Source of the DNA: Nitrospira sp.
Lineage (GTDB): Bacteria; Nitrospirota; Nitrospiria; Nitrospirales; Nitrospiraceae
Direction of reading: 5' to 3'
Assembly: GCA_009594865.1 (NCBI GenBank)
Contig: VOPT01000046.1
Location: forward strand, 1 to 64,000
Length of the DNA stretch: 64,000 nt
Numbering within the stretch: the stretch's first letter is position 1; the number at the start of each line of letters is the position of its first letter. The position numbers and the translations under genes are program-made. Below are positions 1 through 64,000 of the stretch, one piece after another. The notes below the pieces were generated by a model. The model was not told where the DNA came from and searched no databases. It saw nothing but the letters and a program-made list of their open reading frames with translations.

Positions 1-1059
1 CTGACGCTCGATGAATGGCACAGCGGCGCGAAGGCGGCGGCCAATAACCGGTTGATCACCGTCCACGCGATGTCGGATTCCTTGCTCCTGCCGCTGGCAT
101 ACCGGGAACGAATGGCGGTGATCCCCGGCGTGCAACTGGTGCATTACGGGAACGTGTTCGGCGTAGAGTACCGCGATGCCAAGGAATCGTTCGGCGCCTT
201 TGCCGAACACATGGGGACCTTCTTCGAGACCTATCCGGAAATCCTCCTGAACGAAAGCGATCGCCTGGCGTTTCTCAAGGACCGGGGAGGATGCCTCATT
301 GGGTGGAAACTCGCGGCCCGATTCGGTTGGAAGGTCGGAGACGTGATCCCGCTCAAGGGGACGACGCATCCAGGGAATTGGGAGCTGGTCGTCCGCGGCA
401 TTTTCCATAGCAGGAACCCCGCCATCATGGGGGAAGGTGAACTGTACGTGCATTGGCAGTTTGCCAACGAGCGGTTGAAGACGACGGCGCCCGACCGTGT
501 CGATCAGGTAGGCTGGTACGTCGCCACGACAGCCCCGGGGGTCAATCCCCGCACGGTGGTCGCGGCCATCGATGCCACGTTTGCCAACTCCTTTGCCGAA
601 ACCAGAACGGAGCGGGAACAGGCGTACATCGCCGGCTGGGTCGCACGCGCCGGCGCATTGCTCGAGGCCTTGGATTGGCTGTCGGGGGTGATGAACGGCA
701 TTGCGGCGTTGGTGCTGGTGAATGCGCTGGCGATGGCGGTGCGCGAACGAACGCGGGAGTATGGCGTGATGAAGACGTTGGGATTTCGCTCGCGCCATCT
801 GGTGGCGCTGGTCCTGGGTGAATCGTTGCTGGTGGCGCTGGGCGGGGCCTTGGTCGGGCTGGGATTGTTGTACCCGGCCGCGCGGCTCTATGCCGTCATG
901 GTCGCAGGCGGGAAAACGGTGGGAACCTATGAGATTACTGCCGAGACGATCTGGTTGTGTCTGGGGATGATGGTGTTGGTCGGCGCGGTGGCGGCCCTCT
1001 GGCCGGCCCTGCGCCTGAGCCGCATGACGACATTAGAAGGCTTGCGTCACCGCGGGTAA
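1..1059 (+). CDS. ABC transporter permease, FtsX/MacB type (5' partial)
   Basis: The reading frame is open from base 1, so the true start lies outside the window. The visible 352 residues hold a periplasmic MacB-core-like region followed by an FtsX domain with three hydrophobic segments near the C-terminus. Between the first two is the family's cytoplasmic signature (AMAVRERTREYGVMKTLGF). Such permeases pair with an ABC ATPase to move lipoproteins, peptides or drugs across or out of the inner membrane. The ATPase is not in the window and is probably upstream. The next gene is a second permease of the same type 17 bp downstream, so the two probably form a heterodimer. The substrate cannot be inferred. 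Confidence 0.85.
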   Translation: MTLDEWHSGAKAAANNRLITVHAMSDSLLLPLAYRERMAVIPGVQLVHYGNVFGVEYRDAKESFGAFAEHMGTFFETYPEILLNESDRLAFLKDRGGCLIGWKLAARFGWKVGDVIPLKGTTHPGNWELVVRGIFHSRNPAIMGEGELYVHWQFANERLKTTAPDRVDQVGWYVATTAPGVNPRTVVAAIDATFANSFAETRTEREQAYIAGWVARAGALLEALDWLSGVMNGIAALVLVNALAMAVRERTREYGVMKTLGFRSRHLVALVLGESLLVALGGALVGLGLLYPAARLYAVMVAGGKTVGTYEITAETIWLCLGMMVLVGAVAALWPALRLSRMTTLEGLRHRG

Positions 1060-1076
1060 CGTCACGAGGTCACGCA

Positions 1077-2246
1077 TTGTTGTGGAGTGCATACAGCGTG
1101 CGGAATCTGTGGGCACGCCGTGTCACGACGCTGCTCACCCTATCGGGGCTGGGACTCGTCGTCTTTGTGTTCGTGGCGATTCTCATGCTGGCTCACGGCC
1201 TGGAGCAGACCTTGGGCAGGACCGGCGATCCCGCCAACGCGATTCTGTTGAGCAAAGGCGCGCTGTCCGAAATCGAGAGCAGCCTGTCGCGAGATCAGAC
1301 CGGGGTGTTGGCGTCGCAGCCGGAAGTAGTCACCTTGGAGGACCATCGGGTCGCGGCGGTGCGCGAAATTGCCTTACAACTCACCTTACGCAAACAGGAT
1401 CGAGGAAGCCTGGCCAGTCTTTCCGTACGCGGCTCTTCGCCCGTCGCGTTTGCCGTGCGTCCCCGCGTGCGCATCGTTCAAGGGCGGGCGTGGCAGCCGG
1501 GTACCACAGAGGTGATTGTCGGGACCCAAGTCGCCAGGCAGTTTCCTGAAGCCCGTCTGGCTGAAACGCTGCGATTCGGGCGGCGAGAGTGGACGGTCGT
1601 GGGGATCTTCGAGGCGGAGGGCAGCGGATTCGACTCGGAGGTGTGGGGCGATGCGGAGCAGCTGATGACCACGTTCCATCGCACAGCCTTCTCGTCTATG
1701 ACCCTGCGCCTCGCCGACACGGAGGTGCTGCCGGCGTTCAAAGCGAGGCTGGAGCGCGACTCCCGATTTAAAGTCTCGGTGAAGCGCGAGCCGGAATATT
1801 ACGAAGGGAAAGCCGACACGCTGGCGCGGTTGATTCGCGTGACCGGCTTGTTTTTGACCGTGGTATTCAGTGTCGGCGCGATCCTTGGAGCGACGATGAC
1901 CATGTCCGCCTCCGTCGCCCATCGCACGACCGAGATCGGCACGCTGCGCACGTTGGGATTTACGCGCCGCCACATTTTGCAGGCCTTTCTGCTCGAATCG
2001 ATTCTGCTGGGCCTCGCCGGGGGGCTGCTGGGTGTGGCCGGCGCGGCCCTGCTCAATTCCGTGACGATTTCGACCGTGAACTGGGATACCGGAGCCGAGT
2101 TGGCGTTCGGGTTTCATCTCACTCCCGGCATGGTCGGTGAGGGCGTGCTGTTCGCGGTGTGCATGGGGCTCATCGGCGGACTCGTTCCTGCGGCCCGCGC
2201 CGCGCGTCTTGAGATTGTCCAGGCGCTGGGGGAGCGAACGGCCTGA
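1077..2246 (+). CDS. ABC transporter permease, FtsX/MacB type
   Basis: A 389-residue permease. I start it at TTG 1077, six bases after a GAGGT ribosome site at 1066-1070. This gives an N-terminus (LLWSAYSVRNLWARRVTTLL) typical of the family, with the first membrane helix close behind it. A longer frame back to 957 would overlap the previous gene by about 100 bp and adds only unlikely sequence. A periplasmic domain separates helix 1 from three C-terminal helices, and the TEIGTLRTLGFTRRHI signature follows helix 2. It is probably the partner subunit of the preceding permease. The substrate is unknown. Confidence 0.85.
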   Translation: MLWSAYSVRNLWARRVTTLLTLSGLGLVVFVFVAILMLAHGLEQTLGRTGDPANAILLSKGALSEIESSLSRDQTGVLASQPEVVTLEDHRVAAVREIALQLTLRKQDRGSLASLSVRGSSPVAFAVRPRVRIVQGRAWQPGTTEVIVGTQVARQFPEARLAETLRFGRREWTVVGIFEAEGSGFDSEVWGDAEQLMTTFHRTAFSSMTLRLADTEVLPAFKARLERDSRFKVSVKREPEYYEGKADTLARLIRVTGLFLTVVFSVGAILGATMTMSASVAHRTTEIGTLRTLGFTRRHILQAFLLESILLGLAGGLLGVAGAALLNSVTISTVNWDTGAELAFGFHLTPGMVGEGVLFAVCMGLIGGLVPAARAARLEIVQALGERTA

Positions 2247-2288
2247 AGCGGGTGTTTCTGGATCTGTGAGTGAAACGATGATTGTGTA

Positions 2289-2314
2289 GCATCCGTGAGC
2301 ATCCGTCGGTAGAC
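2289..2314 (+). promoter_or_regulatory. 26-nt motif shared with 5892-5917, upstream of a small secreted protein gene
   Basis: The 26 bases differ from 5892-5917 at four positions. Both copies begin about 72-74 nt upstream of a start codon (2363 and 5964) and both are preceded by GAAACGAT and TGTAGCA. Retention at the same distance from two unrelated small exported protein genes suggests a promoter or leader element. Its function is not known. Confidence 0.4.
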
Positions 2315-2362
2315 AAGTTTCTTCGAACGGCGTAGATGAGTACTCAGCAAAGCTTGTAGACC

Positions 2363-2695
2363 ATGAATCAATTATCCGCCAAAACATCAGCCGCTGTTGT
2401 GACTCTCGGGGTCGCCGTGGTCTATCTGGCCTTGGCGCTCGTTGCGCCGGGTTGTTCCTTTGCGCATGCGACACCGTCCGGAGAGCACCATCAGCATTCC
2501 GGGACGCACTCCCATTCCACGCTTTGTTCGTGGGCCTGCCAGGCGACATCCGATGTCGGGCCTGTGGCTCACGCGGACGGCGGGATCGTTTGGGGTACGC
2601 AGCTGTTTCCTCTCCCTTCCGCTCCTCTGTTCATTGCCCTTCAGGATCACTCGTCTCTTCATCCCCGTGCGCCGCCGGTCTCCACGAGAGGATAG
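2363..2695 (+). CDS. Small exported His-rich protein
   Basis: A 110-residue protein of no family I can name with certainty. It has an N-terminal hydrophobic segment (about residues 10-30, ending in APGCS) that could be a signal or lipoprotein signal, followed by a His-rich stretch (EHHQHSGTHSHS) and two Cys nearby. The rest is Pro/Ser-rich. The His cluster suggests metal binding, in the manner of small DUF2946-like proteins that sit near copper genes, but this is inference. The weak ribosome site and low-complexity C-terminus leave some doubt about the exact start. Confidence 0.5.
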   Translation: MNQLSAKTSAAVVTLGVAVVYLALALVAPGCSFAHATPSGEHHQHSGTHSHSTLCSWACQATSDVGPVAHADGGIVWGTQLFPLPSAPLFIALQDHSSLHPRAPPVSTRG

Positions 2696-3055
2696 TTCGG
2701 GCGGGGCGCGCGTCGCCTTTCTTCACAGTACGATGGATGGTCAGTCCGTTCAGGGTGAGCCCTGTACTGGCACCTCCTCCGCACCGTGAGCCGCCTCAAT
2801 CGGGTGTTCGGCCCGAGCTATTCACTCGATGCGTCTGAGTCCGGGGGTGAATTGCCCTCTCCATCGGGCCAACCGGCGGCGCAGGCGTTTCCCTGTGACC
2901 TCCGCTGCCGGTTCCCAACATTTCGCCATGACAGGTGTGCCGGTCTACGCATGGTGGACCCGGCTGTTCGGGAGGCTCGTCCCCCCCCGGGCATTCGGGG
3001 AGGAGCGGTGTCGAAGCCGCTCCTTTCCACCGCCAGGTGTGAAGGAGGCAAGGAG
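2696..3055. other. 360-bp gap without a convincing gene
   Basis: Open frames here look like high-GC noise. A short inverted repeat (GGAGCGG/CCGCTCC) lies at about 3002-3023, just before the ribosome site of the next gene. I see nothing else supportable. Confidence 0.5.
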
Positions 3056-3301
3056 ATGGAGCAACCGTTCTTGCGCGTGAAAGAAGCCGCGCAGTTACTT
3101 CAAGTGAGCAAATGGACCATCTATCGCTGGATCGACGAGGGTCGTCTGGAGGCGACGAAGATCGGCGGAGGCAGTCTCCGTATTTTCCGTCGTTCCGTGG
3201 CAGCCCTGGTCGAAGAGAATCGAACCGATGCTCGTCCGACCGATGTCACGCCGCAGTTGAAAATGGTGCCGTTGACCGGGCGGCGGGCGGCCAAGGGATA
3301 A
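3056..3301 (+). CDS. Helix-turn-helix (excisionase/MerR-type, HTH_17) DNA-binding protein
   Basis: An 81-residue protein starting at ATG 3056, with a strong GGAGG site at 3044-3048. A longer frame begins at 2786, but its first 90 residues lack coding character. The core reads as an HTH_17 domain: FLRVKEAAQLLQVSKWTIYR, then WIDEGRLEATKIGG and a wing ending FRRSVAALVEE. This domain binds DNA in phage excisionases and in many small chromosomal regulators. No phage genes are nearby, so a local transcriptional role is more likely. The C-terminal 25 residues are basic and probably disordered. Confidence 0.85.
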   Translation: MEQPFLRVKEAAQLLQVSKWTIYRWIDEGRLEATKIGGGSLRIFRRSVAALVEENRTDARPTDVTPQLKMVPLTGRRAAKG

Positions 3302-3353
3302 GCGAGCCAAGACGGATCCTGGAGTTGTGCACCCTTCTTCAGGATCTGCCTCC

Positions 3354-3389
3354 CCGGGGTGAATGGGACGGCCTCCCCCTTCACCCCGG
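3354..3389 (+). other. Stem-loop in the leader of the TPR gene
   Basis: A perfect 10-bp inverted repeat (CCGGGGTGAA with TTCACCCCGG) with a 16-nt loop, between the HTH gene and the TPR gene. It has no T-run. It may be a weak terminator or an mRNA structure upstream of 3448. A second imperfect hairpin (GATCCTG...CAGGATC) lies at about 3315-3346. Confidence 0.45.
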
Positions 3390-3447
3390 CCCCTCGGGGG
3401 ACTGCCAGCGTGGAGATGCCGCACGGAAGAGGGAAGAGGGCACGAAC

Positions 3448-4638
3448 ATGAGTCAATCGGCGCGTGGAGGAACTCGACCTATGGGTGATCAGATGAGGCA
3501 GCGGTGGTGTCGAATGGGGTTCGTCAGCCTGCTCGTTCTAATGATATTCGGCGGCGCGACCGGGACCGGTGCGATGGGATGGGATGGCTGGACGCAGCGC
3601 TTCGAAGCAGGGGTGAAGGCTCGGGAGGCGGCGCATTATGCGGACGCCGAAGCGCTCCTGGCGCAGGCCTTGCGGGAAGCCGAGCAAGTCGCTGCCGATG
3701 GGGCTCGCGTGGCGGCAACCGCCAATCAGCTGGGATTGCTGTATCACGACCAGGGACGACTCACCGAGGCCGAATCGCTCTACCGACGCGCGCTCAGCCT
3801 CTGGGAAGCGCAATTGGGTCCGGAGCATGAAGACGTTGCCGCCGCGTTGAACAATCTGGCGGAAATCGCCCATGCCGTGGGCGATTGGGCTGCGGCAGAG
3901 CCCTTGTATGAGCGCGTGCTGACGATCGAACGCAAGACCTTGGGTTCGGCGCACCCTGATGTGGCGATCAGCTTGAACAACCTGGCCGAGCTCTATCGCA
4001 AGCAGGGCAGGGAGACCGCCGCTGAATCGAGTTACCGGCTGGCACTCACGTTGATGGAGCAAGCCCACGGCCCCGAACATGTCGAGCTGGGGCCGGTGCT
4101 CAACAACCTGGCGGCCTTGTACAAACACCGCGGCATGCATGCCTGGGCGGAACCGTTCTATGAACGGGCGTTGATGGTCCGTCGGCAGCACTTCGGCCGC
4201 GAACATCCGGCCGTGGTAATGAGTTTGAACAACCTGGCCTGCCTCTACCAGGCCGAAGGACTCTATGCCTCAGCACAACGCTATTTCGACGAAGCCCTGA
4301 CGATGGCTGAGCAGGTCTCCGGCCCTCAGAGTTCTTTGGTCGGCACGATCGTGGGCAACATGGCGTTCCTGGCCGATCAGCAGGGACTGATGGCTCAAGC
4401 GCAACTGCTGTATCCGCGCGCCCTGGTCATCCAGCAACAGCAACTCGGTGCGTACCACCCTACCGTCGGCCTGTTGGTGGAGCGGTACGTCGTGGTGCTG
4501 GAGACCATTGGACAGCCGGTGGAGGCCGGATTATTTGCGGCGCGTGCCGCCTCGATTCGCGCGCGTGCTCAGTCGGGTGTGGCGAGACAGGGGGCGCCCT
4601 CTCGCCCCGAGACGACTGTGGGAGAAGTCAGCCCGTAA
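3448..4638 (+). CDS. Exported tetratricopeptide-repeat protein (kinesin-light-chain type)
   Basis: A 396-residue protein with an N-terminal hydrophobic segment (about residues 24-44), so it is probably secreted or anchored in the periplasm. Six to seven 42-residue TPR units follow from about residue 60, with the kinesin-light-chain pattern (recurrent AEPLYERxL, HPDVAxSLNNLAxLY). Repeats of this length serve as protein-binding scaffolds. I use ATG 3448, which has an AGAGGG site, although in-frame ATGs at 3481 and 3496 are also possible. The longer frame from 3112 overlaps the HTH gene and is not credible. Its partner is unknown. Confidence 0.8.
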   Translation: MSQSARGGTRPMGDQMRQRWCRMGFVSLLVLMIFGGATGTGAMGWDGWTQRFEAGVKAREAAHYADAEALLAQALREAEQVAADGARVAATANQLGLLYHDQGRLTEAESLYRRALSLWEAQLGPEHEDVAAALNNLAEIAHAVGDWAAAEPLYERVLTIERKTLGSAHPDVAISLNNLAELYRKQGRETAAESSYRLALTLMEQAHGPEHVELGPVLNNLAALYKHRGMHAWAEPFYERALMVRRQHFGREHPAVVMSLNNLACLYQAEGLYASAQRYFDEALTMAEQVSGPQSSLVGTIVGNMAFLADQQGLMAQAQLLYPRALVIQQQQLGAYHPTVGLLVERYVVVLETIGQPVEAGLFAARAASIRARAQSGVARQGAPSRPETTVGEVSP

Positions 4639-4669
4639 CCTGTGCCACGATCAGAAAGGAAGGTGGTCC

Positions 4670-5197
4670 ATGCCGGTCAGTCACGCGGTGGCAGCTCCTC
4701 AACGAACGACGATCGCCGGGAAACCGTCCGACCAGACAGGATTACATGTGGCGGTGGTGCGGTTGTTGGCGCTGGCCTTGAATATCAGCGGAGGATGGTC
4801 GCCGGCCCCGCCGGCCGCCGGGCTGCTCATCCCATTCGGGTATCGTGACTGGCCCCATCTCACGTCGGTCGTGAAGTCATATGGCGGGGCGCAGCAGCTC
4901 CGGTTTTATGTGTGTCCGAAGGGCTTGCTCACGGCGGATGACCGGTCTTTTCCCGTGGGGACGGTGTTTGTCGTGGAATCCGAGCTGCTCGCGGCACGGA
5001 GCCGCGCACAGGGATCGCGTCCCGCCGTGTTTGTCATGGAGAAATGCGCGGGGATGACGCTGGACGGTGACGGGGTGAACCAGTCTGAATCCTGGGTCTA
5101 TGCCAGTTGGGATTTCGGCGGCCACTCGGCCACTGCGGATCCTGGACGGTGCGGGATCTGCCGCTTGCCGTGGCTGCCGCCGGCGCAGGTCGGATAA
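4670..5197 (+). CDS. Cytochrome P460-like protein with CxxCR instead of CxxCH
   Basis: A 175-residue protein starting at ATG 4670 after an AAAGGAAGG site. Its C-terminal two thirds match the cytochrome P460 pattern: GYRDW near residue 63, FPVGTVFVVE near 101, AVFVMEK, a WVYASWDFGG strand, and a terminal double-Cys segment. In P460 proteins that segment is CxxCH and binds heme c covalently, with His as the iron ligand. Here it is CGICR (Cys161, Cys164, Arg165), so the axial His is absent and normal heme ligation is doubtful. The N-terminus has a weak hydrophobic stretch (residues 26-50) that may be a signal. P460 enzymes oxidise hydroxylamine or handle NO, but this protein may have lost that chemistry. 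Confidence 0.65.
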   Translation: MPVSHAVAAPQRTTIAGKPSDQTGLHVAVVRLLALALNISGGWSPAPPAAGLLIPFGYRDWPHLTSVVKSYGGAQQLRFYVCPKGLLTADDRSFPVGTVFVVESELLAARSRAQGSRPAVFVMEKCAGMTLDGDGVNQSESWVYASWDFGGHSATADPGRCGICRLPWLPPAQVG

Positions 5198-5251
5198 TCG
5201 GTGGACGGAGCTCGTCGGTTGGACTGCGCTGACCACGCAGTGAGCTCCGAT

Positions 5252-5281
5252 GAGGGAAGCGTACGCCCATACGCTTCCCTC
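5252..5281 (+). terminator. Intrinsic terminator after the P460-like gene
   Basis: A 12-bp perfect stem (GAGGGAAGCGTA with TACGCTTCCCTC) with a 6-nt loop, followed eight bases later by a TTTTTT run at about 5289-5294. An additional inverted repeat (GGAGCTC...GAGCTCC) lies just before it at about 5207-5248. Confidence 0.7.
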
Positions 5282-5402
5282 TCCCACCTTTTTTCTGACG
5301 GGTGCCGTCCTTCCACTCCCGCCATCTCACTCAACACCGTCTGCAAAATGCTGTAGAATGTGAACCAACAGATCACCGTGTCATTATCAGAGGAGGATGC
5401 GT

Positions 5403-5705
5403 ATGACAGGATTACGAGCAGGAGTAGTGGTCGCTTCTTTATGTGCGCTTGTGGCGGTCGTGCCCGCGAACGTGGCACTGGCCGACGGCGGGGGGCATGT
5501 GAAGGAAACGATCAAGCACGCCAAGGAAGGCGTGGAGCATGAGAAGGAAGCGATCAAGCATTTGGAGGAAGCGGTCAAAGGCAGCAACGACCCGCACGCG
5601 AAAGAAGCGTTAGAGCATGCCAAAGAAGCCGTCAAGCATGCCGAGGAATCCCTGGCCCATGCCGAACAGGCATCGAGCAAGAAGGGGAAAGGGAAGGGCA
5701 AGTAA
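5403..5705 (+). CDS. SmbP-like small periplasmic metal-binding protein
   Basis: A 100-residue protein. ATG 5403 is chosen over 5397 because the AGGAGG site at 5391-5396 would touch 5397 but is six bases from 5403. A signal peptide (VVVASLCALVAVVPANVALA) precedes about 55 residues of Ala/Glu/Lys/His repeats with a seven-residue period (HAKEAVK, HAEESLA and relatives). This is the pattern of SmbP, the four-helix copper-binding periplasmic protein first described in Nitrosomonas. The C-terminus is a short Lys/Gly tail. It probably buffers Cu or other divalent metals in the periplasm. A promoter is not obvious, and hairpins follow the gene. Confidence 0.8.
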   Translation: MTGLRAGVVVASLCALVAVVPANVALADGGGHVKETIKHAKEGVEHEKEAIKHLEEAVKGSNDPHAKEALEHAKEAVKHAEESLAHAEQASSKKGKGKGK

Positions 5706-5722
5706 TCAGCCGATGACGCCAC

Positions 5723-5766
5723 GGCGGGAAGCGCAGAGAATGCCGCTTCTCCCGTGGCTTCCCGCC
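5723..5766 (+). terminator. Hairpin after the SmbP gene
   Basis: GGCGGGAAGC (5723-5732) pairs with GCTTCCCGCC (5757-5766). An alternative pairing from about 5720 (CCACGG...GCTTCTCCCGTGG) uses the same 5' bases, so the two are mutually exclusive. There is no T-run, so the role as terminator is uncertain. Confidence 0.4.
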
Positions 5767-5891
5767 AGGGTCTCCTGTGCCGGTCAGGGGCTGCCGCTCG
5801 CGTTGAGTATCAACCGGCTTTCCTGAATCATCGCAATCCTGTATAACCTCTTGCCGATGGTGGTCCGGAAACGATACTGTAGCACCGGTAC

Positions 5892-5917
5892 GCATCCATG
5901 AGCGTGCGTCTGTAGAC
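5892..5917 (+). promoter_or_regulatory. 26-nt motif shared with 2289-2314
   Basis: Second copy of the element described at 2289-2314. It lies 72 nt before the start codon at 5964. It holds ACGCA...TGCGT as a small inverted repeat not kept in the other copy, so the shared feature is sequence rather than that hairpin. Confidence 0.4.
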
Positions 5918-5963
5918 GACCGGGTGTCTCGGGGCTATAACTCCCATCCTAGGGAGGTAGCCC

Positions 5964-6308
5964 ATGCGATGTGTCTGTACGGTCCTGATCCAGCTCCTCG
6001 TGGCGGCAGGCGGAACAGCGGGATGGGGGGCCGACGAGTCGCTTGAACATCTGTTGCGGGCCCAGGCGTTCAATAAGGAGTTCGAGGGATTTGCGTCCTA
6101 TTATGTCAAAATCGAAGCCGACGACCCTCAGCCAGACGGATCGCATGAAGTGGTGGCCATCGCCAGCGGGAAATTTGCGGACAGCACGAAGCGCATGAAA
6201 GTGTTATTTCTCATCGTGGATGGTCTTATTGTTGGCGGTCAGGTACTGGAAGGCACTGGTCTTCCTCCGTGCCTGGCGCCGGAGCATCGTTCGTCTTCAT
6301 CCCTTTAA
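5964..6308 (+). CDS. Small exported protein of unknown function
   Basis: A 114-residue protein with a clear GGGAGGT ribosome site and a signal peptide ending about residue 23 (AGGTAGWGA). The mature part begins with a helical segment (SLEHLLRAQAFNKEFEG), then a strand-rich stretch and a hydrophobic FLIVDGLIVGGQVL segment around residues 81-94. I do not recognise the family. It is followed 18 bp later by the cupredoxin-like gene, and the two are probably cotranscribed. The shared upstream motif (5892-5917) links its regulation to that of the gene at 2363. Confidence 0.65.
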   Translation: MRCVCTVLIQLLVAAGGTAGWGADESLEHLLRAQAFNKEFEGFASYYVKIEADDPQPDGSHEVVAIASGKFADSTKRMKVLFLIVDGLIVGGQVLEGTGLPPCLAPEHRSSSSL

Positions 6309-6326
6309 CCCGACAGGAGGTTGTGT

Positions 6327-6806
6327 ATGCTGAGCAGGAGTGCAGTGTGGTTTTTTGGTGCATTGAGTCTGTTGTCGAGTGCCACGGGGGCCTGGGCGTT
6401 GCAGGCCGGTGGCGTCGAGGTAGGTGACCTCCAGACCGGTTCCGTGGTGGGACAACCCTTCAAGGAATTGGAAGTGGATGCGGAGTTGTACGCCGTCGAA
6501 GTGGGCGCCCTGAAGGCCTGGTATCCACCGACCACCGTGATCGACTTCAAAATCCGTCCGGGCCGACCGGTCTTGCTGAAGGTAACGAACAATACCTCGG
6601 CGGACCGCGGGTTCCAGATGACGGATCCGGTCAACGCCGCGTCTCCGTTCGTCCTCAAGGCGGAAGTGGTGCTCAAGCCCGGTGAGACCAAGTATATCGG
6701 TATCCCGACCAGCGACTTGTTCAACGCCACGCAGGGCAACACCCTGAGCTATCGGGATCAGCTGAACCCGAAGCAGCCCGGCGGCCAGTTGATCATGATC
6801 AAGTAA
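6327..6806 (+). CDS. Exported cupredoxin-fold protein
   Basis: A 159-residue protein starting at ATG 6327, six bases after AGGAGG. Residues 1-24 form a signal peptide ending at AWA. The mature part has the beta-strand spacing of a cupredoxin-like domain: TTVIDFKIRPGRPVLLKVTN near residues 72-91, then RGFQM, a KAEVVLKPGE turn and YIGIPT. The usual type 1 copper ligands (His, Cys, His, Met) are missing, since no Cys or His is placed at the expected sites. It may be a structural or accessory relative rather than an electron carrier. It shares its transcript with the preceding small gene and ends at a strong hairpin. Confidence 0.65.
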   Translation: MLSRSAVWFFGALSLLSSATGAWALQAGGVEVGDLQTGSVVGQPFKELEVDAELYAVEVGALKAWYPPTTVIDFKIRPGRPVLLKVTNNTSADRGFQMTDPVNAASPFVLKAEVVLKPGETKYIGIPTSDLFNATQGNTLSYRDQLNPKQPGGQLIMIK

Positions 6807-6829
6807 TTGCCGAATCGATTCGGCTGTCG

Positions 6830-6865
6830 CAACGCCCCGTTCATCTCCGGATGGACGGGGCGTTG
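6830..6865 (+). terminator. Hairpin terminator between convergent genes
   Basis: An 11-bp stem (CAACGCCCCGT with ACGGGGCGTTG) extended inside by CATC/GATG. No strong T-run follows on either strand. It lies between the cupredoxin-like gene and the convergent Slp gene and may serve both. Confidence 0.6.
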
Positions 6866-6984
6866 TCGTTCAGGACGAAGCCGATCTGAATCGCGGCAGG
6901 CGCAAGAAACCTGAGCGCATGCTCTGGAATGGTGTTTGCGGGTCTCGTTCGATGGGCGAAGGTTGAAACTCGAACCTCGAAACG

Positions 6985-7545
6985 CTACCAGTAGTAGGGA
7001 AAACGCCCGTACGGTCCCCAATAGGGATGCCAGAAGGGACTGTAATAGGGGTAGGGGCGGTATCGGGGAAGGTTCGAATCCTGAGACGGAATCCAGGTGC
7101 GAAACGTCGTGATCTCTAGCACCGGATAGGTGTACTCGGTCTCATCCAGCGGCTGGGTGACAGAGCCGGTCAGCTGGCCGGTGATGGTGACGAAGGTGCC
7201 CTGCGGCACGGTCGCGGGATCCAGAAATTCCCGTCGGATCGCAATAAATCGTCCTTGCGATGTCGTGAGGTCCAGAGACGGTTGCTGCGCCTCATTGAGC
7301 GGTAACTGCAGGACCTCAAGGCGGGTCCCGTCTTTCATCCGACGGGCCGAGAGAACTTGCCCACCCAGCACGAGGGTCTGCCCTTTAAACGAGTCTGGGG
7401 CGGCTTTGATCTGCGAAAACTGCGGCGTCATCGCGGCGGCGTCTTCTGCCTCGCGCTGGTCGGCGGAGGTCGCGCAAGCGGTCAGGATCGCGGCCATCCA
7501 CAAAATACCGAGACCCTGTAGAAGTTTGCCCCGCATCGTGGGCAT
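6985..7545 (-). CDS. Slp-family outer membrane lipoprotein
   Basis: A 186-residue lipoprotein with signal peptide and lipobox (AILTAC, Cys about residue 24). The body fits the Slp family, with an OB-like barrel in which KGQTLVLGGQVLS, RRMKDGTRLEVLQLPL and GTFVTITGQLTG are characteristic. The C-terminal tail is Tyr/Pro/Trp-rich. Slp proteins sit on the inner face of the outer membrane and are linked to starvation and acid stress. Two starts are possible: ATG 7545 or ATG 7536. The sequence TATAAT overlaps the first, so if that is the -10 box the transcript would begin at or near 7536 and be nearly leaderless. The frame extends much further upstream, but that part is antisense to the DsbA gene. 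Confidence 0.75.
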   Translation of the reverse strand: MPTMRGKLLQGLGILWMAAILTACATSADQREAEDAAAMTPQFSQIKAAPDSFKGQTLVLGGQVLSARRMKDGTRLEVLQLPLNEAQQPSLDLTTSQGRFIAIRREFLDPATVPQGTFVTITGQLTGSVTQPLDETEYTYPVLEITTFRTWIPSQDSNLPRYRPYPYYSPFWHPYWGPYGRFPYYW

Positions 7546-7586
7546 TATAACAGACGCATAAGCGTGCGAGCATTGTTTATAATGCC
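7541..7586. promoter_or_regulatory. Divergent promoter region with a perfect inverted repeat
   Basis: GGCATTATAA (7541-7550) and TTATAATGCC (7577-7586) form a perfect inverted repeat with a 26-nt spacer. Each arm carries TATAAT reading outward, which fits -10 boxes for the divergent Slp and DsbA genes. No good -35 is visible, so an activator may bind between the arms. Confidence 0.5.
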
Positions 7587-7632
7587 GACGAGCCAGTGGA
7601 ACCGAGTCATGTTTGAAAAAGGAGTGCAGCGT

Positions 7633-8277
7633 ATGGTGATGCGTCGTGTGTGGCACGGTGGTCCGTTTGTGGGTCTGTTGGTGATGGTGGTACTGAGCGT
7701 TGCCGGCATCGCGCAGGCGGCGAAGCCTGAACTCAAGGGTAATTTCCAGATTCTCAGCGAGGAAAAATCGACCCACAAACCGGGCAAGGTCCAATTGGTG
7801 GAGTTCGCCGATTTCTATTGTCCGCATTGCCACCGGTTCGATGGCGAAGGGCTGATGATCCTCGAAAAGGAGTTCGGGAACAAAGTTGACGCGGTCATGG
7901 TGGGGTATCCTGTCATTCCCGGCAAATTGCCGACTGCTTTCGATATGTATGAACAGGCCAAGAGCATGGGCAAGGGCAATGAGATGAAGCGGGCGCTGTT
8001 CCGGACCATTCACAAAGACAAGGTCGGCATCATCGACAAGGCGATTCGTGAAGTCTTGATTCGCGAGGTCGGGCTGAATCCGGCGGCGTTCGAAGAAGGA
8101 CTGGCCAGCGCGAAACCGGCGAAGGCGTTCGAAGACGGGCGGAAATGGGGCGATCGCATCAAGATCCAGCAGACCCCGACCGTGCTGCTCGACGGCAACA
8201 TCAAGGTGGAGCAAATCGACCCGGAAAATTTGAAGCTGATCATCCAGAGCATCCTGGACGGAGACAGCAAAAAGTAG
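7633..8277 (+). CDS. DsbA-family thiol:disulfide oxidoreductase
   Basis: A 214-residue exported protein. ATG 7633 follows AAAAAGGAG by eight bases, and a signal peptide ends near IAQAA. The thioredoxin-fold active site is FYCPHCHRF (Cys63, Cys66) after the strand VQLVEFADF. The cis-Pro loop is IQQTPTVLLDG, and the inserted helical domain lies between. This is the layout of DsbA, which introduces or shuffles disulfides in periplasmic proteins. It stands 76 bp upstream of a Cu+-ATPase with many Cys-containing modules and may help periplasmic metal proteins fold, though that link is inference from position. Confidence 0.85.
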   Translation: MVMRRVWHGGPFVGLLVMVVLSVAGIAQAAKPELKGNFQILSEEKSTHKPGKVQLVEFADFYCPHCHRFDGEGLMILEKEFGNKVDAVMVGYPVIPGKLPTAFDMYEQAKSMGKGNEMKRALFRTIHKDKVGIIDKAIREVLIREVGLNPAAFEEGLASAKPAKAFEDGRKWGDRIKIQQTPTVLLDGNIKVEQIDPENLKLIIQSILDGDSKK

Positions 8278-8288
8278 ACGCCGTATCC

Positions 8289-8340
8289 CGTGAAGTGTGA
8301 AGCGTTCATCGTCCGGAGCGAGAGTCGAACGACGAGATAC
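8289..8340 (+). repeat. GTGAAG-type short dispersed repeat
   Basis: It begins with CGTGAAGTGTGAAGCG and shares GAAGCGTTCA(T/A)CG with 31660-31744. Both are intergenic fillers between codirectional genes. The role is unknown. Confidence 0.4.
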
Positions 8341-8353
8341 GAGGTGCGAGCGC

Positions 8354-11248
8354 ATGGCACGTGATCCAGTCTGCGGGATGACAGTCGAGCCGGCCACGGC
8401 GGCGGGGCATGCAGAATATGGGGGAGAGACCTATCATTTTTGCAGCCTCTCATGCCGGGACCGGTTCCGCGCGGCGCCGACGCACTACGTGAAGCAGGCC
8501 GCCCCAGCCGGAGCCGCCGTTCATCCAACCAGTCGCCGCTCGCTCCCGATGATGCAGGGGATGCCTGCTCAAGACGCGGCCACGGGCGGCGAACGGGACC
8601 CGGTTTGCGGAATGACGGTTCAGCCGGCCACGGCGGCGGGTTCTCACGTCCATGAGCAGGGGACCTATTACTTCTGTTGCCAGGGCTGTCTCGAACGGTT
8701 TCGGGCCGATCCGGTTCGGTACCTGGCTCATGTCGCCGCCCCTGTCTCGACACCGCCGCGCCAGTTTGGAGGGAAGGCGTTACCCATGTTGGGGACTTCA
8801 CCCGCCGGTCCCGCCGCGGCACCTGTCATCGACCCGGTCTGCGGCATGACGGTGGATCCGGCCACGGCGGCCGGGTCATTCGCCTACCAAGGCACGACCT
8901 ATTTCTTCTGTTGCCAAGGCTGTCTCGAAAAGTTCCGGGCCGATCCCGCACGGTATCTTGCGCCCGGTGCCACCAAAGAAACGATGCCCGCCACCCCGGT
9001 CCCTCCGGGAACCAAATATGTCTGCCCCATGTGTCCTGAAGTGTTGGAGGACAAGCCGGTCCCTTGCCCCAAATGCGGCATGGCCCTGGAGCCGGATTCC
9101 GTGCAACCCCTGCCGACCAAGACGGAATATGTCTGCCCGATGCATCCGGAGGTCGTCCAGGCGGAGCCGGGGGCCTGCCCGAAGTGCGGGATGGCGCTGG
9201 AACCACGAACGGTCACGGTTGAGGAGGAATTGAATCCGGAGCTGGTCGATATGGCCCGGCGGTTCTGGGTAGCCCTCGCGCCTGCGACGGTGGTGTTCCT
9301 GTTGGCCATGTCGCACATGCTTCCCGGTCATCCCGTGCAACATCTGGTGTCGGATACCCAGTCGGCCTGGGTGCAGTTCGTACTTAGCACGCCGGTGGTG
9401 CTGTGGGCGGGATGGCCGTTTTTTCAGCGCGGCTGGGCGTCGATCGTGCATCGCAGTCCGAACATGTTCACGCTGATCGCGATCGGCACCGGGACGGCGT
9501 ATCTCTATAGCGTGATCGCGACGCTATTTCCGTCGTCGATCCCGCAATCCTTCCATCTCGAAAGCGGCGCCGTCCCGGTGTATTTCGAAGCGGCGGCGGT
9601 GATTACGGTCCTGGTCCTCTTGGGGCAGGTGTTGGAGTTGCGAGCCAGGAGCCGCACGACCGGCGCAATCAGGGCACTGCTCGGCCTGGCGCCGAAGACC
9701 GCCCGCCGGTTGTTCGATGACGGCCGGGAGGAAGATGTGCCGCTGGAACAGGTGCAGGTCGGCCAGCGGCTGAGGGTTCGCCCGGGTGAACGGGTGCCGG
9801 TGGACGGAGTGATTCTCGAAGGTTCGACCTCGATCGATGAGTCGATGATTACCGGTGAATCTCTCCCGGTCGAAAAGTTTGCCGGGGAGCGGGTCACCGG
9901 TGGCACCATCAACGGATCGGGTGGCGTGGTGATGCGGGCGGATCGGGTAGGCGCAGATACGCTACTGTCCCACATCGTCCGAATGGTGGCGGAGGCGCAG
10001 CGCAGTCGTGCGCCCATCCAGCGCACGGCTGACGTCGTCGCGGGATATTTTGTCCCGGTCGTCGTCGGTGTGGCGCTCGTCACCGGCGTCCTGTGGGCGT
10101 GGCTGGGACCGGAGCCGCGACTGGCCCATGCCCTGTTGAATGCCGTCGCGGTGTTGATCATCGCTTGCCCCTGCGCGTTGGGGCTGGCCACGCCCATGTC
10201 GATCATGGTGGGGACCGGGCGCGGGGCGTCGGCCGGCGTGTTGTTCAAAAAGGCTGAGTCGCTGGAGACGATCGAAAAGGTCACTACGTTGGTGTTCGAC
10301 AAGACCGGTACGTTGACGGAAGGCAAGCCAAAGCTGCGGGTGGTGAGCGCCATGCCGCCCTGGTCGGAAACGGATCTGTTGCGGCTAGCCGCGTCAGTGG
10401 AGCGGGGAAGCGAACATCCGGTGGCCAATGCGATTGTCGGCGGGGCCGAAGCGAGAGGACTCACGCTGGAGCCGGCGACCGGATTCACGTCGAAAGCAGG
10501 GAAGGGCGTCATGGCGACCGTCGAGACAAAGCGAGTCGCCGTGGGCACCATCGACTGGTTGCGGGATCTCAAGGTCGGCGACGAACCAGCGCTGGCCGCC
10601 TTGGAGGCCAATGCCGAATTGATGCGCCAGACAGGGCAGACCGTGATGTTGGTGGCGGTAGAGGGCCGGGCGATTGGATTGCTGGGCGTGGCCGACCCGG
10701 TCAAAGAGACCACCCCGGAGGCGCTGCGCCTGTTGAGGCAGGAAGGCATTCGCCTGGTGATGGTGACCGGTGACCACGCGGTGACGGCGCAGGCAGTGGC
10801 CAAGGAATTGGGATTGGATGAAGTTCGAGCCGGCGTCAAACCGGACGACAAGGGCCGGATCGTCAAAGAGTTTCAACGGCACGGTCAGGTCGTGGCGATG
10901 GCCGGGGATGGCATCAACGATGCGCCCGCCCTGGCCCAGGCCGATGTCGGGATTGCGATGGGCACAGGCACCGATGTCGCCATGGAGAATGCCGGCGTGA
11001 CGCTCGTGAAAGGGGATTTGCGAGGAATCGTCCGGGCCTACCGCTTGAGCAAAGCGACCATGCGGAACATCCGACAGAATCTCTTCTTCGCCTTTGTGTA
11101 CAATAGTATTGGTGTGCCGATTGCGGCCGGGCTCTTGTATCCGGTGTTCGGGCTCCTCCTCAGTCCCATGATCGCCAGTGCCGCGATGACATTGAGCTCG
11201 CTATCCGTGATTTCAAACGCCTTGCGCCTCCGGCAGACCGATTTATGA
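8354..11248 (+). CDS. copA: Cu+-exporting P1B-type ATPase with three YHS and two HMBD domains
   Basis: A 964-residue inner-membrane pump starting at ATG 8354 after GAGGT. The N-terminus carries three YHS domains (about residues 3-47, 82-126, 158-203; each DPVCGMTV...FC..C..RF or KF) and two heavy-metal-binding domains (about 219-247 and 255-283; YVCPM...[10 protein letters not shown]), in place of the usual CxxC MXB domains. The catalytic core has TGES, the membrane motif CPC ([11 protein letters not shown]), the phosphorylated Asp in DKTGTLTEG (about 649), SEHP, TGDH and [10 protein letters not shown]. The late helices hold YNSIG and AMTLSS, which fits Cu+ transport. It hydrolyses ATP to export copper. 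Its stop overlaps the longest HtrA frame, so the two may be cotranscribed. Confidence 0.93.
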
Positions 11249-11316
11249 GTTCTGCGTGTGCAGGTTCCTGTCGCGTGCTAGGCTGTGGCCTGCCGTTTCT
11301 GAGGATATTTCGCACC

Positions 11317-12750
11317 ATGCCGTTACGTCGATCACAGCCGGGCCTGTTGGCTCTGGGAATCGTAGGCGCGCTGCTGGGTAGCTGGCCGGATGAGCTTGTG
11401 TCAGCCGCAGATCTGTTGACGCCACGTTTCTCCAAGGTCAGTACGAACGGCGATTTGCAGGCGCAGGTGCGAGCCACCGCTGCCAAGGTCCTCCCTGCCG
11501 TGGTCAGTATCGCCTCCACCGTCATGGTGCACGACCAGGGGTTCAGCGATGAAGGTCTGCCGTTCGGCATGTTTAAGGATGTGCCGCCTCGCCGCCAGTA
11601 CGGGCAGGGATCCGGGGTGATTGTCTCGTCTGACGGGTACATCATCACGAACAACCACGTGGTGGCCGATGCGGTGGACGTCGAAGTGATCCTGGCCGAT
11701 CGCCGGCAGTTCAAAGGTCGCGTCGTGGCCACCGATCCGAAGACGGATGTGGCCGTGGTGAAAATCAATGCCAGCGGGCTTCCCACTGCAGCCTGGGGCG
11801 ATTCCAGCGCGCTGGCCGTCGGAGATTTTGTGCTGGCGATCGGAAACCCTCTCGGCCTGAGCCGCACGGTGACCTTTGGCATCGTGAGCGCAGTCGGGCG
11901 AGCCGATGTGGGTGTTGCCGATGTGGAGGATTTCATTCAGACCGATGCGCCGATCAATCCCGGGAATTCAGGCGGCGCGTTGGTGAATACGAACGGAGAG
12001 TTAGTCGGAATCAACACGGCCATCGCCAGCCCCACGGGCGGGAGCGTCGGCGTGGGGTTTGCGATTCCCAGCAACATGGCCAGGACCGCCATGCAGAGCC
12101 TCATCAAGACGGGCCGTGTCGTGCGAGGATTTCTGGGCGCGTCGACTCAGGATGTGACGCCCTTGCTCGCCAAGATTTTTCATCTGCCGGACGTGAAGGG
12201 ATCGATCATTACCGATCTGCAGGCCAAGGGCTCTGCCGAACGCGCGGGGTTGAAGCGCGGCGACGTGGTCGTGCGGTTCGATGGTCGCGATGTTATGGAT
12301 AGCGGCCATCTGAGGAATCTCATGGCGGCGGCGGCCATCGGCAGCAAACACCGGGTCGAACTGCTGCGAGATGCGCGGCTAATGCAAGCGGAATTGACCG
12401 TGCAGGAAGCGCCGCGTGAACGGCAGCGGAAGGCGCAGACTGCCGAGACGGCCGGTCCCACGGCGCATCCCTTGTCAGGCGTGATCGTCGATGAGATCAC
12501 GCCTGCGTTGGCCCGGCAGATGGACCTTCCTGCCAACACCGGCTTGGTCGTGACGGATATCGAAGACGGCAGTCTGGCGGAAGTGTCGGGGCTGCAGCCC
12601 GGCGATCTGCTGCTCGAACTCAATCGACAGCCCATTCCCAACTTCAGCACCTTTCAGCGGCTCGCCGAGCCGCTTCGTTCAACGGACCTCGCGCTCCTGC
12701 TTATCAACAGGCAGGGGAGCCTGCTGTACATCCCGATCCAAAGCGAATAG
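11317..12750 (+). CDS. HtrA/DegP-type periplasmic serine protease
   Basis: A 477-residue exported protease. The catalytic triad is visible: His114 (ITNNHVVAD), Asp144 (KTDVAVVKI) and Ser218 (INPGNSGGAL). Two PDZ domains follow (about 270-360, and 385-475 with NTGLVVTDIEDGSLAEVSGL). A signal peptide starts at ATG 11317 (MPLRRSQPG), preceded by GAGGAT. A longer frame starts at ATG 11245 overlapping the copA stop as ATGA, but adds a Cys-rich extension of low credibility. HtrA proteases degrade or refold damaged envelope proteins. The position after copA suggests a response to copper-damaged proteins, which is inference. Confidence 0.92.
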   Translation: MPLRRSQPGLLALGIVGALLGSWPDELVSAADLLTPRFSKVSTNGDLQAQVRATAAKVLPAVVSIASTVMVHDQGFSDEGLPFGMFKDVPPRRQYGQGSGVIVSSDGYIITNNHVVADAVDVEVILADRRQFKGRVVATDPKTDVAVVKINASGLPTAAWGDSSALAVGDFVLAIGNPLGLSRTVTFGIVSAVGRADVGVADVEDFIQTDAPINPGNSGGALVNTNGELVGINTAIASPTGGSVGVGFAIPSNMARTAMQSLIKTGRVVRGFLGASTQDVTPLLAKIFHLPDVKGSIITDLQAKGSAERAGLKRGDVVVRFDGRDVMDSGHLRNLMAAAAIGSKHRVELLRDARLMQAELTVQEAPRERQRKAQTAETAGPTAHPLSGVIVDEITPALARQMDLPANTGLVVTDIEDGSLAEVSGLQPGDLLLELNRQPIPNFSTFQRLAEPLRSTDLALLLINRQGSLLYIPIQSE

Positions 12751-12924
12751 CTGCTTCCCCAGCACATCAGTCTGGTCCCCGGCCCATGCCCGGGCTTCGT
12801 CAGGTGTCCTGCCTTATTCGTCTCCCTGTAGGAATTTCTAAAGACATTGAATTTCGGCAGAGCTGCGACATACTGATTGGGTGTCGAGTCGATTTCGCCG
12901 GCACTACCCATGAAGAGGTGAGTC

Positions 12925-13299
12925 GTGTGGTCGATCAGAGCGGTGAGTGGTCTGCTGATGCTGTGGTTGTGTGCGGCCTGTGCTCCCGAACCGGATCAGG
13001 CACCGGCGTATCTGGTCGGCGTGTGGGAAACCACCATCGATGGGTATGCCGATCAACATATATTCATTGATCAAACCCGAATCGGCTTCGGCACCAGTGC
13101 CCTCGCGGCTGACGGCTATATGATTACGAACGTCGACGAAGATCGCGATGGATCCAGAACCTTGTTCGTCGTCTCCTATCAGGATGCCGAGCAGGCGAAG
13201 TATCAGTTGTCGTTTTATTATGACCCTGCCGGCGGCGGACGCATCACATTTAAAAACCAGGACCATTTGGTCTGGACCAAAAAGGCGGCGACCACATGA
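12925..13299 (+). CDS. Small lipoprotein of unknown function
   Basis: A 124-residue protein with a GTG start after AAGAGGTG. The N-terminus is a lipoprotein signal with lipobox LCAAC (Cys19). The mature part is short and rich in strands (VGVWETTIDGYADQHIFIDQ, then ITFKNQDHLVWTK), which suggests a small beta-barrel or lipocalin-like fold. I do not recognise the family. Its stop overlaps the start of the HAMP protein as ATGA, so the two are translationally coupled and probably work together. Confidence 0.7.
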   Translation: MWSIRAVSGLLMLWLCAACAPEPDQAPAYLVGVWETTIDGYADQHIFIDQTRIGFGTSALAADGYMITNVDEDRDGSRTLFVVSYQDAEQAKYQLSFYYDPAGGGRITFKNQDHLVWTKKAATT

Positions 13300-13931
13300 G
13301 CCGGCCACGTTTCAGACGGCATTTCTTGTGGGATACGGTCCAGCCGCGATTCCTGGGCTTGAGCCTCCTGTATGTGGTGGTGGTGATTGCGGCCGTCTCC
13401 GGCGCGTTGTTTCTTCCGCTGATGTTGCAGCTGGATCACCTGCCGCTGTCCTCGGTGGAGGCGCAGCGAGTGGCCGATCAATTCGAACTGTTGCACAGCC
13501 GGTTCTGGCCGGCGGTGGCGGTGGTGTCGTTGTTATTAATTGTGCACGGAGTATTTTTTACGCATCGCATCGCAGGCCCGCTCTATCGCTTCCGCCGAAT
13601 TTTCCACTCCGTGGCAAGCGGGGATCTCACCGTGCGTACCTCGATTCGCAAGAGCGACTATTTGCACGCCGAAGCCCAGTGTCTGGGGGAAATGGTCAGC
13701 GCGTTGCGGGAAAAGATCGGACGAATCGAGGCGCACCATGCCGACATGGCTTCGCAGTTGGAGCGACTGAAGGCTGCAGTCGCCAGCGGGGCGTTACGCG
13801 AGGTGGAGCAGGAGGCCGATCGCTTGCGCGCCACCGTCGAACAGTTGACGCAGGCAATGGAGCCGTTCCAGACCAAGTCTGAACCGGCTGAGCCGCGCCC
13901 CGCGCCGTTGCCCACCGCCGCAGGATTGTAG
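13296..13931 (+). CDS. Membrane protein with HAMP domain and coiled coil
   Basis: A 211-residue protein with two membrane helices (about residues 20-43 and 73-92) bracketing a very short periplasmic loop. A HAMP linker follows (HRIAGPLYRFRRIFHSVASGD, about 91-145) and then a long Glu/Leu/Arg coiled coil (145-190). It ends in a Pro-rich tail with no kinase, cyclase or methyl-accepting domain. It could pass a membrane signal through the coiled coil to a separate partner. The hybrid kinase at 14687 is a candidate. The start codon overlaps the previous stop. Confidence 0.75.
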   Translation: MSRPRFRRHFLWDTVQPRFLGLSLLYVVVVIAAVSGALFLPLMLQLDHLPLSSVEAQRVADQFELLHSRFWPAVAVVSLLLIVHGVFFTHRIAGPLYRFRRIFHSVASGDLTVRTSIRKSDYLHAEAQCLGEMVSALREKIGRIEAHHADMASQLERLKAAVASGALREVEQEADRLRATVEQLTQAMEPFQTKSEPAEPRPAPLPTAAGL

Positions 13932-13938
13932 GTTCGCC

Positions 13939-14673
13939 ATGGCCCACGTTGTGTTCGATCGTCGGCAGCAGGGATTTACCATCGTCGAGTTGGCATTTGT
14001 GACGGTGATTGTCGGCGCTCTAGCTGGCTTAGCCGTGCCGATGTACTTCGGATATTTGGATAAGGCCAGGCTCGCACGCTGTATTGCCGAGATCCGCTAC
14101 ATCTCTCGCGCCCTCGATTCTTACAAAGCCTCCTATGATGTGTTCCCGGGCACGCTCGCCGAAGCGGGCGCCGGGGAGATCGTCGATCCTTGGGGCAATG
14201 CCTACGAATATTTGAACATCGCGGCGTTGAGCTTGCCTGGCAATGGCGGCGGAAACGGGAATGCGGGTGGGAATAGCAATGGCGGAGGGAACGGCGGGGG
14301 AAACGGGAACGGCTCCGGTGGAACCAGCGGTGGTGGAAACGGTGCCGCTTCCAGTGGGACATCAAGCACAAACACCGCGCCCAGCAACAACGGGAATGGC
14401 GGCGGGGGTGGAAATACGGGAGCCTGGCACTGGATCCTCCCCGAGGAAGCGTATGCCGCAGGAAGTTCAAACGGGAATGGCAACGGAGCGGGCAACGCGA
14501 GCAAAGGCAAACCCCGCAAAGACCGATTTCTGCACCCGATCAACTCCGACTACGATCTATACAGCATGGGCAAAGATGGGGAAAGTGTGGAACCCCTCAC
14601 GGCCAAGAAAAGCCATGACGATGTTATTCGTGCGAACGACGGCAGCTTTGTTGGCTTAGCCGTGGAGTTTTAG
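13939..14673 (+). CDS. Type IV pilin/GspG-like pseudopilin with a Gly/Asn-rich insert
   Basis: A 244-residue prepilin-type protein. A prepilin peptidase site lies at Gly12/Phe13, with Glu17 at mature position five (GFTIVEL) and a hydrophobic helix to about residue 34. Residues 40-92 resemble the GspG core and end in DPWGNAYEY, and the end of the protein resembles its C-terminus (NSDYDLYSMGKDG). Between them lies about 110 residues dominated by Gly, Asn and Ser, in two blocks (about 101-160 and 175-190) separated by a less biased AWHWILPEEAYAA segment. The insert falls where GspG normally has a short loop. It could be a flexible surface loop. The ribosome site is weak. Confidence 0.8.
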   Translation: MAHVVFDRRQQGFTIVELAFVTVIVGALAGLAVPMYFGYLDKARLARCIAEIRYISRALDSYKASYDVFPGTLAEAGAGEIVDPWGNAYEYLNIAALSLPGNGGGNGNAGGNSNGGGNGGGNGNGSGGTSGGGNGAASSGTSSTNTAPSNNGNGGGGGNTGAWHWILPEEAYAAGSSNGNGNGAGNASKGKPRKDRFLHPINSDYDLYSMGKDGESVEPLTAKKSHDDVIRANDGSFVGLAVEF

Positions 14674-14686
14674 CAGCCGAGGGTTT

Positions 14687-17443
14687 GTGCAGATCGAATG
14701 GTATTTTCTCCACAGCCGTGTCGCCCGCCGCGTCTTTGTTCTCTTCATCCTCTGCGCTCTCTTGCCGGTCGCCGTGTTGAGTGTGGTGGCGCTTCCCCGA
14801 GTGACGGACCAGCTCACGCAGCAGGCCGAGGAACATATGCGGCAGCAAAGCAGGGCCATGGGCATGGCCTTGTACCAACGGTTGCTGCTCTTAGACGAGG
14901 AACTGACCTCGACCATTGCGCAGCAGCCGGTAGGTGAGCGTGAGGGGCAAGCTAGGGAGCTGTCGCCGCAACGGTTGCAGAGCCGTTCCGGTTTTATTGG
15001 GGTAGCCTCTATCTCCGAAGCTGGCGAGGCCTCGGTGTTCCTCGGTGCGCTGCAGTCACTCCCGGTCTTTACCCGAGGGGACCGGGAACTGCTTCGTCAA
15101 GGTAAGACGCTGCTCACCGTCGAGCAGAGTGGAGTGGACCGATCGCGCTTCTTTCTCTCAAAGCTCTCGGCTTCAGATGGGCGAGCCGTCGTGGCGGAGA
15201 TTCAGTACAACTTTTTATGGGACGTAAACGGCAGTTTGGCGCCGCCGCAGGACACTGCACTGTGTATCTTTAGCCAAGCCGGGATGGTTCTGTATTGTGG
15301 TGGGGCATCGGCAACGCTAATACAGCAGCGGCTGGCTCAGGGCGAAAACAGCGCCGGGAACTTCAAGTGGGGAGATGGCCAGGATGAGAACCTGGCCGGG
15401 TCTTGGGCCATCCCGCTTCGGTCCAAATTCTCCACCCCCTCTTGGGTGGTGGTACTGAGCAAGCCTATGAGTTCGGTGCAGGAGTCCGCGAATGAATTCC
15501 GCCGAAACTTTATCTTGTCCGTCATCGTCGCGGTGTTTACAGCGGCCCTCGTCAGCGTGTTTCAGATCCGAAAGTTCACGGTGCCGCTGGAGCAGTTGGG
15601 GGAGGGCACCAGACGGATCGCTGCAAAAGATTTTTCGACGCCGGTGCAGGTACGGAGCGGCGACGAGTTCGAGACCCTGGCCGCCTCGTTCAACGCCATG
15701 GCCAGCCGGTTGAATCAGCAGTTCACCCAGTTGGCCACCATCCATGAGATCGACCGCTCGGTGCTGTCGGTGCTGGATCCCAGTCGCATTGTCGATACGG
15801 TGTTGAGGCGCTTGCGTGACGTGTCGCCGTGCGAAGGCATCGCCGTGTTGCTGATGGATGCGTCTGACCCGGCGCGTGGCTGGCTCTATGCCAGGGTAGG
15901 GGCGAAGAACACGTCGACATCGATGCGGGGTGTGCCCGTGAGTGGGGACGAGCGCCGGATGCTGGCCTCTCACGAAGGCGGCACCACGCTGACCGACGTG
16001 AAAGCAGCCGGTCCATTCGCCACCCTCTGCGGGCCAGGTGTCGTGTCCCTCAGGGTGTTGCCGCTGTTCCGGTCGCGGGATCTGCTGGGTGCGATTGCGA
16101 TGAGCTATCGGCAGGCCCTAACGATGGACTCCGAGGATAGCATGCAATTGCGTCAGCTGGCCGATCAGGTGGCGGTCGCGTTGAGTAACGCGTCGGACCT
16201 GGCGGAACGGAAGCGGGCGGAAACGTCGCTGCGTGAGACGAATGCGAGCCTGGAACGGGCGTTGAGTAACTTGCAGAATGCGCAACAGCAGATGGTGCAA
16301 CAGGAGCGGCTCCGCGCCTTGGGGCAAATGGCGAGCGGCATCGCCCATGATTTCAACAATACGCTGTCGCCCATTATGGGGTTCAGCGAACTGTTGCTGA
16401 TTGCTCCGCAACTGTCCGCCGATCCGGCGCAACTGAAGGAATATCTGCACACCATCAACCTGGCGGCTAAAGACGCGGCCAAGATCGTCAGCCGTCTCCG
16501 CGAATTTTACCGGCCCCGTCTCGATGCGGACATCACCGGCATCGTCGACCTGAATCGACTGGTCGAGCAGAGTGTGAAGCTGAGCCAGCCCAAATGGAAA
16601 GATCAGGCCTTGGCGAACGGGGTGGCCATTGAGATCAAAACCGAATTAGCCTCGGTGCCTCCGGTGGCTGGACACGAATCGGAGTTGCGGGAAGTGCTGA
16701 CGAATTTGGTCTTCAACGCCGTGGATGCCATGTCGAAGAGCGGCTCGATCACGCTACGGACGAAGGTCGACGGCGACCATGTGCGCCTCGAAGTCAGCGA
16801 TACCGGCACCGGGATGACCGAAGAGGTGCGCCAGCGTTGCCTCGAACCGTTTTTTTCCACCAAAGGCGAAAAGGGATCCGGGCTCGGGCTGGCGATGGTC
16901 TATGGGATTATCAAGCGGCTGCGCGGCACGATCGATATCGCCAGTGCGGTCGGGGTCGGCACGACGTTCAGCCTCCGTTTGCCGATTCAGGCGCAGCAGG
17001 AGGCTGGTCAGAAACAAGACGGCAACAACCTGGCTGGAGTACGGCTGCAGATCCTCGTGGTCGACGATGATCCGCTGGTGGGGTGTGTGACCGGAGAGTA
17101 TCTGCGAGTGGCCGGCCATCGTGTGGAGGTGGTGACCAGCGCGGCCGAAGCCGTGAAGCGCTTTAACCCCGAGCGGGTGCATTTGGTCGTGACCGATCAC
17201 AGCATGCCCAACATGACCGGGCGACAGTTGGCTGAAGTCATCAAACAGGTGTCGCCGGAAACTCCAGTCGTGCTGCTGACGGGTGGCGACGAGATTGAGG
17301 TCACGGAGACTTCTTCGTCGGCCGTCGATGCGGAGCTGAGCAAGCCGTTGACCATGGCGGCGCTGCAGCGGACGTTGTCGACGCTCACGTTCCCCGGTTC
17401 GCTCCCTGCGCAGAGCGGGAAAGACATTGGCGATGCCGCCTGA
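14687..17443 (+). CDS. Hybrid sensor histidine kinase (HAMP-GAF-HisKA-HATPase-REC)
   Basis: A 918-residue membrane sensor with a GTG start (14687) after GAGGG. Order: helix 1 (about 17-37), periplasmic sensor region (38-270), helix 2 (272-291), HAMP (to about 345), GAF (about 355-495), dimerisation helix with the phosphoacceptor in GIAHDFNNTLSP (His near 554), ATP-binding domain with NLVFNAVDAM, DTGTGM and GSGLGLAMV, and a C-terminal receiver (790-905) with DDD near 790 and the phosphorylated Asp near 836 (VVTDHSMPNMTG). The kinase can pass phosphate to its own receiver and perhaps to the next gene's receiver 44 bp downstream. The signal sensed is unknown. Confidence 0.9.
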   Translation: MQIEWYFLHSRVARRVFVLFILCALLPVAVLSVVALPRVTDQLTQQAEEHMRQQSRAMGMALYQRLLLLDEELTSTIAQQPVGEREGQARELSPQRLQSRSGFIGVASISEAGEASVFLGALQSLPVFTRGDRELLRQGKTLLTVEQSGVDRSRFFLSKLSASDGRAVVAEIQYNFLWDVNGSLAPPQDTALCIFSQAGMVLYCGGASATLIQQRLAQGENSAGNFKWGDGQDENLAGSWAIPLRSKFSTPSWVVVLSKPMSSVQESANEFRRNFILSVIVAVFTAALVSVFQIRKFTVPLEQLGEGTRRIAAKDFSTPVQVRSGDEFETLAASFNAMASRLNQQFTQLATIHEIDRSVLSVLDPSRIVDTVLRRLRDVSPCEGIAVLLMDASDPARGWLYARVGAKNTSTSMRGVPVSGDERRMLASHEGGTTLTDVKAAGPFATLCGPGVVSLRVLPLFRSRDLLGAIAMSYRQALTMDSEDSMQLRQLADQVAVALSNASDLAERKRAETSLRETNASLERALSNLQNAQQQMVQQERLRALGQMASGIAHDFNNTLSPIMGFSELLLIAPQLSADPAQLKEYLHTINLAAKDAAKIVSRLREFYRPRLDADITGIVDLNRLVEQSVKLSQPKWKDQALANGVAIEIKTELASVPPVAGHESELREVLTNLVFNAVDAMSKSGSITLRTKVDGDHVRLEVSDTGTGMTEEVRQRCLEPFFSTKGEKGSGLGLAMVYGIIKRLRGTIDIASAVGVGTTFSLRLPIQAQQEAGQKQDGNNLAGVRLQILVVDDDPLVGCVTGEYLRVAGHRVEVVTSAAEAVKRFNPERVHLVVTDHSMPNMTGRQLAEVIKQVSPETPVVLLTGGDEIEVTETSSSAVDAELSKPLTMAALQRTLSTLTFPGSLPAQSGKDIGDAA

Positions 17444-17487
17444 GGGTGATAATCTCCACCGTAGGAATCAGCGAACAGAGGAGCGGC

Positions 17488-18570
17488 ATGAGTGCCATAC
17501 AAGATCTTGATCTGAGCACCGTCAAACTGTTGTTGGTCGATGACGAAGCCCATTGCACCAAATTGATGGAGGCCTTTCTCCGGCAGGCCGGTTTTAGCCG
17601 CATGACGATCACGAATGATGCGCGTCATGCGCTCGAGCTCTTTCAACGGGTGAAGCCGGATCTCGTCGCCCTCGATATGCGCATGCCGCACATGGATGGG
17701 TTCGACGTGATGCGGCAGTTGAAGCAGGTCATCCCCGTCGACGACTATGTGCCGATTTTGATCGTGACGGGTGAGTTGGATGCGCCGACAAAACACAAGG
17801 CGCTCACCGAAGGGGCCAACGATTTCATCCAGAAACCCGTCGATGCGACCGAAGTGGTGTTACGGATCAAGAACCAGCTGCAGACCAGATGTCTCCACGG
17901 GCAGTTGCGGATGCACAACGAGCACCTCGAAGCCCAGGTCCGGTTGCGCACCAAAGTGGTGGAGCAGACGCAATTGGATCTGCTCAATCGCTTGGTCATG
18001 GCTTCCGAATACCGGTACGATCCGAAAGGCTCTCACGCCTGGCGTGTGGGCCGTCTCGCCATGCTGCTCGCGGAAATGAAGCGGCTGCCGCCGGATCAGA
18101 TAGACATGCTCAAGAAAACCGCTCCCCTGCATGATGTGGGGAAGATCGGCCTGCTCGATGCCATCATCATGAAAGAAGGTCCTTATACCGCGATTGAGTG
18201 GGAAGCGATGAAGACGCACACCAAGATCGGCTCGAAGCTCTTGGCCGATAGCCGGTCACCACTCTTGATGATGGCGCGTGAAATTGCGTTGACGCATCAT
18301 GAACGGTGGGACGGCACCGGCTATCATCGGTTAAAGGATGTTCAGACGCCCTTGCCCGGGCGCATCGTCGCGCTCGTGGATGCGTTTGACGTCATGACCC
18401 ATCCTTGTTCGTATAAAGCGCAGTTGACGCTCGTGCAGGCGAGGGCGGAAATCGAACGCCATGCCGGCACACAGTTCGACCCCGAGCTGAGCGCACTGTT
18501 TCTACAACTCATCGATCGGGAGGGCGAAGGTCTTCTGGCTGATTCGACGGCCCTGCAGTTGTTTGCCTAA
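17488..18570 (+). CDS. Response regulator with HD-GYP c-di-GMP phosphodiesterase domain
   Basis: A 360-residue cytoplasmic regulator. ATG 17488 follows GAGGAG. An upstream frame to 17446 exists but lacks a site. The receiver domain (about 10-130) has DDE and the phosphorylated Asp near 63 (LVALDMRMPHMDG), with the conserved Lys in IQKPV. A helical linker leads to an HD-GYP domain with HDVGKIGLLD (near 214) and HHERWDGTGYH. The GYP motif appears as GYH, a common variant. HD-GYP domains hydrolyse c-di-GMP. It is probably driven by the hybrid kinase immediately upstream and may set a motile or sessile choice. Confidence 0.9.
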   Translation: MSAIQDLDLSTVKLLLVDDEAHCTKLMEAFLRQAGFSRMTITNDARHALELFQRVKPDLVALDMRMPHMDGFDVMRQLKQVIPVDDYVPILIVTGELDAPTKHKALTEGANDFIQKPVDATEVVLRIKNQLQTRCLHGQLRMHNEHLEAQVRLRTKVVEQTQLDLLNRLVMASEYRYDPKGSHAWRVGRLAMLLAEMKRLPPDQIDMLKKTAPLHDVGKIGLLDAIIMKEGPYTAIEWEAMKTHTKIGSKLLADSRSPLLMMAREIALTHHERWDGTGYHRLKDVQTPLPGRIVALVDAFDVMTHPCSYKAQLTLVQARAEIERHAGTQFDPELSALFLQLIDREGEGLLADSTALQLFA

Positions 18571-18672
18571 TCCCCTCGTTTCCCCACCTGCCTCCCGGTG
18601 GTCCGCTCACCTGCAAGTGCAGCCTTCCCAGACAGTCACCATCCTCTAATGAGGTCGATGTCTTAAACGACC

Positions 18673-19545
18673 GTGCAAGTCGGGCGACGGAACGCTCGCA
18701 GTGCTGGGGTTCTCCTCGCTGGCCTGTTGGTGGCCTTGGCTGGTTGGGGCTTCTGGTGGGAACCCGCGTCTCTGTCCACCCGAGAATATGATCTCGTGCT
18801 GCCCGGTTGGCCCGCCGCTGCGGGCGACCTGCGGATTGCGGTATTGGCGGATCTGCATACCGGCTCACCTCATAACGATCTCGACAAATTGCAGGAGGTG
18901 GTGGACGCCACCAATCGCGCACATCCTGACCTTATCCTGCTGGCCGGGGATTTCGTGATCCAAGGTGTGGTGGGCGGACAATTTGTCGAACCCGAAGCAA
19001 GCGCCCGGGTCTTGCGATCGCTGCAGGCGACCCTGGGAGTGTATGCCGTCTTAGGGAATCACGATTGGTGGCTTGACGGGGCCCGTGTACGAAAAGCGCT
19101 CGAAGATGAAGGCATTCCGGTGTTGGAGGATCGTGCGATCCCGCTCTTGTGTAACCGGCGGCCGTTTTGGTTGGCAGGCGTCAGCGACTTTTGGGAAGCG
19201 GCGCATGATGTCCGCCGCGCGCTCGCAGGCGTGGATGAGGCGAGCCCGGTCATCGTCGTCACGCACAATCCGGATGTGTTCCCTGAAATCCCTGACCGGG
19301 TCGCTCTGACGATCGCCGGCCATACACACGGAGGACAGGTGGCGGTGCCGGGATTGGGACGACCAGTGGTGCCGTCTCAATTCGGAGAACGGTATGCCAT
19401 TGGGCATGTCGTCGAAGGCGGGCGGCATTTGTTCGTGAGTACGGGCATCGGCACGAGTATCCTACCGGTTCGCTTCCGGGTACCGCCGGAAATTTCGATG
19501 ATTACCCTCCGCTCCGGAGTTCCGCACAGCCAGCCATCTTTGTGA
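18673..19545 (+). CDS. Calcineurin-like metallophosphoesterase (YaeI-like)
   Basis: A 290-residue protein with an N-terminal membrane anchor (about residues 11-29) and then a metallophosphoesterase domain. Metal-binding motifs in order: ADLHTGS (near 58), LAGDFV (near 94), GNHDWW (near 132), THNPD and GHTHGGQV (near 217). This is the pattern of YaeI and related enzymes that cleave UDP-2,3-diacylglucosamine or other phosphodiesters at the membrane surface. The GTG start at 18673 has only a poor ribosome site. The exact substrate cannot be told from sequence. Confidence 0.85.
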   Translation: MQVGRRNARSAGVLLAGLLVALAGWGFWWEPASLSTREYDLVLPGWPAAAGDLRIAVLADLHTGSPHNDLDKLQEVVDATNRAHPDLILLAGDFVIQGVVGGQFVEPEASARVLRSLQATLGVYAVLGNHDWWLDGARVRKALEDEGIPVLEDRAIPLLCNRRPFWLAGVSDFWEAAHDVRRALAGVDEASPVIVVTHNPDVFPEIPDRVALTIAGHTHGGQVAVPGLGRPVVPSQFGERYAIGHVVEGGRHLFVSTGIGTSILPVRFRVPPEISMITLRSGVPHSQPSL

Positions 19546-19565
19546 TTGACGCGTCCCGCGTCGCG

Positions 19566-19592
19566 GTGCTACAAAAAATTTATTTGTAGCAC
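19566..19592. promoter_or_regulatory. Palindromic NikR-type operator upstream of nikR
   Basis: GTGCTAC (19566-19572) and GTAGCAC (19586-19592) form a perfect inverted repeat with a 13-nt A/T-only spacer. The centre is extended by AAA/TTT. NikR tetramers bind long spaced palindromes (about 28 bp in E. coli), and this one spans 27 bp, ending 15 nt before the nikR start. Autoregulation by nickel is the simplest reading. Confidence 0.7.
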
Positions 19593-19607
19593 GTGGAAGG
19601 GACCGTC

Positions 19608-20027
19608 ATGGACACACTTGCGCGATTCGGCGTCTCACTCGACCGCCAGCTTCTCGTGGATTTCGATCGCCTGATTGAACAGCGGAAGTACACCAACCGC
19701 TCTGAGGCGATTCGCGATTTGATTCGCGATAGTCTGGTCGGCCAAGAGTGGAATGAGAACAAGGACACCATCGCGACCATCACCTTTGTCTATGACCATC
19801 ACGTGCCGGACCTCTCAAGGAAACTCACCCACATTCAGCACGACTTCCAAGGGCACATCATGGCCGGGATGCACGTGCATCTGGACCATGATCACTGCCT
19901 GGAGGTCTTGGTGGCGCGGGGCAAAGGGGCCGCCATCCGCAAGATCGCTGATGCCTTACTCAGCGTCAAAGGTGTGAAACATGGCAAGTTGACCATGACG
20001 ACGACCGGCAAAGGGCTGAGCGTCTGA
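19608..20027 (+). CDS. nikR: Nickel-responsive transcriptional regulator NikR
   Basis: A 139-residue ribbon-helix-helix repressor. The N-terminal DNA-binding part is [16 protein letters not shown], then [16 protein letters not shown]. The C-terminal ACT-like domain holds the high-affinity nickel ligands in the usual spacing: His78, then His89, His91 and Cys97 within [11 protein letters not shown], matching His76, His87, His89 and Cys95 of E. coli NikR. I start at ATG 19608 after GAAGGGA. The longer GTG start at 19593 would abut the operator. It represses or activates nickel uptake genes when Ni is bound. The palindrome just upstream suggests it controls itself and the linked TonB receptor. 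Confidence 0.93.
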
Positions 20028-20446
20028 TGACGATCTGCGTCGTGGATGGTCGTGGTGGGGGACTCGGAAGTCGAATGATCGAGGGGATGCGCGCCCTTGC
20101 GGACGAAGGGCATGCCATCATTGGGTTGGGGCTCAATCCCATCTCCGCGGAGGCCATGGCGCGTGCCGGAGCGACCTCAACGGAAACGGCGCCTCAGGTG
20201 ATCCATCGACAGCTCCATGCCGCGGATATGATCGTCGGTTCGTTGAGTCTTCTCATGCCGGGAGCGATGTTGGGAGAAGTGACCCCCGTGCTAGCGCAGG
20301 TTGTGTTGGCCTCCCCTGCAAAGAAACTGCTCCTCCCTGTGAATAAACGGCAGGTTGAAGTCGTCGGCGCCGAGGGACGAACCCTCGATGCGTTAATCGA
20401 TCATGCCGTTCAACGCATTGCGGTTCTCCTCAGATCGGCTGGCTGA
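20027..20446 (+). CDS. DUF3842 family protein
   Basis: A 139-residue protein whose start overlaps the nikR stop (TGATG), so the two are coupled. It matches DUF3842: an N-terminal Rossmann-like VVDGRGGGLGSRM, then HAIIGLGLNPISAEAMARAGA, HAADMIVGSLSLLMPGAMLGEVTP and KKLLLPVNKRQVEVVG. The glycine-rich start suggests nucleotide binding. The biochemical function of the family is not known to me. Here its fusion to nikR in one transcript and the TonB receptor downstream suggests a role in nickel or cobalt homeostasis, which is inference from context. Confidence 0.8.
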   Translation: MTICVVDGRGGGLGSRMIEGMRALADEGHAIIGLGLNPISAEAMARAGATSTETAPQVIHRQLHAADMIVGSLSLLMPGAMLGEVTPVLAQVVLASPAKKLLLPVNKRQVEVVGAEGRTLDALIDHAVQRIAVLLRSAG

Positions 20447-20569
20447 GGCGGATCGTTCATCGCATTCTCTTCCCTGACAGTCAGATCACGAAGGTCTGAA
20501 GGCGCCTCCAGGGGCGCCCGGTGGCTTATGGCGAACACTTGTTCGTTCGGTTGATCTGAGGGGGTACCG

Positions 20570-22621
20570 ATGAATCGGTGGGCTTGGTGGTTAGGGGTCA
20601 TACTCGTGATGTGGTCTGGCGACGTGACGATGCTGGTGTATGCCCATGACCCGGATGTACCGGATCTGGAAGTGCCTGAAATCACTGTTTCTGCCGATCG
20701 ACCGGTGGCGGCCTCCTCCCAACAGTTCATTCCCGACAAGGAATACCTCATGCAGCCGCAGGGCCGTCCGGCGCAGGTCTTGCGGCTCATCCCCGGGTTC
20801 ATTGCGGTCGAACATTCGGGCGGAGCGGGCAAGGCCGATCAGTACTTCCTGCGCGGGTTCGATGCCGACCATGGCACCGATGTCGCGTTCTTCACCGACG
20901 GCATGCCGATTAATTTGCGCAGTCATGCCCACGGGCAGGGTTACACCGATCTGAATTTCATCATTCCCGAGACCATCGAAGGCGTGGATGTTTACAAAGG
21001 GGCCTATCTGCCCGAGTATGGTGATTTCGCCACGGCCGGCGCCGTGAACTTTCGCACCCGTGAGGTGGTGAAAGAAGGGCTTGTTCAATCGGCCGGCGGT
21101 CAATTCAACACCCAGCGCCATCTCCTGATGTTCTCGCCGACAAAGGATGCGGTACGGACGCTGTTCGCAGCGGAAGGCTACTACACCGACGGGCCGTTCC
21201 AGAACGACAACCGCTATTTTCGTGGGAACCTATTGGGTAAGGCCACGATGAATCCGCTGGGCCGTGACGAATTGGTCATCACCGGCACGTTTCAGAAGTC
21301 GCAGTGGAATGGGTCCGGTGAGATTCCGCTTCGGGCCGTGCATGATGGTTCGTTGGATCGCTTTGGCTCGATCGATCCGAGCGAAGGCGGTAAGACGCTG
21401 CGTAGCACGGGCCGCATGAATTACCATTACGACATGCCGTCAGGAGGCCGGTTTTTCGCCAACGCCTATGCCCAGTATTACCGATTTGATTTGTTTACGA
21501 ACTTCACCTTTTTTCTGAACGATCCGGTCAACGGGGACGGTTTTCAGCAATCGGACCGGCGCGTGGTCTACGGCGGCGATGTCGGCTACAAACAGCTCGT
21601 GCGGTTCTTCGACATGGACGGGGCCGCGACCGTGGGGTTGCAGGCACGGGTGGACGACATCCATGCGCGCCTGGCACCACAAGTTAAACGGGCGCCGCTG
21701 GGAACAACCGTGGACAGCACGATTGTTGAGGCCTCCTACGCGCCTTTTCTCAAATTAGAGCTGCAGCCGACGCCCTGGTTGCGACTAGCCGGAGGCGTCC
21801 GCACCGAAGTCTTCACGTTCGACGTGCGAAACCGCTGCGCAACCTGTGCGGAACAGCCGGCGGGCAATACCAGTTCGGGGCTTGTGCTGCCGAAGATGAA
21901 CGTCATTCTGGGGCCCTGGTTCAGGACGGAGTTTTTTGCCAATTACGGGGAGGGCTACCACAGCAATGACGCCCGCTCAGCGGTTGCCCAAGCCGCCTCT
22001 CCCTTGGCCAAAGCGAGAAATTACGAAGTCGGCGTTCGCTCGAAGCCGTGGGGGCCTGACGGGGTCGAACTCATCGCGACCTTGTGGGCGCTGGACCTGA
22101 AGCAGGAACTTGTCTTTGTCGGGGATCAGGGGACTACAGAGATCCGTGGGGCTTCGCGCCGACGTGGGATGGAAGTTGCCGCCCGTGGCCAAGTCTGGGG
22201 GCCGCTCTACTTCAACGGCAGCGTGACCTGGACCAAGGCGGAATTCACGAACGGAGGCGCGATTCCGCTGGCGCCGGAAGTGACGGCCTATGGAGCGTTG
22301 TTGTTGCGCTGGCCCGAAGGACTGACATCCCAGATTCAAGCCACCTATCTCGGCGTTCGGCCGTTAGTCGAAGACCGCAGTGCGAAGGCGCCGTCCTGGA
22401 CGACCTTTGATCTGTCGGAGCGATATCAACTCCCGGTGAAACTGCCGCACGGCCGGTTGGAGGCGTTTCTCTTTGTGCAGAATCTGTTCAATACAAAATG
22501 GGAGCAAGCGACGTTCTTTTTTGACTCGCGCCTGCGTAACGAAGCGGCCGGTATCGCCGACACGCACTTTGTGCCGGGGAATCCACGGTTTGTGATGGCG
22601 GGCCTCGCCTGGTATTTCTGA
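20570..22621 (+). CDS. TonB-dependent outer membrane receptor, probably for nickel or cobalt
   Basis: A 683-residue receptor with a signal peptide (about 1-25) and a strong GAGGGGG site before ATG 20570. The plug domain follows (VPEITVSADRP near the TonB box, RPAQVLRLIPGF, DQYFLRGFDADHGTDVAFF, GVDVYKGAYLPEYGDFATAGAVNFRTR). The 22-strand barrel ends in AGLAWYF, with the terminal Phe expected of outer-membrane proteins. Substrate is not given by sequence. The position behind nikR suggests nickel or a nickel chelate. A GGCGCC hairpin (20501-20518) and a small palindrome (GAACACTTGTTC) lie between DUF3842 and this gene, so it may have its own promoter as well. Confidence 0.85.
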   Translation: MNRWAWWLGVILVMWSGDVTMLVYAHDPDVPDLEVPEITVSADRPVAASSQQFIPDKEYLMQPQGRPAQVLRLIPGFIAVEHSGGAGKADQYFLRGFDADHGTDVAFFTDGMPINLRSHAHGQGYTDLNFIIPETIEGVDVYKGAYLPEYGDFATAGAVNFRTREVVKEGLVQSAGGQFNTQRHLLMFSPTKDAVRTLFAAEGYYTDGPFQNDNRYFRGNLLGKATMNPLGRDELVITGTFQKSQWNGSGEIPLRAVHDGSLDRFGSIDPSEGGKTLRSTGRMNYHYDMPSGGRFFANAYAQYYRFDLFTNFTFFLNDPVNGDGFQQSDRRVVYGGDVGYKQLVRFFDMDGAATVGLQARVDDIHARLAPQVKRAPLGTTVDSTIVEASYAPFLKLELQPTPWLRLAGGVRTEVFTFDVRNRCATCAEQPAGNTSSGLVLPKMNVILGPWFRTEFFANYGEGYHSNDARSAVAQAASPLAKARNYEVGVRSKPWGPDGVELIATLWALDLKQELVFVGDQGTTEIRGASRRRGMEVAARGQVWGPLYFNGSVTWTKAEFTNGGAIPLAPEVTAYGALLLRWPEGLTSQIQATYLGVRPLVEDRSAKAPSWTTFDLSERYQLPVKLPHGRLEAFLFVQNLFNTKWEQATFFFDSRLRNEAAGIADTHFVPGNPRFVMAGLAWYF

Positions 22622-22673
22622 GCATGACCAAGTCGACATCATGGCATGTGCTTTACAGAGAAGGGAGCGCAGT

Positions 22674-23651
22674 ATGAAGTTAGGAAGCATGACCCAGTTC
22701 ATAGACCATCACTACCGGCATTTCAACGCGGCCGCCATGAAAGATGCCGCACGGGCTTATCGTGCCCATCTGGAGGCGGGAGGGAAGATGCTGGTGACGC
22801 TGGGCGGTGCCATGAGCACGGCGGAATTGGGGTTGTCCTTGGCGGAGATGATTCGCGAGGACAAGGTCCATGCGATCTGTTGTACTGGGGCGAATCTGGA
22901 AGAAGACCTGTTCAACCTCGTCGCACAAAAACATTATGAGCGCATTCCGCACTATCGCGAACTGACGGCGCAAGATGAGCAGAAGCTGTTGGAGCGTCAC
23001 CTGAATCGTGTCACCGACACCTGTATCCCTGAAGCCGAAGCCATGCGACGCATCGAGGCTGCGGTAGCCAACGAATGGGTGTCCGCTGACAGGGCCGGGA
23101 CGCGCGCGTTTCCGCACGAGTTCCTCTACCGCCTTCTGGTCGATGGAACACTGAACGCGCAGTATCAAGTCGATCCCCGTGACAGTTGGATGCATGCGGC
23201 AGCAGAGCGACAGCTTCCCATCTTTGTGCCCGGCTGGGAAGATTCCACGCTGGGCAATATGTATGCAGCACGCTGCCTGTCGGGTGAGGTGAAGAATGTG
23301 CACACCGTACGGTCGGGTATCGAATACATGATGCAGCTGGCCGAGTGGTACACGGACATCACCAAGGACCGTTCACTTGGATTTTTTCAGATCGGGGGAG
23401 GAATCGCTGGAGATTTTCCGATTTGTGTGGTGCCGATGCTGCATCAAGATCTCCGCAGAGACCATGTTCCGTTGTGGGGTTACTTCTGTCAGATCAGCGA
23501 CTCAACGACAAGTTATGGTTCGTACTCCGGAGCGGTTCCGAATGAAAAGATTACCTGGGGCAAGCTGGGGATCGACACACCAAAATTCATTATCGAGTCC
23601 GATGCGACCATCGTGGCACCCCTAGTCTTCGCCTATGTTCTTGGATGGTGA
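22674..23651 (+). CDS. Deoxyhypusine synthase-like protein
   Basis: A 325-residue protein, ATG 22674 after GAAGGGAG. It matches the deoxyhypusine synthase fold family: KMLVTLGGAMSTAELG, ICCTGANLEEDLFNLVA, FFQIGGGIAGDFPI and ISDSTTSYGSYSGAVPNEK. The catalytic Lys of the family is kept as Lys297 in ITWGKLGID. In eukaryotes and archaea the enzyme moves aminobutyl from spermidine to eIF5A/aIF5A. Bacteria lack that target, and bacterial relatives are thought to make homospermidine or related polyamines instead. An AdoMet-decarboxylase-like gene at 48761 may supply the same pool. The next gene starts inside its 3' end. Confidence 0.85.
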   Translation: MKLGSMTQFIDHHYRHFNAAAMKDAARAYRAHLEAGGKMLVTLGGAMSTAELGLSLAEMIREDKVHAICCTGANLEEDLFNLVAQKHYERIPHYRELTAQDEQKLLERHLNRVTDTCIPEAEAMRRIEAAVANEWVSADRAGTRAFPHEFLYRLLVDGTLNAQYQVDPRDSWMHAAAERQLPIFVPGWEDSTLGNMYAARCLSGEVKNVHTVRSGIEYMMQLAEWYTDITKDRSLGFFQIGGGIAGDFPICVVPMLHQDLRRDHVPLWGYFCQISDSTTSYGSYSGAVPNEKITWGKLGIDTPKFIIESDATIVAPLVFAYVLGW

Positions 23652-24657
23652 CGTGCCGCGAAGTTTCGAAGATTGCCGTGTGTTGGTAACCGGTGGGGCG
23701 GGGTTTATCGGCAGTGCGGTCGTATGGGGTCTCAACCAACGAGGATGCAACAATGTGGTCGTCGTTGACCGGTTGCGGCACAGCGAAAAGTGGCGGCATC
23801 TAACTGGCTTGCAGATGTGCGATTACCGTGAGGCCGACGAATTTTGGCCCCGCATCGAGGCGGGAACGATGGACAAGTTCGACGTGGTTCTCCATCTCGG
23901 TGCCTGTTCGTCGACGACCGAGCAAGATGTCGCCTATTTAATCCGTAACAATTATGAGCTGACGAAGCGTCTGGCCTATTGGGCGCTCTCTATCGGCGCA
24001 CGATTCGTGTACGCATCCTCGGCTGCGACATATGGCGATGGCCACGAAGGCATGCGAGACACGGAGCGCGATGTGACCCGCTTCCGTCCACAGAACGCGT
24101 ATGGCTTTTCAAAATATCTCTTTGACTGTCACGCGATGAAACACGGGCTTCTGTCGCACATCATTGGCTTGAAATACTTCAACGTCTTTGGCCCGAATGA
24201 AGACCACAAGGGCGACATGCGAAGCATGGTCTACAAGGCGTGGCAGCAAATCGTGGACAAGGGACGGGTGCGATTGTTCAAGAGTTATCGAGCCGAATAT
24301 CCCGACGGCCGGCAGCGTAGAGACTTTGTCTACGTCAGAGATGCGGTTGCCATGACCCTGCATCTTGCGGGGCTCGAGCGCGCGTCAGGACTGTTTAATA
24401 TTGGCTCAGGTGAATCGCACACCTGGCTGGAGTTAGTGACGTCAGTCTTTCAGGCCATGGGACGCGATCCGCAGATCGAATTTGTCGACATGCCCGAACA
24501 CCTGAGGACGCGGTACCAATATTTCACGTGTGCCGACATCACTAAGCTTCGCGAAACGGGATATTCCGCACCGGTTACCCCACTGCCAGTTGCCGTGAAT
24601 GAATATGTGACGGGATATCTCATTCCGGGGCGTGTGCTCGATCCCACTTCACCGTGA
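23635..24657 (+). CDS. ADP-L-glycero-D-manno-heptose 6-epimerase-like enzyme
   Basis: A 340-residue extended SDR enzyme. Its NAD(P) motif is VLVTGGAGFIGSAVV (from about residue 16). HldD-type marks follow: LHLGACSSTTEQD, YASSAATYGDG, YGFSKYLFD (catalytic Tyr/Lys), NVFGPNEDHKGDMRSM and LRTRYQYFT. HldD epimerises ADP-D-glycero-D-manno-heptose for the LPS inner core. At 340 residues it is slightly longer than usual (about 310-320) because of extra N-terminal residues. The start at ATG 23635 overlaps the DHS-like gene by 17 bp. GTG 23653 is an alternative. No other heptose gene is nearby. Confidence 0.85.
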   Translation: MFLDGDVPRSFEDCRVLVTGGAGFIGSAVVWGLNQRGCNNVVVVDRLRHSEKWRHLTGLQMCDYREADEFWPRIEAGTMDKFDVVLHLGACSSTTEQDVAYLIRNNYELTKRLAYWALSIGARFVYASSAATYGDGHEGMRDTERDVTRFRPQNAYGFSKYLFDCHAMKHGLLSHIIGLKYFNVFGPNEDHKGDMRSMVYKAWQQIVDKGRVRLFKSYRAEYPDGRQRRDFVYVRDAVAMTLHLAGLERASGLFNIGSGESHTWLELVTSVFQAMGRDPQIEFVDMPEHLRTRYQYFTCADITKLRETGYSAPVTPLPVAVNEYVTGYLIPGRVLDPTSP

Positions 24658-24752
24658 AGGTTGGTGCTGATGGAGCCCTCGCCCTGATTGAAAGGCTGCG
24701 GCATCGGCATTTACGATTCGAGCTTCCCTGGACACCTTGATTTGGAGTGGCC

Positions 24753-25328
24753 ATGATCCTTCCTCGTGACTATTTCGATCGTCCGACCCTCGAGGTGGCT
24801 CGTTCGTTGATCGGGAAGTACCTTGTTCGCGAGCAGGGTAGTGGGATGATTGCCGGAAGGATCATCGAAGTGGAGGCCTACATCGGCACGGAGGATCAGG
24901 CCTGTCATGCTTCGAAGGGGCGGACGGCCAGGACCGACGTGTTGTTCGGTCCGCCGGGGCATGCCTATGTCTACCTCTGCTACGGCATGTACGAAATGCT
25001 GAACGTGGTCACGGAGCGGGAGGGGTTTCCGGCGGCGATTCTCCTTCGAGCTGTGGAATGCGAAGGAGAATTGATCGATGGCCCGGGGCGTTTAACGCGG
25101 GCTTTCGATATCGATCGCCGGTTGAATCGCTGCGATCTGACGCTCGGCCAGTCGCTCTGGTTTGAGGATCGTGGCGAGGTCCTGCCAGATAGTTTGCTCA
25201 ACACCCATCCGCGTATCGGTGTGGATTACGCCGGCGAGTGGGCACACAAGCCCTGGCGCTTTCGCCTGACGACCGAGACAGCCAGGCCTCGCCGTCCCAT
25301 CGCTAAACGGTCGCTCCCGAGGAAATAA
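24753..25328 (+). CDS. DNA-3-methyladenine glycosylase (AAG/MPG family)
   Basis: A 191-residue DNA repair enzyme; ATG 24753 follows GGAG by five bases. Family marks: LPRDYFDRPTLEVARSLIGK, GRIIEVEAYIGTEDQACHA (with the catalytic Glu), GPPGHAYVYLCYGMYEMLNVV and AILLRAVE. These define the AAG-type glycosylases that flip out and excise alkylated or deaminated purines. The C-terminal 20 residues are basic. It stands alone and ends at a hairpin shared with the convergent gene. Confidence 0.92.
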   Translation: MILPRDYFDRPTLEVARSLIGKYLVREQGSGMIAGRIIEVEAYIGTEDQACHASKGRTARTDVLFGPPGHAYVYLCYGMYEMLNVVTEREGFPAAILLRAVECEGELIDGPGRLTRAFDIDRRLNRCDLTLGQSLWFEDRGEVLPDSLLNTHPRIGVDYAGEWAHKPWRFRLTTETARPRRPIAKRSLPRK

Positions 25329-25330
25329 AA

Positions 25331-25359
25331 AAGGGGAAGCCGGTGTGCGGCTTCCCCTT
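25331..25359 (-). terminator. Strong intrinsic terminator between convergent genes
   Basis: An 11-bp perfect stem (AAGGGGAAGCC with GGCTTCCCCTT) with a 7-nt loop. On the minus strand it is followed by TTTTTTATTT, an ideal U-tract for the small exported protein gene at 25387. On the plus strand it may also stop the glycosylase transcript. Confidence 0.85.
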
Positions 25360-25386
25360 CGTAGGACGGAATTGAAGAACAAAAAA

Positions 25387-25755
25387 CTAGTCGATCTTGC
25401 GCTCGCCGGTGATCTTGGTGGCGGAGGTCACCGGGGGCTCGATCTTGATCTGCGGACCCTGCACGTTTGGCAGGCGGCCTGCGCCCTGACCTTCGGTAAT
25501 CCGCGCATTGTCCGTCTTGGTCAACTTCTGTTCGGCATGCTTGGAGGACGAATTCGCAGACTTGAGCAGGGTGGATTCCCCGCGTGCGTCGCCCTGTCCC
25601 GGATCGTTAGCTGTCGGCTGTCCGTTCACCGGGCTGCCGTCGTTCTTCATCGGATAACCTTCGTGCTTCGGCAACAGCGCCGGGTTTGCGGAGGCCATCG
25701 AACACAGAAACAATACACCTGCAAGGGTCGCGACGCTGCCGATCACGAGTTTCAT
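25387..25755 (-). CDS. Small exported protein of unknown function
   Basis: A 122-residue protein with a very good ribosome site (AAAGGAG, then ATG at 25755). A signal peptide ends at residue 23 (CSMASA). The mature part is hydrophilic, rich in Asn, Gly, Lys, Ser and Pro, and has no Cys or predicted membrane segment, so it is probably disordered in the periplasm. I do not recognise the family. The strong translation and termination signals argue it is real and perhaps abundant. Confidence 0.7.
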   Translation of the reverse strand: MKLVIGSVATLAGVLFLCSMASANPALLPKHEGYPMKNDGSPVNGQPTANDPGQGDARGESTLLKSANSSSKHAEQKLTKTDNARITEGQGAGRLPNVQGPQIKIEPPVTSATKITGERKID

Positions 25756-26099
25756 ACCCCTACTCCTTTGAAAGAATGTGAAAGTATGGTGGTCGAGTAT
25801 ATAGACGTTAAAAGCCTTAAGAGTGCCGGAATCTTAGCTGCCTGAAGAAGCCGTGTCAAGAATAAAGGGGGGAGAGGAGGACGGATAAGGGACCCTCCTT
25901 TGCTCGCGCAACGCGCGGCCTGGGAAGGCCTTCGTTGGACGCGCGCAGGAGGCGACGCACCACGCCTGTCCTTCGATAGCAAAGAGTGGTGGCGTGCTTG
26001 GTCGATGCGAGAAGCCTGGGACGTGCTGCGGGCTAAGGCAAGGCTAGACGTGCAGAACAAGTTTCTTGCCAGCTCGAGGCCCGAGTAACGAGGGCGGAA
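25756..26099. other. 344-bp gap without a supported gene
   Basis: Small open frames exist on both strands, including one of 62 codons at 25900-26088 from a TTG without a ribosome site. Short GC-rich inverted repeats (GGCCTGGGAAGGCC near 25917) are present. I see no convincing feature. Confidence 0.45.
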
Positions 26100-27929
26100 T
26101 CAGGATGCGGCGGTGGGGCGACGCGGCGGGCGGCGTCCGCGGCCACGGTAGCGGTGTACAGGCCCACGGCTCACACCGGGCAGGCGAATCGTCACAGTCG
26201 TGCCCTCTCCAGGGGTGCCGGAAATTCCGATACTACCCTGATGCTCCTCGACGATCTTTTTGACCGTGGCGAGCCCGAGGCCGGTGCCGGATCGCTTTGT
26301 CGTAAAGAACGGCTCGAAGACCTTGTCGACATGTTCCGGCGGGATCGGCGTCCCGTTGTTCTTGATCAGAATCTGAACTTCCAGATGTTTTCCGGCCCGC
26401 TGGTTGCTCATGGTGATCGTCAGGATACCGCCCGGAGTCATGGCCTCGATCGCATTCTTGAAGATGCTGAGGAAGACCTGCTGCATCTTGGCTTCATCGG
26501 CGCGCACCGGCGCGAGGAGCTGGGGATATTCTTTGACCACTTGAATGCGGGTGGCTTCCAGTTCAGTGGCGACCACCGTCAACGCGTTTTCAACCATTTC
26601 AGGAACGCGGCAGAGCCGGCGCGTGAGATCCAGCGGTTTAGCAAAATCGAGGATTTCATTCAGAATGGCTTCAATACGGATCAGGTCGCGCATCGCGTTT
26701 TCGACACGGGTCTGCGGATCGAAATCGAGAATGCCCTCCGCCGTAACTTCTTCCAATTGCGCGCGGATCGAGCCCAACGGTTCCCTGATTTCAGTCGCGA
26801 GGAACGCGCTGAACTCTCCAATGGCGGCCTGTCGCTCCTGTTTTCTGATGACCGGCTCGGCGGAGACCAGTGCCGTGGGATCAGCTTCGGAATCGGGGGC
26901 GCCTTCGGCTTTCGGAGCGCCGGTCGCCACTGGGGGCGCAGCTTGGAGGAGATCGACCAGTTTGAGGTTGATCGGCTCGAGCAAGCGGGCGTCGGTGACC
27001 GCGTACCGGTCTGCTTCCTTTGAGGCCAGCGTGATGGTTCCGCCGACTTGGCCGCGCAAGAAGAAAGGCAGCACCAACGATGACTGGAATCGGTCTTTGT
27101 ACAAATGCTTGTGGTCGAGAAAGCGGCCTTGCGTGGAGGCGAGGTCGTGGTCGACCCGCGGCTTCCGGTGACGCACCACCCAGCCGGCAGCGGAGGCGTC
27201 GAGCGTCAGTCGCTGGCCTGCTTTGAGATCCTTTTTCTGATCTTTGGGATCGGTCTTTTGCTCCCCGGCGATGCCCAACACTTCCACGTTGCCGGCAAGC
27301 GGGTCATAGGAGCCGATCCAGCCGCGATCGAAAGCCAGGGTTTTGCTGAGCTCATTCAGCAGGGTGACGATCTTTCCCTGAATCTCGGGTGTCGCGTGAG
27401 AGGTCGGCGGAGTATAGACATCCGGCGCGGCCATGACCGGTTGCGGTTCCTGCACCACCAGCGGACGGCTGAGCAGCACATTCAGGTCGAAGAGATTGTC
27501 GCGCTCAAGGGCCTTGGTGATGTCATCCCCGGCTTGCTCGAGCATGGTCTTGTCTTTTTTTGCGTAGACCGCATTGTCTTTCCGTCCGATGACCAGAAAT
27601 CCATACGTGCGGTTGCGGTGGCGGAGCGGGACGCCGAGGAGCGACTTGGCGCCCGGCGTGATCAAGCGAAGACGCATCGTGCGCGACGCTTCGGGGTCAT
27701 TCCCCACCGGCACGGCGGTTAGCACCTTCTGTGACGACAAGGTGCGGCCGATCGATTGGACGTCGCGCGGGGTGAATCCGCGATGCACTTGCGTGGTCAG
27801 CGGCCCTTGTTCCTGGTGGAAAATCGCGACCAGCGCGGCATCGGCCGGCAATCCGTTGAGGACGGAGGTCAGGGTGCGTTGAAGATGGGTGTCCGCTGTG
27901 GCTTTCGCTGGTTCGACTGGGGGACTCAT
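26100..27929 (-). CDS. GAF-containing histidine kinase-like protein lacking the phosphoacceptor His
   Basis: A 609-residue soluble protein. Two GAF domains (about 15-150 and 190-335) precede a dimerisation helix and an ATPase domain. The ATPase part is complete, with IFKNAIEAM, NNGTPIP, FEPFFTTKRSGTGLGLATV and GTTVTIRLP. In the dimerisation helix the usual HEIRNPL reads TEIREPL (Thr379), so the phosphorylated His is absent. Either this is a pseudokinase that binds ATP and partners, or phosphorylation occurs elsewhere. The C-terminus ends in a very basic RGRGRRPPRRP tail. No response regulator is adjacent. Confidence 0.85.
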   Translation of the reverse strand: MSPPVEPAKATADTHLQRTLTSVLNGLPADAALVAIFHQEQGPLTTQVHRGFTPRDVQSIGRTLSSQKVLTAVPVGNDPEASRTMRLRLITPGAKSLLGVPLRHRNRTYGFLVIGRKDNAVYAKKDKTMLEQAGDDITKALERDNLFDLNVLLSRPLVVQEPQPVMAAPDVYTPPTSHATPEIQGKIVTLLNELSKTLAFDRGWIGSYDPLAGNVEVLGIAGEQKTDPKDQKKDLKAGQRLTLDASAAGWVVRHRKPRVDHDLASTQGRFLDHKHLYKDRFQSSLVLPFFLRGQVGGTITLASKEADRYAVTDARLLEPINLKLVDLLQAAPPVATGAPKAEGAPDSEADPTALVSAEPVIRKQERQAAIGEFSAFLATEIREPLGSIRAQLEEVTAEGILDFDPQTRVENAMRDLIRIEAILNEILDFAKPLDLTRRLCRVPEMVENALTVVATELEATRIQVVKEYPQLLAPVRADEAKMQQVFLSIFKNAIEAMTPGGILTITMSNQRAGKHLEVQILIKNNGTPIPPEHVDKVFEPFFTTKRSGTGLGLATVKKIVEEHQGSIGISGTPGEGTTVTIRLPGVSRGPVHRYRGRGRRPPRRPTAAS

Positions 27930-28129
27930 CGACCTCTATGCAGGATGCTTCCGACTGTGCAGGGGGTGGCGATTGTCGATCGGCGCCTTCGCGCTGACCG
28001 TGAACCCTGACCCGCTACACGTTCGAAACACGATGCTCGTTATAGGTTGTGCGCTCTCCGCGGTGAAGATCGAGCGTCGGGGCGCATTGTAACAGTCATA
28101 GGAAAGTAACTCAAGGAAAGTCGCAGCGT

Positions 28130-28603
28130 TCACGAGTGCTCTGATCCATCGGGATTGATGATGGTCGGTGGACGTTGCGGGCGATGGCTTGGTTCGACCC
28201 GGCTCTGTTCCACCACCAGGAGCATGTTAAGAAGACTGCTGACCAGACTGATGACGAGCGCGCCCCAGAACGACGCGCCGAACCCGGTCACGGTGAACCC
28301 TTTGACCAACGCCGCCGTCAACTGCAGTAACAAGGCGTTGATGACGACCATGAACAGCCCGAGCGATACGACGATCAGCGGAAGCGCCAGCAGGTATAGG
28401 AGCGGGCGAATCAGGCTGTTCAACAGTGTCAGGACCAGCACAGCCGCCACTCCGGCACCGAGACTGTCGGACTCGATGCCGGGCACGATGGTTACGGCCA
28501 GAAAGACGGCGAGGCCCATGATCAGGACCCGCATCACCAGGGGGCGAAGACCATCGCCGCCCGGTCCGCCGTGCTGGTTGTGCGAAAGCTGAAACACGCG
28601 CAT
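28130..28603 (-). CDS. Phage holin family (holin 4_2, YvlD-like) membrane protein
   Basis: A 157-residue membrane protein with four hydrophobic helices. The signature TLLNSLIRPLLYLLALPL followed by VSLGLFMVVINALLLQLTA identifies the family (Pfam Phage_holin_4_2, the YvlD group). Despite the name, most members are chromosomal and of unknown function. Its start lies 6 bp after the stop of the DUF5666-like gene on the same strand, so they are cotranscribed. An alternative internal start near 28534 would remove the hydrophilic N-terminus. Confidence 0.8.
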   Translation of the reverse strand: MRVFQLSHNQHGGPGGDGLRPLVMRVLIMGLAVFLAVTIVPGIESDSLGAGVAAVLVLTLLNSLIRPLLYLLALPLIVVSLGLFMVVINALLLQLTAALVKGFTVTGFGASFWGALVISLVSSLLNMLLVVEQSRVEPSHRPQRPPTIINPDGSEHS

Positions 28604-28609
28604 GGTTCG

Positions 28610-28930
28610 TTATTGGGCGGCCTTCGGTTGGGAATCGGAATAATGGACTTCCGTCGCCGTCAGACCATCGGTCCCTTTCTCCGCTTCGACCACCACCCGG
28701 TCTCCGACTTGAGGCGGACTCTTCGGGCGGCGCAGGTTGCGCACCTTATATTGCGTTTTGTCCGTGAGACGAACCGATACGATCTGGCCTTTGGGCGTTT
28801 TGATTTCGATATGGGCCGCATCGATGGCCGACACGACGCCGAGCACATGCTGACCGGTGCCATGCGCGGCTACGAGAGCCGGGGCACAGACGAGGAGGAG
28901 TGCGAAGATGAAGCGGCGAAGGAATGTCAC
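28610..28930 (-). CDS. Small periplasmic OB-like protein (DUF5666-like)
   Basis: A 106-residue exported protein with a GTG start after AAAGGA. The signal peptide ends near residue 22 (VAAHG). The mature part reads as a small beta-barrel: VLGVVSAIDAAHIEIKTPKG, VSVRLTDKTQYKV and VGDRVVVEAEKG. This is the pattern of DUF5666-type proteins that may bind metal or help copper handling, but the function is not established. It sits between a cytochrome c and a holin-family protein in one transcript. Confidence 0.7.
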   Translation of the reverse strand: MTFLRRFIFALLLVCAPALVAAHGTGQHVLGVVSAIDAAHIEIKTPKGQIVSVRLTDKTQYKVRNLRRPKSPPQVGDRVVVEAEKGTDGLTATEVHYSDSQPKAAQ

Positions 28931-28953
28931 GGGAAGATCCTTTCGTTGGGGTA

Positions 28954-29571
28954 TTAATGGCGGTGCGCGCCGGTCGTGCTGGATGCGGCGGCGTCGTCTC
29001 CGCCTAAAAATTGATCAATCATGGATTCGTCTTGTAATTCTTTCTTCGTCTTGGGATTCAACGCGGCCATTTCCTGTAGCTCTTCCTCGGTCACGCTGGG
29101 CAGATGGCGGATGAAGTGCACGAGTTGCCAGCTTCCGCTGTCTTTGGCCGGATCACCGGTGCCCCAGCCGGGCATGGCGGTGAAGCGGATGCCGTTCTGA
29201 ATGATGAAGAACAATTCTCCGTCGGACATGGATTGCGTCTCCGGCAGACGCATATCAGGCGCTTTGGGGTAGACGTTTTTCCCGATCACGGTCTCTCCGC
29301 TGCCGTTATTCGCATGACAGGAGGCGCAATGGTCGGCAAAATGGGCGCGGGCATCCTTCATCAACTCTTGCGTCACGGGTAGGGGATTGCGGAGTCGTCT
29401 GTTTTCAAAGGGAATGGCCAGGTGCCGAAGTTGTCTGGCGAGCAAGACTTCCAACTCGTTCGGTTCGGCCTTGGCGCTAAAACCAGTCGAATACGATTGG
29501 TAGCCGAACCACCCGAGGACCCCTAGGGTCGCCAGGAAACCGATCATCAAGAGTCCGCAGAGTTTCTTCAT
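28954..29571 (-). CDS. Membrane-anchored c-type cytochrome
   Basis: A 205-residue protein. The N-terminal helix (about 7-25) anchors it in the membrane or is a signal. One heme c site is present, CASCH (Cys82, Cys85, His86), with a likely Met ligand in TAMPGWG, within a class I cytochrome c fold (YPKAPDMRLPETQSMSDGELF). The C-terminal tail contains a His/Thr stretch. I start at ATG 29571; in-frame starts further upstream exist. It may carry electrons to a terminal oxidase or nitrogen enzyme. It is probably cotranscribed with 28610 and 28130. Confidence 0.85.
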   Translation of the reverse strand: MKKLCGLLMIGFLATLGVLGWFGYQSYSTGFSAKAEPNELEVLLARQLRHLAIPFENRRLRNPLPVTQELMKDARAHFADHCASCHANNGSGETVIGKNVYPKAPDMRLPETQSMSDGELFFIIQNGIRFTAMPGWGTGDPAKDSGSWQLVHFIRHLPSVTEEELQEMAALNPKTKKELQDESMIDQFLGGDDAAASSTTGAHRH

Positions 29572-29677
29572 CAACGACAAGCCTTCCCGCGCAGGCATCG
29601 CGCCTTTCACCACTATACAGTCTCATTGGAATGAATGCCAATCGGACCGCCTTTGCCACAAGCCGAACCGCGCGTGA

Positions 29678-30487
29678 CTATGCGGAGGCCGGTGCAGGGG
29701 TGAGTAAGCGCAGCAACAGAATGGCGGTGACCGGCACATACATCAAGAGGCCGGTGGTGCCCTGCAAGGACTCACCAATCCAGAAGGTGACGGCTAGGTT
29801 GAAGATCAGCACGCCATAGTAGAGGCCCGCGCCCAGCAAGAGGCGATGAGTGGTGGAAGGTGACTGAGGGGGCAGCGTGGAGGGGAGGCGGCGGTCGAGC
29901 GGAAAGTAGATCAGCAGCGAAATGGCGCCGACGACAGCCCACCCTGCGTAGTTGGCCATGGGCACGCCGTAATGCACGCCCGGGTCCGGATAATAATAGA
30001 TCTTGCCGAGAAACCAGCGGTCGCCGCGCAGTGCCACCGGATCGATCACCATGTCGATCAACGCAAAAAACAAGACGGTGAGAGTGAAGACCGGCCATGA
30101 CGTTCGGTCTGCGAGCGAAAACGACAGTCGAGGGAGCGGTAAGCCTGGCCCCCGATGGCCCGGTACCACCGGCAGGAGCAACAGAAGGGCGAGGCAATAG
30201 CTGGCGAACAGGAGAAACGAAAACGAGATCGAGTCCATGAACGGGATATTCGAAAAGTAGAGTTCCTGCCCGACCGTGGACCCGTTGTAATGGTACCAGC
30301 CGAACGGAATGCCGTTACGCGTGGAGGAATACTCGCAGACGAATGCCGTAACCCAGCTGATGACCCAGAAGCGCCAGGTTCGCGGCCAGCCGATCAGTGC
30401 GATGGCTGACACGAGAAACGCCGCGAGGAAAGCAAAGACGTAGGGGCGGAACCAAATCGTTTTGAGAAACAGAAAGAAGAATTCCAT
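29678..30487 (-). CDS. Carotenoid biosynthesis protein (CruF-like, DUF422)
   Basis: A 269-residue membrane protein with seven or eight helices. It has the DUF422/CruF marks: NGIPFGWYHY, FSNIPFMDSISFSF, ALIDMVIDPVALRGDRWF and YYPDPGVHYGVPMANYAGWAVV. CruF-type enzymes hydrate the 1',2' double bond of acyclic carotenoids. Neighbouring genes make isoprenoids (prenyl diphosphate synthase) and hopanoid sugars (HpnA). Carotenoids are plausible antioxidants in such an organism. No desaturase or phytoene synthase is in the window. Confidence 0.8.
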   Translation of the reverse strand: MEFFFLFLKTIWFRPYVFAFLAAFLVSAIALIGWPRTWRFWVISWVTAFVCEYSSTRNGIPFGWYHYNGSTVGQELYFSNIPFMDSISFSFLLFASYCLALLLLLPVVPGHRGPGLPLPRLSFSLADRTSWPVFTLTVLFFALIDMVIDPVALRGDRWFLGKIYYYPDPGVHYGVPMANYAGWAVVGAISLLIYFPLDRRLPSTLPPQSPSTTHRLLLGAGLYYGVLIFNLAVTFWIGESLQGTTGLLMYVPVTAILLLRLLTPAPASA

Positions 30488-30500
30488 TGGACAAGTCGAG

Positions 30501-30662
30501 GATGCTCAAAAAGGTCTGTCAGCAAGGCAGCAGGCGCTGACAAGACCGGAGGCGTACCAGTTCTCAACCACCCACCCCGAGCTGCCGGGACAGCTCTTGC
30601 TCCGAGGGTACGTTGAGGATCTTGTCGAGCCGCGAACGCAGCCGAAGGCCTTTTTCAGCATT
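30501..30662 (-). repeat. Palindromic intergenic element, copy A (long form, minus orientation)
   Basis: A 162-bp copy in reverse orientation between the CruF-like and HpnA genes. Its core (30539-30629) matches the reverse complement of copy C (40776-40866) at all but four of 91 positions. The inner stem pairs GACAAGA with TCTTGTC. The outer arms run GATGCTCAAAAAGG...CCTTTTTCAGCATT. See copy D for the architecture. Confidence 0.8.
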
Positions 30663-30665
30663 CGA

Positions 30666-31649
30666 TCAAGCGTAGCCATGCTCACGAAACCACCGTACCG
30701 CCTTCTCCAGCGCGACGTCGACCGGAGTTTGGGAGAGGCCCAGTTCGCGGATGGCCTTCGAACAGTCGTAATGCATTTTGTATTTGGCCATCTTGACCCC
30801 TTCGAGCGGGATGCGGGGCGGGACGCCGGTCAGGTTCGAGAACCATTGATTTGCATAGGCCAGTGGCAGAATTGCCAGGCGAGGCAGTTTCACAGAGGGG
30901 GCCTTCACACCCGTGATCCGGCTGAGGATCTGGAAGACCTCGTTCAGCAACAGATTCTTATTGCCGAGAATGTAGCGTTCGCCCTGTCGGCCCTTCTCCA
31001 TTGCCAACAGGTGCCCCTGGGCCACGTCGTCGACATCGATCAGGTTCATGCCCGTTTCAATGTACGCGGGCATCCGGCCCTTCATGAAGTCCACGATGAT
31101 CTGGCCGGTGGGGGTCGGCTTCACGTCTGCTTCTCCGACCGGCGCGCTCGGGTTCACGATGACGACCGGCAGGCCCTCACGAGCCAGCTTCAGCACTTCC
31201 TGCTCAGCGAGATATTTGGAGCGTTTGTAATGTCCCGCCATTTGTTCGAGGGAGACGGGCGTTTCTTCCGTCCCCAGCCCTCCGCCCGGCGGCAGGCCGA
31301 TCGCGCCGATGGTGCTGCAATAGACCGTGCGCTCGATGCCCACTTCGCGGGCTGTCTCAAGGAGCGTTCTGGTCCCGGTGACATTGATATCGTAGAAGAT
31401 GGAGGAATCTTTGGCCCACAGCGCGTAATGCGCCGCCACGTGATAGAGCTGCCGGCAGCCGCGGAGCGCCTGGCGAAGGGAATCACGATCGCGGAGATCG
31501 CCGTGCACCTGTTCGACCGGAAGCCCGGCCAGGTTTTGCAGATCCGCGCCGGCGCGGGAGATGACCCGGACGTCCACCCCGGCCTTGACCAGCGCGCGGG
31601 CCACAGCCCCGCCGACAAATCCGGTCGCGCCGGTGACGAGCGCTTTCAT
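30666..31649 (-). CDS. hpnA: Hopanoid-associated sugar epimerase HpnA
   Basis: A 327-residue extended SDR. NAD(P) motif at the very N-terminus (KALVTGATGFVGGAVARALV). HpnA marks follow: YHVAAHYALWAKD, NVTGTRTLLE, YCSTIGAIGLP, YKRSKYLAEQEV (Tyr and Lys of the active site), NPSAPVGEADVKPTPTG and RYILGNKNLLL. HpnA-type enzymes are found with hopanoid biosynthesis genes and are thought to modify side-chain sugars. The squalene-hopene cyclase is not in the window. The gene lies downstream of the prenyl diphosphate synthase on the same strand. Confidence 0.9.
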   Translation of the reverse strand: MKALVTGATGFVGGAVARALVKAGVDVRVISRAGADLQNLAGLPVEQVHGDLRDRDSLRQALRGCRQLYHVAAHYALWAKDSSIFYDINVTGTRTLLETAREVGIERTVYCSTIGAIGLPPGGGLGTEETPVSLEQMAGHYKRSKYLAEQEVLKLAREGLPVVIVNPSAPVGEADVKPTPTGQIIVDFMKGRMPAYIETGMNLIDVDDVAQGHLLAMEKGRQGERYILGNKNLLLNEVFQILSRITGVKAPSVKLPRLAILPLAYANQWFSNLTGVPPRIPLEGVKMAKYKMHYDCSKAIRELGLSQTPVDVALEKAVRWFREHGYA

Positions 31650-31659
31650 GCCTGAAATT

Positions 31660-31744
31660 CCGTGAAGCGTGAAGCGTGAAGGGGGAAGCGTTCAACGAGG
31701 AGGTAAGCCGAGCGATGAGGGATGATTCGCTTCACGAGCGACGA
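31660..31744. repeat. GTGAAGCGTGAAGCG short repeat between hpnA and the prenyl synthase gene
   Basis: Contains CGTGAAGCGTGAAGCGTGAA, then GAAGCGTTCAACG and later the inverted CGCTTCACG. It resembles 8289-8340. The direct and inverted parts could fold into a long imperfect hairpin. Confidence 0.45.
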
Positions 31745-32635
31745 TTAGTTCTTTCGCGACGTAATGTAGCGCGCGATGTTACGCAGCGGATCGGCCGAAG
31801 GGCCGAATGTGCTCAGCCGGCCGATGGCGCGGGTGACGCAGTCGTCCGCCAGCTTGCGCGCGCCGTCCACGCCATAAAACGTCGGATAGGTTTTCTTGCC
31901 GCGCTCCGCATCGGTATTGGGATTTTTGCCCAGTTCCTCGCGCGTCCCGGTGACATTCAACACATCGTCAGCGATCTGGAAGGCCAGGCCGATGTCCTCG
32001 GCATACCCAGTCATGTCATCGAGCTGCCGATCCGTCGCTCCGGCGGCAATCGCGCCCATGCGCACGGCGGCGCGAATCAACATGCCGGTCTTATGCTTGT
32101 GAATATTTTGGAGCGTGGGGAGATCGATGTCTTGATTTTCCGCCTGAATGTCGAAGACTTGCCCGCCCACCATGCCCATGTTGCCGGATCCGTAGGCCAG
32201 CTCCTGAAGGATACGCACCTGCCGGATGGGCTCACAGCCTTTCATGAGCTCGGGCCGGCTGATGAGGTCGAAGGCCATGGTCAGCAGGGCGTCACCGGCC
32301 AGAATCGCCATGGCTTCGCCGTATACCTTGTGATTGGTCGGTTTGCCCCGGCGAAAGTCGTCGTTGTCCATCGAGGGCAAGTCGTCGTGAATCAGAGAAT
32401 AGGTATGGATGAATTCCAGCGAACAGGCCACGGCCATCAGGCCTGGCGGTGTCGAGCCGAGCGCTTCGGCGGCGGCAATGGTGAGAATCGGCCGGACGCG
32501 TTTTCCGCCCGCCATGAGACTGTAGCGCATGCTCTCATGGAGCGTCGTCGGTGGTGTGGCAGCGGGAGGGCTGACCTGATCGAGAAAATGGTCCACTGCC
32601 AGCCGCTTCTGTTCGAGATAGTCTGTAATGTTCAT
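31745..32635 (-). CDS. ispA: Polyprenyl (farnesyl/geranylgeranyl) diphosphate synthase
   Basis: A 296-residue trans-prenyltransferase; ATG 32635. The first Asp-rich motif is IHDDLPSMDND (chain-binding), preceded by GGKRVRPIL. The second is FQIADDVLNVTG, and KTGMLIRAAV is the family helix. The residues before the first Asp motif (EFIHTYSLIHDD) fit short-chain products such as FPP or GGPP, the precursors of hopanoids and carotenoids made by neighbouring genes. A longer frame to 32761 has no support. The product length cannot be fixed from sequence. Confidence 0.92.
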   Translation of the reverse strand: MNITDYLEQKRLAVDHFLDQVSPPAATPPTTLHESMRYSLMAGGKRVRPILTIAAAEALGSTPPGLMAVACSLEFIHTYSLIHDDLPSMDNDDFRRGKPTNHKVYGEAMAILAGDALLTMAFDLISRPELMKGCEPIRQVRILQELAYGSGNMGMVGGQVFDIQAENQDIDLPTLQNIHKHKTGMLIRAAVRMGAIAAGATDRQLDDMTGYAEDIGLAFQIADDVLNVTGTREELGKNPNTDAERGKKTYPTFYGVDGARKLADDCVTRAIGRLSTFGPSADPLRNIARYITSRKN

Positions 32636-33106
32636 GGGTAGATACAGGACATTGGCGATGAGTGGATCGGAACCGGCGGAGAGTAGCAAAAGGGTGAAAG
32701 GAGTGTCAATTGAGAGGGGTGGCACCTGCGAGCCGCTCCTCGCTCGCAGAGTGCGCACCAAGAACTATCAGCAGCTGAAATAGATGGCGGTGCTCGCTCG
32801 ATGCGCGCGGTAGAGCCGCTTGCGGGCTCCCCTACCTGGGAAGGAAACGAGCGAGCTTGGAGGGGATGTCGTCGAAACGGCGAGCGGACGGCTCCGGCCT
32901 GATGCAGCCTCGCCTTGCTGTTGTGATGGACGTGAGTCCGGCTGCGGCTCTCCCCAGCTCCTACATCAGATGTGGGGGATCGGATCTGCTGTTGGCGGTC
33001 AGGCCTCGCTCGCCCCTCCGACCCTGTGATGGCGATTGGCTGGCGCTCCCGTTGATTTCCCTCATGGAAAAGGGTATCCCTCAGAGGAATTAATCCAGGG
33101 TGTACT
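32636..33106. other. 470-bp gap at the left edge of the defence island
   Basis: No credible gene. It contains a GGTAG...CTACC inverted repeat near 32811-32839 and the 37-nt element at 33051-33087. Open frames on both strands look like noise or decayed sequence, as might occur at an island boundary. Confidence 0.5.
33051..33087 (+). promoter_or_regulatory. 37-nt element before the MNT/HEPN pair (copy 1)
   Basis: GTTGATTTCCCTCATGGAAA begins the element and GGGTATCCCTCAG follows. It differs from copy 2 (33917-33953) at five of 37 positions. TTTCC/GGAAA forms a short stem. In copy 2 this is TTCCC/GGGAA, a compensated change. It begins 56 nt before the mntA start. Confidence 0.55.
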
Positions 33107-33427
33107 ATGAGGAAACACATCCAAATCACTGTTCCTCAAGACCGCGTTGCTTTGTTTTGCCGAAAATGGAGTATCGCCGAGCTGGCGTTATTCGGCTCGG
33201 TGTTACGGGACGATTTCCGGCCTGACAGTGACGTGGATGTCCTCGTGACCTTTGCGCCGGATACCCACTGGGGCTTCGAGCAAATGCTCGATATGAAAGC
33301 GGAGCTCGGGGATCTACTGGGACGTCCGATCGATCTGGTTGAGAAACAACTCATAGATGAGAGTCCGAACTACATCAGGCGGAAGCATATTCTGACTCAC
33401 ATGGAAACCATCTATGTGGCGGGATGA
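33107..33427 (+). CDS. MNT-type nucleotidyltransferase antitoxin (MntA-like)
   Basis: A 106-residue minimal nucleotidyltransferase. The signature [18 protein letters not shown] (residues 30-47) holds the GSx10DxD metal site. In MNT/HEPN pairs this protein blocks the toxin by adding AMP units to a Tyr in the toxin active site. Its 3' end overlaps the HEPN gene by 14 bp, the usual arrangement. It follows copy 1 of the 37-nt element. The ribosome site is weak. Confidence 0.88.
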
Positions 33428-33755
33428 TGCGTATCTGCTTGATATGCTGATCGCGGCAAGGCGTGTCATTGAATTCCGTGCCGATCTGTCATGGGAGCAA
33501 TTCCGGCAGAGTGGCCTGCATCAACATGCGATTACCAAGGCACTGGAAAATATCGGAGAGGCTGCCGGCAAGGTCTCTGAAGAAGCCAGGGCCAAGTTGC
33601 CTGCAGTCCCCTGGAAACAGGTGATCGCCATGCGCCATCGCATTGCGCATGACTATTTTCGTCTGGACCTCCTGAGGGTCTGGGAGATTGCAGTTCATGA
33701 TGTCCCGGCTTTGATCTCGGCGATCGAACCTCATGTTCCTCCGGAACACCCCTGA
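33414..33755 (+). CDS. HEPN-domain RNase toxin (HepT-like)
   Basis: A 113-residue, all-helical HEPN protein. The active site is RHRIAHDY (Arg74, His79, Tyr81), the complete Rx4HxY motif, with the Tyr expected to be AMPylated by the MNT partner. HEPN toxins cleave RNA, often tRNA. In such pairs the toxin and antitoxin form a defence or stabilisation module. The start overlaps mntA. The complete motif suggests the toxin is intact. Confidence 0.88.
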
Positions 33756-33916
33756 TATCGGCTATCCTCAGCGATAGTTTCTCTCACCTTCTCGATCACT
33801 TGAGTCAGCCTGAAATGGGGCCGGTGCCCCTCGTCTTCCTGCTCGTGCACCCCCGGCATTAGAAGGGCCTCGTTGGCTTCAGACCTCAAGATGGTGGGAG
33901 AGATCCATGCCAGGCA

Positions 33917-33953
33917 GTTGATTTCCCCCACGGGAACGGGTATCCCTCAGCGG
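33917..33953 (+). promoter_or_regulatory. 37-nt element before the restriction-modification operon (copy 2)
   Basis: Second copy of the element at 33051-33087. It begins 59 nt before the mod start, nearly the same distance as copy 1 from mntA. The short stem and GGGTATCCCTCAG are kept. Confidence 0.55.
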
Positions 33954-33975
33954 CTCAGGCTCAGAGGATTGTTGC

Positions 33976-35595
33976 ATGCCCACGTTGAATTGGATCGGGA
34001 AAGAAGCGGTGGTCAATCACCACCAGCAGGTGCCGTTCCGCCTGCTCAAGGATGTGCCAGAGCTTGCCTGCGGCGAGCCGGGTGAGGGCAACCTCATCGT
34101 GCAGGGCGATAATCTCGTGGCGCTCAAGGCACTGCTGCCCTATTACGCGGGCCAGGTGAAGTGCATCTACATTGATCCGCCGTACAACACAGGTAACGAA
34201 GGCTGGGTCTATAACGACAATGTGAACAGCCCGGTCATCCGTGAATGGCTGGGCAAGGTCGTCGGCAAGGAAGGCGAGACGCTCGACCGGCACGACCGCT
34301 GGCTCTGCATGATGTATCCGAGGCTGGCGTTGCTTCGGCAGTTTCTTAGGGAAGACGGCGCGATCTTCATCAGTCTCGACGACAATGAGATTCATACATT
34401 GCGGTACGCCATGGACGAAATCTTTGGTTCCACCAACTTTATCACTACCGTCTTATGGCAGAAGGTGTATTCACCGAAGAACTCGGCGCGCCACTTTTCC
34501 GAAGATCACGACTATATCGTTGTCTATGCCAAGAACGCCGAAACTTGGAAGCCCAATCTCGTTCCCCGAAGCGAAGACCAGGACTCCGCCTACAAGAATC
34601 GAGATAACGATCCGCGAGGGGATTGGAAAACAAGCGATCTTTCAGCGCGGAATCCTTACAGCGAGGGCCTGTACTCTGTGGTATGCCCATCGGGCCGGGT
34701 AATCAACGGGCCTCCGACTGGTCGCTTCTGGACGATTTCGAAAGACAAATTTGAGGCCTGTGATACTGACAAGAGAATTTGGTGGGGGAAGACCGGGAAC
34801 TCCATCCCCCAACTAAAAAGGTTCCTGTCAGAAGTTAAACAGGGCGTCGTGCCGCAAACAATGTGGTTTTACGGCGATGTTGGCCATACCCAGGATGCAA
34901 AAAAAGAACTGCTGCAACTCGTCGAGTTCCCAGATTCAGCGTCCGTCTTTGTCACTCCAAAACCAACACGTTTGATTGAGCGGATACTCCAAATTGCTAC
35001 CAGCCCTGGGGACTTGGTGCTCGATTCCTTCGCTGGCTCCGGCACGACCGGTCACGCAGTTTTGAAACTTAATCGAGCTACAGCCGATCAGGAGCCGCGC
35101 CGTTTCATTCTTGTCGAGATGGAGGCGAAGATCGCCCGCGAAATTACAGCCGAACGGGTGCGCCGAGTGGCTGAGGGCTACGAGAATGCGAAGGGGGAGC
35201 AGGTGGAGGGGCTTGGCGGCGGGTTTCGTTATTGTGAATTGGGTGAACCGCTATTCGATGAGAGTGGCAAGATCCGCGACACGGTAAGTTTTGCCGATTT
35301 GGCCCGCCATGTCTATTTCACTGAAACCGGTGAGCCCTTGCCGCAGGGCCGCGTGACGAAATCACCCTTTCTCGGCGAGTGTCGCGGTGTGGGCATCTAT
35401 CTCCTCTACAACGGCATCCTCGACGATACGAGTGCCCAGGGTGGCAATGTGCTCACTCGGGCGGTGCTGGCGAAGCTGCCGAAGTTCGAGGGGCAGAAGG
35501 TGATTTATTGCGCGGGCTGCCTGCTGGGGAAAGACCGATTACAAGCCGAACGGATTCTGATTCGGCAGACGCCGTATGAGATCAAAGTGAGCTGA
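33976..35595 (+). CDS. Type III-like DNA methyltransferase (Mod)
   Basis: A 539-residue N6-adenine methyltransferase of the beta class, in which motif IV precedes motif I. Motif IV is IDPPYNTG (Asp67-Tyr70), and motif I is DSFAGSGTTGHAV (about 350-362) for AdoMet binding. The insert between them is where type III enzymes recognise DNA. The tail is long and ends in QTPYEIKVS. It methylates one strand of a short asymmetric site and, with Res, forms a restriction complex. The recognition sequence cannot be read from the protein. Copy 2 of the 37-nt element precedes it. Confidence 0.9.
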   Translation: MPTLNWIGKEAVVNHHQQVPFRLLKDVPELACGEPGEGNLIVQGDNLVALKALLPYYAGQVKCIYIDPPYNTGNEGWVYNDNVNSPVIREWLGKVVGKEGETLDRHDRWLCMMYPRLALLRQFLREDGAIFISLDDNEIHTLRYAMDEIFGSTNFITTVLWQKVYSPKNSARHFSEDHDYIVVYAKNAETWKPNLVPRSEDQDSAYKNRDNDPRGDWKTSDLSARNPYSEGLYSVVCPSGRVINGPPTGRFWTISKDKFEACDTDKRIWWGKTGNSIPQLKRFLSEVKQGVVPQTMWFYGDVGHTQDAKKELLQLVEFPDSASVFVTPKPTRLIERILQIATSPGDLVLDSFAGSGTTGHAVLKLNRATADQEPRRFILVEMEAKIAREITAERVRRVAEGYENAKGEQVEGLGGGFRYCELGEPLFDESGKIRDTVSFADLARHVYFTETGEPLPQGRVTKSPFLGECRGVGIYLLYNGILDDTSAQGGNVLTRAVLAKLPKFEGQKVIYCAGCLLGKDRLQAERILIRQTPYEIKVS

Positions 35596-35597
35596 TT

Positions 35598-36191
35598 ATG
35601 CCTTCCCGAAAGCTCGCCTCTATTCATGAATCCCTGGAGCCGCTGATTCTCGTGGTCAGGGATCAACGAGTCATCCTCGATGCAGATTTGGCCCGGCTCT
35701 ATGGAGTGACGACAAAAGCGTTCAATCAGGCCGTCAAGCGCAACACCGACCGCTTTCCTGAAGACTTCGCGTTTCAACTGACCATATCGGAGACATCGTG
35801 TTTGAGGTCACAATCTGTGACCTCAAGGCAGAAAGCCAGTGCAACTCAAGAGGATAAGGGGAACCCCTCACAATTTGCGACTAGCTCTCGAGGCGGACGG
35901 CGCTATCTCCCGTGGGCATTCACCGAGCATGGCGCCGTCATGGCCGCGAACATTCTCCGCAGCGAGCGGGCGGTTCAGATGAGTATCTTTGTGGTGCGCA
36001 CGTTCGTCCGTTTACGAGAGCATGTTGCTGCCAATCAAGCCATTCTGAAGCGTCTTGCCGAAATTGATCGGACGTTGTTGGAGCACGACTCCGCGTTACT
36101 GGATCTGTACGAGAAACTGCTGCCGCTGTTGCAGCCGCCACCGGAACAGCCCAAGCCACGGATCGGCTTCCAGTCGAAGGGCAAGGCGTGA
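35598..36191 (+). CDS. ORF6N domain protein inside the restriction-modification operon
   Basis: A 197-residue protein starting 2 bp after the mod stop. The N-terminus is the ORF6N domain (LILVVRDQRVILDADLARLYGVTTKAFNQAVKRN, split here as residues 16-49), then RFPEDFAFQLT and GGRRYLPWAFTEHGAVMAANIL. A helical C-terminus (about 140-180) follows. ORF6N proteins are DNA-binding proteins of phages and mobile elements. Its 3' end overlaps res by 4 bp, so it is a true operon member. It may regulate the operon or guide target choice. Confidence 0.85.
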   Translation: MPSRKLASIHESLEPLILVVRDQRVILDADLARLYGVTTKAFNQAVKRNTDRFPEDFAFQLTISETSCLRSQSVTSRQKASATQEDKGNPSQFATSSRGGRRYLPWAFTEHGAVMAANILRSERAVQMSIFVVRTFVRLREHVAANQAILKRLAEIDRTLLEHDSALLDLYEKLLPLLQPPPEQPKPRIGFQSKGKA

Positions 36192-38866
36192 TTACGCTCA
36201 AGGACTACCAAGAGCGCGTGTTGGAGTCCCTACGGGATTTCTTCCGCCTGGCTGCCCAGACGACAAAGCCGGATGTCGCTTTCCGGGAAGTCACGCGTCG
36301 GTTTGGTGAAGGTGCGCTCTACATTCCGGTTCCAGCTGCAGGGTTAGGGGAGGGCATGCCGTATGTCTGCTTGCGGGTGCCGACCGGCGGCGGCAAGACC
36401 TTGCTCGCTTGTCATGCGGTGGGGCTGGCTCAGCGCCAGTTTATGCGGGCTGAGCGAGCAGTTGTACTCTGGCTGGTGCCGAGCAATACGATCCTCGACC
36501 AAACGGCGGATGCGCTACGCGACCCGCACCACCCGTACCGACGGGCGTTGGAACTCGCCTGTGGGGCGGTCGAAGTGATGACCATCGATGAGGCATTACA
36601 TTTGTCTCGTGCGACCATCGACGGGCAAACGGTGGTGATCGTCTCCACGATCCAATCGTTCCGCGTCGAGGATACGACCGGGCGCAGGGTCTATGACCAG
36701 AACGGCGCATTTTCCGACCATGTGGCGCAGGTCCCTCCCGGCCGCCTTGCGGATCTTTTCCCCGGTGCAGATGGGAACCCCAAACCGTCTCTTGTGAACG
36801 CGCTGCGGCTTCGGCGGCCGATCGTCATCGTGGATGAGGCGCACAATGCCAGGACCGACCTGTCCTTCGCGACACTCGGCAACGTCTTGCCCTCGTGCAT
36901 CGTCGAGTTTACGGCGACGCCGGCGCGTGAGAAGACTCCCTCCAATGTGCTCCACCGGGTGTCAGCGGCAGAACTCAAACTCGCCAACATGGTGAAGTTG
37001 CCGTTGCGGGTCGTCACACGACACCCGGGTCAGCGGGACCAACTGCTGGCGGAAGCCATCACGCTTCGAGCCGATCTGGAAAGGCTCGCCGTCCTGGAGG
37101 GGCAGCAGACGGCCGAATATATCCGTCCCATTCTCTTGATTCAGGCTGAGCGGGTCGATGCCTGCGAGCCGCTTCGCGACCGGTTAGTGCGCGAGTTCGG
37201 TCTTTCAAAAGACGAAGTGAAGATCTCGGTCGGCAGGCTCGATGAATTGAAGGCCGTGAATGACATCGCCTCACCGAAATGCCCGGTTCGCGTCATCATT
37301 ACGGTAGAAAAACTGCGCGAAGGATGGGATTGCCCCTTTGCCTATGTGCTCTGCAGCTTGAAGGAAACCTGGTCGGCCACGGCGATTGAGCAAATCGTCG
37401 GGCGCATTCTCCGACTGCCGAATGCGCAGGCGAAGCGGCATCCTGACCTGAATTGCGCCTATGCCTTCTCTGTCTCGGATTCGATTACAGCGGTATTGGC
37501 GGAACTGCGCGAGGCGTTGGAACACAATGGGTTCACGAAGGCAGAGGCCGAACGGATCATTCTCTCCGTGCCGCAAGGCACGCTGCCGCTCGCTGTGCAA
37601 CCGCAGACTGTGACGTTCGCGCCGATGGTGATCGATCCAACCGTTGCTCAAGTACAGGAAGCCGCCCTCGCAGGGAAGGTACGCATCGATGCTGCAGCCG
37701 GCACGATCACGATCGTTGTTCCGCTCGATCAGGATGATACCGAGCGGGTCAAGAGTTGTGTCCGCACGCCTGAAGCAAAAGCCATGCTGGAAGTGGCCGT
37801 TGAGGCAGTGAGTCAAGCGGAACGGGCCTTCGGCGGAAGCGGACAGCCGAGACAGCCGTCGCCGTACGAGCAGCAGCTAGACTTTTTTGTGCCGCTGCTC
37901 TGCTTTGCCGACAACGGCATGCTGTACGAGTTCGAAAGCACCTTTTTGCTCGAACACCCCTGGAAATTGAGCGAGAAAGATGCGTCGTTGCCTGCGGGGT
38001 ATAACCCGCTGGCTCGTCCGTATGGAAAGGTTGGGGTGATCGATGTCGGACAGAAGGGCGACGTCCAGACGACGCTCATGGGCGATACGGGCGATGCCGA
38101 TTTTGTCGGCAGGCTGCACCAACAGATGTTTCATTTCAGCGGTCAAGACGACTGGTCCCTCGAAAGGCTCGTCGCCTGGCTGGATCGGGAAATCGATCAC
38201 CACGACATTCCCGTCGGGGAATCGGCAGAGTTTCTTCGGAAAGTTATTCGTGGGCTGACGGCGAAGTATGGGATTGCGGACATCGGTACCCTGGCGCTCG
38301 ATCGATTCCGGCTCCGCGATGAAATTGCGGCGCGTATTCAGGACCATCGAGAAGGTGAGCGGAAGGCGTCATTTCACATGCTGCTCCTATCCGACTCACC
38401 GCTCACTGTGACCGAAGAGCGCACGACTAATTTCAAGACCATGGGCTATGAGCCGAGCCGCGTGTATGAGGGCGGCTTTCAGTTTCAGAAGCATTACTTC
38501 GGACCCAAACCCGGTGAGTTGACGGAAAAGACGGCCGAAGGGCGGATCACAGAAGAGTTTCAATGTGCGCAATTTCTCGATGGACTGCCGCAGGTGAGGT
38601 TCTGGGTGAGAAATCTGGTTCGCAAACCCACGTCGTTTCGGCTCCAAACCTCCAAGGACTGGTTCTACCCGGATTTTCTCTGCCAGTTGACGGATGGCCG
38701 GACGTTAGCTGTTGAGTATAAAGGGAAACACCTCTTCGACGGTGTCGATGCGGAGGATAAGCGAGCGGTTGGGGAGGTGTGGGCTTCCCGGAGCGGTGGC
38801 CGCTGTCTCTTCGTGATGCCGACGGACGGCGATTTTTCAACGATTCGTAAGATGCTGGATGCATAA
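36188..38866 (+). CDS. Type III-like restriction endonuclease subunit (Res)
   Basis: An 892-residue SF2 helicase/nuclease. Walker A is PTGGGKT (66-71), motif II is VDEAHNA (near 215), motif III is FTATP, and motif VI is QIVGRILRLP (near 401). Near the C-terminus lies a PD-(D/E)xK nuclease: WFYPDFL (near 827) and LAVEYKGKH (near 843). Res uses ATP to communicate between two unmethylated sites and cuts beside one of them. All key residues are present. It overlaps the ORF6N gene by 4 bp. The length is a little short for the type III family. Confidence 0.9.
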   Translation: MITLKDYQERVLESLRDFFRLAAQTTKPDVAFREVTRRFGEGALYIPVPAAGLGEGMPYVCLRVPTGGGKTLLACHAVGLAQRQFMRAERAVVLWLVPSNTILDQTADALRDPHHPYRRALELACGAVEVMTIDEALHLSRATIDGQTVVIVSTIQSFRVEDTTGRRVYDQNGAFSDHVAQVPPGRLADLFPGADGNPKPSLVNALRLRRPIVIVDEAHNARTDLSFATLGNVLPSCIVEFTATPAREKTPSNVLHRVSAAELKLANMVKLPLRVVTRHPGQRDQLLAEAITLRADLERLAVLEGQQTAEYIRPILLIQAERVDACEPLRDRLVREFGLSKDEVKISVGRLDELKAVNDIASPKCPVRVIITVEKLREGWDCPFAYVLCSLKETWSATAIEQIVGRILRLPNAQAKRHPDLNCAYAFSVSDSITAVLAELREALEHNGFTKAEAERIILSVPQGTLPLAVQPQTVTFAPMVIDPTVAQVQEAALAGKVRIDAAAGTITIVVPLDQDDTERVKSCVRTPEAKAMLEVAVEAVSQAERAFGGSGQPRQPSPYEQQLDFFVPLLCFADNGMLYEFESTFLLEHPWKLSEKDASLPAGYNPLARPYGKVGVIDVGQKGDVQTTLMGDTGDADFVGRLHQQMFHFSGQDDWSLERLVAWLDREIDHHDIPVGESAEFLRKVIRGLTAKYGIADIGTLALDRFRLRDEIAARIQDHREGERKASFHMLLLSDSPLTVTEERTTNFKTMGYEPSRVYEGGFQFQKHYFGPKPGELTEKTAEGRITEEFQCAQFLDGLPQVRFWVRNLVRKPTSFRLQTSKDWFYPDFLCQLTDGRTLAVEYKGKHLFDGVDAEDKRAVGEVWASRSGGRCLFVMPTDGDFSTIRKMLDA

Positions 38867-38982
38867 GCCATAATCACGATACCGGTCTCAGGAGGGGTAT
38901 GGGTTGCAGAGAATTTCAGCAGGTTGTAGAGTTTTCCAAAGCAGCGTGGGGCCTCTGAGATATTTTTGAAGGAGTGGAGCCG

Positions 38983-39216
38983 ATGACGACCCTCGCCCTA
39001 GCTCTTGAAAAACAGGCCCGGAAGCTTTCGCCGACTGAGCGGGAACGGTTGGCTGAGCGACTCATGGCAGGCATGACCGGCGAACGCCTGACTTCAGTGG
39101 ATGACGCCTGGGTCGCAGAGGCAGAACAACGATTTTCCGCCTGGAAGCGAAAGCTTACTAAGCCGCTGTCAGTCGCCAAGTCGTTGCGAGATATCCGCAA
39201 GGATCTCCGTCGTTGA
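38983..39216 (+). CDS. Addiction module antitoxin (TIGR02574-like)
   Basis: A 77-residue antitoxin; ATG 38983 is eight bases after GAAGGAG. The N-terminus LALEKQARKLSPTERERLAERLMAGM is split between a helix and a short strand, and the later DDAWVAEAEQRFSAW fits the small antitoxin family found with RelE/ParE toxins. Its 3' end overlaps the next gene as TTGA. It neutralises the toxin and may repress the operon. Confidence 0.82.
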   Translation: MTTLALALEKQARKLSPTERERLAERLMAGMTGERLTSVDDAWVAEAEQRFSAWKRKLTKPLSVAKSLRDIRKDLRR

Positions 39217-39512
39217 GGCTGCTTCTCGATCCGGCAGCTAAAGCCGAATTGAGCCAGGCAGCTCTCTACTATGAGGATTGCCGCCACGGTCTGGGCGAAG
39301 AGTTTCTGGTTGCCGTTGAGGCGGCATTCGACCAAATCCGGAAACATCCCAACCTTTGGCGAACTCTCAAGGGAAGATTCCGGCGTTATCTGGTCCAGCA
39401 ATTCCCCTATGGCGTGATCTATGCCGTCGAAGGGCGGACAATCTATGTAGCCGCGGTGATGCACTTGAAGCGCAAACCCGGTTACTGGGCATCCCGAAAC
39501 AAGCTTTCATGA
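39213..39512 (+). CDS. RelE/ParE-type toxin
   Basis: A 99-residue toxin with a TTG start overlapping the antitoxin stop. It has the fold pattern of ParE/RelE: LLLDPAAKAELSQAALYYE, FLVAVEAAFDQIRKHPNLW, RRYLVQQFPYGVIYAVEGRT and IYVAAVMHLKRKPGYW. ParE members poison gyrase and RelE members cleave mRNA on the ribosome. The sequence fits the ParE branch better, because it has the C-terminal HLKRKPGYW. It closes the defence island. Confidence 0.85.
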   Translation: MRLLLDPAAKAELSQAALYYEDCRHGLGEEFLVAVEAAFDQIRKHPNLWRTLKGRFRRYLVQQFPYGVIYAVEGRTIYVAAVMHLKRKPGYWASRNKLS

Positions 39513-39563
39513 GTCGGAGGACTCCTTGTTTTTTCTCCAACCCCTTCGTTATACTTCCGCCCC

Positions 39564-39857
39564 ATGAATATTCTTCGCAATGGCGGCGGTGATTGGGAGC
39601 CGATGCTGTTGGGGATCGAACCCCGGAACTGCAAGGTCTGCAACCAGGGCCTGTACCGCGACAAGACGATGCTGCGCGGGGGATGGTCGCGTTGCGCGGT
39701 CTGCGACGAATTCGTCCATTACAGTTGCCTTGCAAGCGGAAAATTCAGTTTCCTGAAGCAGCGCCCGCGTATTTGCAAAACGTGTAAGACTGCCGCGGAG
39801 CAGGTTAAACAAGTCCCTTCGTCTCCATCCAGCCACCCCGCGCCCGTCGGGTCATGA
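39564..39857 (+). CDS. Small zinc-finger protein with PHD-like C4HC3 spacing
   Basis: A 97-residue protein with eight probable zinc ligands: Cys23, Cys26, Cys44, Cys47, His52, Cys55, Cys71 and Cys74. The spacing C-x2-C-x17-C-x2-C-x4-H-x2-C-x15-C-x2-C is that of PHD fingers, which are typical of eukaryotic chromatin proteins and rare in bacteria. The usual Trp before the last Cys pair is absent. The tail is Ser/Pro-rich. It is coupled (ATGA) to a small membrane protein downstream. I do not know its function. Confidence 0.75.
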   Translation: MNILRNGGGDWEPMLLGIEPRNCKVCNQGLYRDKTMLRGGWSRCAVCDEFVHYSCLASGKFSFLKQRPRICKTCKTAAEQVKQVPSSPSSHPAPVGS

Positions 39858-40189
39858 CCCTGTTATTGGATCCGCAGCAGCGTTCGACCAGGCCTGCCTG
39901 GCACGTGTTCTTTTCGCATACCCTTCGGTACGTGCTCGCGCCGCTGCTGTTCGTGTCCAGTGGATTCTTTACGGCGAATTTCATCGTGAGCGGCCATTAC
40001 ACCTGGCCGCGTACGAGCCGGGTGTTTGTCTTGACCCTCACCCTGCTGATCCTCGCCTACGAATTCATTTACAAAGATCGCACCATTCAGTCGAATACTC
40101 CGGATCGGGCATTCAATGCGGTGCTGTATTCCTGTATGATTCCTTATGCGCTCGGTGTGTTGATGATGCTGGGGCTGACCAAGCTGTGA
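39854..40189 (+). CDS. Small membrane protein of unknown function
   Basis: A 111-residue protein with three predicted membrane helices (about residues 26-45, 57-73 and 88-107). Its start overlaps the zinc-finger gene stop as ATGA. I do not recognise the family. The pair may be a membrane-linked zinc sensor, but no motif shows this. Confidence 0.65.
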   Translation: MTLLLDPQQRSTRPAWHVFFSHTLRYVLAPLLFVSSGFFTANFIVSGHYTWPRTSRVFVLTLTLLILAYEFIYKDRTIQSNTPDRAFNAVLYSCMIPYALGVLMMLGLTKL

Positions 40190-40191
40190 CA

Positions 40192-40300
40192 GAATGTTGA
40201 ACAAGCCCGCCGGCGTTGTGCTCGCATCACGAAGAGGGTGAACGTACGGGCCAGTACGCGTTCCCTTGTTCACCTCGTCGGGCAGGCTTTTTGAGCATCC
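40192..40300 (+). repeat. Palindromic intergenic element, copy B
   Basis: A 109-bp copy. The outer arms run GAATGTTGAACAAGCCCGCC and GGCAGGCTTTTTGAGCATC. The inner stem pairs GGTGAAC with GTTCACC. It keeps the GTAC boxes (CGTACGGGCCAGTACG) but lacks the common GCGGCCTTGCTGGA box. Confidence 0.7.
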
Positions 40301-40364
40301 GGTCGACCATTCCCTGAAGAAGCAGCCCGCACCACGCGTCTCCCGATTCACCAAATAGGTGGTT

Positions 40365-40739
40365 ATGGCACAGCGGTTTCAAAGCGGCGCCTTCGTGCAA
40401 CAATGTTTCGCTGTCCATCCCTTGTGTCTTTCGCTCAAACGCATTGACGACGACGGACGGCTGGTGATCGCCTGCACCTCCTGCCGCATGATGCATCTCA
40501 TGACCCCCACCCAGGTGGTCGGGCGGGTGGCCGCCGTGCCGCTAGGCGGCGAGCTGGAGGCTCCTCAAGCACAACCTACTGCACGGGAATCGCTGGAAGA
40601 CTGTCTACGCGCCCATCCCGTCTCCGTGACCATCAGGGAGTTGGATGTGATTCGCGACCAGGTCGGATTGCGCTGCGGTGAATGCCGGCGCATCTTCGAT
40701 ATGCAGGTGTCGGAGTTTGAGTCTCTCCAAAAGGCGTAG
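40365..40739 (+). CDS. Duplicated CxxC-domain protein
   Basis: A 124-residue protein. Two tandem copies of about 40 residues can be aligned: the first has CFAVHPLCLSLKRID...LVIACTSCRMMHLM, the second CLRAHPVSVTIRELD...VGLRCGECRRIFDM. Each ends in a CxxCR knuckle, so the protein probably binds zinc through both pairs. The linker is Pro/Gln-rich. The family is not known to me. I start at ATG 40365; an earlier GTG at 40359 is possible. Confidence 0.7.
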   Translation: MAQRFQSGAFVQQCFAVHPLCLSLKRIDDDGRLVIACTSCRMMHLMTPTQVVGRVAAVPLGGELEAPQAQPTARESLEDCLRAHPVSVTIRELDVIRDQVGLRCGECRRIFDMQVSEFESLQKA

Positions 40740-40742
40740 CCG

Positions 40743-40904
40743 GATGCTGAAACAGTCCGCCAGCTGCGTTCTCGTCTCGACAAGATCCTCAACGTACTCT
40801 CGGAGCAAGAGCTGTCCCGGCAGCTCAGGGTGGGCGGGTGAGAACTGGTACGCCTCCGGTCTTGTCGTCGTCTGCGGCCTTGCTGGACGATTCGTGTGAG
40901 CATC
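40743..40904 (+). repeat. Palindromic intergenic element, copy C (long form)
   Basis: A 162-bp copy, near-identical in its core to copy A in inverse orientation. The inner stem pairs GACAAGA with TCTTGTC. It ends with GCGGCCTTGCTGGA and TGAGCATC. A 52-codon frame inside it is a by-product of the repeat. Confidence 0.8.
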
Positions 40905-41001
40905 CGACGAGAACATGTTCATATGCCATCTGTGTGGTTGACCGCTGACTCCAACCCTATCGGCATCATGGTCCTTATGGTCCTTCAATCGATGAGCCCG
41001 C

Positions 41002-41631
41002 ATGTCTCTCCCGTTGCATGAACGGTCTCTGACGCCTACCGAGCTCGCGTTGGTTGCGGACGGGGAACTGTTCCGTTCCAAGGAGCGGACGATCCTCAAG
41101 GTGCAGGCCCTTCTGGCAACGCTCCAGGCCAGTCTGCGGGAAGACCTGGGCAAGGCGACGTTGCTGGTGCCATCCGGTTTCGATCCGGCGAAGGCGCAGT
41201 CGGTGAAGGGCGAGCGCCTGGAACAGTGCCCCTACCAATATCTGGACTATCCGAAACATTTTCTTGGCGACGACAAGTTCACCTTTCGCTCCTTGTGTTG
41301 GTGGGGCCACCATCTGGTATTTGCGATGATCGTCGAGGGCGGGCAGGTGAAACAGTGCAAAAAGAACTTCTTCGACCGGTTTCACCGGTTCGCCGGCCAG
41401 GACCTGGAGCTCTCGCTGGCGCCCACCTTATGGGAATGGAAGCGGGGCGAGGGCTATACCTTGCCGATCACGCATGATCGGAAGGCCCAGCTGGCGGCTG
41501 TGCTGTCCGGGCGGGCCTGGTTCAAAATCGCCCGGTTCGTGCCGTTGGATTCCCCGGCCCTGCGTGAGGGGCGCCTCCCGGAACTCGGGCGGGACACCTT
41601 CCGAAGCCTCCTCCCTCTGCTCAGCCTCTAG
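41002..41631 (+). CDS. Conserved-looking protein of unknown function
   Basis: A 209-residue soluble protein starting at ATG 41002. It contains a helical N-terminus (ELFRSKERTILKVQALLATL) and an aromatic-rich middle (YQYLDYPKHF, FTFRSLCWWGHHLVFAMI), then NFFDRFHRFAGQDLELSLAP. The aromatic block with two His suggests a compact core and maybe a ligand site. I do not recognise the family. It follows copy C of the repeat and has no evident partner. Confidence 0.65.
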   Translation: MSLPLHERSLTPTELALVADGELFRSKERTILKVQALLATLQASLREDLGKATLLVPSGFDPAKAQSVKGERLEQCPYQYLDYPKHFLGDDKFTFRSLCWWGHHLVFAMIVEGGQVKQCKKNFFDRFHRFAGQDLELSLAPTLWEWKRGEGYTLPITHDRKAQLAAVLSGRAWFKIARFVPLDSPALREGRLPELGRDTFRSLLPLLSL

Positions 41632-41765
41632 GGATCGTACCTGCCCGTCCTGGGCTGCCGGCGAATTTTCCTGCTGAAATGGGTCCTTCCCGTTTGTCAT
41701 CCGGCTGCGAGTTGGGTAGACTGGGCGCGTTTTAGTAAGGCCACATACTGACAGGGGAGGCATGT

Positions 41766-42416
41766 GTGATTGCACAGGGATGTCGAATCGCGGGTCAGGT
41801 TTGTATTGCGGTGGGATTGGCGCTGCTCTGGGGCTGTGCCGGAACCGGAGAAATGGTGTCGCTCAATGTGCAACCGCAGCAACCGTATGTGCAGAGCGGC
41901 CAGCCCGAGCCGCTAAAAATCGTCATCGAACCGTTTGAAGACCATCGCGCGGACAAAACGAAGATCGGCCAGCGCAGCCATTTGGGCGGCGGGGTCACGA
42001 ATTTCAATGTCAGCGGGGGATCGCCCGGTGTCACGATCGCCGAAGCCTTGGCCGAAGCCCTGCGGTGGCGCGGTTGGAACCGTCGTGGTTGGGATGCGCG
42101 GGTGGTGCAAGCAGGCGTGGGCGTCTCGGGCGCGGATATCGTTATCGGTGGTGAAATTCGGGACTTCTCAGCCAACGCCAAGAGCCGCGTGTTCAACACG
42201 AAATTAACGGGCGAAAGCCGCCTGGTGATTCGAGCCAAGAACATGGCGGACGACAGCAGCACGCAGCGCAATCTCCAGGGCGAACAGAGCAAGCTGGTGT
42301 TCTGGTTTACCAGCGAAGATATCGAGAACCTCATGTCCGGTCTCTTGCAGGACGGCATCGAGCGGTTTATCGCCGATACGAAAATCGAGGGCCGGGCGCT
42401 AAAGTCGGCCAAGTGA
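41766..42416 (+). CDS. Lipoprotein of unknown function (YajG-like)
   Basis: A 216-residue lipoprotein with lipobox LLWGC (Cys24). It has a GTG start; a GGGGAGG site lies about 8 nt upstream. The mature region includes PLKIVIEPFEDHRADKTKIG, TIAEALAEALRWRGW, SGADIVIGGEIRDFSANAK and LVIRAKNM, a pattern like YajG and other outer-membrane lipoproteins that may bind peptidoglycan or another partner. The function is not known. It stands alone. Confidence 0.7.
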   Translation: MIAQGCRIAGQVCIAVGLALLWGCAGTGEMVSLNVQPQQPYVQSGQPEPLKIVIEPFEDHRADKTKIGQRSHLGGGVTNFNVSGGSPGVTIAEALAEALRWRGWNRRGWDARVVQAGVGVSGADIVIGGEIRDFSANAKSRVFNTKLTGESRLVIRAKNMADDSSTQRNLQGEQSKLVFWFTSEDIENLMSGLLQDGIERFIADTKIEGRALKSAK

Positions 42417-42461
42417 GGCATGTGAGCATCGACAGCGGCGCGGGGACCGCGGAGGAGCGTT

Positions 42462-43523
42462 GTGCGTGAACGCCGCTGGGAGACTGCCGGCCGGCTGACC
42501 TTTCAAGAGATCCTGACGGTCGGCGAGCGGCTGGGAGCCTTGGGCTTGAAGCCGGCCCACCCCGCCAAGGATGTGATCTGCTACGTGGAGGATTGGGCGG
42601 TCGAGTCGCCCCAGGCCTTCGATCAGCTCGACCATTGGGCCACGGAAGATGTCACCCTCCTCCACATCCGCGAAGCCTGGCAGGGTGATTTTTTCCTGCT
42701 GGCGGGCGGCTATCACACCGTCTATCAGCGCTTTCAGGATGTCGGCACCTACTGCTCCATCAGCCATCCCTGGCGCACCAAGCCCGGCTTGCGGTTTCAC
42801 TATCCCGCGTCCATGTTCTGGCTGGGGTTTCGTCATAACCATGCCTTTATCCGGGTGCGCCTGCATACGCAGGAAGTGGTGACGCCGGGGGAAACCCGGG
42901 AGGACGCGCGACGGGCGGAATGGGTGGACGAGCGACGGGCGATCTTTCTCGACGCCATCGCCCTGCTGGATCTGCCGGTGGAGACCTCCGTCGACAAGGG
43001 AAGTCTGGTGCTGGCGCCGGCGGACCCGGCTACGCCGTTTTTCTGTTCCTGGCCGGATGCCTTCGGGCCCTGCCAGTTTGAGTACAACTCCCTCGACGCC
43101 TATGAGTTTCTGGTACCGGCGAGCCGGTTAGCCGCCACCTTTGCGCCGCAGCTGGCCGGGGTGCGGGCCTATCTGACAGGCTTTTCCGAACAGGCGTTGG
43201 AGGCCTTTGCCGAAGTGCAACCGGGCGCCAGGACGGTCTATCGCTGTTCCGTGCATTGTGCGCTGGGAGAATTGCCGGAAGTGTTGGAGACCATCGCGCC
43301 CCAGGGTCGTCTCTATAGCACCCTCTGTGAGTTCCAGACTCAGGATTTGATGCCGGACGGGGAGGATGCCTCCGCCATTATCGGCATTGTGGGCACAGCC
43401 GGCGGGTTTCAATTGGAGGCGCGGCTGAATCGGGCGCCTTTGGACGAGGAGCACATGGCCGGATGGCTGGAGCGACTGTTGGGAATGCCGGTGGTGTATG
43501 CCCCGCTGCCCCCCTTCATGTAG
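42462..43523 (+). CDS. Protein of unknown function, 353 residues
   Basis: A soluble protein with a GTG start and a good GGAGGAG site. Visible segments: FQEILTVGERLGALGLKPAH, HWATEDVTLLHIREAWQGDF, LLAGGYHTVYQRFQDVGTYC, FCSWPDAFGPCQFEYNS and a C-terminal GMPVVYAPLPPFM. There is no membrane helix, signal or catalytic motif that I know. Its stop lies directly before a tandem run of four palindromic elements, so those elements form the end of its transcript. Confidence 0.65.
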   Translation: MRERRWETAGRLTFQEILTVGERLGALGLKPAHPAKDVICYVEDWAVESPQAFDQLDHWATEDVTLLHIREAWQGDFFLLAGGYHTVYQRFQDVGTYCSISHPWRTKPGLRFHYPASMFWLGFRHNHAFIRVRLHTQEVVTPGETREDARRAEWVDERRAIFLDAIALLDLPVETSVDKGSLVLAPADPATPFFCSWPDAFGPCQFEYNSLDAYEFLVPASRLAATFAPQLAGVRAYLTGFSEQALEAFAEVQPGARTVYRCSVHCALGELPEVLETIAPQGRLYSTLCEFQTQDLMPDGEDASAIIGIVGTAGGFQLEARLNRAPLDEEHMAGWLERLLGMPVVYAPLPPFM

Positions 43524-43524
43524 T

Positions 43525-43647
43525 CCGGCAGCTGAACATGACCCCCAGCTTCGTTCTCGGTCATTCCGGACCCTCAACGTACGGAAGAGTACGCCTCGGG
43601 TCCTTCATTCCCTGCGGCCTTGCTGGATGATCATTTTGAGCTGCCGG
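43525..43647 (+). repeat. Palindromic intergenic element, copy D (array member 1)
   Basis: A 123-bp copy that shows the architecture well. Outer arms CCGGCAGCT(g)AAcATGA...TCATtTT(g)AGCTGCCGG; box CCAGCTTCGTTCTCG; inner stem GGACCC with GGGTCC; boxes CGTAC and GTACGCCTCG round a short loop; box CTGCGGCCTTGCTGG. CCAGC pairs with GCTGG. Confidence 0.85.
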
Positions 43648-43652
43648 ATTCG

Positions 43653-43773
43653 GGATATTGAGCGCGGTGTGCCGGCGGCGTTCTCGCTTCGTTCCAGGGC
43701 TCGACGTACCAGATAATGTACGCCTCGCCCTCTCACTCGCTGCGGCCTTGCCGGACAACCGTTCTGAGCATCC
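43653..43773 (+). repeat. Palindromic intergenic element, copy E (array member 2)
   Basis: A 121-bp copy. The inner stem pairs AGGGC with GCCCT. The box pair CCAGC/GCTGG is changed on both sides to CCGGC/GCCGG, so pairing is kept. The outer arms GGATATTGAG and CTGAGCATCC are roughly complementary. Confidence 0.8.
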
Positions 43774-43786
43774 TGCACCATAATCA

Positions 43787-43905
43787 GCAGCTGAACATGG
43801 CCCCCAGCTTCGTTCTCAAGTCGAAAGAATCCTCGACGTACCGCAAAGGGTACGCCTTCGGTTCTTTCTTCTCTGCGGCCTTGCTGGATGGCCATGTTGA
43901 GCTGC
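43787..43905 (+). repeat. Palindromic intergenic element, copy F (array member 3)
   Basis: A 119-bp copy. The outer arms GCAGCT(g)AACATGGCC and GGCCATGTT(g)AGCTGC pair almost perfectly. The inner stem pairs GAAAGAA with TTCTTTC. The fixed boxes are kept. Confidence 0.85.
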
Positions 43906-43910
43906 CGGAC

Positions 43911-44033
43911 TCTCGATGTAGACTTGGTCCCGGGCGCCGTTCTCGCTTCGTTCCAGGGCTCGAGGTACCAGACAGCGTACGCCTCGGGTCCTTCATAGCC
44001 TGCGGCCTTGTTGGATGATCATTTGCAGCCGCC
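43911..44033 (+). repeat. Palindromic intergenic element, copy G (array member 4, hybrid)
   Basis: The left half (to about 43974) is nearly that of copy E and the right half (from GTACGCCTC) nearly that of copy D. Its inner arms (AGGGC, GGGTCC) therefore no longer match each other well. The rest of the gap to 44173 shows no feature. Confidence 0.7.
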
Positions 44034-44173
44034 GTGTGGATGTGATGGCTAGGACATTTTCGCTGCAGGGTGAACTGGGGTATGCGTAGTATGACCCAAT
44101 CGTGGCCTTCCGATTTCATCGTCTGATTCGTCTCTTCGTTTGACAATCGCCTGCGTCTCCTGAAATCTAGCGC

Positions 44174-45286
44174 ATGGTCTCATTACAACGGTTTCAGTCG
44201 GTCTTGGGTAAGCCCTACCTGCCGCCCCTGTTTTTCTTTAGCGGCGTAACGTACGACACCCTGGTGCTGACACGCATCGACCGTCTTCGGGATAATCTAT
44301 TGTTGCTGGCCTACCTGAGCCTCTTGGGTTTTTTGATCGTCCTGACCGGGCGATTGGGGACCCAGGAAGCCACGGTTGACGACCTCCCGCCGGACGCGCC
44401 TTTCTTCATGAAATGGGTCGTGCAGGCCAAGCCCTACGCCCCGATGGCCATCCAGTTCCTGCTGGGAGGTCTGTTCAGCGCGTACGCCATCTTTTATTCC
44501 AAGAGCGCCACATTTGCCGGGACGGCCGTGTTCTTCTGCATTCTGGTGGCGTTTCTTGTGGCGAATGAATTCCTTCGCAGCCGGCTGTCGAACATACAGT
44601 TGCTGGTCAGTCTCTATGCCCTCGTCTGTTTTGCCTTCTTCACATTTTTCCTGCCCGTCATGACTGGCTGGATGAACGTGGCGATCTTCCTGGCCGGTGC
44701 CGTGATGACCGTGTTGATCGTGTTGCGAGTTGTACAGTTGATCTATTGGAATAACGCCGATCGTACGACCCGCGAGGCGATGTGGGCCGGAGCGCCGGCC
44801 ATGGCGCTCATCGGGTTACTGGTCGGCTTCTATTTTATGAACTGGATTCCGCCCGTCCCCCTGTCGTTGAAATTCGGCGGGATGTATCACGAGGTGAAAC
44901 GCTCGGACGATCGGTATGAATTGAGCTTCGAGAAATCGTGGTACGAGGTGTGGAAAACGTCGGACAACGTGATTCCGGCCGACGATCCGGTCTATTGTTT
45001 CACGGCGGTGTTCGCGCCGGTGGCGCTCAAGACCACGATCTATCATCACTGGTATTACCGTCCCGACGCGGGTCAGCCTTTCACCGGTGCAGACCGCATT
45101 CCGCTGAAGATTTCCGGTGGGCGCGCGGGCGGCTATCGCGCCTATACCTTCAAGGAGGGACTCGATCCGGGGGACTGGCGGGTCGATGTGGAAGCGGAAG
45201 ACGGGCGTGTGATCGGGCGAGTGGCGGTCAAGGTATTGGACAAGACGGCGGTTGGGCCGCTGTCGTTGACGACGGTGGTGTATTAG
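44174..45286 (+). CDS. Membrane protein with C-terminal DUF2914 domain
   Basis: A 370-residue inner-membrane protein. Residues 1-235 carry seven or so hydrophobic helices. The C-terminal third is outside the membrane and matches DUF2914: VYCFTAVFAPVALKTTIYHH, WYYRPDAG, PLKISGGRAGGYRAYTFKEG and GDWRVDVEAEDGRVIGRV. DUF2914 is a beta-sandwich found at the end of membrane or exported proteins, function unknown. The start at ATG 44174 has no clear ribosome site. An FKBP remnant follows directly. Confidence 0.75.
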   Translation: MVSLQRFQSVLGKPYLPPLFFFSGVTYDTLVLTRIDRLRDNLLLLAYLSLLGFLIVLTGRLGTQEATVDDLPPDAPFFMKWVVQAKPYAPMAIQFLLGGLFSAYAIFYSKSATFAGTAVFFCILVAFLVANEFLRSRLSNIQLLVSLYALVCFAFFTFFLPVMTGWMNVAIFLAGAVMTVLIVLRVVQLIYWNNADRTTREAMWAGAPAMALIGLLVGFYFMNWIPPVPLSLKFGGMYHEVKRSDDRYELSFEKSWYEVWKTSDNVIPADDPVYCFTAVFAPVALKTTIYHHWYYRPDAGQPFTGADRIPLKISGGRAGGYRAYTFKEGLDPGDWRVDVEAEDGRVIGRVAVKVLDKTAVGPLSLTTVVY

Positions 45287-45291
45287 CCTCG

Positions 45292-45662
45292 ATGAAACGT
45301 TCGAAGGCCCCCGTATTCCTTGACCAGTGTGAAGGCAACGGTCCCGAGGCTCAACGGGGCAATCGCGGTCTGTACAACCGCCGCATGTGGTTACATCGCG
45401 GCGATGCGGTGCCGGCGCACATGCTGAGGGTAGAAGGCGGCGTCACCCTGGTCGATTACCAGGTGGAATTAGGTCGGCGTCAGGTCATTCCTGGAATTGA
45501 GCAAGCATTGTTGGGAATGAGGGTAGGCGCTACCGCAAAGTTCGTATTAGTCCGCAGCTGGCTTACGGAGACCAGGGTTTGCCAGGCCTTATTCCGCCGA
45601 GCGCCCTCTTAGTGGTGGAGTTGTGGGTGCGGAAGATCGACAAGCCTGAAAGGAGAGAATAG
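45292..45662 (+). pseudogene. FKBP-type peptidyl-prolyl isomerase, frameshifted
   Basis: Two frames together make a complete FKBP. From ATG 45292 the first frame reads ALLGMRVGATAKFVL at the point where the family continues with PxLAYG. The continuation (PQLAYGDQGLPGLIPPSALL, then VVELWVRKID) lies in another frame from 45552 to the TAG at 45660-45662. One base appears missing near 45550-45551. In the first frame translation ends at 45612 with an unrelated tail. Either the gene is broken, the sequence has an error, or a frameshift is used. FKBPs speed prolyl isomerisation during folding. It follows the DUF2914 gene by 5 bp. Confidence 0.82.
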
Positions 45663-45833
45663 GACATGTCCGCCAGCAGTGCGATCCTAAGACTGAAGGC
45701 CAGCCACTTCCATGGTGTATTCAGGTAGGATGATGAATCCTGTGTGAAGCGCAGGCCTAACGAACGGACACCATCTAAGCGATGGTCATTCTGAAGCACG
45801 TTCAATTGCTCCATCCGTGAAGGAGACAAAGCC

Positions 45834-46733
45834 ATGAGATGGTGCCATTTTCGTCTGATGACGGTCTTTCTGTGTTGGGTGATGGTCAGCGTCGCGCTTC
45901 CGGTACTGGCCGATGAGCCGAAGCCGTCTGGCCTGCATTGGCTTGAGGGGCCCACCGAAGCGAAGCTGGGGGATCAGGCATTGCTGAAGCTTCCCAAAGG
46001 CTATCAGTTCCTTGGCGCGCAAGAGACGCAAGCGCTGTTGAAGAGAATGGGGAACTTCCCCTCCGGTTCCGAGCTGGGCTTGATTACGGCGACCGGCGAA
46101 GGCGAGCAGTGGTTTATGGTCGTGCGCTATATCGATGCGGGCTACGTCAAAGACGACGAAGCGGCCAATTGGGACGCCGATGCGCTCATGACCTCCATTA
46201 AGGAAGGCACGGAAGAAGACAACAAGAACCGCCAGGCGCAGGGGTTCCCACCGTTGATCATTCGCGGGTGGGAAGAGAAGCCGCATTATGACAAGTCGGC
46301 GAACAAGGTGGTCTGGGCGATCTCGGCGCAGGAACGGGATTCGCCGATGGGGGTCAATTACAACACGTTGGCCTTGGGGCGGCAGGGATATCTGAGCATG
46401 AACATGGTGGGGTCGCTGGAGCAGTTGCCGATGCTGAAGCCGCATGTCAGCCAATTACTGGCCAATGTGGAATTCGTCGAAGGGAAACGATACACTGACT
46501 TCAACAGCACGACCGATAAGGTGGCAGCGGTCGGCCTGACGGCGCTTATCGCGGGCGCAGCCGTCAAGTCCGGCTTGCTGGCGAAGCTGTGGGCCTTCAT
46601 CATTCCCTTGGTGATGGCCGGCAAGAAGTTGTTGATGTTGCTGGTGATTGCGCTCGGCGGATTGGCTGCCAAATACCTCAAGAAGAAACCGCAAGTCCAG
46701 CAGTCTGGCGGGGGCGGAGGATCGCTCTCGTGA
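45834..46733 (+). CDS. DUF2167 family membrane protein
   Basis: A 299-residue protein with a signal peptide (to about residue 26) and the DUF2167 body: LKLPKGYQFLGAQETQALL, GLITATGEGEQWFMVVRY, GYVKDDEAANWDADALM, YNTLALGRQGYLSMNMV and FNSTTDKVAAVGLTALIAG. Two hydrophobic helices at the end (about 240-285) place it in the inner membrane, followed by a Gly-rich tail. The function of the family is unknown. The stop overlaps the start of the next gene as GTGA, so it is coupled with the M50 protease, which may process or regulate it. Confidence 0.85.
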   Translation: MRWCHFRLMTVFLCWVMVSVALPVLADEPKPSGLHWLEGPTEAKLGDQALLKLPKGYQFLGAQETQALLKRMGNFPSGSELGLITATGEGEQWFMVVRYIDAGYVKDDEAANWDADALMTSIKEGTEEDNKNRQAQGFPPLIIRGWEEKPHYDKSANKVVWAISAQERDSPMGVNYNTLALGRQGYLSMNMVGSLEQLPMLKPHVSQLLANVEFVEGKRYTDFNSTTDKVAAVGLTALIAGAAVKSGLLAKLWAFIIPLVMAGKKLLMLLVIALGGLAAKYLKKKPQVQQSGGGGGSLS

Positions 46734-47443
46734 AAATTCTCCTGCTGCTCCTCGGCGGCCTCAAATTCGGCAAGATCGCGCTCACCGGCGGGACCATGCT
46801 CCTGTCGATGGTCGCCTATAGTTTTATCTTCGGCTGGTGGTACGCGGTGGGATTTGTGCTCCTGATTCTGTTTCATGAGTTGGGCCATTACGCCGCCGCG
46901 AAACAGCGCAATCTGAATGTGGGGGCTCCCACCTTCATTCCGTTCGTCGGTGCCTGGATTCAACTCAAAGAGCAGCCGATGGATGTGGAAACCGAGGCCT
47001 ATGTGGGCATTGCCGGGCCGGTTGCCGGCACCGTGGCTGCCATGGCTTGTTATTACGCCGCGGAATATACCCAGAGCCAACTGCTGCTGGCCCTGGCCTA
47101 CGCCGGGTTCATGATCAATCTGTTCAATCTCATTCCGCTCTCTCCGTTGGACGGCGGTCGGATCACCGCCATTATCTCCCCGAAGGTCTGGTGGCTGGGG
47201 GTGCCGATCCTGATCGGTCTCTTCGTCATGAACCACAGTCCCATGTTGCTGCTGATCGCGATCATGGCGATCCCGCATGTCATGTCCACCTTTCGTGGAG
47301 GCCCTCCCGGCCTGCCCGAACGCTACTACGAGGTGCCGCTCTCAACCAAGGTCAGCTATGGTCTGTACTATCTTGGCCTCGCTGCGTTTCTTGGTATCAT
47401 GAGTTATGAGACGCACCTGCTGCTGCCGTCCGGTCGCGGTTGA
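46730..47443 (+). CDS. Site-2 protease family (M50) membrane metalloprotease
   Basis: A 237-residue membrane protein with a GTG start overlapping the DUF2167 stop. The zinc site is LFHELGHYAA (HExxH, about 45-49), and the second ligand segment is NLIPLSPLDGGR (Asp near 143). The layout of four core helices fits the compact rhomboid-like M50B group. These enzymes cut membrane proteins within the bilayer. Partner substrates are unknown. The DUF2167 protein is a candidate because the two are coupled. Confidence 0.88.
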   Translation: MKILLLLLGGLKFGKIALTGGTMLLSMVAYSFIFGWWYAVGFVLLILFHELGHYAAAKQRNLNVGAPTFIPFVGAWIQLKEQPMDVETEAYVGIAGPVAGTVAAMACYYAAEYTQSQLLLALAYAGFMINLFNLIPLSPLDGGRITAIISPKVWWLGVPILIGLFVMNHSPMLLLIAIMAIPHVMSTFRGGPPGLPERYYEVPLSTKVSYGLYYLGLAAFLGIMSYETHLLLPSGRG

Positions 47444-47485
47444 TCGGACCTTCCCGCTCCATCATTTGAGCTCGGGTTGGATGCC

Positions 47486-48196
47486 GTGAACACCTATATG
47501 GCCAAAGTGAGTCGGGTTGAGGATCTCACGCATGACGTGCGGGCGATTGAGCTGCGCCTGCTGGAGCCGGCGAGCATCACGTTTAAAGCCGGACAATTCG
47601 TCTCGTTCGAGGTGCCGAAGGAAGGACAGCTCCGCCCCGTGACCAGGCCTTATTCCATTGCCTCTCCACCGGAGCAGCGAGAGCGGATCCTCCTCGTCCT
47701 GAATCTGGTTCAGGGCGGGCCCGGTTCGAGTTACCTGTTTGGTCTGCGCGACGGGGAGCGGACCTCGTTCAAGGGGCCCGCTGGCGCCTTTTATCTCCGC
47801 GACGACGGGACGAAGGATCTGCTGTTCGTCGCAACGGGAACCGGCATCGCGCCCATGCGGAGTATGATCCTGGCGCAATTACAACGACAGCCGGACCGAC
47901 CGGTCACGTTGTTCTGGGGACTGCGCAGCCAGCGGGATCTCTATTGGCAGGATGAACTGGCGACACTGGCCGCGGCCCATCCTCATTTCTCCTTCACCAC
48001 TACATTGTCCCGACCTGAGCCTGGGTGGCAGGGGACAAGCGGGCGCGTAACGGCGTTGGTGGAGGAGCGGATCACTTCTGTGAGAAATCTCGCCGTCTAT
48101 CTCTGCGGCGGGAGCGACATGATCAAGGACGTGACGGCCCGGATCAACGCCAAGGGGTTGTGTCCGATTTATCGCGAAAAGTACTATGACGAGTGA
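47486..48196 (+). CDS. Ferredoxin-NADP reductase-like flavoprotein
   Basis: A 236-residue enzyme. The FAD-binding domain shows FKAGQFVSFEVP and RPYSIASPP (the RxYS flavin motif). The NAD(P) domain shows LFVATGTGIAPMRSMI and the C-terminal LCGGSDMIKDV. This is the FNR superfamily (phenol hydroxylase reductase type, without an attached 2Fe-2S domain). It moves electrons between NAD(P)H and an unknown partner. I start at GTG 47486; TTG 47477 and ATG 47498 are alternatives. Its stop is followed two bases later by copy H of the palindromic element. Confidence 0.85.
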   Translation: MNTYMAKVSRVEDLTHDVRAIELRLLEPASITFKAGQFVSFEVPKEGQLRPVTRPYSIASPPEQRERILLVLNLVQGGPGSSYLFGLRDGERTSFKGPAGAFYLRDDGTKDLLFVATGTGIAPMRSMILAQLQRQPDRPVTLFWGLRSQRDLYWQDELATLAAAHPHFSFTTTLSRPEPGWQGTSGRVTALVEERITSVRNLAVYLCGGSDMIKDVTARINAKGLCPIYREKYYDE

Positions 48197-48197
48197 C

Positions 48198-48318
48198 GGC
48201 CGATGAAAGAGGTCGCCAGCGGCGTTCTCTGTCGCATGCCTCCCTGCGACGTACCCAGAGGGTACGCCTCAGTCGGCATGCTCCTTGCGGCCTTGCTGGA
48301 CGACCTCTTTGATCGGCC
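48198..48318 (+). repeat. Palindromic intergenic element, copy H
   Basis: A 121-bp copy directly after the reductase gene. The outer arms GGCCGATgAAAGAGGTCG and CGACCTCTTTgATCGGCC pair almost without fault. The inner stem pairs GCATGCC with GGCATGC, and GTACCC with GGGTAC. The fixed boxes are kept. Confidence 0.88.
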
Positions 48319-48330
48319 TGGTTGTCCGCG

Positions 48331-48400
48331 TGATGAAAGAGGGCGCTAGCGGCTTTCTCGGTCGCACGGCTCCCGGCGACGTACCCACAGGCTCCTGTAC
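48331..48400 (+). repeat. Palindromic intergenic element, copy I (truncated)
   Basis: A left half like copy H (GATGAAAGAGGGCGCTAGCGG, then TTCTCGGTCGCACG and CGACGTACCC). The right half is missing and replaced by a GTACCCACAGGCTCCTGTAC segment. Confidence 0.65.
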
Positions 48401-48425
48401 CCGGCGAATGACAGCTGACGCAGAC

Positions 48426-48614
48426 TTATTTAGGGGCGCGCTTCGTGGTGTGCTGAAAGACGCACTTGGGGCAGGTGTAGTGAATGAATTGCCCGCCGGC
48501 GACCAGGCGTTTTGTCATGGCCACCTTGCACCAGGTGCACAGGCGGTCGGGCAAGTCAGCGGTCTGAGACGGGGCGTTGGACGGCGATGTGGATGGTTCA
48601 GTCATGGGCGGCAT
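48426..48614 (-). CDS. Small zinc-ribbon protein
   Basis: A 62-residue protein. Two CxxC knuckles (CTWC and CPKC, about 18 residues apart) form a zinc ribbon, with HYTCPKCVFQH at the second. The N-terminus is Ser/Pro-rich. Start ATG 48614 or 48605. It could bind nucleic acid or protein; there is no family I can name. It lies just downstream of copies H and I, in the opposite direction. Confidence 0.6.
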   Translation of the reverse strand: MPPMTEPSTSPSNAPSQTADLPDRLCTWCKVAMTKRLVAGGQFIHYTCPKCVFQHTTKRAPK

Positions 48615-48677
48615 TCTCGCTAAGGGGTCGCAAGTTTGTCAATGTGCGCGCGGCGTGAGAAATTTCCGAGATAAATA

Positions 48678-48706
48678 TTTACAGTGTTTTAATCGTTCAG
48701 TATAGT
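48678..48706 (+). promoter_or_regulatory. Sigma-70-type promoter for the AdoMet decarboxylase-like gene
   Basis: TTTACA at 48678-48683 and TATAGT at 48701-48706 are separated by 17 bp, within an A/T-rich stretch that stands out from the high-GC surroundings. It lies about 55 nt before the start at 48761. Confidence 0.65.
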
Positions 48707-48760
48707 GCATAGACATGCTTCACCACTCCCACCACCCCCAACAGAAAGGTCGTATCGCAT

Positions 48761-49204
48761 ATGCACAACGCCGAAGGTGCCACCTCCGACGACATCTCAT
48801 CATCTTCACCCAGGATTGCTGACTCCGCAGTCCATCCGGACTCTGTCGGACCCGGCAAGGCCTGGGGTATTTGCACCTCCGTTGACCTCCACGATTGCAT
48901 TCCCGAACGCATTCGCGACCCCAAACAAATTGAAGATTATGTGGTGCAGCTCTGCGAATTGATCGAAATGAAGCGATATGGCGCCTGCCAGATCGTCAAT
49001 TTCGGTGAAGGTCGCGTGGCGGGCTACAGCATGGTGCAGTTGATCGAGACCTCCTTGATCAGCGGGCACTTCGCCAATGACACCAACAGCGCCTATCTCG
49101 ATATTTTCAGTTGCAAGGGCTATGAGCCGACCGTCGTCGAAGAATTCTCCAAGGCCTTTTTCGGCGCCCGTCGTTCGAGCCATCGGGCCATGTTGCGGTA
49201 CTAG
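48761..49204 (+). CDS. S-adenosylmethionine decarboxylase-like pyruvoyl enzyme
   Basis: A 147-residue protein. From about residue 35 it follows the SpeD pattern. The three residues needed for self-cleavage and catalysis in the Thermotoga enzyme (Ser63, His68, Cys83) are matched with exact spacing: Ser98 (ETSLISGHF), His103 and Cys118 (YLDIFSCKGYEP). The residues next to the Ser differ from the usual ESH: Thr97 and Leu99. AdoMet decarboxylase makes the aminopropyl donor for spermidine. Some SpeD homologues instead decarboxylate ornithine or arginine, and the altered site here leaves that open. A 34-residue N-terminal extension is present. Confidence 0.78.
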   Translation: MHNAEGATSDDISSSSPRIADSAVHPDSVGPGKAWGICTSVDLHDCIPERIRDPKQIEDYVVQLCELIEMKRYGACQIVNFGEGRVAGYSMVQLIETSLISGHFANDTNSAYLDIFSCKGYEPTVVEEFSKAFFGARRSSHRAMLRY

Positions 49205-49255
49205 TCTGGTACGTCCGCCCCGGCGGGGGACGTACTCTCGCCGGGGCGCCATCGC

Positions 49256-49600
49256 ATGACTCACTCACAACCCAAAACGGTACGAGCCTTCTTTGCCACG
49301 CTCCCCGGCAAGTTGGACCCTGAAGCGGCCGAAGGCCTGGATGTCGTCTACCAGTTCGATCTGAACGGGGCTGATGGCGGACAGTACCAACTTCAGGTTC
49401 GGGACGGGGCTTGCCAGGTGTCCGAAGGGAATCACCCGGATCCGAATGTCACGCTGGCGATGTCGGGCGAAGATTGCCTGCGTGTATTGAATGGCCAGGT
49501 CAGCGGCACCATGATCGCCATGACCGGCCGCCTCCGCATCAGCGGTGACATGGGCCTGGCGCTGCAGTTGGCTTCCCTCTTCCCCAGTCTCCGTCCCTAG
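49256..49600 (+). CDS. SCP2 sterol-binding domain protein
   Basis: A 114-residue protein matching the SCP2 fold: VRAFFATLPGKLDPEAAEGL, VVYQFDLNGADGGQYQLQVR, VTLAMSGEDCLRVLNGQ and ALQLASLF. SCP2 domains bind lipids or sterol-like molecules in a hydrophobic tunnel. In this genome hopanoids or quinones are possible ligands, which is inference. It is 51 bp after the AdoMet decarboxylase-like gene and may share its transcript. It is followed at once by copy J. Confidence 0.82.
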   Translation: MTHSQPKTVRAFFATLPGKLDPEAAEGLDVVYQFDLNGADGGQYQLQVRDGACQVSEGNHPDPNVTLAMSGEDCLRVLNGQVSGTMIAMTGRLRISGDMGLALQLASLFPSLRP

Positions 49601-49726
49601 CAGGCTGTTGAGAAATGCCGCCAGCGGCGTTCTCGGTCGCACGTCTCCCTGTGACGTACCCAGCGGGTACGCCTCAGTCGCCGTGCTTCCTGCGGCCTTG
49701 CTGGACAACATCTCTTAACAGCCTGC
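49600..49726 (+). repeat. Palindromic intergenic element, copy J
   Basis: A 127-bp copy between convergent genes. The outer arms GCAGGCTGTT(g)AGA(a)ATG and CAT(c)TCTTAACAGCCTGC pair. The inner stem pairs GCACG with CGTGC, and GTACCC with GGGTAC. CCAGC/GCTGG is present. It may act as a bidirectional terminator here. Confidence 0.88.
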
Positions 49727-49798
49727 CAACCCCAGAACAGTAGGCCACGCAATTCGACAATGATGTGGTTCTGTGTCTGGTAGTTTCTCAGCCTTCCG

Positions 49799-52700
49799 TC
49801 ACGCCTGCTGCTCGGCCAACTCAGCGTCTGCCGGTGTCTCTCCTAGTTCGTCGGCCCGTCGCGGGAAGCGTTCTTCCAGCATCGTGTAGACGGTCGGGAC
49901 GAGGAAGAGTGTGAGGATTGTCGAGACGGTGAGGCCGCCCACCACCGCGCGCGCCAGCGGGGCGTTGGTTTCACTGCCGGTCCCCAACCCGAGCGCCATC
50001 GGGATGAGACCCACGACTGTGGCGAGGGAGGTCATCAAAATCGGTCGGAGTCTGGTCCGCGAGGCTGTCACGACGGCGGTGGAGAGATCCAGCCCTCGGC
50101 GTCGCAACACGTTGGTGTAGTCCACCAATAGGACGCCGTTCGAGACGACAATGCCCAACATCATGATGATGCCCATCAACGAGGAGGTCGAGATCGTGGT
50201 GTTGGTGAGGTAGAGGATCACGATCACGCCGGGAATGCCCATCGGCACCGAGAACATGATGATGAAGGGATCGATCAGCGACTTAAATTGCGCGGCCATC
50301 ACCATGTACACCAGAATCAATGCCAAGGCGCTGGCATACATGAGGCCCTCGAAGGTCTCGCGCTGTTGTTGGATCTGGCCGGCCAGCCGGATGCTGAATC
50401 CTGTCGGCAACTGCATCTGGCCGAAGGCGGTTTCCAGGTCCTGGGCAATCGCGCCGAGATCGCGGCCGACCGGGTTCGCGGTGATGTGGACGACGCGCTG
50501 AAAGTATTTGCGCTCGATCTTCACGGGTCCGGCGTTGAGTTTCAGTGTGGCCAGATTCTTCAGCAAGACTGGCTCGCCGTTTTTGGTCGTGAGCAGGACA
50601 TGTTCGATGTCCGCCAGATCCTTACGATGTTCCTCCGCGAGCCAGGCGCTGATGTAATACTCATTGCCGTTCTGCGGGTCGGTGTAAATGATCGGGTCGG
50701 TTTGGCCATTGCCGTTCAGCGAGTACAAGACGGCGTTGGCGACGTCCGTTTCGCTGATCCCCAGGAGCGCGGCCTTCTCTCGATCCACCACTACGTTCAC
50801 TTCGGGATAGTTTTCTTCGCGGCTGACTTCGATGTCCGCCATGCCGGGGATCTTGTGCATGATCTCCTGGACCTGCTGGATGACGGTGCGGGCCTTCTCG
50901 AAGTCGTAGCCGTAAATTTCCACGTCGATGGATTTTTGCGACCCGAAGCTGGTCACGCGTTTGACCAAACCGCCCGGATCGAAAAACATCGCCACGCCGG
51001 GAAACAGTTTGACCACAGCCGGCCGGACGGCGTTCATGATTTCGACCTGGTTGCGCCGCCGCCGATCCGGCGAGACCAGATACACGGAAATGACCGAGGT
51101 GTGCGGCCCCGTGTTGGGATTGAACAGTGACGAGCGACCCTGGGCGAGCACGCCGGTACTGGAGGCAATCGCTTCCAGCTCGTCCGGCGGAATCTTTTCT
51201 CGCAGCACCCGTTCGACCTCGGCGACTTGGTCGACGGTCTTTTCCACTCGCTGACCGACGGGCGCGCGCAAGACGATGCGGAACTGGCTTTCATCCGACA
51301 CCGGCAAAAACTCGGTCCCGATAAATGGCAGGAGTGCGAGGGAGCTGACGAACAGCGCGACCACGGCCACCAATAATGTACGGCGATGGGCCAACACCCA
51401 ACGTAGACTGCGCTCATACCCTTCGTCGAGGGCGTCGTAACGGCGCTGGCTCCACTGCATGATGCGCACGAACCAGGCTGGCAGCGATCGGTGGGCCTCT
51501 TGCTCCGACTTCAAGAAACGGTAACAGAGGGCAGGGGTGACCGTCCGCGAGACGAAGAATGAGGTGAAGAGTGCGATCGCGATCGTGAGCGTCAGGGGAA
51601 TCAGCAGGAGGCGCGCGATGCCGACGATAAAAAACATCGGCAGGAACACGACGACGGTTGTCACCGTGGACGCGAAGATCGGCATGGCCACTTCGCGGGC
51701 GGCATTCACGATGGCATCCCAACGATTCCGATCCACATTCAAGTGGCGTTGGATGTTTTCGAGCTCGACGATCGAATCGTCCACCAGCCGGCCGATACCC
51801 AGCGCCAGCCCGCCCATCGTAAAGACGTTCAATGTTTGATTGGTGAAATACAGCACGATGAACGTCACGAGAATCGAGAGCGGGATGGCGACGGAGATAA
51901 TCAGCGTGCTGGTGAGGTTTCTCAGGAACAAGAGGATGACCGCCGCGGCGAGCAACGATCCGTGCAGGGCTTGTTCGATGAGGTTCTTGATCGATTGCCG
52001 GATGTAAATCGATTGATCGAAGGAGATTCCTAACTGCACACCGGGCGGGATGCCGATCATTTTCGGAATCGCTTTGCGCAACGCATCGACCACTTCCACC
52101 GTATTGGCGATCGGTTGCTTGTTGACGCGGAGATAGACCGATCGTTTGCCGTCCGTGCGGACGACGTTGGTTTGAATGTCAGAGGAGTCGGTCAGGACGC
52201 CGACATCCCGCACACGCACGGGATTGCCGCGCGCGTCGATCTTGACGACGACATCGTTGATCGGCTCCACGGTTTTGAACTGGGTGTTGGTGAACACGTT
52301 GTAGTCGAGGTTCCCGGCCTTGATGTCGCCTGAAGGCAGGATCAGGTTGGATGCCTTCACCGCCTTGACGACGTCGAGGATGGAGAGGCCGCGCGCCTGC
52401 AGCAGAGCCGGGTCCAAATTGATGTTGATCTGCCGGATCTTCCCGCCCTCTACCGTGGCGGCCGCGACGTTGGCGATTTGTTCGATTTGCGGGGCGATGG
52501 TGTTGTAGGCCAGGTCGTAGAGTGCCCGTTCGTCGAGATCGCCGCCGGACGCGGTCACGAACGCGACCGGAATGTTAGAGACGTCGAACTTGACGATGAA
52601 GGGCTGCAGAATACCGGGGGGCAGGCTGTTTAAAATCTGGGTGATGCGTTGCATCACCTCCATTTGGCCCACGTTGATGTCCGCGCCCCAGTTGAACCAA

Positions 52701-52978
52701 ATCTGCACTGCCCCGATGCCTTGCTTGGCGAAGGATTCCACATGTTCGACGTTGGAGGCAGAACTGACGGCCTTCTCAATGGGATACACGACGCTCTGCT
52801 CGATATCGAGCGGCGGCGCGCCCTTGTAAATGACGCCAACAAAGGCGACCGGCACCTGAATGTTGGGGAACAGATCGACCGGGAGGCGTTCGAGTGACGT
52901 GGCCCCGAGAATCACCATCGCCAGGGACAACATCAGGATGCCGATGCGGTTTCGAAGCGCGAGGAGTGTCAGCCACAT
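49799..52978 (-). CDS. RND efflux transporter, HAE1/AcrB family
   Basis: A 1059-residue inner-membrane pump of normal length. Twelve helices flank two large periplasmic loops. The TM4 proton-relay motif is kept in LALGIGRLVDDSIVELENI. Other marks: TSLERLPVDLFPNIQVPVAF at the N-terminus, and NGVLLVDYTNVLRRRG and TSLATVVGLIPMALGLGTGS near the end. HAE1 pumps export hydrophobic compounds, driven by protons, with an adaptor and an outer-membrane channel. The adaptor gene lies upstream in the operon; the channel gene is not in the window. No Met/Cys metal-relay signature was seen, so metals are less likely. Confidence 0.93.
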   Translation of the reverse strand: MWLTLLALRNRIGILMLSLAMVILGATSLERLPVDLFPNIQVPVAFVGVIYKGAPPLDIEQSVVYPIEKAVSSASNVEHVESFAKQGIGAVQIWFNWGADINVGQMEVMQRITQILNSLPPGILQPFIVKFDVSNIPVAFVTASGGDLDERALYDLAYNTIAPQIEQIANVAAATVEGGKIRQININLDPALLQARGLSILDVVKAVKASNLILPSGDIKAGNLDYNVFTNTQFKTVEPINDVVVKIDARGNPVRVRDVGVLTDSSDIQTNVVRTDGKRSVYLRVNKQPIANTVEVVDALRKAIPKMIGIPPGVQLGISFDQSIYIRQSIKNLIEQALHGSLLAAAVILLFLRNLTSTLIISVAIPLSILVTFIVLYFTNQTLNVFTMGGLALGIGRLVDDSIVELENIQRHLNVDRNRWDAIVNAAREVAMPIFASTVTTVVVFLPMFFIVGIARLLLIPLTLTIAIALFTSFFVSRTVTPALCYRFLKSEQEAHRSLPAWFVRIMQWSQRRYDALDEGYERSLRWVLAHRRTLLVAVVALFVSSLALLPFIGTEFLPVSDESQFRIVLRAPVGQRVEKTVDQVAEVERVLREKIPPDELEAIASSTGVLAQGRSSLFNPNTGPHTSVISVYLVSPDRRRRNQVEIMNAVRPAVVKLFPGVAMFFDPGGLVKRVTSFGSQKSIDVEIYGYDFEKARTVIQQVQEIMHKIPGMADIEVSREENYPEVNVVVDREKAALLGISETDVANAVLYSLNGNGQTDPIIYTDPQNGNEYYISAWLAEEHRKDLADIEHVLLTTKNGEPVLLKNLATLKLNAGPVKIERKYFQRVVHITANPVGRDLGAIAQDLETAFGQMQLPTGFSIRLAGQIQQQRETFEGLMYASALALILVYMVMAAQFKSLIDPFIIMFSVPMGIPGVIVILYLTNTTISTSSLMGIIMMLGIVVSNGVLLVDYTNVLRRRGLDLSTAVVTASRTRLRPILMTSLATVVGLIPMALGLGTGSETNAPLARAVVGGLTVSTILTLFLVPTVYTMLEERFPRRADELGETPADAELAEQQA

Positions 52979-53062
52979 GATGGAGACGAGGGAGGTGACT
53001 CGTTAGAAGTGAGAGGATGTGAGCTCACCGTCAACGGAGGAAATCCTTTCACATGGTGTCTG

Positions 53063-54256
53063 TTACGATTCACGTTTCCCGGCATGCATCGGCTGCGTTT
53101 GGACCGGCACGCCTTCGCTGACCAGATCTTTGCCGGAGACGATGAGTTGCTCGTCGCCCGCAAGGCCTTTCACGACTTCCACACGGTTCTCGGCGAGCGC
53201 GCCCAGTTCAATCGGTACCTGGTGGGCTTTCCCATCCTTGACGACATAGACATACTGGGATTCCTCGAGCCGGCTCACGGCATCCAGCGGAATCTGAATC
53301 GCCTGGGGATGTTTTCCGACCAGGACTTCGACGCGGGCGAACATGCCGCCTTTGAGACGATGGTCTTTATTCGGCAGATCCACTTCCACGGTCATCGTGC
53401 GGGTGGCGCGGTTCAAGGCCTGAACAATACGGGTGACCCGGCCTTCGAAGACCTCATTGGGATAGGCCTCGGCGCGAACGTCGGCCCGTTGCCCGACTTG
53501 TACGAGCGGGACATCCTTCTCCACGACTTCGATCAACGTGCGCACGGTTTCGACGTCGTGCACGCTCAAGATGCCGCGCGAGACGGTGGACGTGCTCGCC
53601 GTGGTGCCGCTCACATACGCGCCGGGGTCGAGGTTCCGTTCGGCGATGTAGCCGGCAAATGGGGCACGGATGTACGAATAGGCCAGGTTGGTTTCCGCTT
53701 GGGCCAAGGCGACGGTCATCTGTTGCACCTGAGCACGCAGGGAATCCTGTAACGCCACCGCTGCATCGCGGTTGACCAGGGCGGTGTCGAGATCCTGTTG
53801 GGAGACGAACTGGTCTTTGATCAGCGCTTGCATGCGGTCGAGCGTGAGGGTGGCATTCCGCACCCCGGCATCCTGCTGGACGACCTTCGCTTTAGCCGAC
53901 AACAGATTGGCCTTGGCTTGATTGACGGCATGGATGTAATCGGTATGGTCGATCTCGACTAGCAACTGATTGGCCTTCACGAGATCGCCTTTATCGACGT
54001 AGATCTTGGCGATGTAGCCGTCCACGCGGGAAAAAATGTTCACGAGCTGGTTTGGAATCAAATCGGCGGTATAGCTCAGCCGCACGTCGAGATCCTGTCT
54101 GATGGGCGTCATGGTGCCCACGGTGAGGATGCGGTTCTTGCGCGGGTCCGTCTTGGCGCCGCTGGTGAGGCGGAACGCGACCAAGGCCGCGACGGCGACG
54201 AAGAGGATGAGGCCCAAGGTGACAATGGGATGTCGTCGGATCGGATTACCGGACAC
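53063..54256 (-). CDS. RND periplasmic adaptor protein (membrane fusion protein)
   Basis: A 397-residue protein with a GTG start and an N-terminal membrane anchor (about 10-30). Barrel-sandwich halves flank a coiled-coil hairpin: VNIFSRVDGYIAKIYVDKGD, then the helical NQAKANLLSAKAKVV, then AYSYIRAPFAGYIAERNLDPG. The beta-barrel and membrane-proximal domains follow. It connects the RND pump to an outer-membrane channel. Its start overlaps the tetR stop by 11 bp and it precedes the pump gene by 84 bp, so the three form one operon. Confidence 0.92.
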   Translation of the reverse strand: MSGNPIRRHPIVTLGLILFVAVAALVAFRLTSGAKTDPRKNRILTVGTMTPIRQDLDVRLSYTADLIPNQLVNIFSRVDGYIAKIYVDKGDLVKANQLLVEIDHTDYIHAVNQAKANLLSAKAKVVQQDAGVRNATLTLDRMQALIKDQFVSQQDLDTALVNRDAAVALQDSLRAQVQQMTVALAQAETNLAYSYIRAPFAGYIAERNLDPGAYVSGTTASTSTVSRGILSVHDVETVRTLIEVVEKDVPLVQVGQRADVRAEAYPNEVFEGRVTRIVQALNRATRTMTVEVDLPNKDHRLKGGMFARVEVLVGKHPQAIQIPLDAVSRLEESQYVYVVKDGKAHQVPIELGALAENRVEVVKGLAGDEQLIVSGKDLVSEGVPVQTQPMHAGKRES

Positions 54257-54893
54257 GAGTGAAGCCTCGCTTCTTATCGGTGGATGAAGGCAGAAGGCCT
54301 TTCAAAAACAATTCCACATAGGTGGACACAATGTCTTTATGGGGACAGTGCAAAGGCACGTCGAAAATCTCGTGCAGCAGCCGGTGGTGGACCACCATGC
54401 CGATGAAAGCCCGCGCCGCCAATAAGGGATCGATTGGACGAAAGGCCTTTTCGTCGATCCTGGTCTGAATATACCCGGCTAAATAGTCGCAAAACACCCG
54501 GTGCTGCTTGCCGAAAAACATATCCGCCAGCTCATGGCCCTCCAGCGCACTGAAGAGCAGGAGGCGTAACATCGTGGGGTCGGCTCCGGGGCGAATGCGG
54601 TAGCTGGCGATCAGCGTAAAGACCCGATGGTCATCACGTTTGCGGGCGAACTCCTCCACAGCGCTCAGCAGTTCACTCAGCGGAGCCTTTTCGGCCAGGA
54701 TGGCGGTGTACAGTGCCCGCTTAGTCGGAAAGTACTTAAACACCAGGGCTTCGCTCACGCCCGCGGCCTTGGCGATTTCCTTGGTGGTGGTACCCTTAAA
54801 CCCTTTGGCGGCAAACAGGTTCGCGGCGGAGGAGATCAGGCTGGTCTGGCGATCGTGGTTCGCATTGCGGGCGCTGGCGGTCGTCGCTTTCAC
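54246..54893 (-). CDS. TetR-family transcriptional regulator
   Basis: A 215-residue regulator with a GTG start. The N-terminal helix-turn-helix reads SAANLFAAKGFKGTTTKEIA, then KAAGVSEALVFKYFPTKRAL, typical of TetR. The C-terminal ligand-binding half is helical (RLLLFSALEGHELADMF). A palindrome (54908-54929) lies 15 nt before the start. It probably represses the efflux operon, of which it is the first gene, until a toxic substrate binds. The inducer is unknown. Confidence 0.92.
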   Translation of the reverse strand: MKATTASARNANHDRQTSLISSAANLFAAKGFKGTTTKEIAKAAGVSEALVFKYFPTKRALYTAILAEKAPLSELLSAVEEFARKRDDHRVFTLIASYRIRPGADPTMLRLLLFSALEGHELADMFFGKQHRVFCDYLAGYIQTRIDEKAFRPIDPLLAARAFIGMVVHHRLLHEIFDVPLHCPHKDIVSTYVELFLKGLLPSSTDKKRGFTRVR

Positions 54894-54907
54894 GTCATCG
54901 TTCGTCC

Positions 54908-54929
54908 GGTGAGTGAGTGGTTACTCACC
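54908..54929. promoter_or_regulatory. Probable TetR operator
   Basis: GGTGAGT-N8-ACTCACC, a perfect 7-bp inverted repeat just upstream of the tetR start. Size and place fit an autoregulatory operator. Confidence 0.65.
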
Positions 54930-55031
54930 GATCAAGGTATCATGCAGGAACGAAGTGTGACAAGGATCGCGAATATTCCATCAACCTTGGGGCTTAGCTC
55001 CCGCGGAGGAGCGGACGCGGTAGAGGATCGG

Positions 55032-55571
55032 TTAGGGGACGGGAGGTAAATTCCCTTCGTTGAGCTTCACGCGGAACGCTTCGCTCTCGAAGAAAATCAC
55101 GCCCTGACTCGTCCGAAGGTCGTAGCGAAGGATGATCGCGCTGTCGGGGCCCTGCCAGTTGAAAAATTTCACCGCGCCGCCGGCCATCTGGCCGGGGGTG
55201 TGATCGATCGGGCCGAATTGTTGTTGCAGGAATGTCAGCAGCCGGTCGTGGGTCTCCTTGCCGGTATACCGGACCATGACGCGGGCGAATTTGCCTTCGA
55301 CCGTGCTGAACTTCATCGACTCCACCGTCGCCGGGCCGAGCTTCCTGGGTGTGGAGGTTAGTTCATACGTCCGGATTCGGCCGGCCTCTTCCACTTTCAC
55401 GAACTGATCTGATTCGGTAAAGGCGGCGCCCCAAGGAATGCCTTCGAAGCCATTCGGATCGTTCTCCATCGGGACAGCCAGCGCCGGGGCGATCGGGGAC
55501 AGCAGCATGACGCCAAGCGCGAGAACCAACAGGCAGCGACGTGGATGGAGGTAGGTCTGTCCGTGCAGCAT
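55032..55571 (-). CDS. Exported protein, tandem paralog 2
   Basis: A 179-residue protein with a signal peptide ending near residue 32 (APALA). The mature part starts MENDPNGFEGIPWGAAF and continues with strand segments (VESMKFSTVEGKFARVMVRY, THDRLLTFLQQQFGPID, DSAIILRYDL, GVIFFES). It aligns along its length with the neighbour at 55575, from NDP(N/H)G to the FIES/FFES strand. The family is unknown to me. The two genes are 3 bp apart and cotranscribed. Confidence 0.7.
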   Translation of the reverse strand: MLHGQTYLHPRRCLLVLALGVMLLSPIAPALAVPMENDPNGFEGIPWGAAFTESDQFVKVEEAGRIRTYELTSTPRKLGPATVESMKFSTVEGKFARVMVRYTGKETHDRLLTFLQQQFGPIDHTPGQMAGGAVKFFNWQGPDSAIILRYDLRTSQGVIFFESEAFRVKLNEGNLPPVP

Positions 55572-55574
55572 CGG

Positions 55575-56117
55575 TTATTCCGCCGTATCCGACATGCGAT
55601 CTTGAAAGCGTGGCGCCAGGTTCCGGCTTTCGATAAAGACAAACCCGCGATCACGGTTGGCTTCATAGGTCAGCGTGATCTCTGTTTCCGTTCCACGCCA
55701 GGTATATTGCTGGTTCAGCCCTCGCATCATCTGCCCGGGAAGCCGCTCGATCGCGCCGTAGGTCCGTTCAAGATATTGCAGCACCTGCTTGTGGGTCTGC
55801 GCGCCGCGATACCGGATGGTGACGCGCGCAAATTGCGCATCGACCGTCGAGAGATGCACGCTTTCGACCGGGATGTCGGCATAAACGGGCTGGCGGTCGC
55901 GAAATTCATAGTCGGTGGTGTGTGTGTTCTCACGGGTCACCATGAGGTCGGGAATGTCAGTGAGAGGAATACCCCAGGAAAGATCATGGTAGCCGTGCGG
56001 ATCGTTGGCCATGGTGATGGCGAGGACCGGCCCGGCTGTGAGGAGGAGCAGCGTACAGACGCACCCGAGGCGCTGCAGGATGCGGAGAGGCGACCATCTT
56101 GAACACGCGTTGCGCAT
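55575..56117 (-). CDS. Exported protein, tandem paralog 1
   Basis: A 180-residue protein with signal peptide (to about residue 33, GPVLA). The mature part starts MANDPHGYHDLSWGIPL and shares strand order and spacing with the downstream paralog: VESVHLSTVDAQFARVTIRY, THKQVLQYLERTYGAIE, ETEITLTYEANRDRGFVFIE. Identity between the two looks moderate, so the duplication is old. No metal-binding or catalytic motif is visible. Confidence 0.7.
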   Translation of the reverse strand: MRNACSRWSPLRILQRLGCVCTLLLLTAGPVLAITMANDPHGYHDLSWGIPLTDIPDLMVTRENTHTTDYEFRDRQPVYADIPVESVHLSTVDAQFARVTIRYRGAQTHKQVLQYLERTYGAIERLPGQMMRGLNQQYTWRGTETEITLTYEANRDRGFVFIESRNLAPRFQDRMSDTAE

Positions 56118-56261
56118 GGCTTTCAGCGAGTCCCACTTGGCACGCTACCATGGCCGTTCACATGGCAGCAACTCTCAGTGCGGCGTTCTTGTGAATGGAG
56201 GACCCCTTGGCTATAATGCGCCTCTTGTGCCGAGAGCCCTCAGGCGACAGGAGCATGGTTC

Positions 56262-56759
56262 ATGGTCGACAGTGATGTGTTCGTGCAGGCGCTCGAAAGT
56301 CTGGGCGTCAATTTCTTCACCGGTGTGCCCGATTCCCTACTGGGCGGCATTATCGAAGAGTTGCTCACGCGCAAGCTGTACACGTCGGCCGTGCGCGAGG
56401 ATGAAGCGGTCGCCATGGCGGCCGGCGCCTTCATGGCCGGAAAAATCCCTGCGGTGCTCATGCAGAATTCCGGCCTCGGCACCTCACTCAACACGCTGCT
56501 CTCGCTCAACATGATCTATCGGCAGCCGTGCATCCTGTTGGTCTCCTGGCGCGGGTTTGAGGGCAAAGACGCGCCGGAACATGTGGTGATGGGCGAGACC
56601 ATGCCGCAGTTGCTCGACACGATGAAAATTCCTCACCGGACCTTATCGGAACCGACCATGGCGGACGATCTTCGCTGGGTGGCTCAGACCTTTATGAAAC
56701 AGCGGATTCCAGTGGCCCTTCTGATCAAGAAGGGCATCATCAAGGGGTTGCACCCATGA
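56262..56759 (+). CDS. Phosphonopyruvate/sulfopyruvate decarboxylase-like, alpha subunit (TPP N-terminal domain)
   Basis: A 165-residue protein; ATG 56262 follows AGGAG by eight bases. It is the N-terminal half of a TPP decarboxylase: FFTGVPDSLLGGIIEELL, then VREDEAVAMAAGAFMAGK with the cofactor-activating Glu (46 or 48), and VLMQNSGLGTSLNTLLSL. In most phosphonopyruvate decarboxylases this is fused to the C-terminal domain, whereas here the two are separate genes, as in the archaeal sulfopyruvate decarboxylase ComDE. The product is an aldehyde with phosphonate or sulfonate. The following genes favour phosphonate chemistry. Confidence 0.85.
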   Translation: MVDSDVFVQALESLGVNFFTGVPDSLLGGIIEELLTRKLYTSAVREDEAVAMAAGAFMAGKIPAVLMQNSGLGTSLNTLLSLNMIYRQPCILLVSWRGFEGKDAPEHVVMGETMPQLLDTMKIPHRTLSEPTMADDLRWVAQTFMKQRIPVALLIKKGIIKGLHP

Positions 56760-57334
56760 GGCCGGAACAGGGCACGATGCAGAGCCGGGCGCAGGCAATG
56801 GCCGCGCTGCTTGAATTGCTGACGGATCAACCCGTCATCATCTGCAATGGGTTTCCCTCTCGGGAAGCCCAGAAGCTTGCCGACCGGCCGACGCATTTTT
56901 ATATGATCGGCTCGATGGGCAACGCCGCGGCCATCGGCTTGGGCGTGGCGCTCTCCAAACCGTCTAAAAAGGTGATCGTCTTCGACGGCGATGGCAATGT
57001 GTTAATGGGGATGGGCACGCTCGCCACAGTAGGGGCCTTACGGCCGAAGAATTTCATCCATGTCGTGTTCGACAACGAAGTGTATGGCTCAACGGGCAAT
57101 CAGCCGACCATCTCGAACGTCGTCCAATTGGAAAAAGTTGCAAAAGCGGCGGGATATGTGTCGGTCGAACGGGTGTTGGACCGTGAAGATCTCGTGTACG
57201 AGTTCAAAGATATGTTGAAAAACGACGGACCCAGCATGTTGCTTGTCAAGGTGAATGAGTTCGTCGAGGATGCCGGCCGGGTCGCATTGGAGCCACCGGC
57301 CATCACCGCGCGTTTCATGAAAGCCATTGAGTAA
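56756..57334 (+). CDS. Phosphonopyruvate/sulfopyruvate decarboxylase-like, beta subunit (TPP-binding domain)
   Basis: A 192-residue protein whose start overlaps the alpha stop as ATGA. It carries the Mg/TPP motif VFDGDGNVLMGMG (Asp77-Gly80) followed after about 25 residues by VFDNEVYGSTG, plus IGSMGNAAAIGLGVAL. This is the C-terminal catalytic half. Together with the alpha subunit it should decarboxylate phosphonopyruvate to phosphonoacetaldehyde, or sulfopyruvate to sulfoacetaldehyde. PEP mutase, which makes phosphonopyruvate, is not in the window. Confidence 0.87.
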   Translation: MRPEQGTMQSRAQAMAALLELLTDQPVIICNGFPSREAQKLADRPTHFYMIGSMGNAAAIGLGVALSKPSKKVIVFDGDGNVLMGMGTLATVGALRPKNFIHVVFDNEVYGSTGNQPTISNVVQLEKVAKAAGYVSVERVLDREDLVYEFKDMLKNDGPSMLLVKVNEFVEDAGRVALEPPAITARFMKAIE

Positions 57335-57403
57335 GTGCGGCGCACTGAACGTGCTGGGTGAGCCCGTCCTGCTCCATTCCAATCAACAGCCTGAGGCACT
57401 ACC

Positions 57404-58498
57404 ATGATACTTCTGAATCCAGGTCCGGTAAATGTAAGCGAGCGGGTGCGGCAGGCGTTGCTGCGTCCGGACATCTGCCATCGGGAATCCGAGTTTTCCG
57501 ACATGCTGCTCCGCATTCAGCAGAAGCTGCTCACCGCCTTCGTGCCCGGCGCGGAGTCCGAATACGTGGCCGTTATCCTGACAGGATCCGGCACGGCGGC
57601 CGTCGAATCAGCAGTGATGTCCTGCCTCCCGTTGGGCAAGCGCATGTTGGTGCTCAATAACGGGGTCTACGGCGAACGCCTGTCCAATATGATCGGCTTG
57701 CAGCGACTCGGGGTGTCCGAACTCAAGTCGGAATGGCACGTCAGGCCTGATCCGGAACGACTCCGGCTGGCGCTGCGTCAGCATCCTGAAGTGCATGCGG
57801 TGTCGATGGTCCATCATGAGACGACGACCGGCTTGATCAATCCGGTGAAAGAAATTGCCGAGGTCGTCGACAGCCTCAACCGGGTGTTCGTCCTCGATTC
57901 CGTCAGTGGTCTGGCGGGCGAACCGATCGACATTGCCGGGTCGCACATCTATATGGTGGCGGGCACGGCGGGCAAGTGCATTCAAGGGTTCCCCGGCGTC
58001 TCGTTTGTCTTGCTCCGCAAGGGATTCCTCGACCAGATGCGGAAATATCCGAAGCGGTCCTGGTATCTGACCCTGACCCATTATGTCGATGAACAGGGCC
58101 GAGGGATTGTCCCCTTCACGCCGGCGGTGCAGGTGTACTATGCGTTTGAGGAGGCGCTGGACGAATTGCTGGAAGAGGGAATGACTAACCGCTTTCAGCG
58201 CTATCGTCGCATCGCTACGAGAATCCGGGAGCAGATGGCGGGCATGGGGGTGCAGCCGTTTCTGCCGGCGGACCTGCAATCGAATACGATTACGGCATTC
58301 TATCTGCCGGCGGGCCTCAGCTACGCCACTTTGCATGATCAGCTCAAAGCTCGCGGCTACGTCATTTATGCCGGTCAAGGGCAGCTGGAATCGAAGGTGT
58401 TCCGTGTCGCCAATATGGGGGCGCTGACCGAACCCCAGATCGACGGTTTTCTGGGCGCGTTCGAGGAAGTGCTGGCAGGAGCGGCGGCGCGCGCATGA
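57404..58498 (+). CDS. Class V aminotransferase, 2-aminoethylphosphonate transaminase-like
   Basis: A 364-residue PLP enzyme. It begins LLNPGPVNVSERVRQALL, as in PhnW and serine-glyoxylate transaminases. Other marks: TGSGTAAVESAV, HHETTTGLINPV, FVLDSVSGLAGEPID and the PLP Lys191 in GTAGKCIQGFPG. In PhnW this segment reads similarly (NKCIQG). After the decarboxylase it would convert the aldehyde to 2-aminoethylphosphonate, or to taurine in the sulfonate case. It lies 69 bp after the beta subunit and overlaps the next gene as ATGA. Confidence 0.87.
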   Translation: MILLNPGPVNVSERVRQALLRPDICHRESEFSDMLLRIQQKLLTAFVPGAESEYVAVILTGSGTAAVESAVMSCLPLGKRMLVLNNGVYGERLSNMIGLQRLGVSELKSEWHVRPDPERLRLALRQHPEVHAVSMVHHETTTGLINPVKEIAEVVDSLNRVFVLDSVSGLAGEPIDIAGSHIYMVAGTAGKCIQGFPGVSFVLLRKGFLDQMRKYPKRSWYLTLTHYVDEQGRGIVPFTPAVQVYYAFEEALDELLEEGMTNRFQRYRRIATRIREQMAGMGVQPFLPADLQSNTITAFYLPAGLSYATLHDQLKARGYVIYAGQGQLESKVFRVANMGALTEPQIDGFLGAFEEVLAGAAARA

Positions 58499-59214
58499 AG
58501 GCCATCATCCTAGCGGCAGGAGTCGGTAAACGCCTCTGGCCGGTGACCCAGCATAAGCCGAAATGCCTGATCGAGATCGGCGGGCAGACATTGCTGTCGC
58601 GCTATCTGGAATCTTTGGCGTCCGTGAAGATCAGGCAGGCCACTGTTGTGGTCGGGTACAAGCAGGAGATGATAAGGGCTGCCGTGGGGACACAGTGCCA
58701 TGGGATCGATATCTCCTATCTCGTCAACGAGGAGTTCCATCGCGGCAGCATTTCATCGCTCTGGATCGCCAGGCAAGTGCTCACCGATGATGTGGTCATC
58801 ATGGATGCGGATGTGTTGTTTCATCGGGAAATCCTTCGGCGTCTGGTGGCGTCGCCCTATGAAAACTGCCTACTCATGGACGATACGGTGAAGCAAACAG
58901 GCGAAGAATGTATGGTCGTCGTGCAGGGCGATCGCGTCATCGCCTTGAGCAAGAAAGTGCCGGATCGGTATGATCTCGCCGGCGAAGGTGTCGGGTTCCT
59001 CCGGGTGCGCCGGGCCGATGCTCCCCACGTGATCGGCTCCTTGAAAGGCTATATCGATCAAGACCGCTGGGACATGGAATACGAAGACGGATTGTTGCAG
59101 TATTTCCGTGACGTGAAGGTCGGGCATGAGAAGATCGGGGGATTGCCCTGGACGGAAATCGATTTCCCTGAAGATGTGACGAAGGCGGAGCGGGAAGTCC
59201 TCCCGAGACTGTAG
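58495..59214 (+). CDS. Nucleotidyltransferase, probable CTP:aminoethylphosphonate or choline-phosphate type
   Basis: A 239-residue sugar-phosphate-type nucleotidyltransferase. The N-terminus is IILAAGVGKRLWPVTQHKPK (GxGxR and PK), then VVVGYKQEMI, and VVIMDADVLFHREIL with the metal-binding DAD. The C-terminus has WTEIDFPEDV. The length and pattern resemble LicC and PntC-type cytidylyltransferases, which activate phosphocholine or 2-aminoethylphosphonate as a CMP derivative. This fits the next gene, a CDP-alcohol phosphotransferase. The start overlaps the transaminase stop. Confidence 0.85.
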   Translation: MKAIILAAGVGKRLWPVTQHKPKCLIEIGGQTLLSRYLESLASVKIRQATVVVGYKQEMIRAAVGTQCHGIDISYLVNEEFHRGSISSLWIARQVLTDDVVIMDADVLFHREILRRLVASPYENCLLMDDTVKQTGEECMVVVQGDRVIALSKKVPDRYDLAGEGVGFLRVRRADAPHVIGSLKGYIDQDRWDMEYEDGLLQYFRDVKVGHEKIGGLPWTEIDFPEDVTKAEREVLPRL

Positions 59215-59241
59215 CGCATAGGCAATCGCCAGCAGCCATCT

Positions 59242-60717
59242 ATGGACGGGCCATTCGGAATCATGAGTGAAAGTACCTTACAACGAGGCGCGGAACTGCA
59301 GGGGTTGAGCACGGCCATTTTGCTGCCCGGTGCCGGTCTCTTCGGCGATCGCCCGGGCCGAGGGCTTGCCGATGTGGGCCCATTGACTCACATCGGAGGG
59401 TTGAGCCTCTTTCAGCGGACGGTCCTCACCTTGCAGCGGGGCGGCATCCGTCAATTGATCGTGTTGGCCGGTCCCGATGAAGAGCTGCTCAAGCAGGCGC
59501 TGGCACGCGGAGCACGGGTGACGATTCCGGTCCGGTGGATGCCGGTGCGTGAGTTTCCGCTGGATGATCCCCGCACATGGGAATCGCTGGCCGCGGAAGT
59601 CCGGGGCTTCTGTCTCGTGGCCGGAGTCCAGGCCGTGTTTTCCAAGGGCCTGATCGAACATTTGCGGCAGACCGTGCGTGACGGCGAGGCACTGGTGGTG
59701 ACGCGGGAAGCGGGCCCCGTCGAACCTGCGGCCGGACGTCGCAATCCGGTGGTCGCGTGGCAAGAGGGGCGGCTGGTTTCGTTCCACAATCAGCCGGGCC
59801 AGCAGGGACATCAGGTCGCGGCCGATCTGGTGGTGTTGCCTGCGAGTATTTTGAACCCGCCCAACAGGGCGGCTGCGGCTTCGACGAGCGGCGTCGCGGA
59901 AGCTCCCGGGATGACGCCCATGCGCCGCTGGCTGGAACGGGCCGCTGTCGAAGGTCGCGTGCGGGTCGTGGCCGCCGCGTCCCACGCCGGACTCTGGTAT
60001 CGCGACGTATGGGATCAGGCCAGTGCGGGCCATGCCGAGCGGACACTGTTCCGGTCGCTGAAAGGCGAGGCCGAAGGTTTCGTCGATCGGTATTTCAACC
60101 GGACCTTTTCGCGGCTCTTAACACGACTCTTCCTTCAATTGAAGTGCTCCCCGAACACCATCACGATGGTGGCGACCGCCGTCGGATTGCTCGCCGCTAT
60201 CGGATTCGGTCTCGGAAACTATACAGCCGGCATCGTGGCCGCGTTGTTGTTTCAGCTGGCTGCCATCATCGATTGTTGCGATGGTGAAGTCGCGCGCCTC
60301 ACCTTTACGGAATCCCCCTTCGGCGCGTGGCTGGATATCGCCATGGACAATGTGGTGCATATCGCCATCTTTGCCGGGATTGCCTGCGGGGCCTATATTC
60401 GTCAAGCCGGGACCGCCGAGGCATGGGTCCCGTTGGCGCTCGGCGGGGCGGCCGTGTTCGGCAATGCCATGGCGTTCTGGATGGTCACGAAGGCCCAAAA
60501 AATCGGTGCGACGCGGGGATGGAACACGCCGAAACAGGCGGCCTGGTCCGACTTTATCCTGAAGAATGTGGCGAGTCGCGACTTCTCGGTGGTGGTCTTC
60601 CTGTTTGCCATCTTGGATAAACTGGACTGGTTTCTATGGATGGCTGCACTCGGGTCTACCGTCTTCTGGTTGATGATGGTGTGGGTGATCCGACCCTCGG
60701 CACGAGCCCGTGCTTAA
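59242..60717 (+). CDS. Fusion of a nucleotidyltransferase-like domain and a CDP-alcohol phosphotransferase
   Basis: A 491-residue protein. Residues 25-275 look like a nucleotidyltransferase with a degenerate site (STAILLPGAGLFGD, GLSLFQRTVLTLQRGGIRQL). Residues 285-485 are a CDP-alcohol phosphatidyltransferase with several helices and the full motif DCCDGEVAR-x8-GAWLDIAMD (about 344-366, four Asp). It should transfer a CMP-activated headgroup to a lipid alcohol. The same combination occurs in inositol-phosphate lipid synthesis of archaea and some bacteria. Here the substrate is more likely the CMP-activated product of the preceding gene. ATG 59263 is a second possible start. Confidence 0.87.
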   Translation: MDGPFGIMSESTLQRGAELQGLSTAILLPGAGLFGDRPGRGLADVGPLTHIGGLSLFQRTVLTLQRGGIRQLIVLAGPDEELLKQALARGARVTIPVRWMPVREFPLDDPRTWESLAAEVRGFCLVAGVQAVFSKGLIEHLRQTVRDGEALVVTREAGPVEPAAGRRNPVVAWQEGRLVSFHNQPGQQGHQVAADLVVLPASILNPPNRAAAASTSGVAEAPGMTPMRRWLERAAVEGRVRVVAAASHAGLWYRDVWDQASAGHAERTLFRSLKGEAEGFVDRYFNRTFSRLLTRLFLQLKCSPNTITMVATAVGLLAAIGFGLGNYTAGIVAALLFQLAAIIDCCDGEVARLTFTESPFGAWLDIAMDNVVHIAIFAGIACGAYIRQAGTAEAWVPLALGGAAVFGNAMAFWMVTKAQKIGATRGWNTPKQAAWSDFILKNVASRDFSVVVFLFAILDKLDWFLWMAALGSTVFWLMMVWVIRPSARARA

Positions 60718-61705
60718 AGCGGCCCTCCTTATCCTCGGGGCGCTGACACTCTCGGCACTGGTGTGGCACATCGGCATCGGACGTATTTACGATGCGGTGA
60801 CGCAACTGGGTCCCGCCGCCATGGTGCTGGTCCTTCTTCCCTCTCTCCTCATGTATGTGCTCGAAGCCTATGGCTGGCGCGTGACCCTCGGCGCCTGGGC
60901 CGATGGCGTGCCGTTTTGGCGCATCTTAGCCATTCGCACCGCCGGCGAGGTCGTGAATATGACCACGCCGACGGCCTATGTGGGGGGCGAACCGCTGAAG
61001 GCCTATCTTCTGAATCGCCATGGCGTGCCACTCGTCGAGGGCCTCGCGTCGGTGGTGACGGCTAAAACGACCATGACCGTTGCTCAGATCCTCTTCATTC
61101 TCGCGGGCATCGGCTTGGGATTCTGGTTATTGGGTGCCGGCGGATCGGCCGGGCAGACAATCACTGCGGGGTTGGTCAGCGTGGGCCTCCTGCTGTTCGG
61201 CGTGGGCGCCTTTGTCATCGTCCAGCGTCAGGGCATGTTCGGGTGGATCCTGGCTCTGTTGCGACGCATCGGTCTGCGCATTCAGTTTCTCGAGGCGCGT
61301 GAGCAGCAGTTGCTCGAACTGGATCGCACCATCGCCGGCTTTTACTCCCACCAACGGCAGGCCTTTCTCCTGTCGACCGGACTGTTTCTGCTGGGGTGGC
61401 TGGCGGAGGCCTTAGAGGTCTACGTCATGGTGCTGTGCATGGGGCAATCCATCAACGTTTTGCCCGCTATCGCGATCGGGGCGCTTTCCGTTTTTATCAA
61501 GGGAGGCACGTTTTTTATCCCTGGCAGCTTGGGCGCGCAGGATGCCGGCAATCTGTTCCTCCTCTCCGCGTTCGGCTATGGCGAGGTGACGGGCATCACC
61601 TTCGCGCTTCTGCGGCGTTTTCGGGAATTCGTGTGGATTGCCTTGGGTCTGGGTTGTCTGACGATGATGACGAAAGGTGCCGATCCTTCCCCTTCGCAGA
61701 AGTAG
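60710..61705 (+). CDS. Lysylphosphatidylglycerol synthase TM-region family protein
   Basis: A 331-residue membrane protein with eight or so helices and a GTG start overlapping the previous gene by 8 bp. Family marks: MTTPTAYVGGEPLKAYLL, GLASVVTAKTTMTVAQIL and GALSVFIKGGTFFIPGSLGAQDAG. The family (UPF0104, the flippase-like part of MprF) lacks the aminoacyl-transferase half here. It may flip the lipid made by the upstream enzymes across the membrane. That role is inference from context. Confidence 0.87.
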   Translation: MLKAALLILGALTLSALVWHIGIGRIYDAVTQLGPAAMVLVLLPSLLMYVLEAYGWRVTLGAWADGVPFWRILAIRTAGEVVNMTTPTAYVGGEPLKAYLLNRHGVPLVEGLASVVTAKTTMTVAQILFILAGIGLGFWLLGAGGSAGQTITAGLVSVGLLLFGVGAFVIVQRQGMFGWILALLRRIGLRIQFLEAREQQLLELDRTIAGFYSHQRQAFLLSTGLFLLGWLAEALEVYVMVLCMGQSINVLPAIAIGALSVFIKGGTFFIPGSLGAQDAGNLFLLSAFGYGEVTGITFALLRRFREFVWIALGLGCLTMMTKGADPSPSQK

Positions 61706-61878
61706 TCCTCCCTCGATCCGTAAAATCGCGGCGTATCAAGCTGCGACAACGGGTCACTTCAGAAAATCCTACAGCGCGATTTCACGACAAGATGTGGCCC
61801 ATTTCGGCCTCCTCGGCTACACTAGGGAGCAACACTGAGATATCCCCTCAAGGGTAACGATTTTACGGCCATACACGT

Positions 61879-63054
61879 ATGAGTATCCCTATGCAGCCAT
61901 CACCGCAGTCCGGTCCTCGGGATTGGTCCGGCCGTCATGACGTCTCGCCCGCAACAGGGAGGAAGCCCGCCACCGGGCGTCAGTTGCCGCCGACACAGGA
62001 CCCGCAGGAAGCGCTGGAGTTTTGCCGGGCGTTGGCTTCGGTCATGGAATTGACCGCTACTGCCGAAGACCATCGCCAGTCACCGACGTTGGTTGCCGCC
62101 GTCCTTGGTCAACGTGCGGCGTCCCTTTCCCCGCCGATGTTGTCGATCGTCATTCCCGTGTTTAACGAAGAAGAGAATTTGCCGGCTCTCCATGCCCGGC
62201 TTACCAGGACGCTCACTGAGCAGGGACTGGATTATGAGATTGTCTTCGTCGATGACGGCAGTCACGACCGGAGTCCGGAGATTTTACGGCGTCTGGAGGC
62301 GGAGGATCATCGAGTTGTCGTCGTAGAGTTTGCTAGAAATTTCGGCCACCAAGTCGCCATCAGCGCTGGGCTGGAGCATACTCGCGGGCGTGTCGTCAGT
62401 ATTATGGACGCCGATTTGCAGGATCCTCCCGAAGTCCTTCACACCTTTTTGGCCAAGTGGCAGGAAGGGTGGGAAGTGGTCTATGCGGTGCGAACCGAAC
62501 GGAAGGAATGGTGGGGGAAACGGTTGGCCTATGCGGGGTTCTACCGGTTGCTGCAACGGGTCGCCAACATCGAGATTCCGTTGGACGCCGGCGATTTTTG
62601 CGTCATGGACCGGAAAGTGGTCGACTTGCTCGTCCGTATGCCTGAACGGAATCGATTTGTCCGGGGCATCCGCAGCTGGGTCGGGTTTAGGCAAGTCGGC
62701 GTGCCCTATGAACGCCAGGCGCGTCATGCCGGGACTCCCAAGTACACGCTGCGGAAACTGATCTATCTCGCGCTCGATGGATTGGTGTCATTCAGCCACA
62801 TGCCGCTGCGCATCATTACGTTGCTGGGTTTTACCGTCTCCCTGCTCTCCTTCCTTGTGGCACTGTTTTATTTCATCAAGAAACTCACCATCGGCGTCGG
62901 GGTGGCGGGGTTCACCACGTTGGTCGTCTCGATTTTCTTTCTCGCAGGCATTCAGCTCATGACCATCGGCGTCATCGGGGAATACATCGGACGCATCTCC
63001 GATGAAGTCAAACACCGGCCGCTGTATGTCGCCCGCCGCGTGACCAGGAGATAA
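61879..63054 (+). CDS. Glycosyltransferase family 2 (polyprenyl-phosphate sugar transferase type)
   Basis: A 391-residue enzyme. The GT2 domain begins at about residue 90 (MLSIVIPVFNEEENLPAL), with VFVDDGSHDRSPEI, NFGHQVAISAGLEH, SIMDADLQDPPEVL and the DFCVMDRKVV and RNRFVRGIRSWVG segments. Two C-terminal helices follow. This is the DPM1/ArnC/GtrB group that loads a sugar onto a polyprenyl phosphate. The first 89 residues are extra and low in structure, so ATG 62146 is an alternative start, which would give the standard length. Confidence 0.9.
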   Translation: MSIPMQPSPQSGPRDWSGRHDVSPATGRKPATGRQLPPTQDPQEALEFCRALASVMELTATAEDHRQSPTLVAAVLGQRAASLSPPMLSIVIPVFNEEENLPALHARLTRTLTEQGLDYEIVFVDDGSHDRSPEILRRLEAEDHRVVVVEFARNFGHQVAISAGLEHTRGRVVSIMDADLQDPPEVLHTFLAKWQEGWEVVYAVRTERKEWWGKRLAYAGFYRLLQRVANIEIPLDAGDFCVMDRKVVDLLVRMPERNRFVRGIRSWVGFRQVGVPYERQARHAGTPKYTLRKLIYLALDGLVSFSHMPLRIITLLGFTVSLLSFLVALFYFIKKLTIGVGVAGFTTLVVSIFFLAGIQLMTIGVIGEYIGRISDEVKHRPLYVARRVTRR

Positions 63055-63071
63055 CCGCCATTCGCATTCTC

Positions 63072-64000
63072 ATGTTCGATAACGAGTTCCCTCCGCTCGG
63101 GGGCGGCACCGGTGTCGTCAATCTGCACCTGCTTGAGGAGATGGCTGTGCGGCCCGATGTCACGGTGGATCTCGTGACCTCCTCGCGGACCAAGGCGCGA
63201 TACGAAACCGAGGTGTTTGCCGATCGCATCACGATCTACAAAGTGCCGGTCGATAATCGCAACATCCACCATGCTACTAATCGGGAATTGCTGCGGTATA
63301 GTTGGCGGGGGCTACGTCTGGCCCGGCAGTTGGCGTCGACACATCGGTATGACGTGAGCTTCGCCTTTGCAGGTGTGCCGGCCGGTGCGATCAGTTATTT
63401 GGTGGGTCTCACGCATGGACTGCCGTACGTGTTGTCGCTACAAGGACCGGATGTGCCAGGGTTCGAGGCGCGATACAACTATCTCTACCCGATGCTGACG
63501 CCGATCATCACCAGGATTTGGCGTCACGCCGGGGTGGTGACAGCCATCAGCGCGGAACAGGTGGCCTTGGCGCATCGAACGATGCCGCAGTTGCCCCTGG
63601 TCACGATTCCCAATGGGGTTGATACGAACGCGTTTGTCCCGGCCACGAGGACTCTCGGACGGCCGTTCACCATGATCTGTGTGGCGCGGCTGATCGAGCG
63701 CAAAGGGCAACACCATCTGTTGCAGGCCTTCGCCCAATTGCGAGCCGCCAGCCCTGAACCGATGGCACTGATCTTCGTCGGGACCGGGGATGCCGAGCCG
63801 CAGTTGCGAGAAATGGCCGCCAATTTACAGGTGGCTGATGCAGTGACGTTCAAGGGCTTTGTGCCGCGCGAACACATGCCGCCTGTCTATCACGAGGCCG
63901 ATGTATTCGTGTTGCCATCTCAGCATGAAGGCATGTCGATCGCCCTTCTTGAAGCCATGGCGTCTGGGTTGCCGGTGGTCGTGACGGATACGGGAGGCAC
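63072..64000 (+). CDS. Glycosyltransferase family 4 (3' partial)
   Basis: An open frame from ATG 63072 to the window end (309 codons). The N-terminus NEFPPLGGGTGVVNLHLLEE is that of GT4/GT1 transferases, and later come SFAFAGVPAGAISYLVG, VVTAISAEQVALAH, TIPNGVDTNAFVP, GRPFTMICVARLIERKGQ and PSQHEGMSIALLEAMASGLP (donor-binding Glu). It moves an activated sugar onto a lipid or glycan. Bases just before ATG 63072 read in frame as Ile-Arg-Ile-Leu, typical of the family's first strand, so an ATT start at 63060 cannot be ruled out. Confidence 0.88.
   Translation, partial: MFDNEFPPLGGGTGVVNLHLLEEMAVRPDVTVDLVTSSRTKARYETEVFADRITIYKVPVDNRNIHHATNRELLRYSWRGLRLARQLASTHRYDVSFAFAGVPAGAISYLVGLTHGLPYVLSLQGPDVPGFEARYNYLYPMLTPIITRIWRHAGVVTAISAEQVALAHRTMPQLPLVTIPNGVDTNAFVPATRTLGRPFTMICVARLIERKGQHHLLQAFAQLRAASPEPMALIFVGTGDAEPQLREMAANLQVADAVTFKGFVPREHMPPVYHEADVFVLPSQHEGMSIALLEAMASGLPVVVTDTGG

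Follow-up and report, generated by a model that had tools for sequence, protein, structure and literature searches.

Extragenic palindromes and the Nitrospira repeat family

The closest described systems to the repeats analysed here are two groups of extragenic palindromes. The ERIC (IRU, RU-1) sequences of enterobacteria are intergenic repeats of about 127 bp whose transcripts are highly base-paired, and a role in mRNA stability has been proposed for them (PMC2229807). The REP, BIME and REPIN sequences are extragenic palindromes occurring in many copies, often as mosaic clusters (PMC3733652, PMC2817692). In addition, template switching during replication is known to change both arms of an inverted repeat together (PMC8794818, PMC7202029).

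We analysed a 64,000-nt stretch of a Nitrospira sp. genome (contig VOPT01000046.1, positions 1–64,000; hereafter the window), which carries several copies of an imperfect palindrome of ~123 nt. The outer and inner arms of this unit are variable, and its constant parts are the boxes CGTTCTC, CGTAC...GTACGCCTC and CTGCGGCCTTG. Further copies were gathered by searching with a covariance model, R1, built from eight window copies (A2 and R1 models). The genome to which the window belongs (G000) was found to hold at least 80 copies (150 of 541 candidates scored), most close congeners at least 38–91 and one genome, G004, at least two (150 candidates per genome scored), and the family is abundant in the genus Nitrospira. 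No match to it was obtained in Rfam at either gathering or relaxed thresholds, and broad search terms, which returned mostly unrelated papers, led to no earlier description of such a Nitrospira repeat in the open-access literature. The family thus seems to be undescribed so far.

The likeness to ERIC is one of general description: the units are repeated, hairpin-forming and situated near gene ends, and the hallmark of ERIC/IRU, an imperfect palindrome of ~127 bp in many intergenic copies, is found here in units of nearly that length and in the numbers given above. However, the present family occurs in Nitrospira and not in enterobacteria, its arm sequences vary between copies yet stay complementary, and its units form direct tandem arrays, with most copies a few bases past a stop codon on one strand. 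As to the TA ends and target-site duplication of ERIC, many copies start behind TAG, and inspection by eye showed no constant duplication at the other end. With REP, BIME and REPIN the family shares the character of extragenic palindromes in many copies, but REP units are 20–40 bp long with a GTAG or CGTC tag, whereas those described here have no constant tag and are arrayed head-to-tail. In unit size and tag the family thus departs from REP/REPIN. A RAYT (Y1_Tnp) as the driver of the family was rejected, as no PF01797 match was found in G005, G009 and G011 despite their many copies, and Y1 genes do not track copy number. The family may work like ERIC-type or REP-type extragenic palindromes, and is set beside them here by analogy, not placed in either group.

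Unit G is a chimera of two repeat types

Four units of the family, D, E, F and G, are placed head-to-tail in direct tandem (43528–44036) between a gene ending at 43523 and a gene starting at 44174 (Table 1).

Table 1. Units of the repeat family in the window and subdivisions of unit G (CM, covariance model)
Feature	Position	Strand	Remarks
Unit D, first of the array; starts 4 nt past the stop codon of gene 42462–43523	43528–43648	+	CM R1 123.5 bits; orthologues in G011 (89%) and G009 (91%)
Unit E, donor type for the left half of G	43654–43776	+	CM R1 101.5 bits; orthologue in G011 (93%)
Unit F	43787–43909	+	CM R1 124.7 bits; 80% to D; orthologue in G011 (90%)
Unit G, E-left/D-right hybrid with the hairpin lost	43918–44036	+	CM R1 76.5 bits; diagnostic sites; fold z about +0.4 to +0.6
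G left part, E-type	43918–43973	+	91% to E consensus; E clade 100/99.9
G breakpoint interval: loop and central box GTACGCCTCG (box 43977–43986)	43974–43987	+	Flanking diagnostic sites, alignment columns 63 and 78
G right part, D-type	43988–44036	+	92% to D consensus; 88.5% to D over 61 nt
Family member 3 nt past the stop codon of 40359–40739; ~45 nt insert in central loop	40743–40908	+	Orthologue in G011 without insert
Family member 3 nt past the stop codon of minus-strand gene 30666–31649; same kind of insert	30497–30662	−	
Family member 2 nt past the stop codon of 47477–48196; truncated second unit from 48332	48199–48321	+	
Family member 3 nt past the stop codon of 49256–49600	49604–49726	+	

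The first-pass annotation had described G, given there as 43911–44033, as the left half of E joined to the right half of D. To place G among the repeat types, orthologous D-, E- and F-type units were found in other Nitrospira species via the proteins of both genes flanking the junction, and the consensus sequence of each type was derived from these units. Within the window, BLAST gave 84% identity between the left 79 nt of G and E, and 88.5% between its right 61 nt and D. Compared with the type consensuses, the left part of G was closest to E (91%, against 60% for D and 63% for F) and the right part to D (92%, against 50% for E and 78% for F). The 28 diagnostic sites of G divided as 13 E to two D on the left of the central box and none E to 13 D on the right (best split, Fisher 2.8e-6; permutation p 5e-4, which is the floor of 2000 shuffles), and unit D, taken as a control in the same test, showed no split. 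Alignment columns 63 and 78 bound the breakpoint, and the interval between them contains the central box, in agreement with the earlier placing of the join at the centre. The trees of the two halves also disagreed, as the left half fell within the E clade and the right half was placed outside it (95/95), beside the D unit of G009 (93/83). AU tests on these half-element trees (36–43 columns, little power) rejected no alternative for G; since the columns were too few, the diagnostic-site test took their place. Thus G is a true chimera of two repeat types, as had been claimed.

The D-type nature of the right half was therefore upheld, but the particular motif said to be shared with D was not, as G has TTGGATGATCATTT where D has CTGGATGATCATTT. 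G differs privately from both D and E, and does so in both halves. Its identity with the local E, 91%, is equalled by that with the E units of G025 and of G028, and for the right half the D of G009 (94%) is a better match than the local D (92%). Either the exchange therefore happened long ago, or the copies that recombined were sisters of the present local D and E. Such distances, about as large as those between the local D and E and their orthologues in other species, would also suit a G that is not recombinant and either preserves an E-left/D-right state ancestral to both D and E or reached it by convergence. This is highly improbable, because intact D and E types exist in several species, the halves of G side with different types and the switch between them is sharp. 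No full-length match to G was found elsewhere in 29 congeneric genomes; the sole other strong-score match covering most of G was the second unit of G023 (80% over 110 nt), itself a hybrid at the same junction.

The inner arms of G had been expected to pair poorly. This was not the case, as AGGGCTCGA pairs with TCGGGTCCT once the register is shifted, leaving a 2-nt bulge; what is lost instead is the whole-element hairpin, with a z value against shuffled sequence of +0.36 as RNA and +0.60 as DNA. As RNA, F (z −5.9; −4.9 as DNA) and D (z −4.9) fold far better than shuffled sequence, and E hardly better (z −0.9). An artificial join of E-left and D-right folded like shuffled sequence (z 0.0, RNA), as G does, so that a join of this kind would be expected to abolish the hairpin. 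As a test for hybrids, free duplex folding of the inner arms was discarded: shifted registers pair well, which makes it uninformative.

The orthologous junction in other Nitrospira genomes

At the orthologous junction the number of units varies from 0 to 4 among species. D-, E- and F-type units are present there in several species, D and E as intact types, and these types are thus older than the species themselves. In G029, E is directly followed by D, and the flank downstream of this pair is alignable with that behind G. Other mixed units were also observed. The second unit of G023 is an E-left/F-right hybrid joined near the centre (diagnostic sites, Fisher 7.5e-7); over 36 nt its right half is 94% identical with the neighbouring F and 97% with the F of G002, and the outer right arms of the hybrid and the neighbouring F both have CCCTGTTGAGCTGCCGG. 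The second unit of G007 is an F-left/D-right hybrid, likewise joined near the centre (Fisher 5.8e-4). By eye, G025 has a unit with a core of E type whose right end is of F type, the two meeting at the right-hand CTGCGGCC box; in G024 and G035, F is followed by truncated E units. Both G and the G023 hybrid occupy the 3′-most place of the junction, and they might stem from one event with the right half changed later.

These hybrids also bear on whether G could be an assembly artefact in which reads from D and E were joined. The draft of G000 is incomplete, in 78 contigs, and the units are short tandem repeats, but G has private bases in both halves, which simply joining D and E reads by mistake would not give, and comparable hybrids occur in a single-contig genome (G007) and on a long contig (G023), so that we give this explanation almost no credence. 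The junction in 27 congeneric genomes, with its 0–4 units and several hybrids, offers a natural series for counting exchange events.

Two features of the junction lie outside the units. In G030, the closest genome by flanking protein, and in G027 and G005 (L038, L042 and L044, respectively), the place of any repeat unit is taken by ~626 bp that include an open frame resembling a lipoprotein gene. Upstream of gene 44174–45286, TTCGTTTGACAATCGCCTGCGTCTCCTGAAATCTAG (window 44135–44170) is conserved in most genomes compared, whether or not they have an array, and is possibly the promoter of this gene.

Origin of unit G

We consider that G most likely arose by ordinary homologous recombination (unequal exchange) or by slippage within the tandem array, with a probability of roughly 70%. 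An E unit and the D unit next after it would have been fused between their conserved central boxes, at the GTACGCCTC common to both, through either an unequal homologous exchange or a slippage deletion of one unit length. The product would have the left arm of E and the right arm of D, mismatched outside the inner stem and hence unable to form the whole-element fold. Such a fusion accounts for the order of the halves, for where they are joined and for the altered number of units, and G029 has the very E–D pair whose fusion would give G. The varying unit number, the further mixed units and this pair together bear out the earlier suggestion of an exchange within the array.

Gene conversion would leave the unit number unchanged: an E-type unit already standing last in the array would have had its right half overwritten from a D-type unit. 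The G023 hybrid, with a right half so close to that of its neighbour F, has the look of such local copying. However, conversion requires an E unit at the array end beforehand, and gain or loss of units certainly happens, as their number differs among species. Conversion is accordingly an unlikely origin, if one to be taken seriously, and the exchange was probably a crossover or a deletion, made presumably by RecA-type homology or slippage.

The first-pass annotation had also put forward site-specific recombination, with half-elements swapped at the central GTAC box, and three hybrids (G and those of G023 and G007) are indeed joined in or near the centre. Yet unlike units share 8–11 nt at three conserved boxes, of which the centre is one, and homology predicts the same joins. 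Moreover, no linked recombinase came to light, and three genomes with many copies (G005, G009 and G011) lack Y1 transposase genes (PF01797). The join of the G025 unit lies at a different conserved box, CTGCGGCC, and homology-driven exchange therefore fits better than a special GTAC site, which we regard as very unlikely. The G hybrid is good evidence for half-unit exchange between conserved boxes of tandem palindromic repeats.

Arm pairing and placement of the family

Across 135 distinct copies, 87% of the cells in 35 arm pairs were standard pairs, and 31 of the 35 pairs had changed on both sides, as against 0 of 500 shuffles, in an alignment fitted to the model. With three columns of frequent U–G excluded, there were 143 G–U and 180 A–C cells. 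As G–U cells do not exceed A–C cells, there is no wobble signature of RNA folding on the coding strand, where a structural RNA would be expected to show a G–U excess. Among orthologous units, pair-keeping double changes numbered 52 and one-sided changes 144, both being sums of non-independent pairwise counts. Quasipalindromes homogenised by template switching likewise change in both arms together, a likeness addressed here by pair statistics only, and template switching (PMC8794818) is one known process that might keep the family arms complementary. Because its arms covary without a G–U excess, the family could help to tell correction of the arms at the DNA level apart from selection on RNA.

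The position of the copies relative to genes was determined for 73 G000 copies not preceded by another unit, using open frames of at least 80 codons. A same-strand stop codon ended 2–10 nt before the copy in 51 of them, and exactly 3 nt before it in 29. Such a stop codon was found for 4.9% of random positions nearby and, on the opposite strand at the other end of the copy, for 2/73. This placement calls for an explanation, either an insertion preference or a 3′-end function. The two-unit array behind 47477–48196 (window 48199–48400) is common to G009 (L019:8588–8840), where the second unit has a right half similar to that of the window's first unit, possibly through another exchange.

Taken together, one may tentatively picture a hitherto undescribed Nitrospira family that settles or is kept behind stop codons, with its arms held complementary by template-switch correction at the DNA level and not by selection for an RNA hairpin, its half-units reshuffled in arrays, and hybrids such as G as uncorrected intermediates; as a whole, this picture is rather doubtful. 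The repeat family is of more interest than the G hybrid and deserves follow-up.

Inserts within units

Three kinds of insert were observed within units. The first, of ~45 nt, lies in the central loop and consists of a small hairpin followed by a GGG(T/C)GGGCGGGTGAGAA-like sequence. Besides the two window copies listed in Table 1, it is found at L111:7230–7395 and in units of L151, L152 and L158; the G011 orthologue lacking it (L017:2796–2918) corresponds to the window copy at 40743. The second, of ~50 nt (AAGGCGCGTCTCGGCGCGCCGGGG..GGGCGGGTAAG), is found in several species at a constant point of the right arm, in units of F, D or E type, namely at L017:5804–5918 (G011) and in L035 (G008), L045 (G021), L047 (G025), L054 (G031), L056 (G022), L060 (G012) and L157, and is possibly a mobile, nested mini-element. 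The third kind is longer and lies in or near the unit centre, at L054:2986–3174 (G031), L162:2200–2416 and G000:C30:25654–25840, the first two of which contain GACACTGCCGGCTCACCG..GTGGCGCTCTTT..
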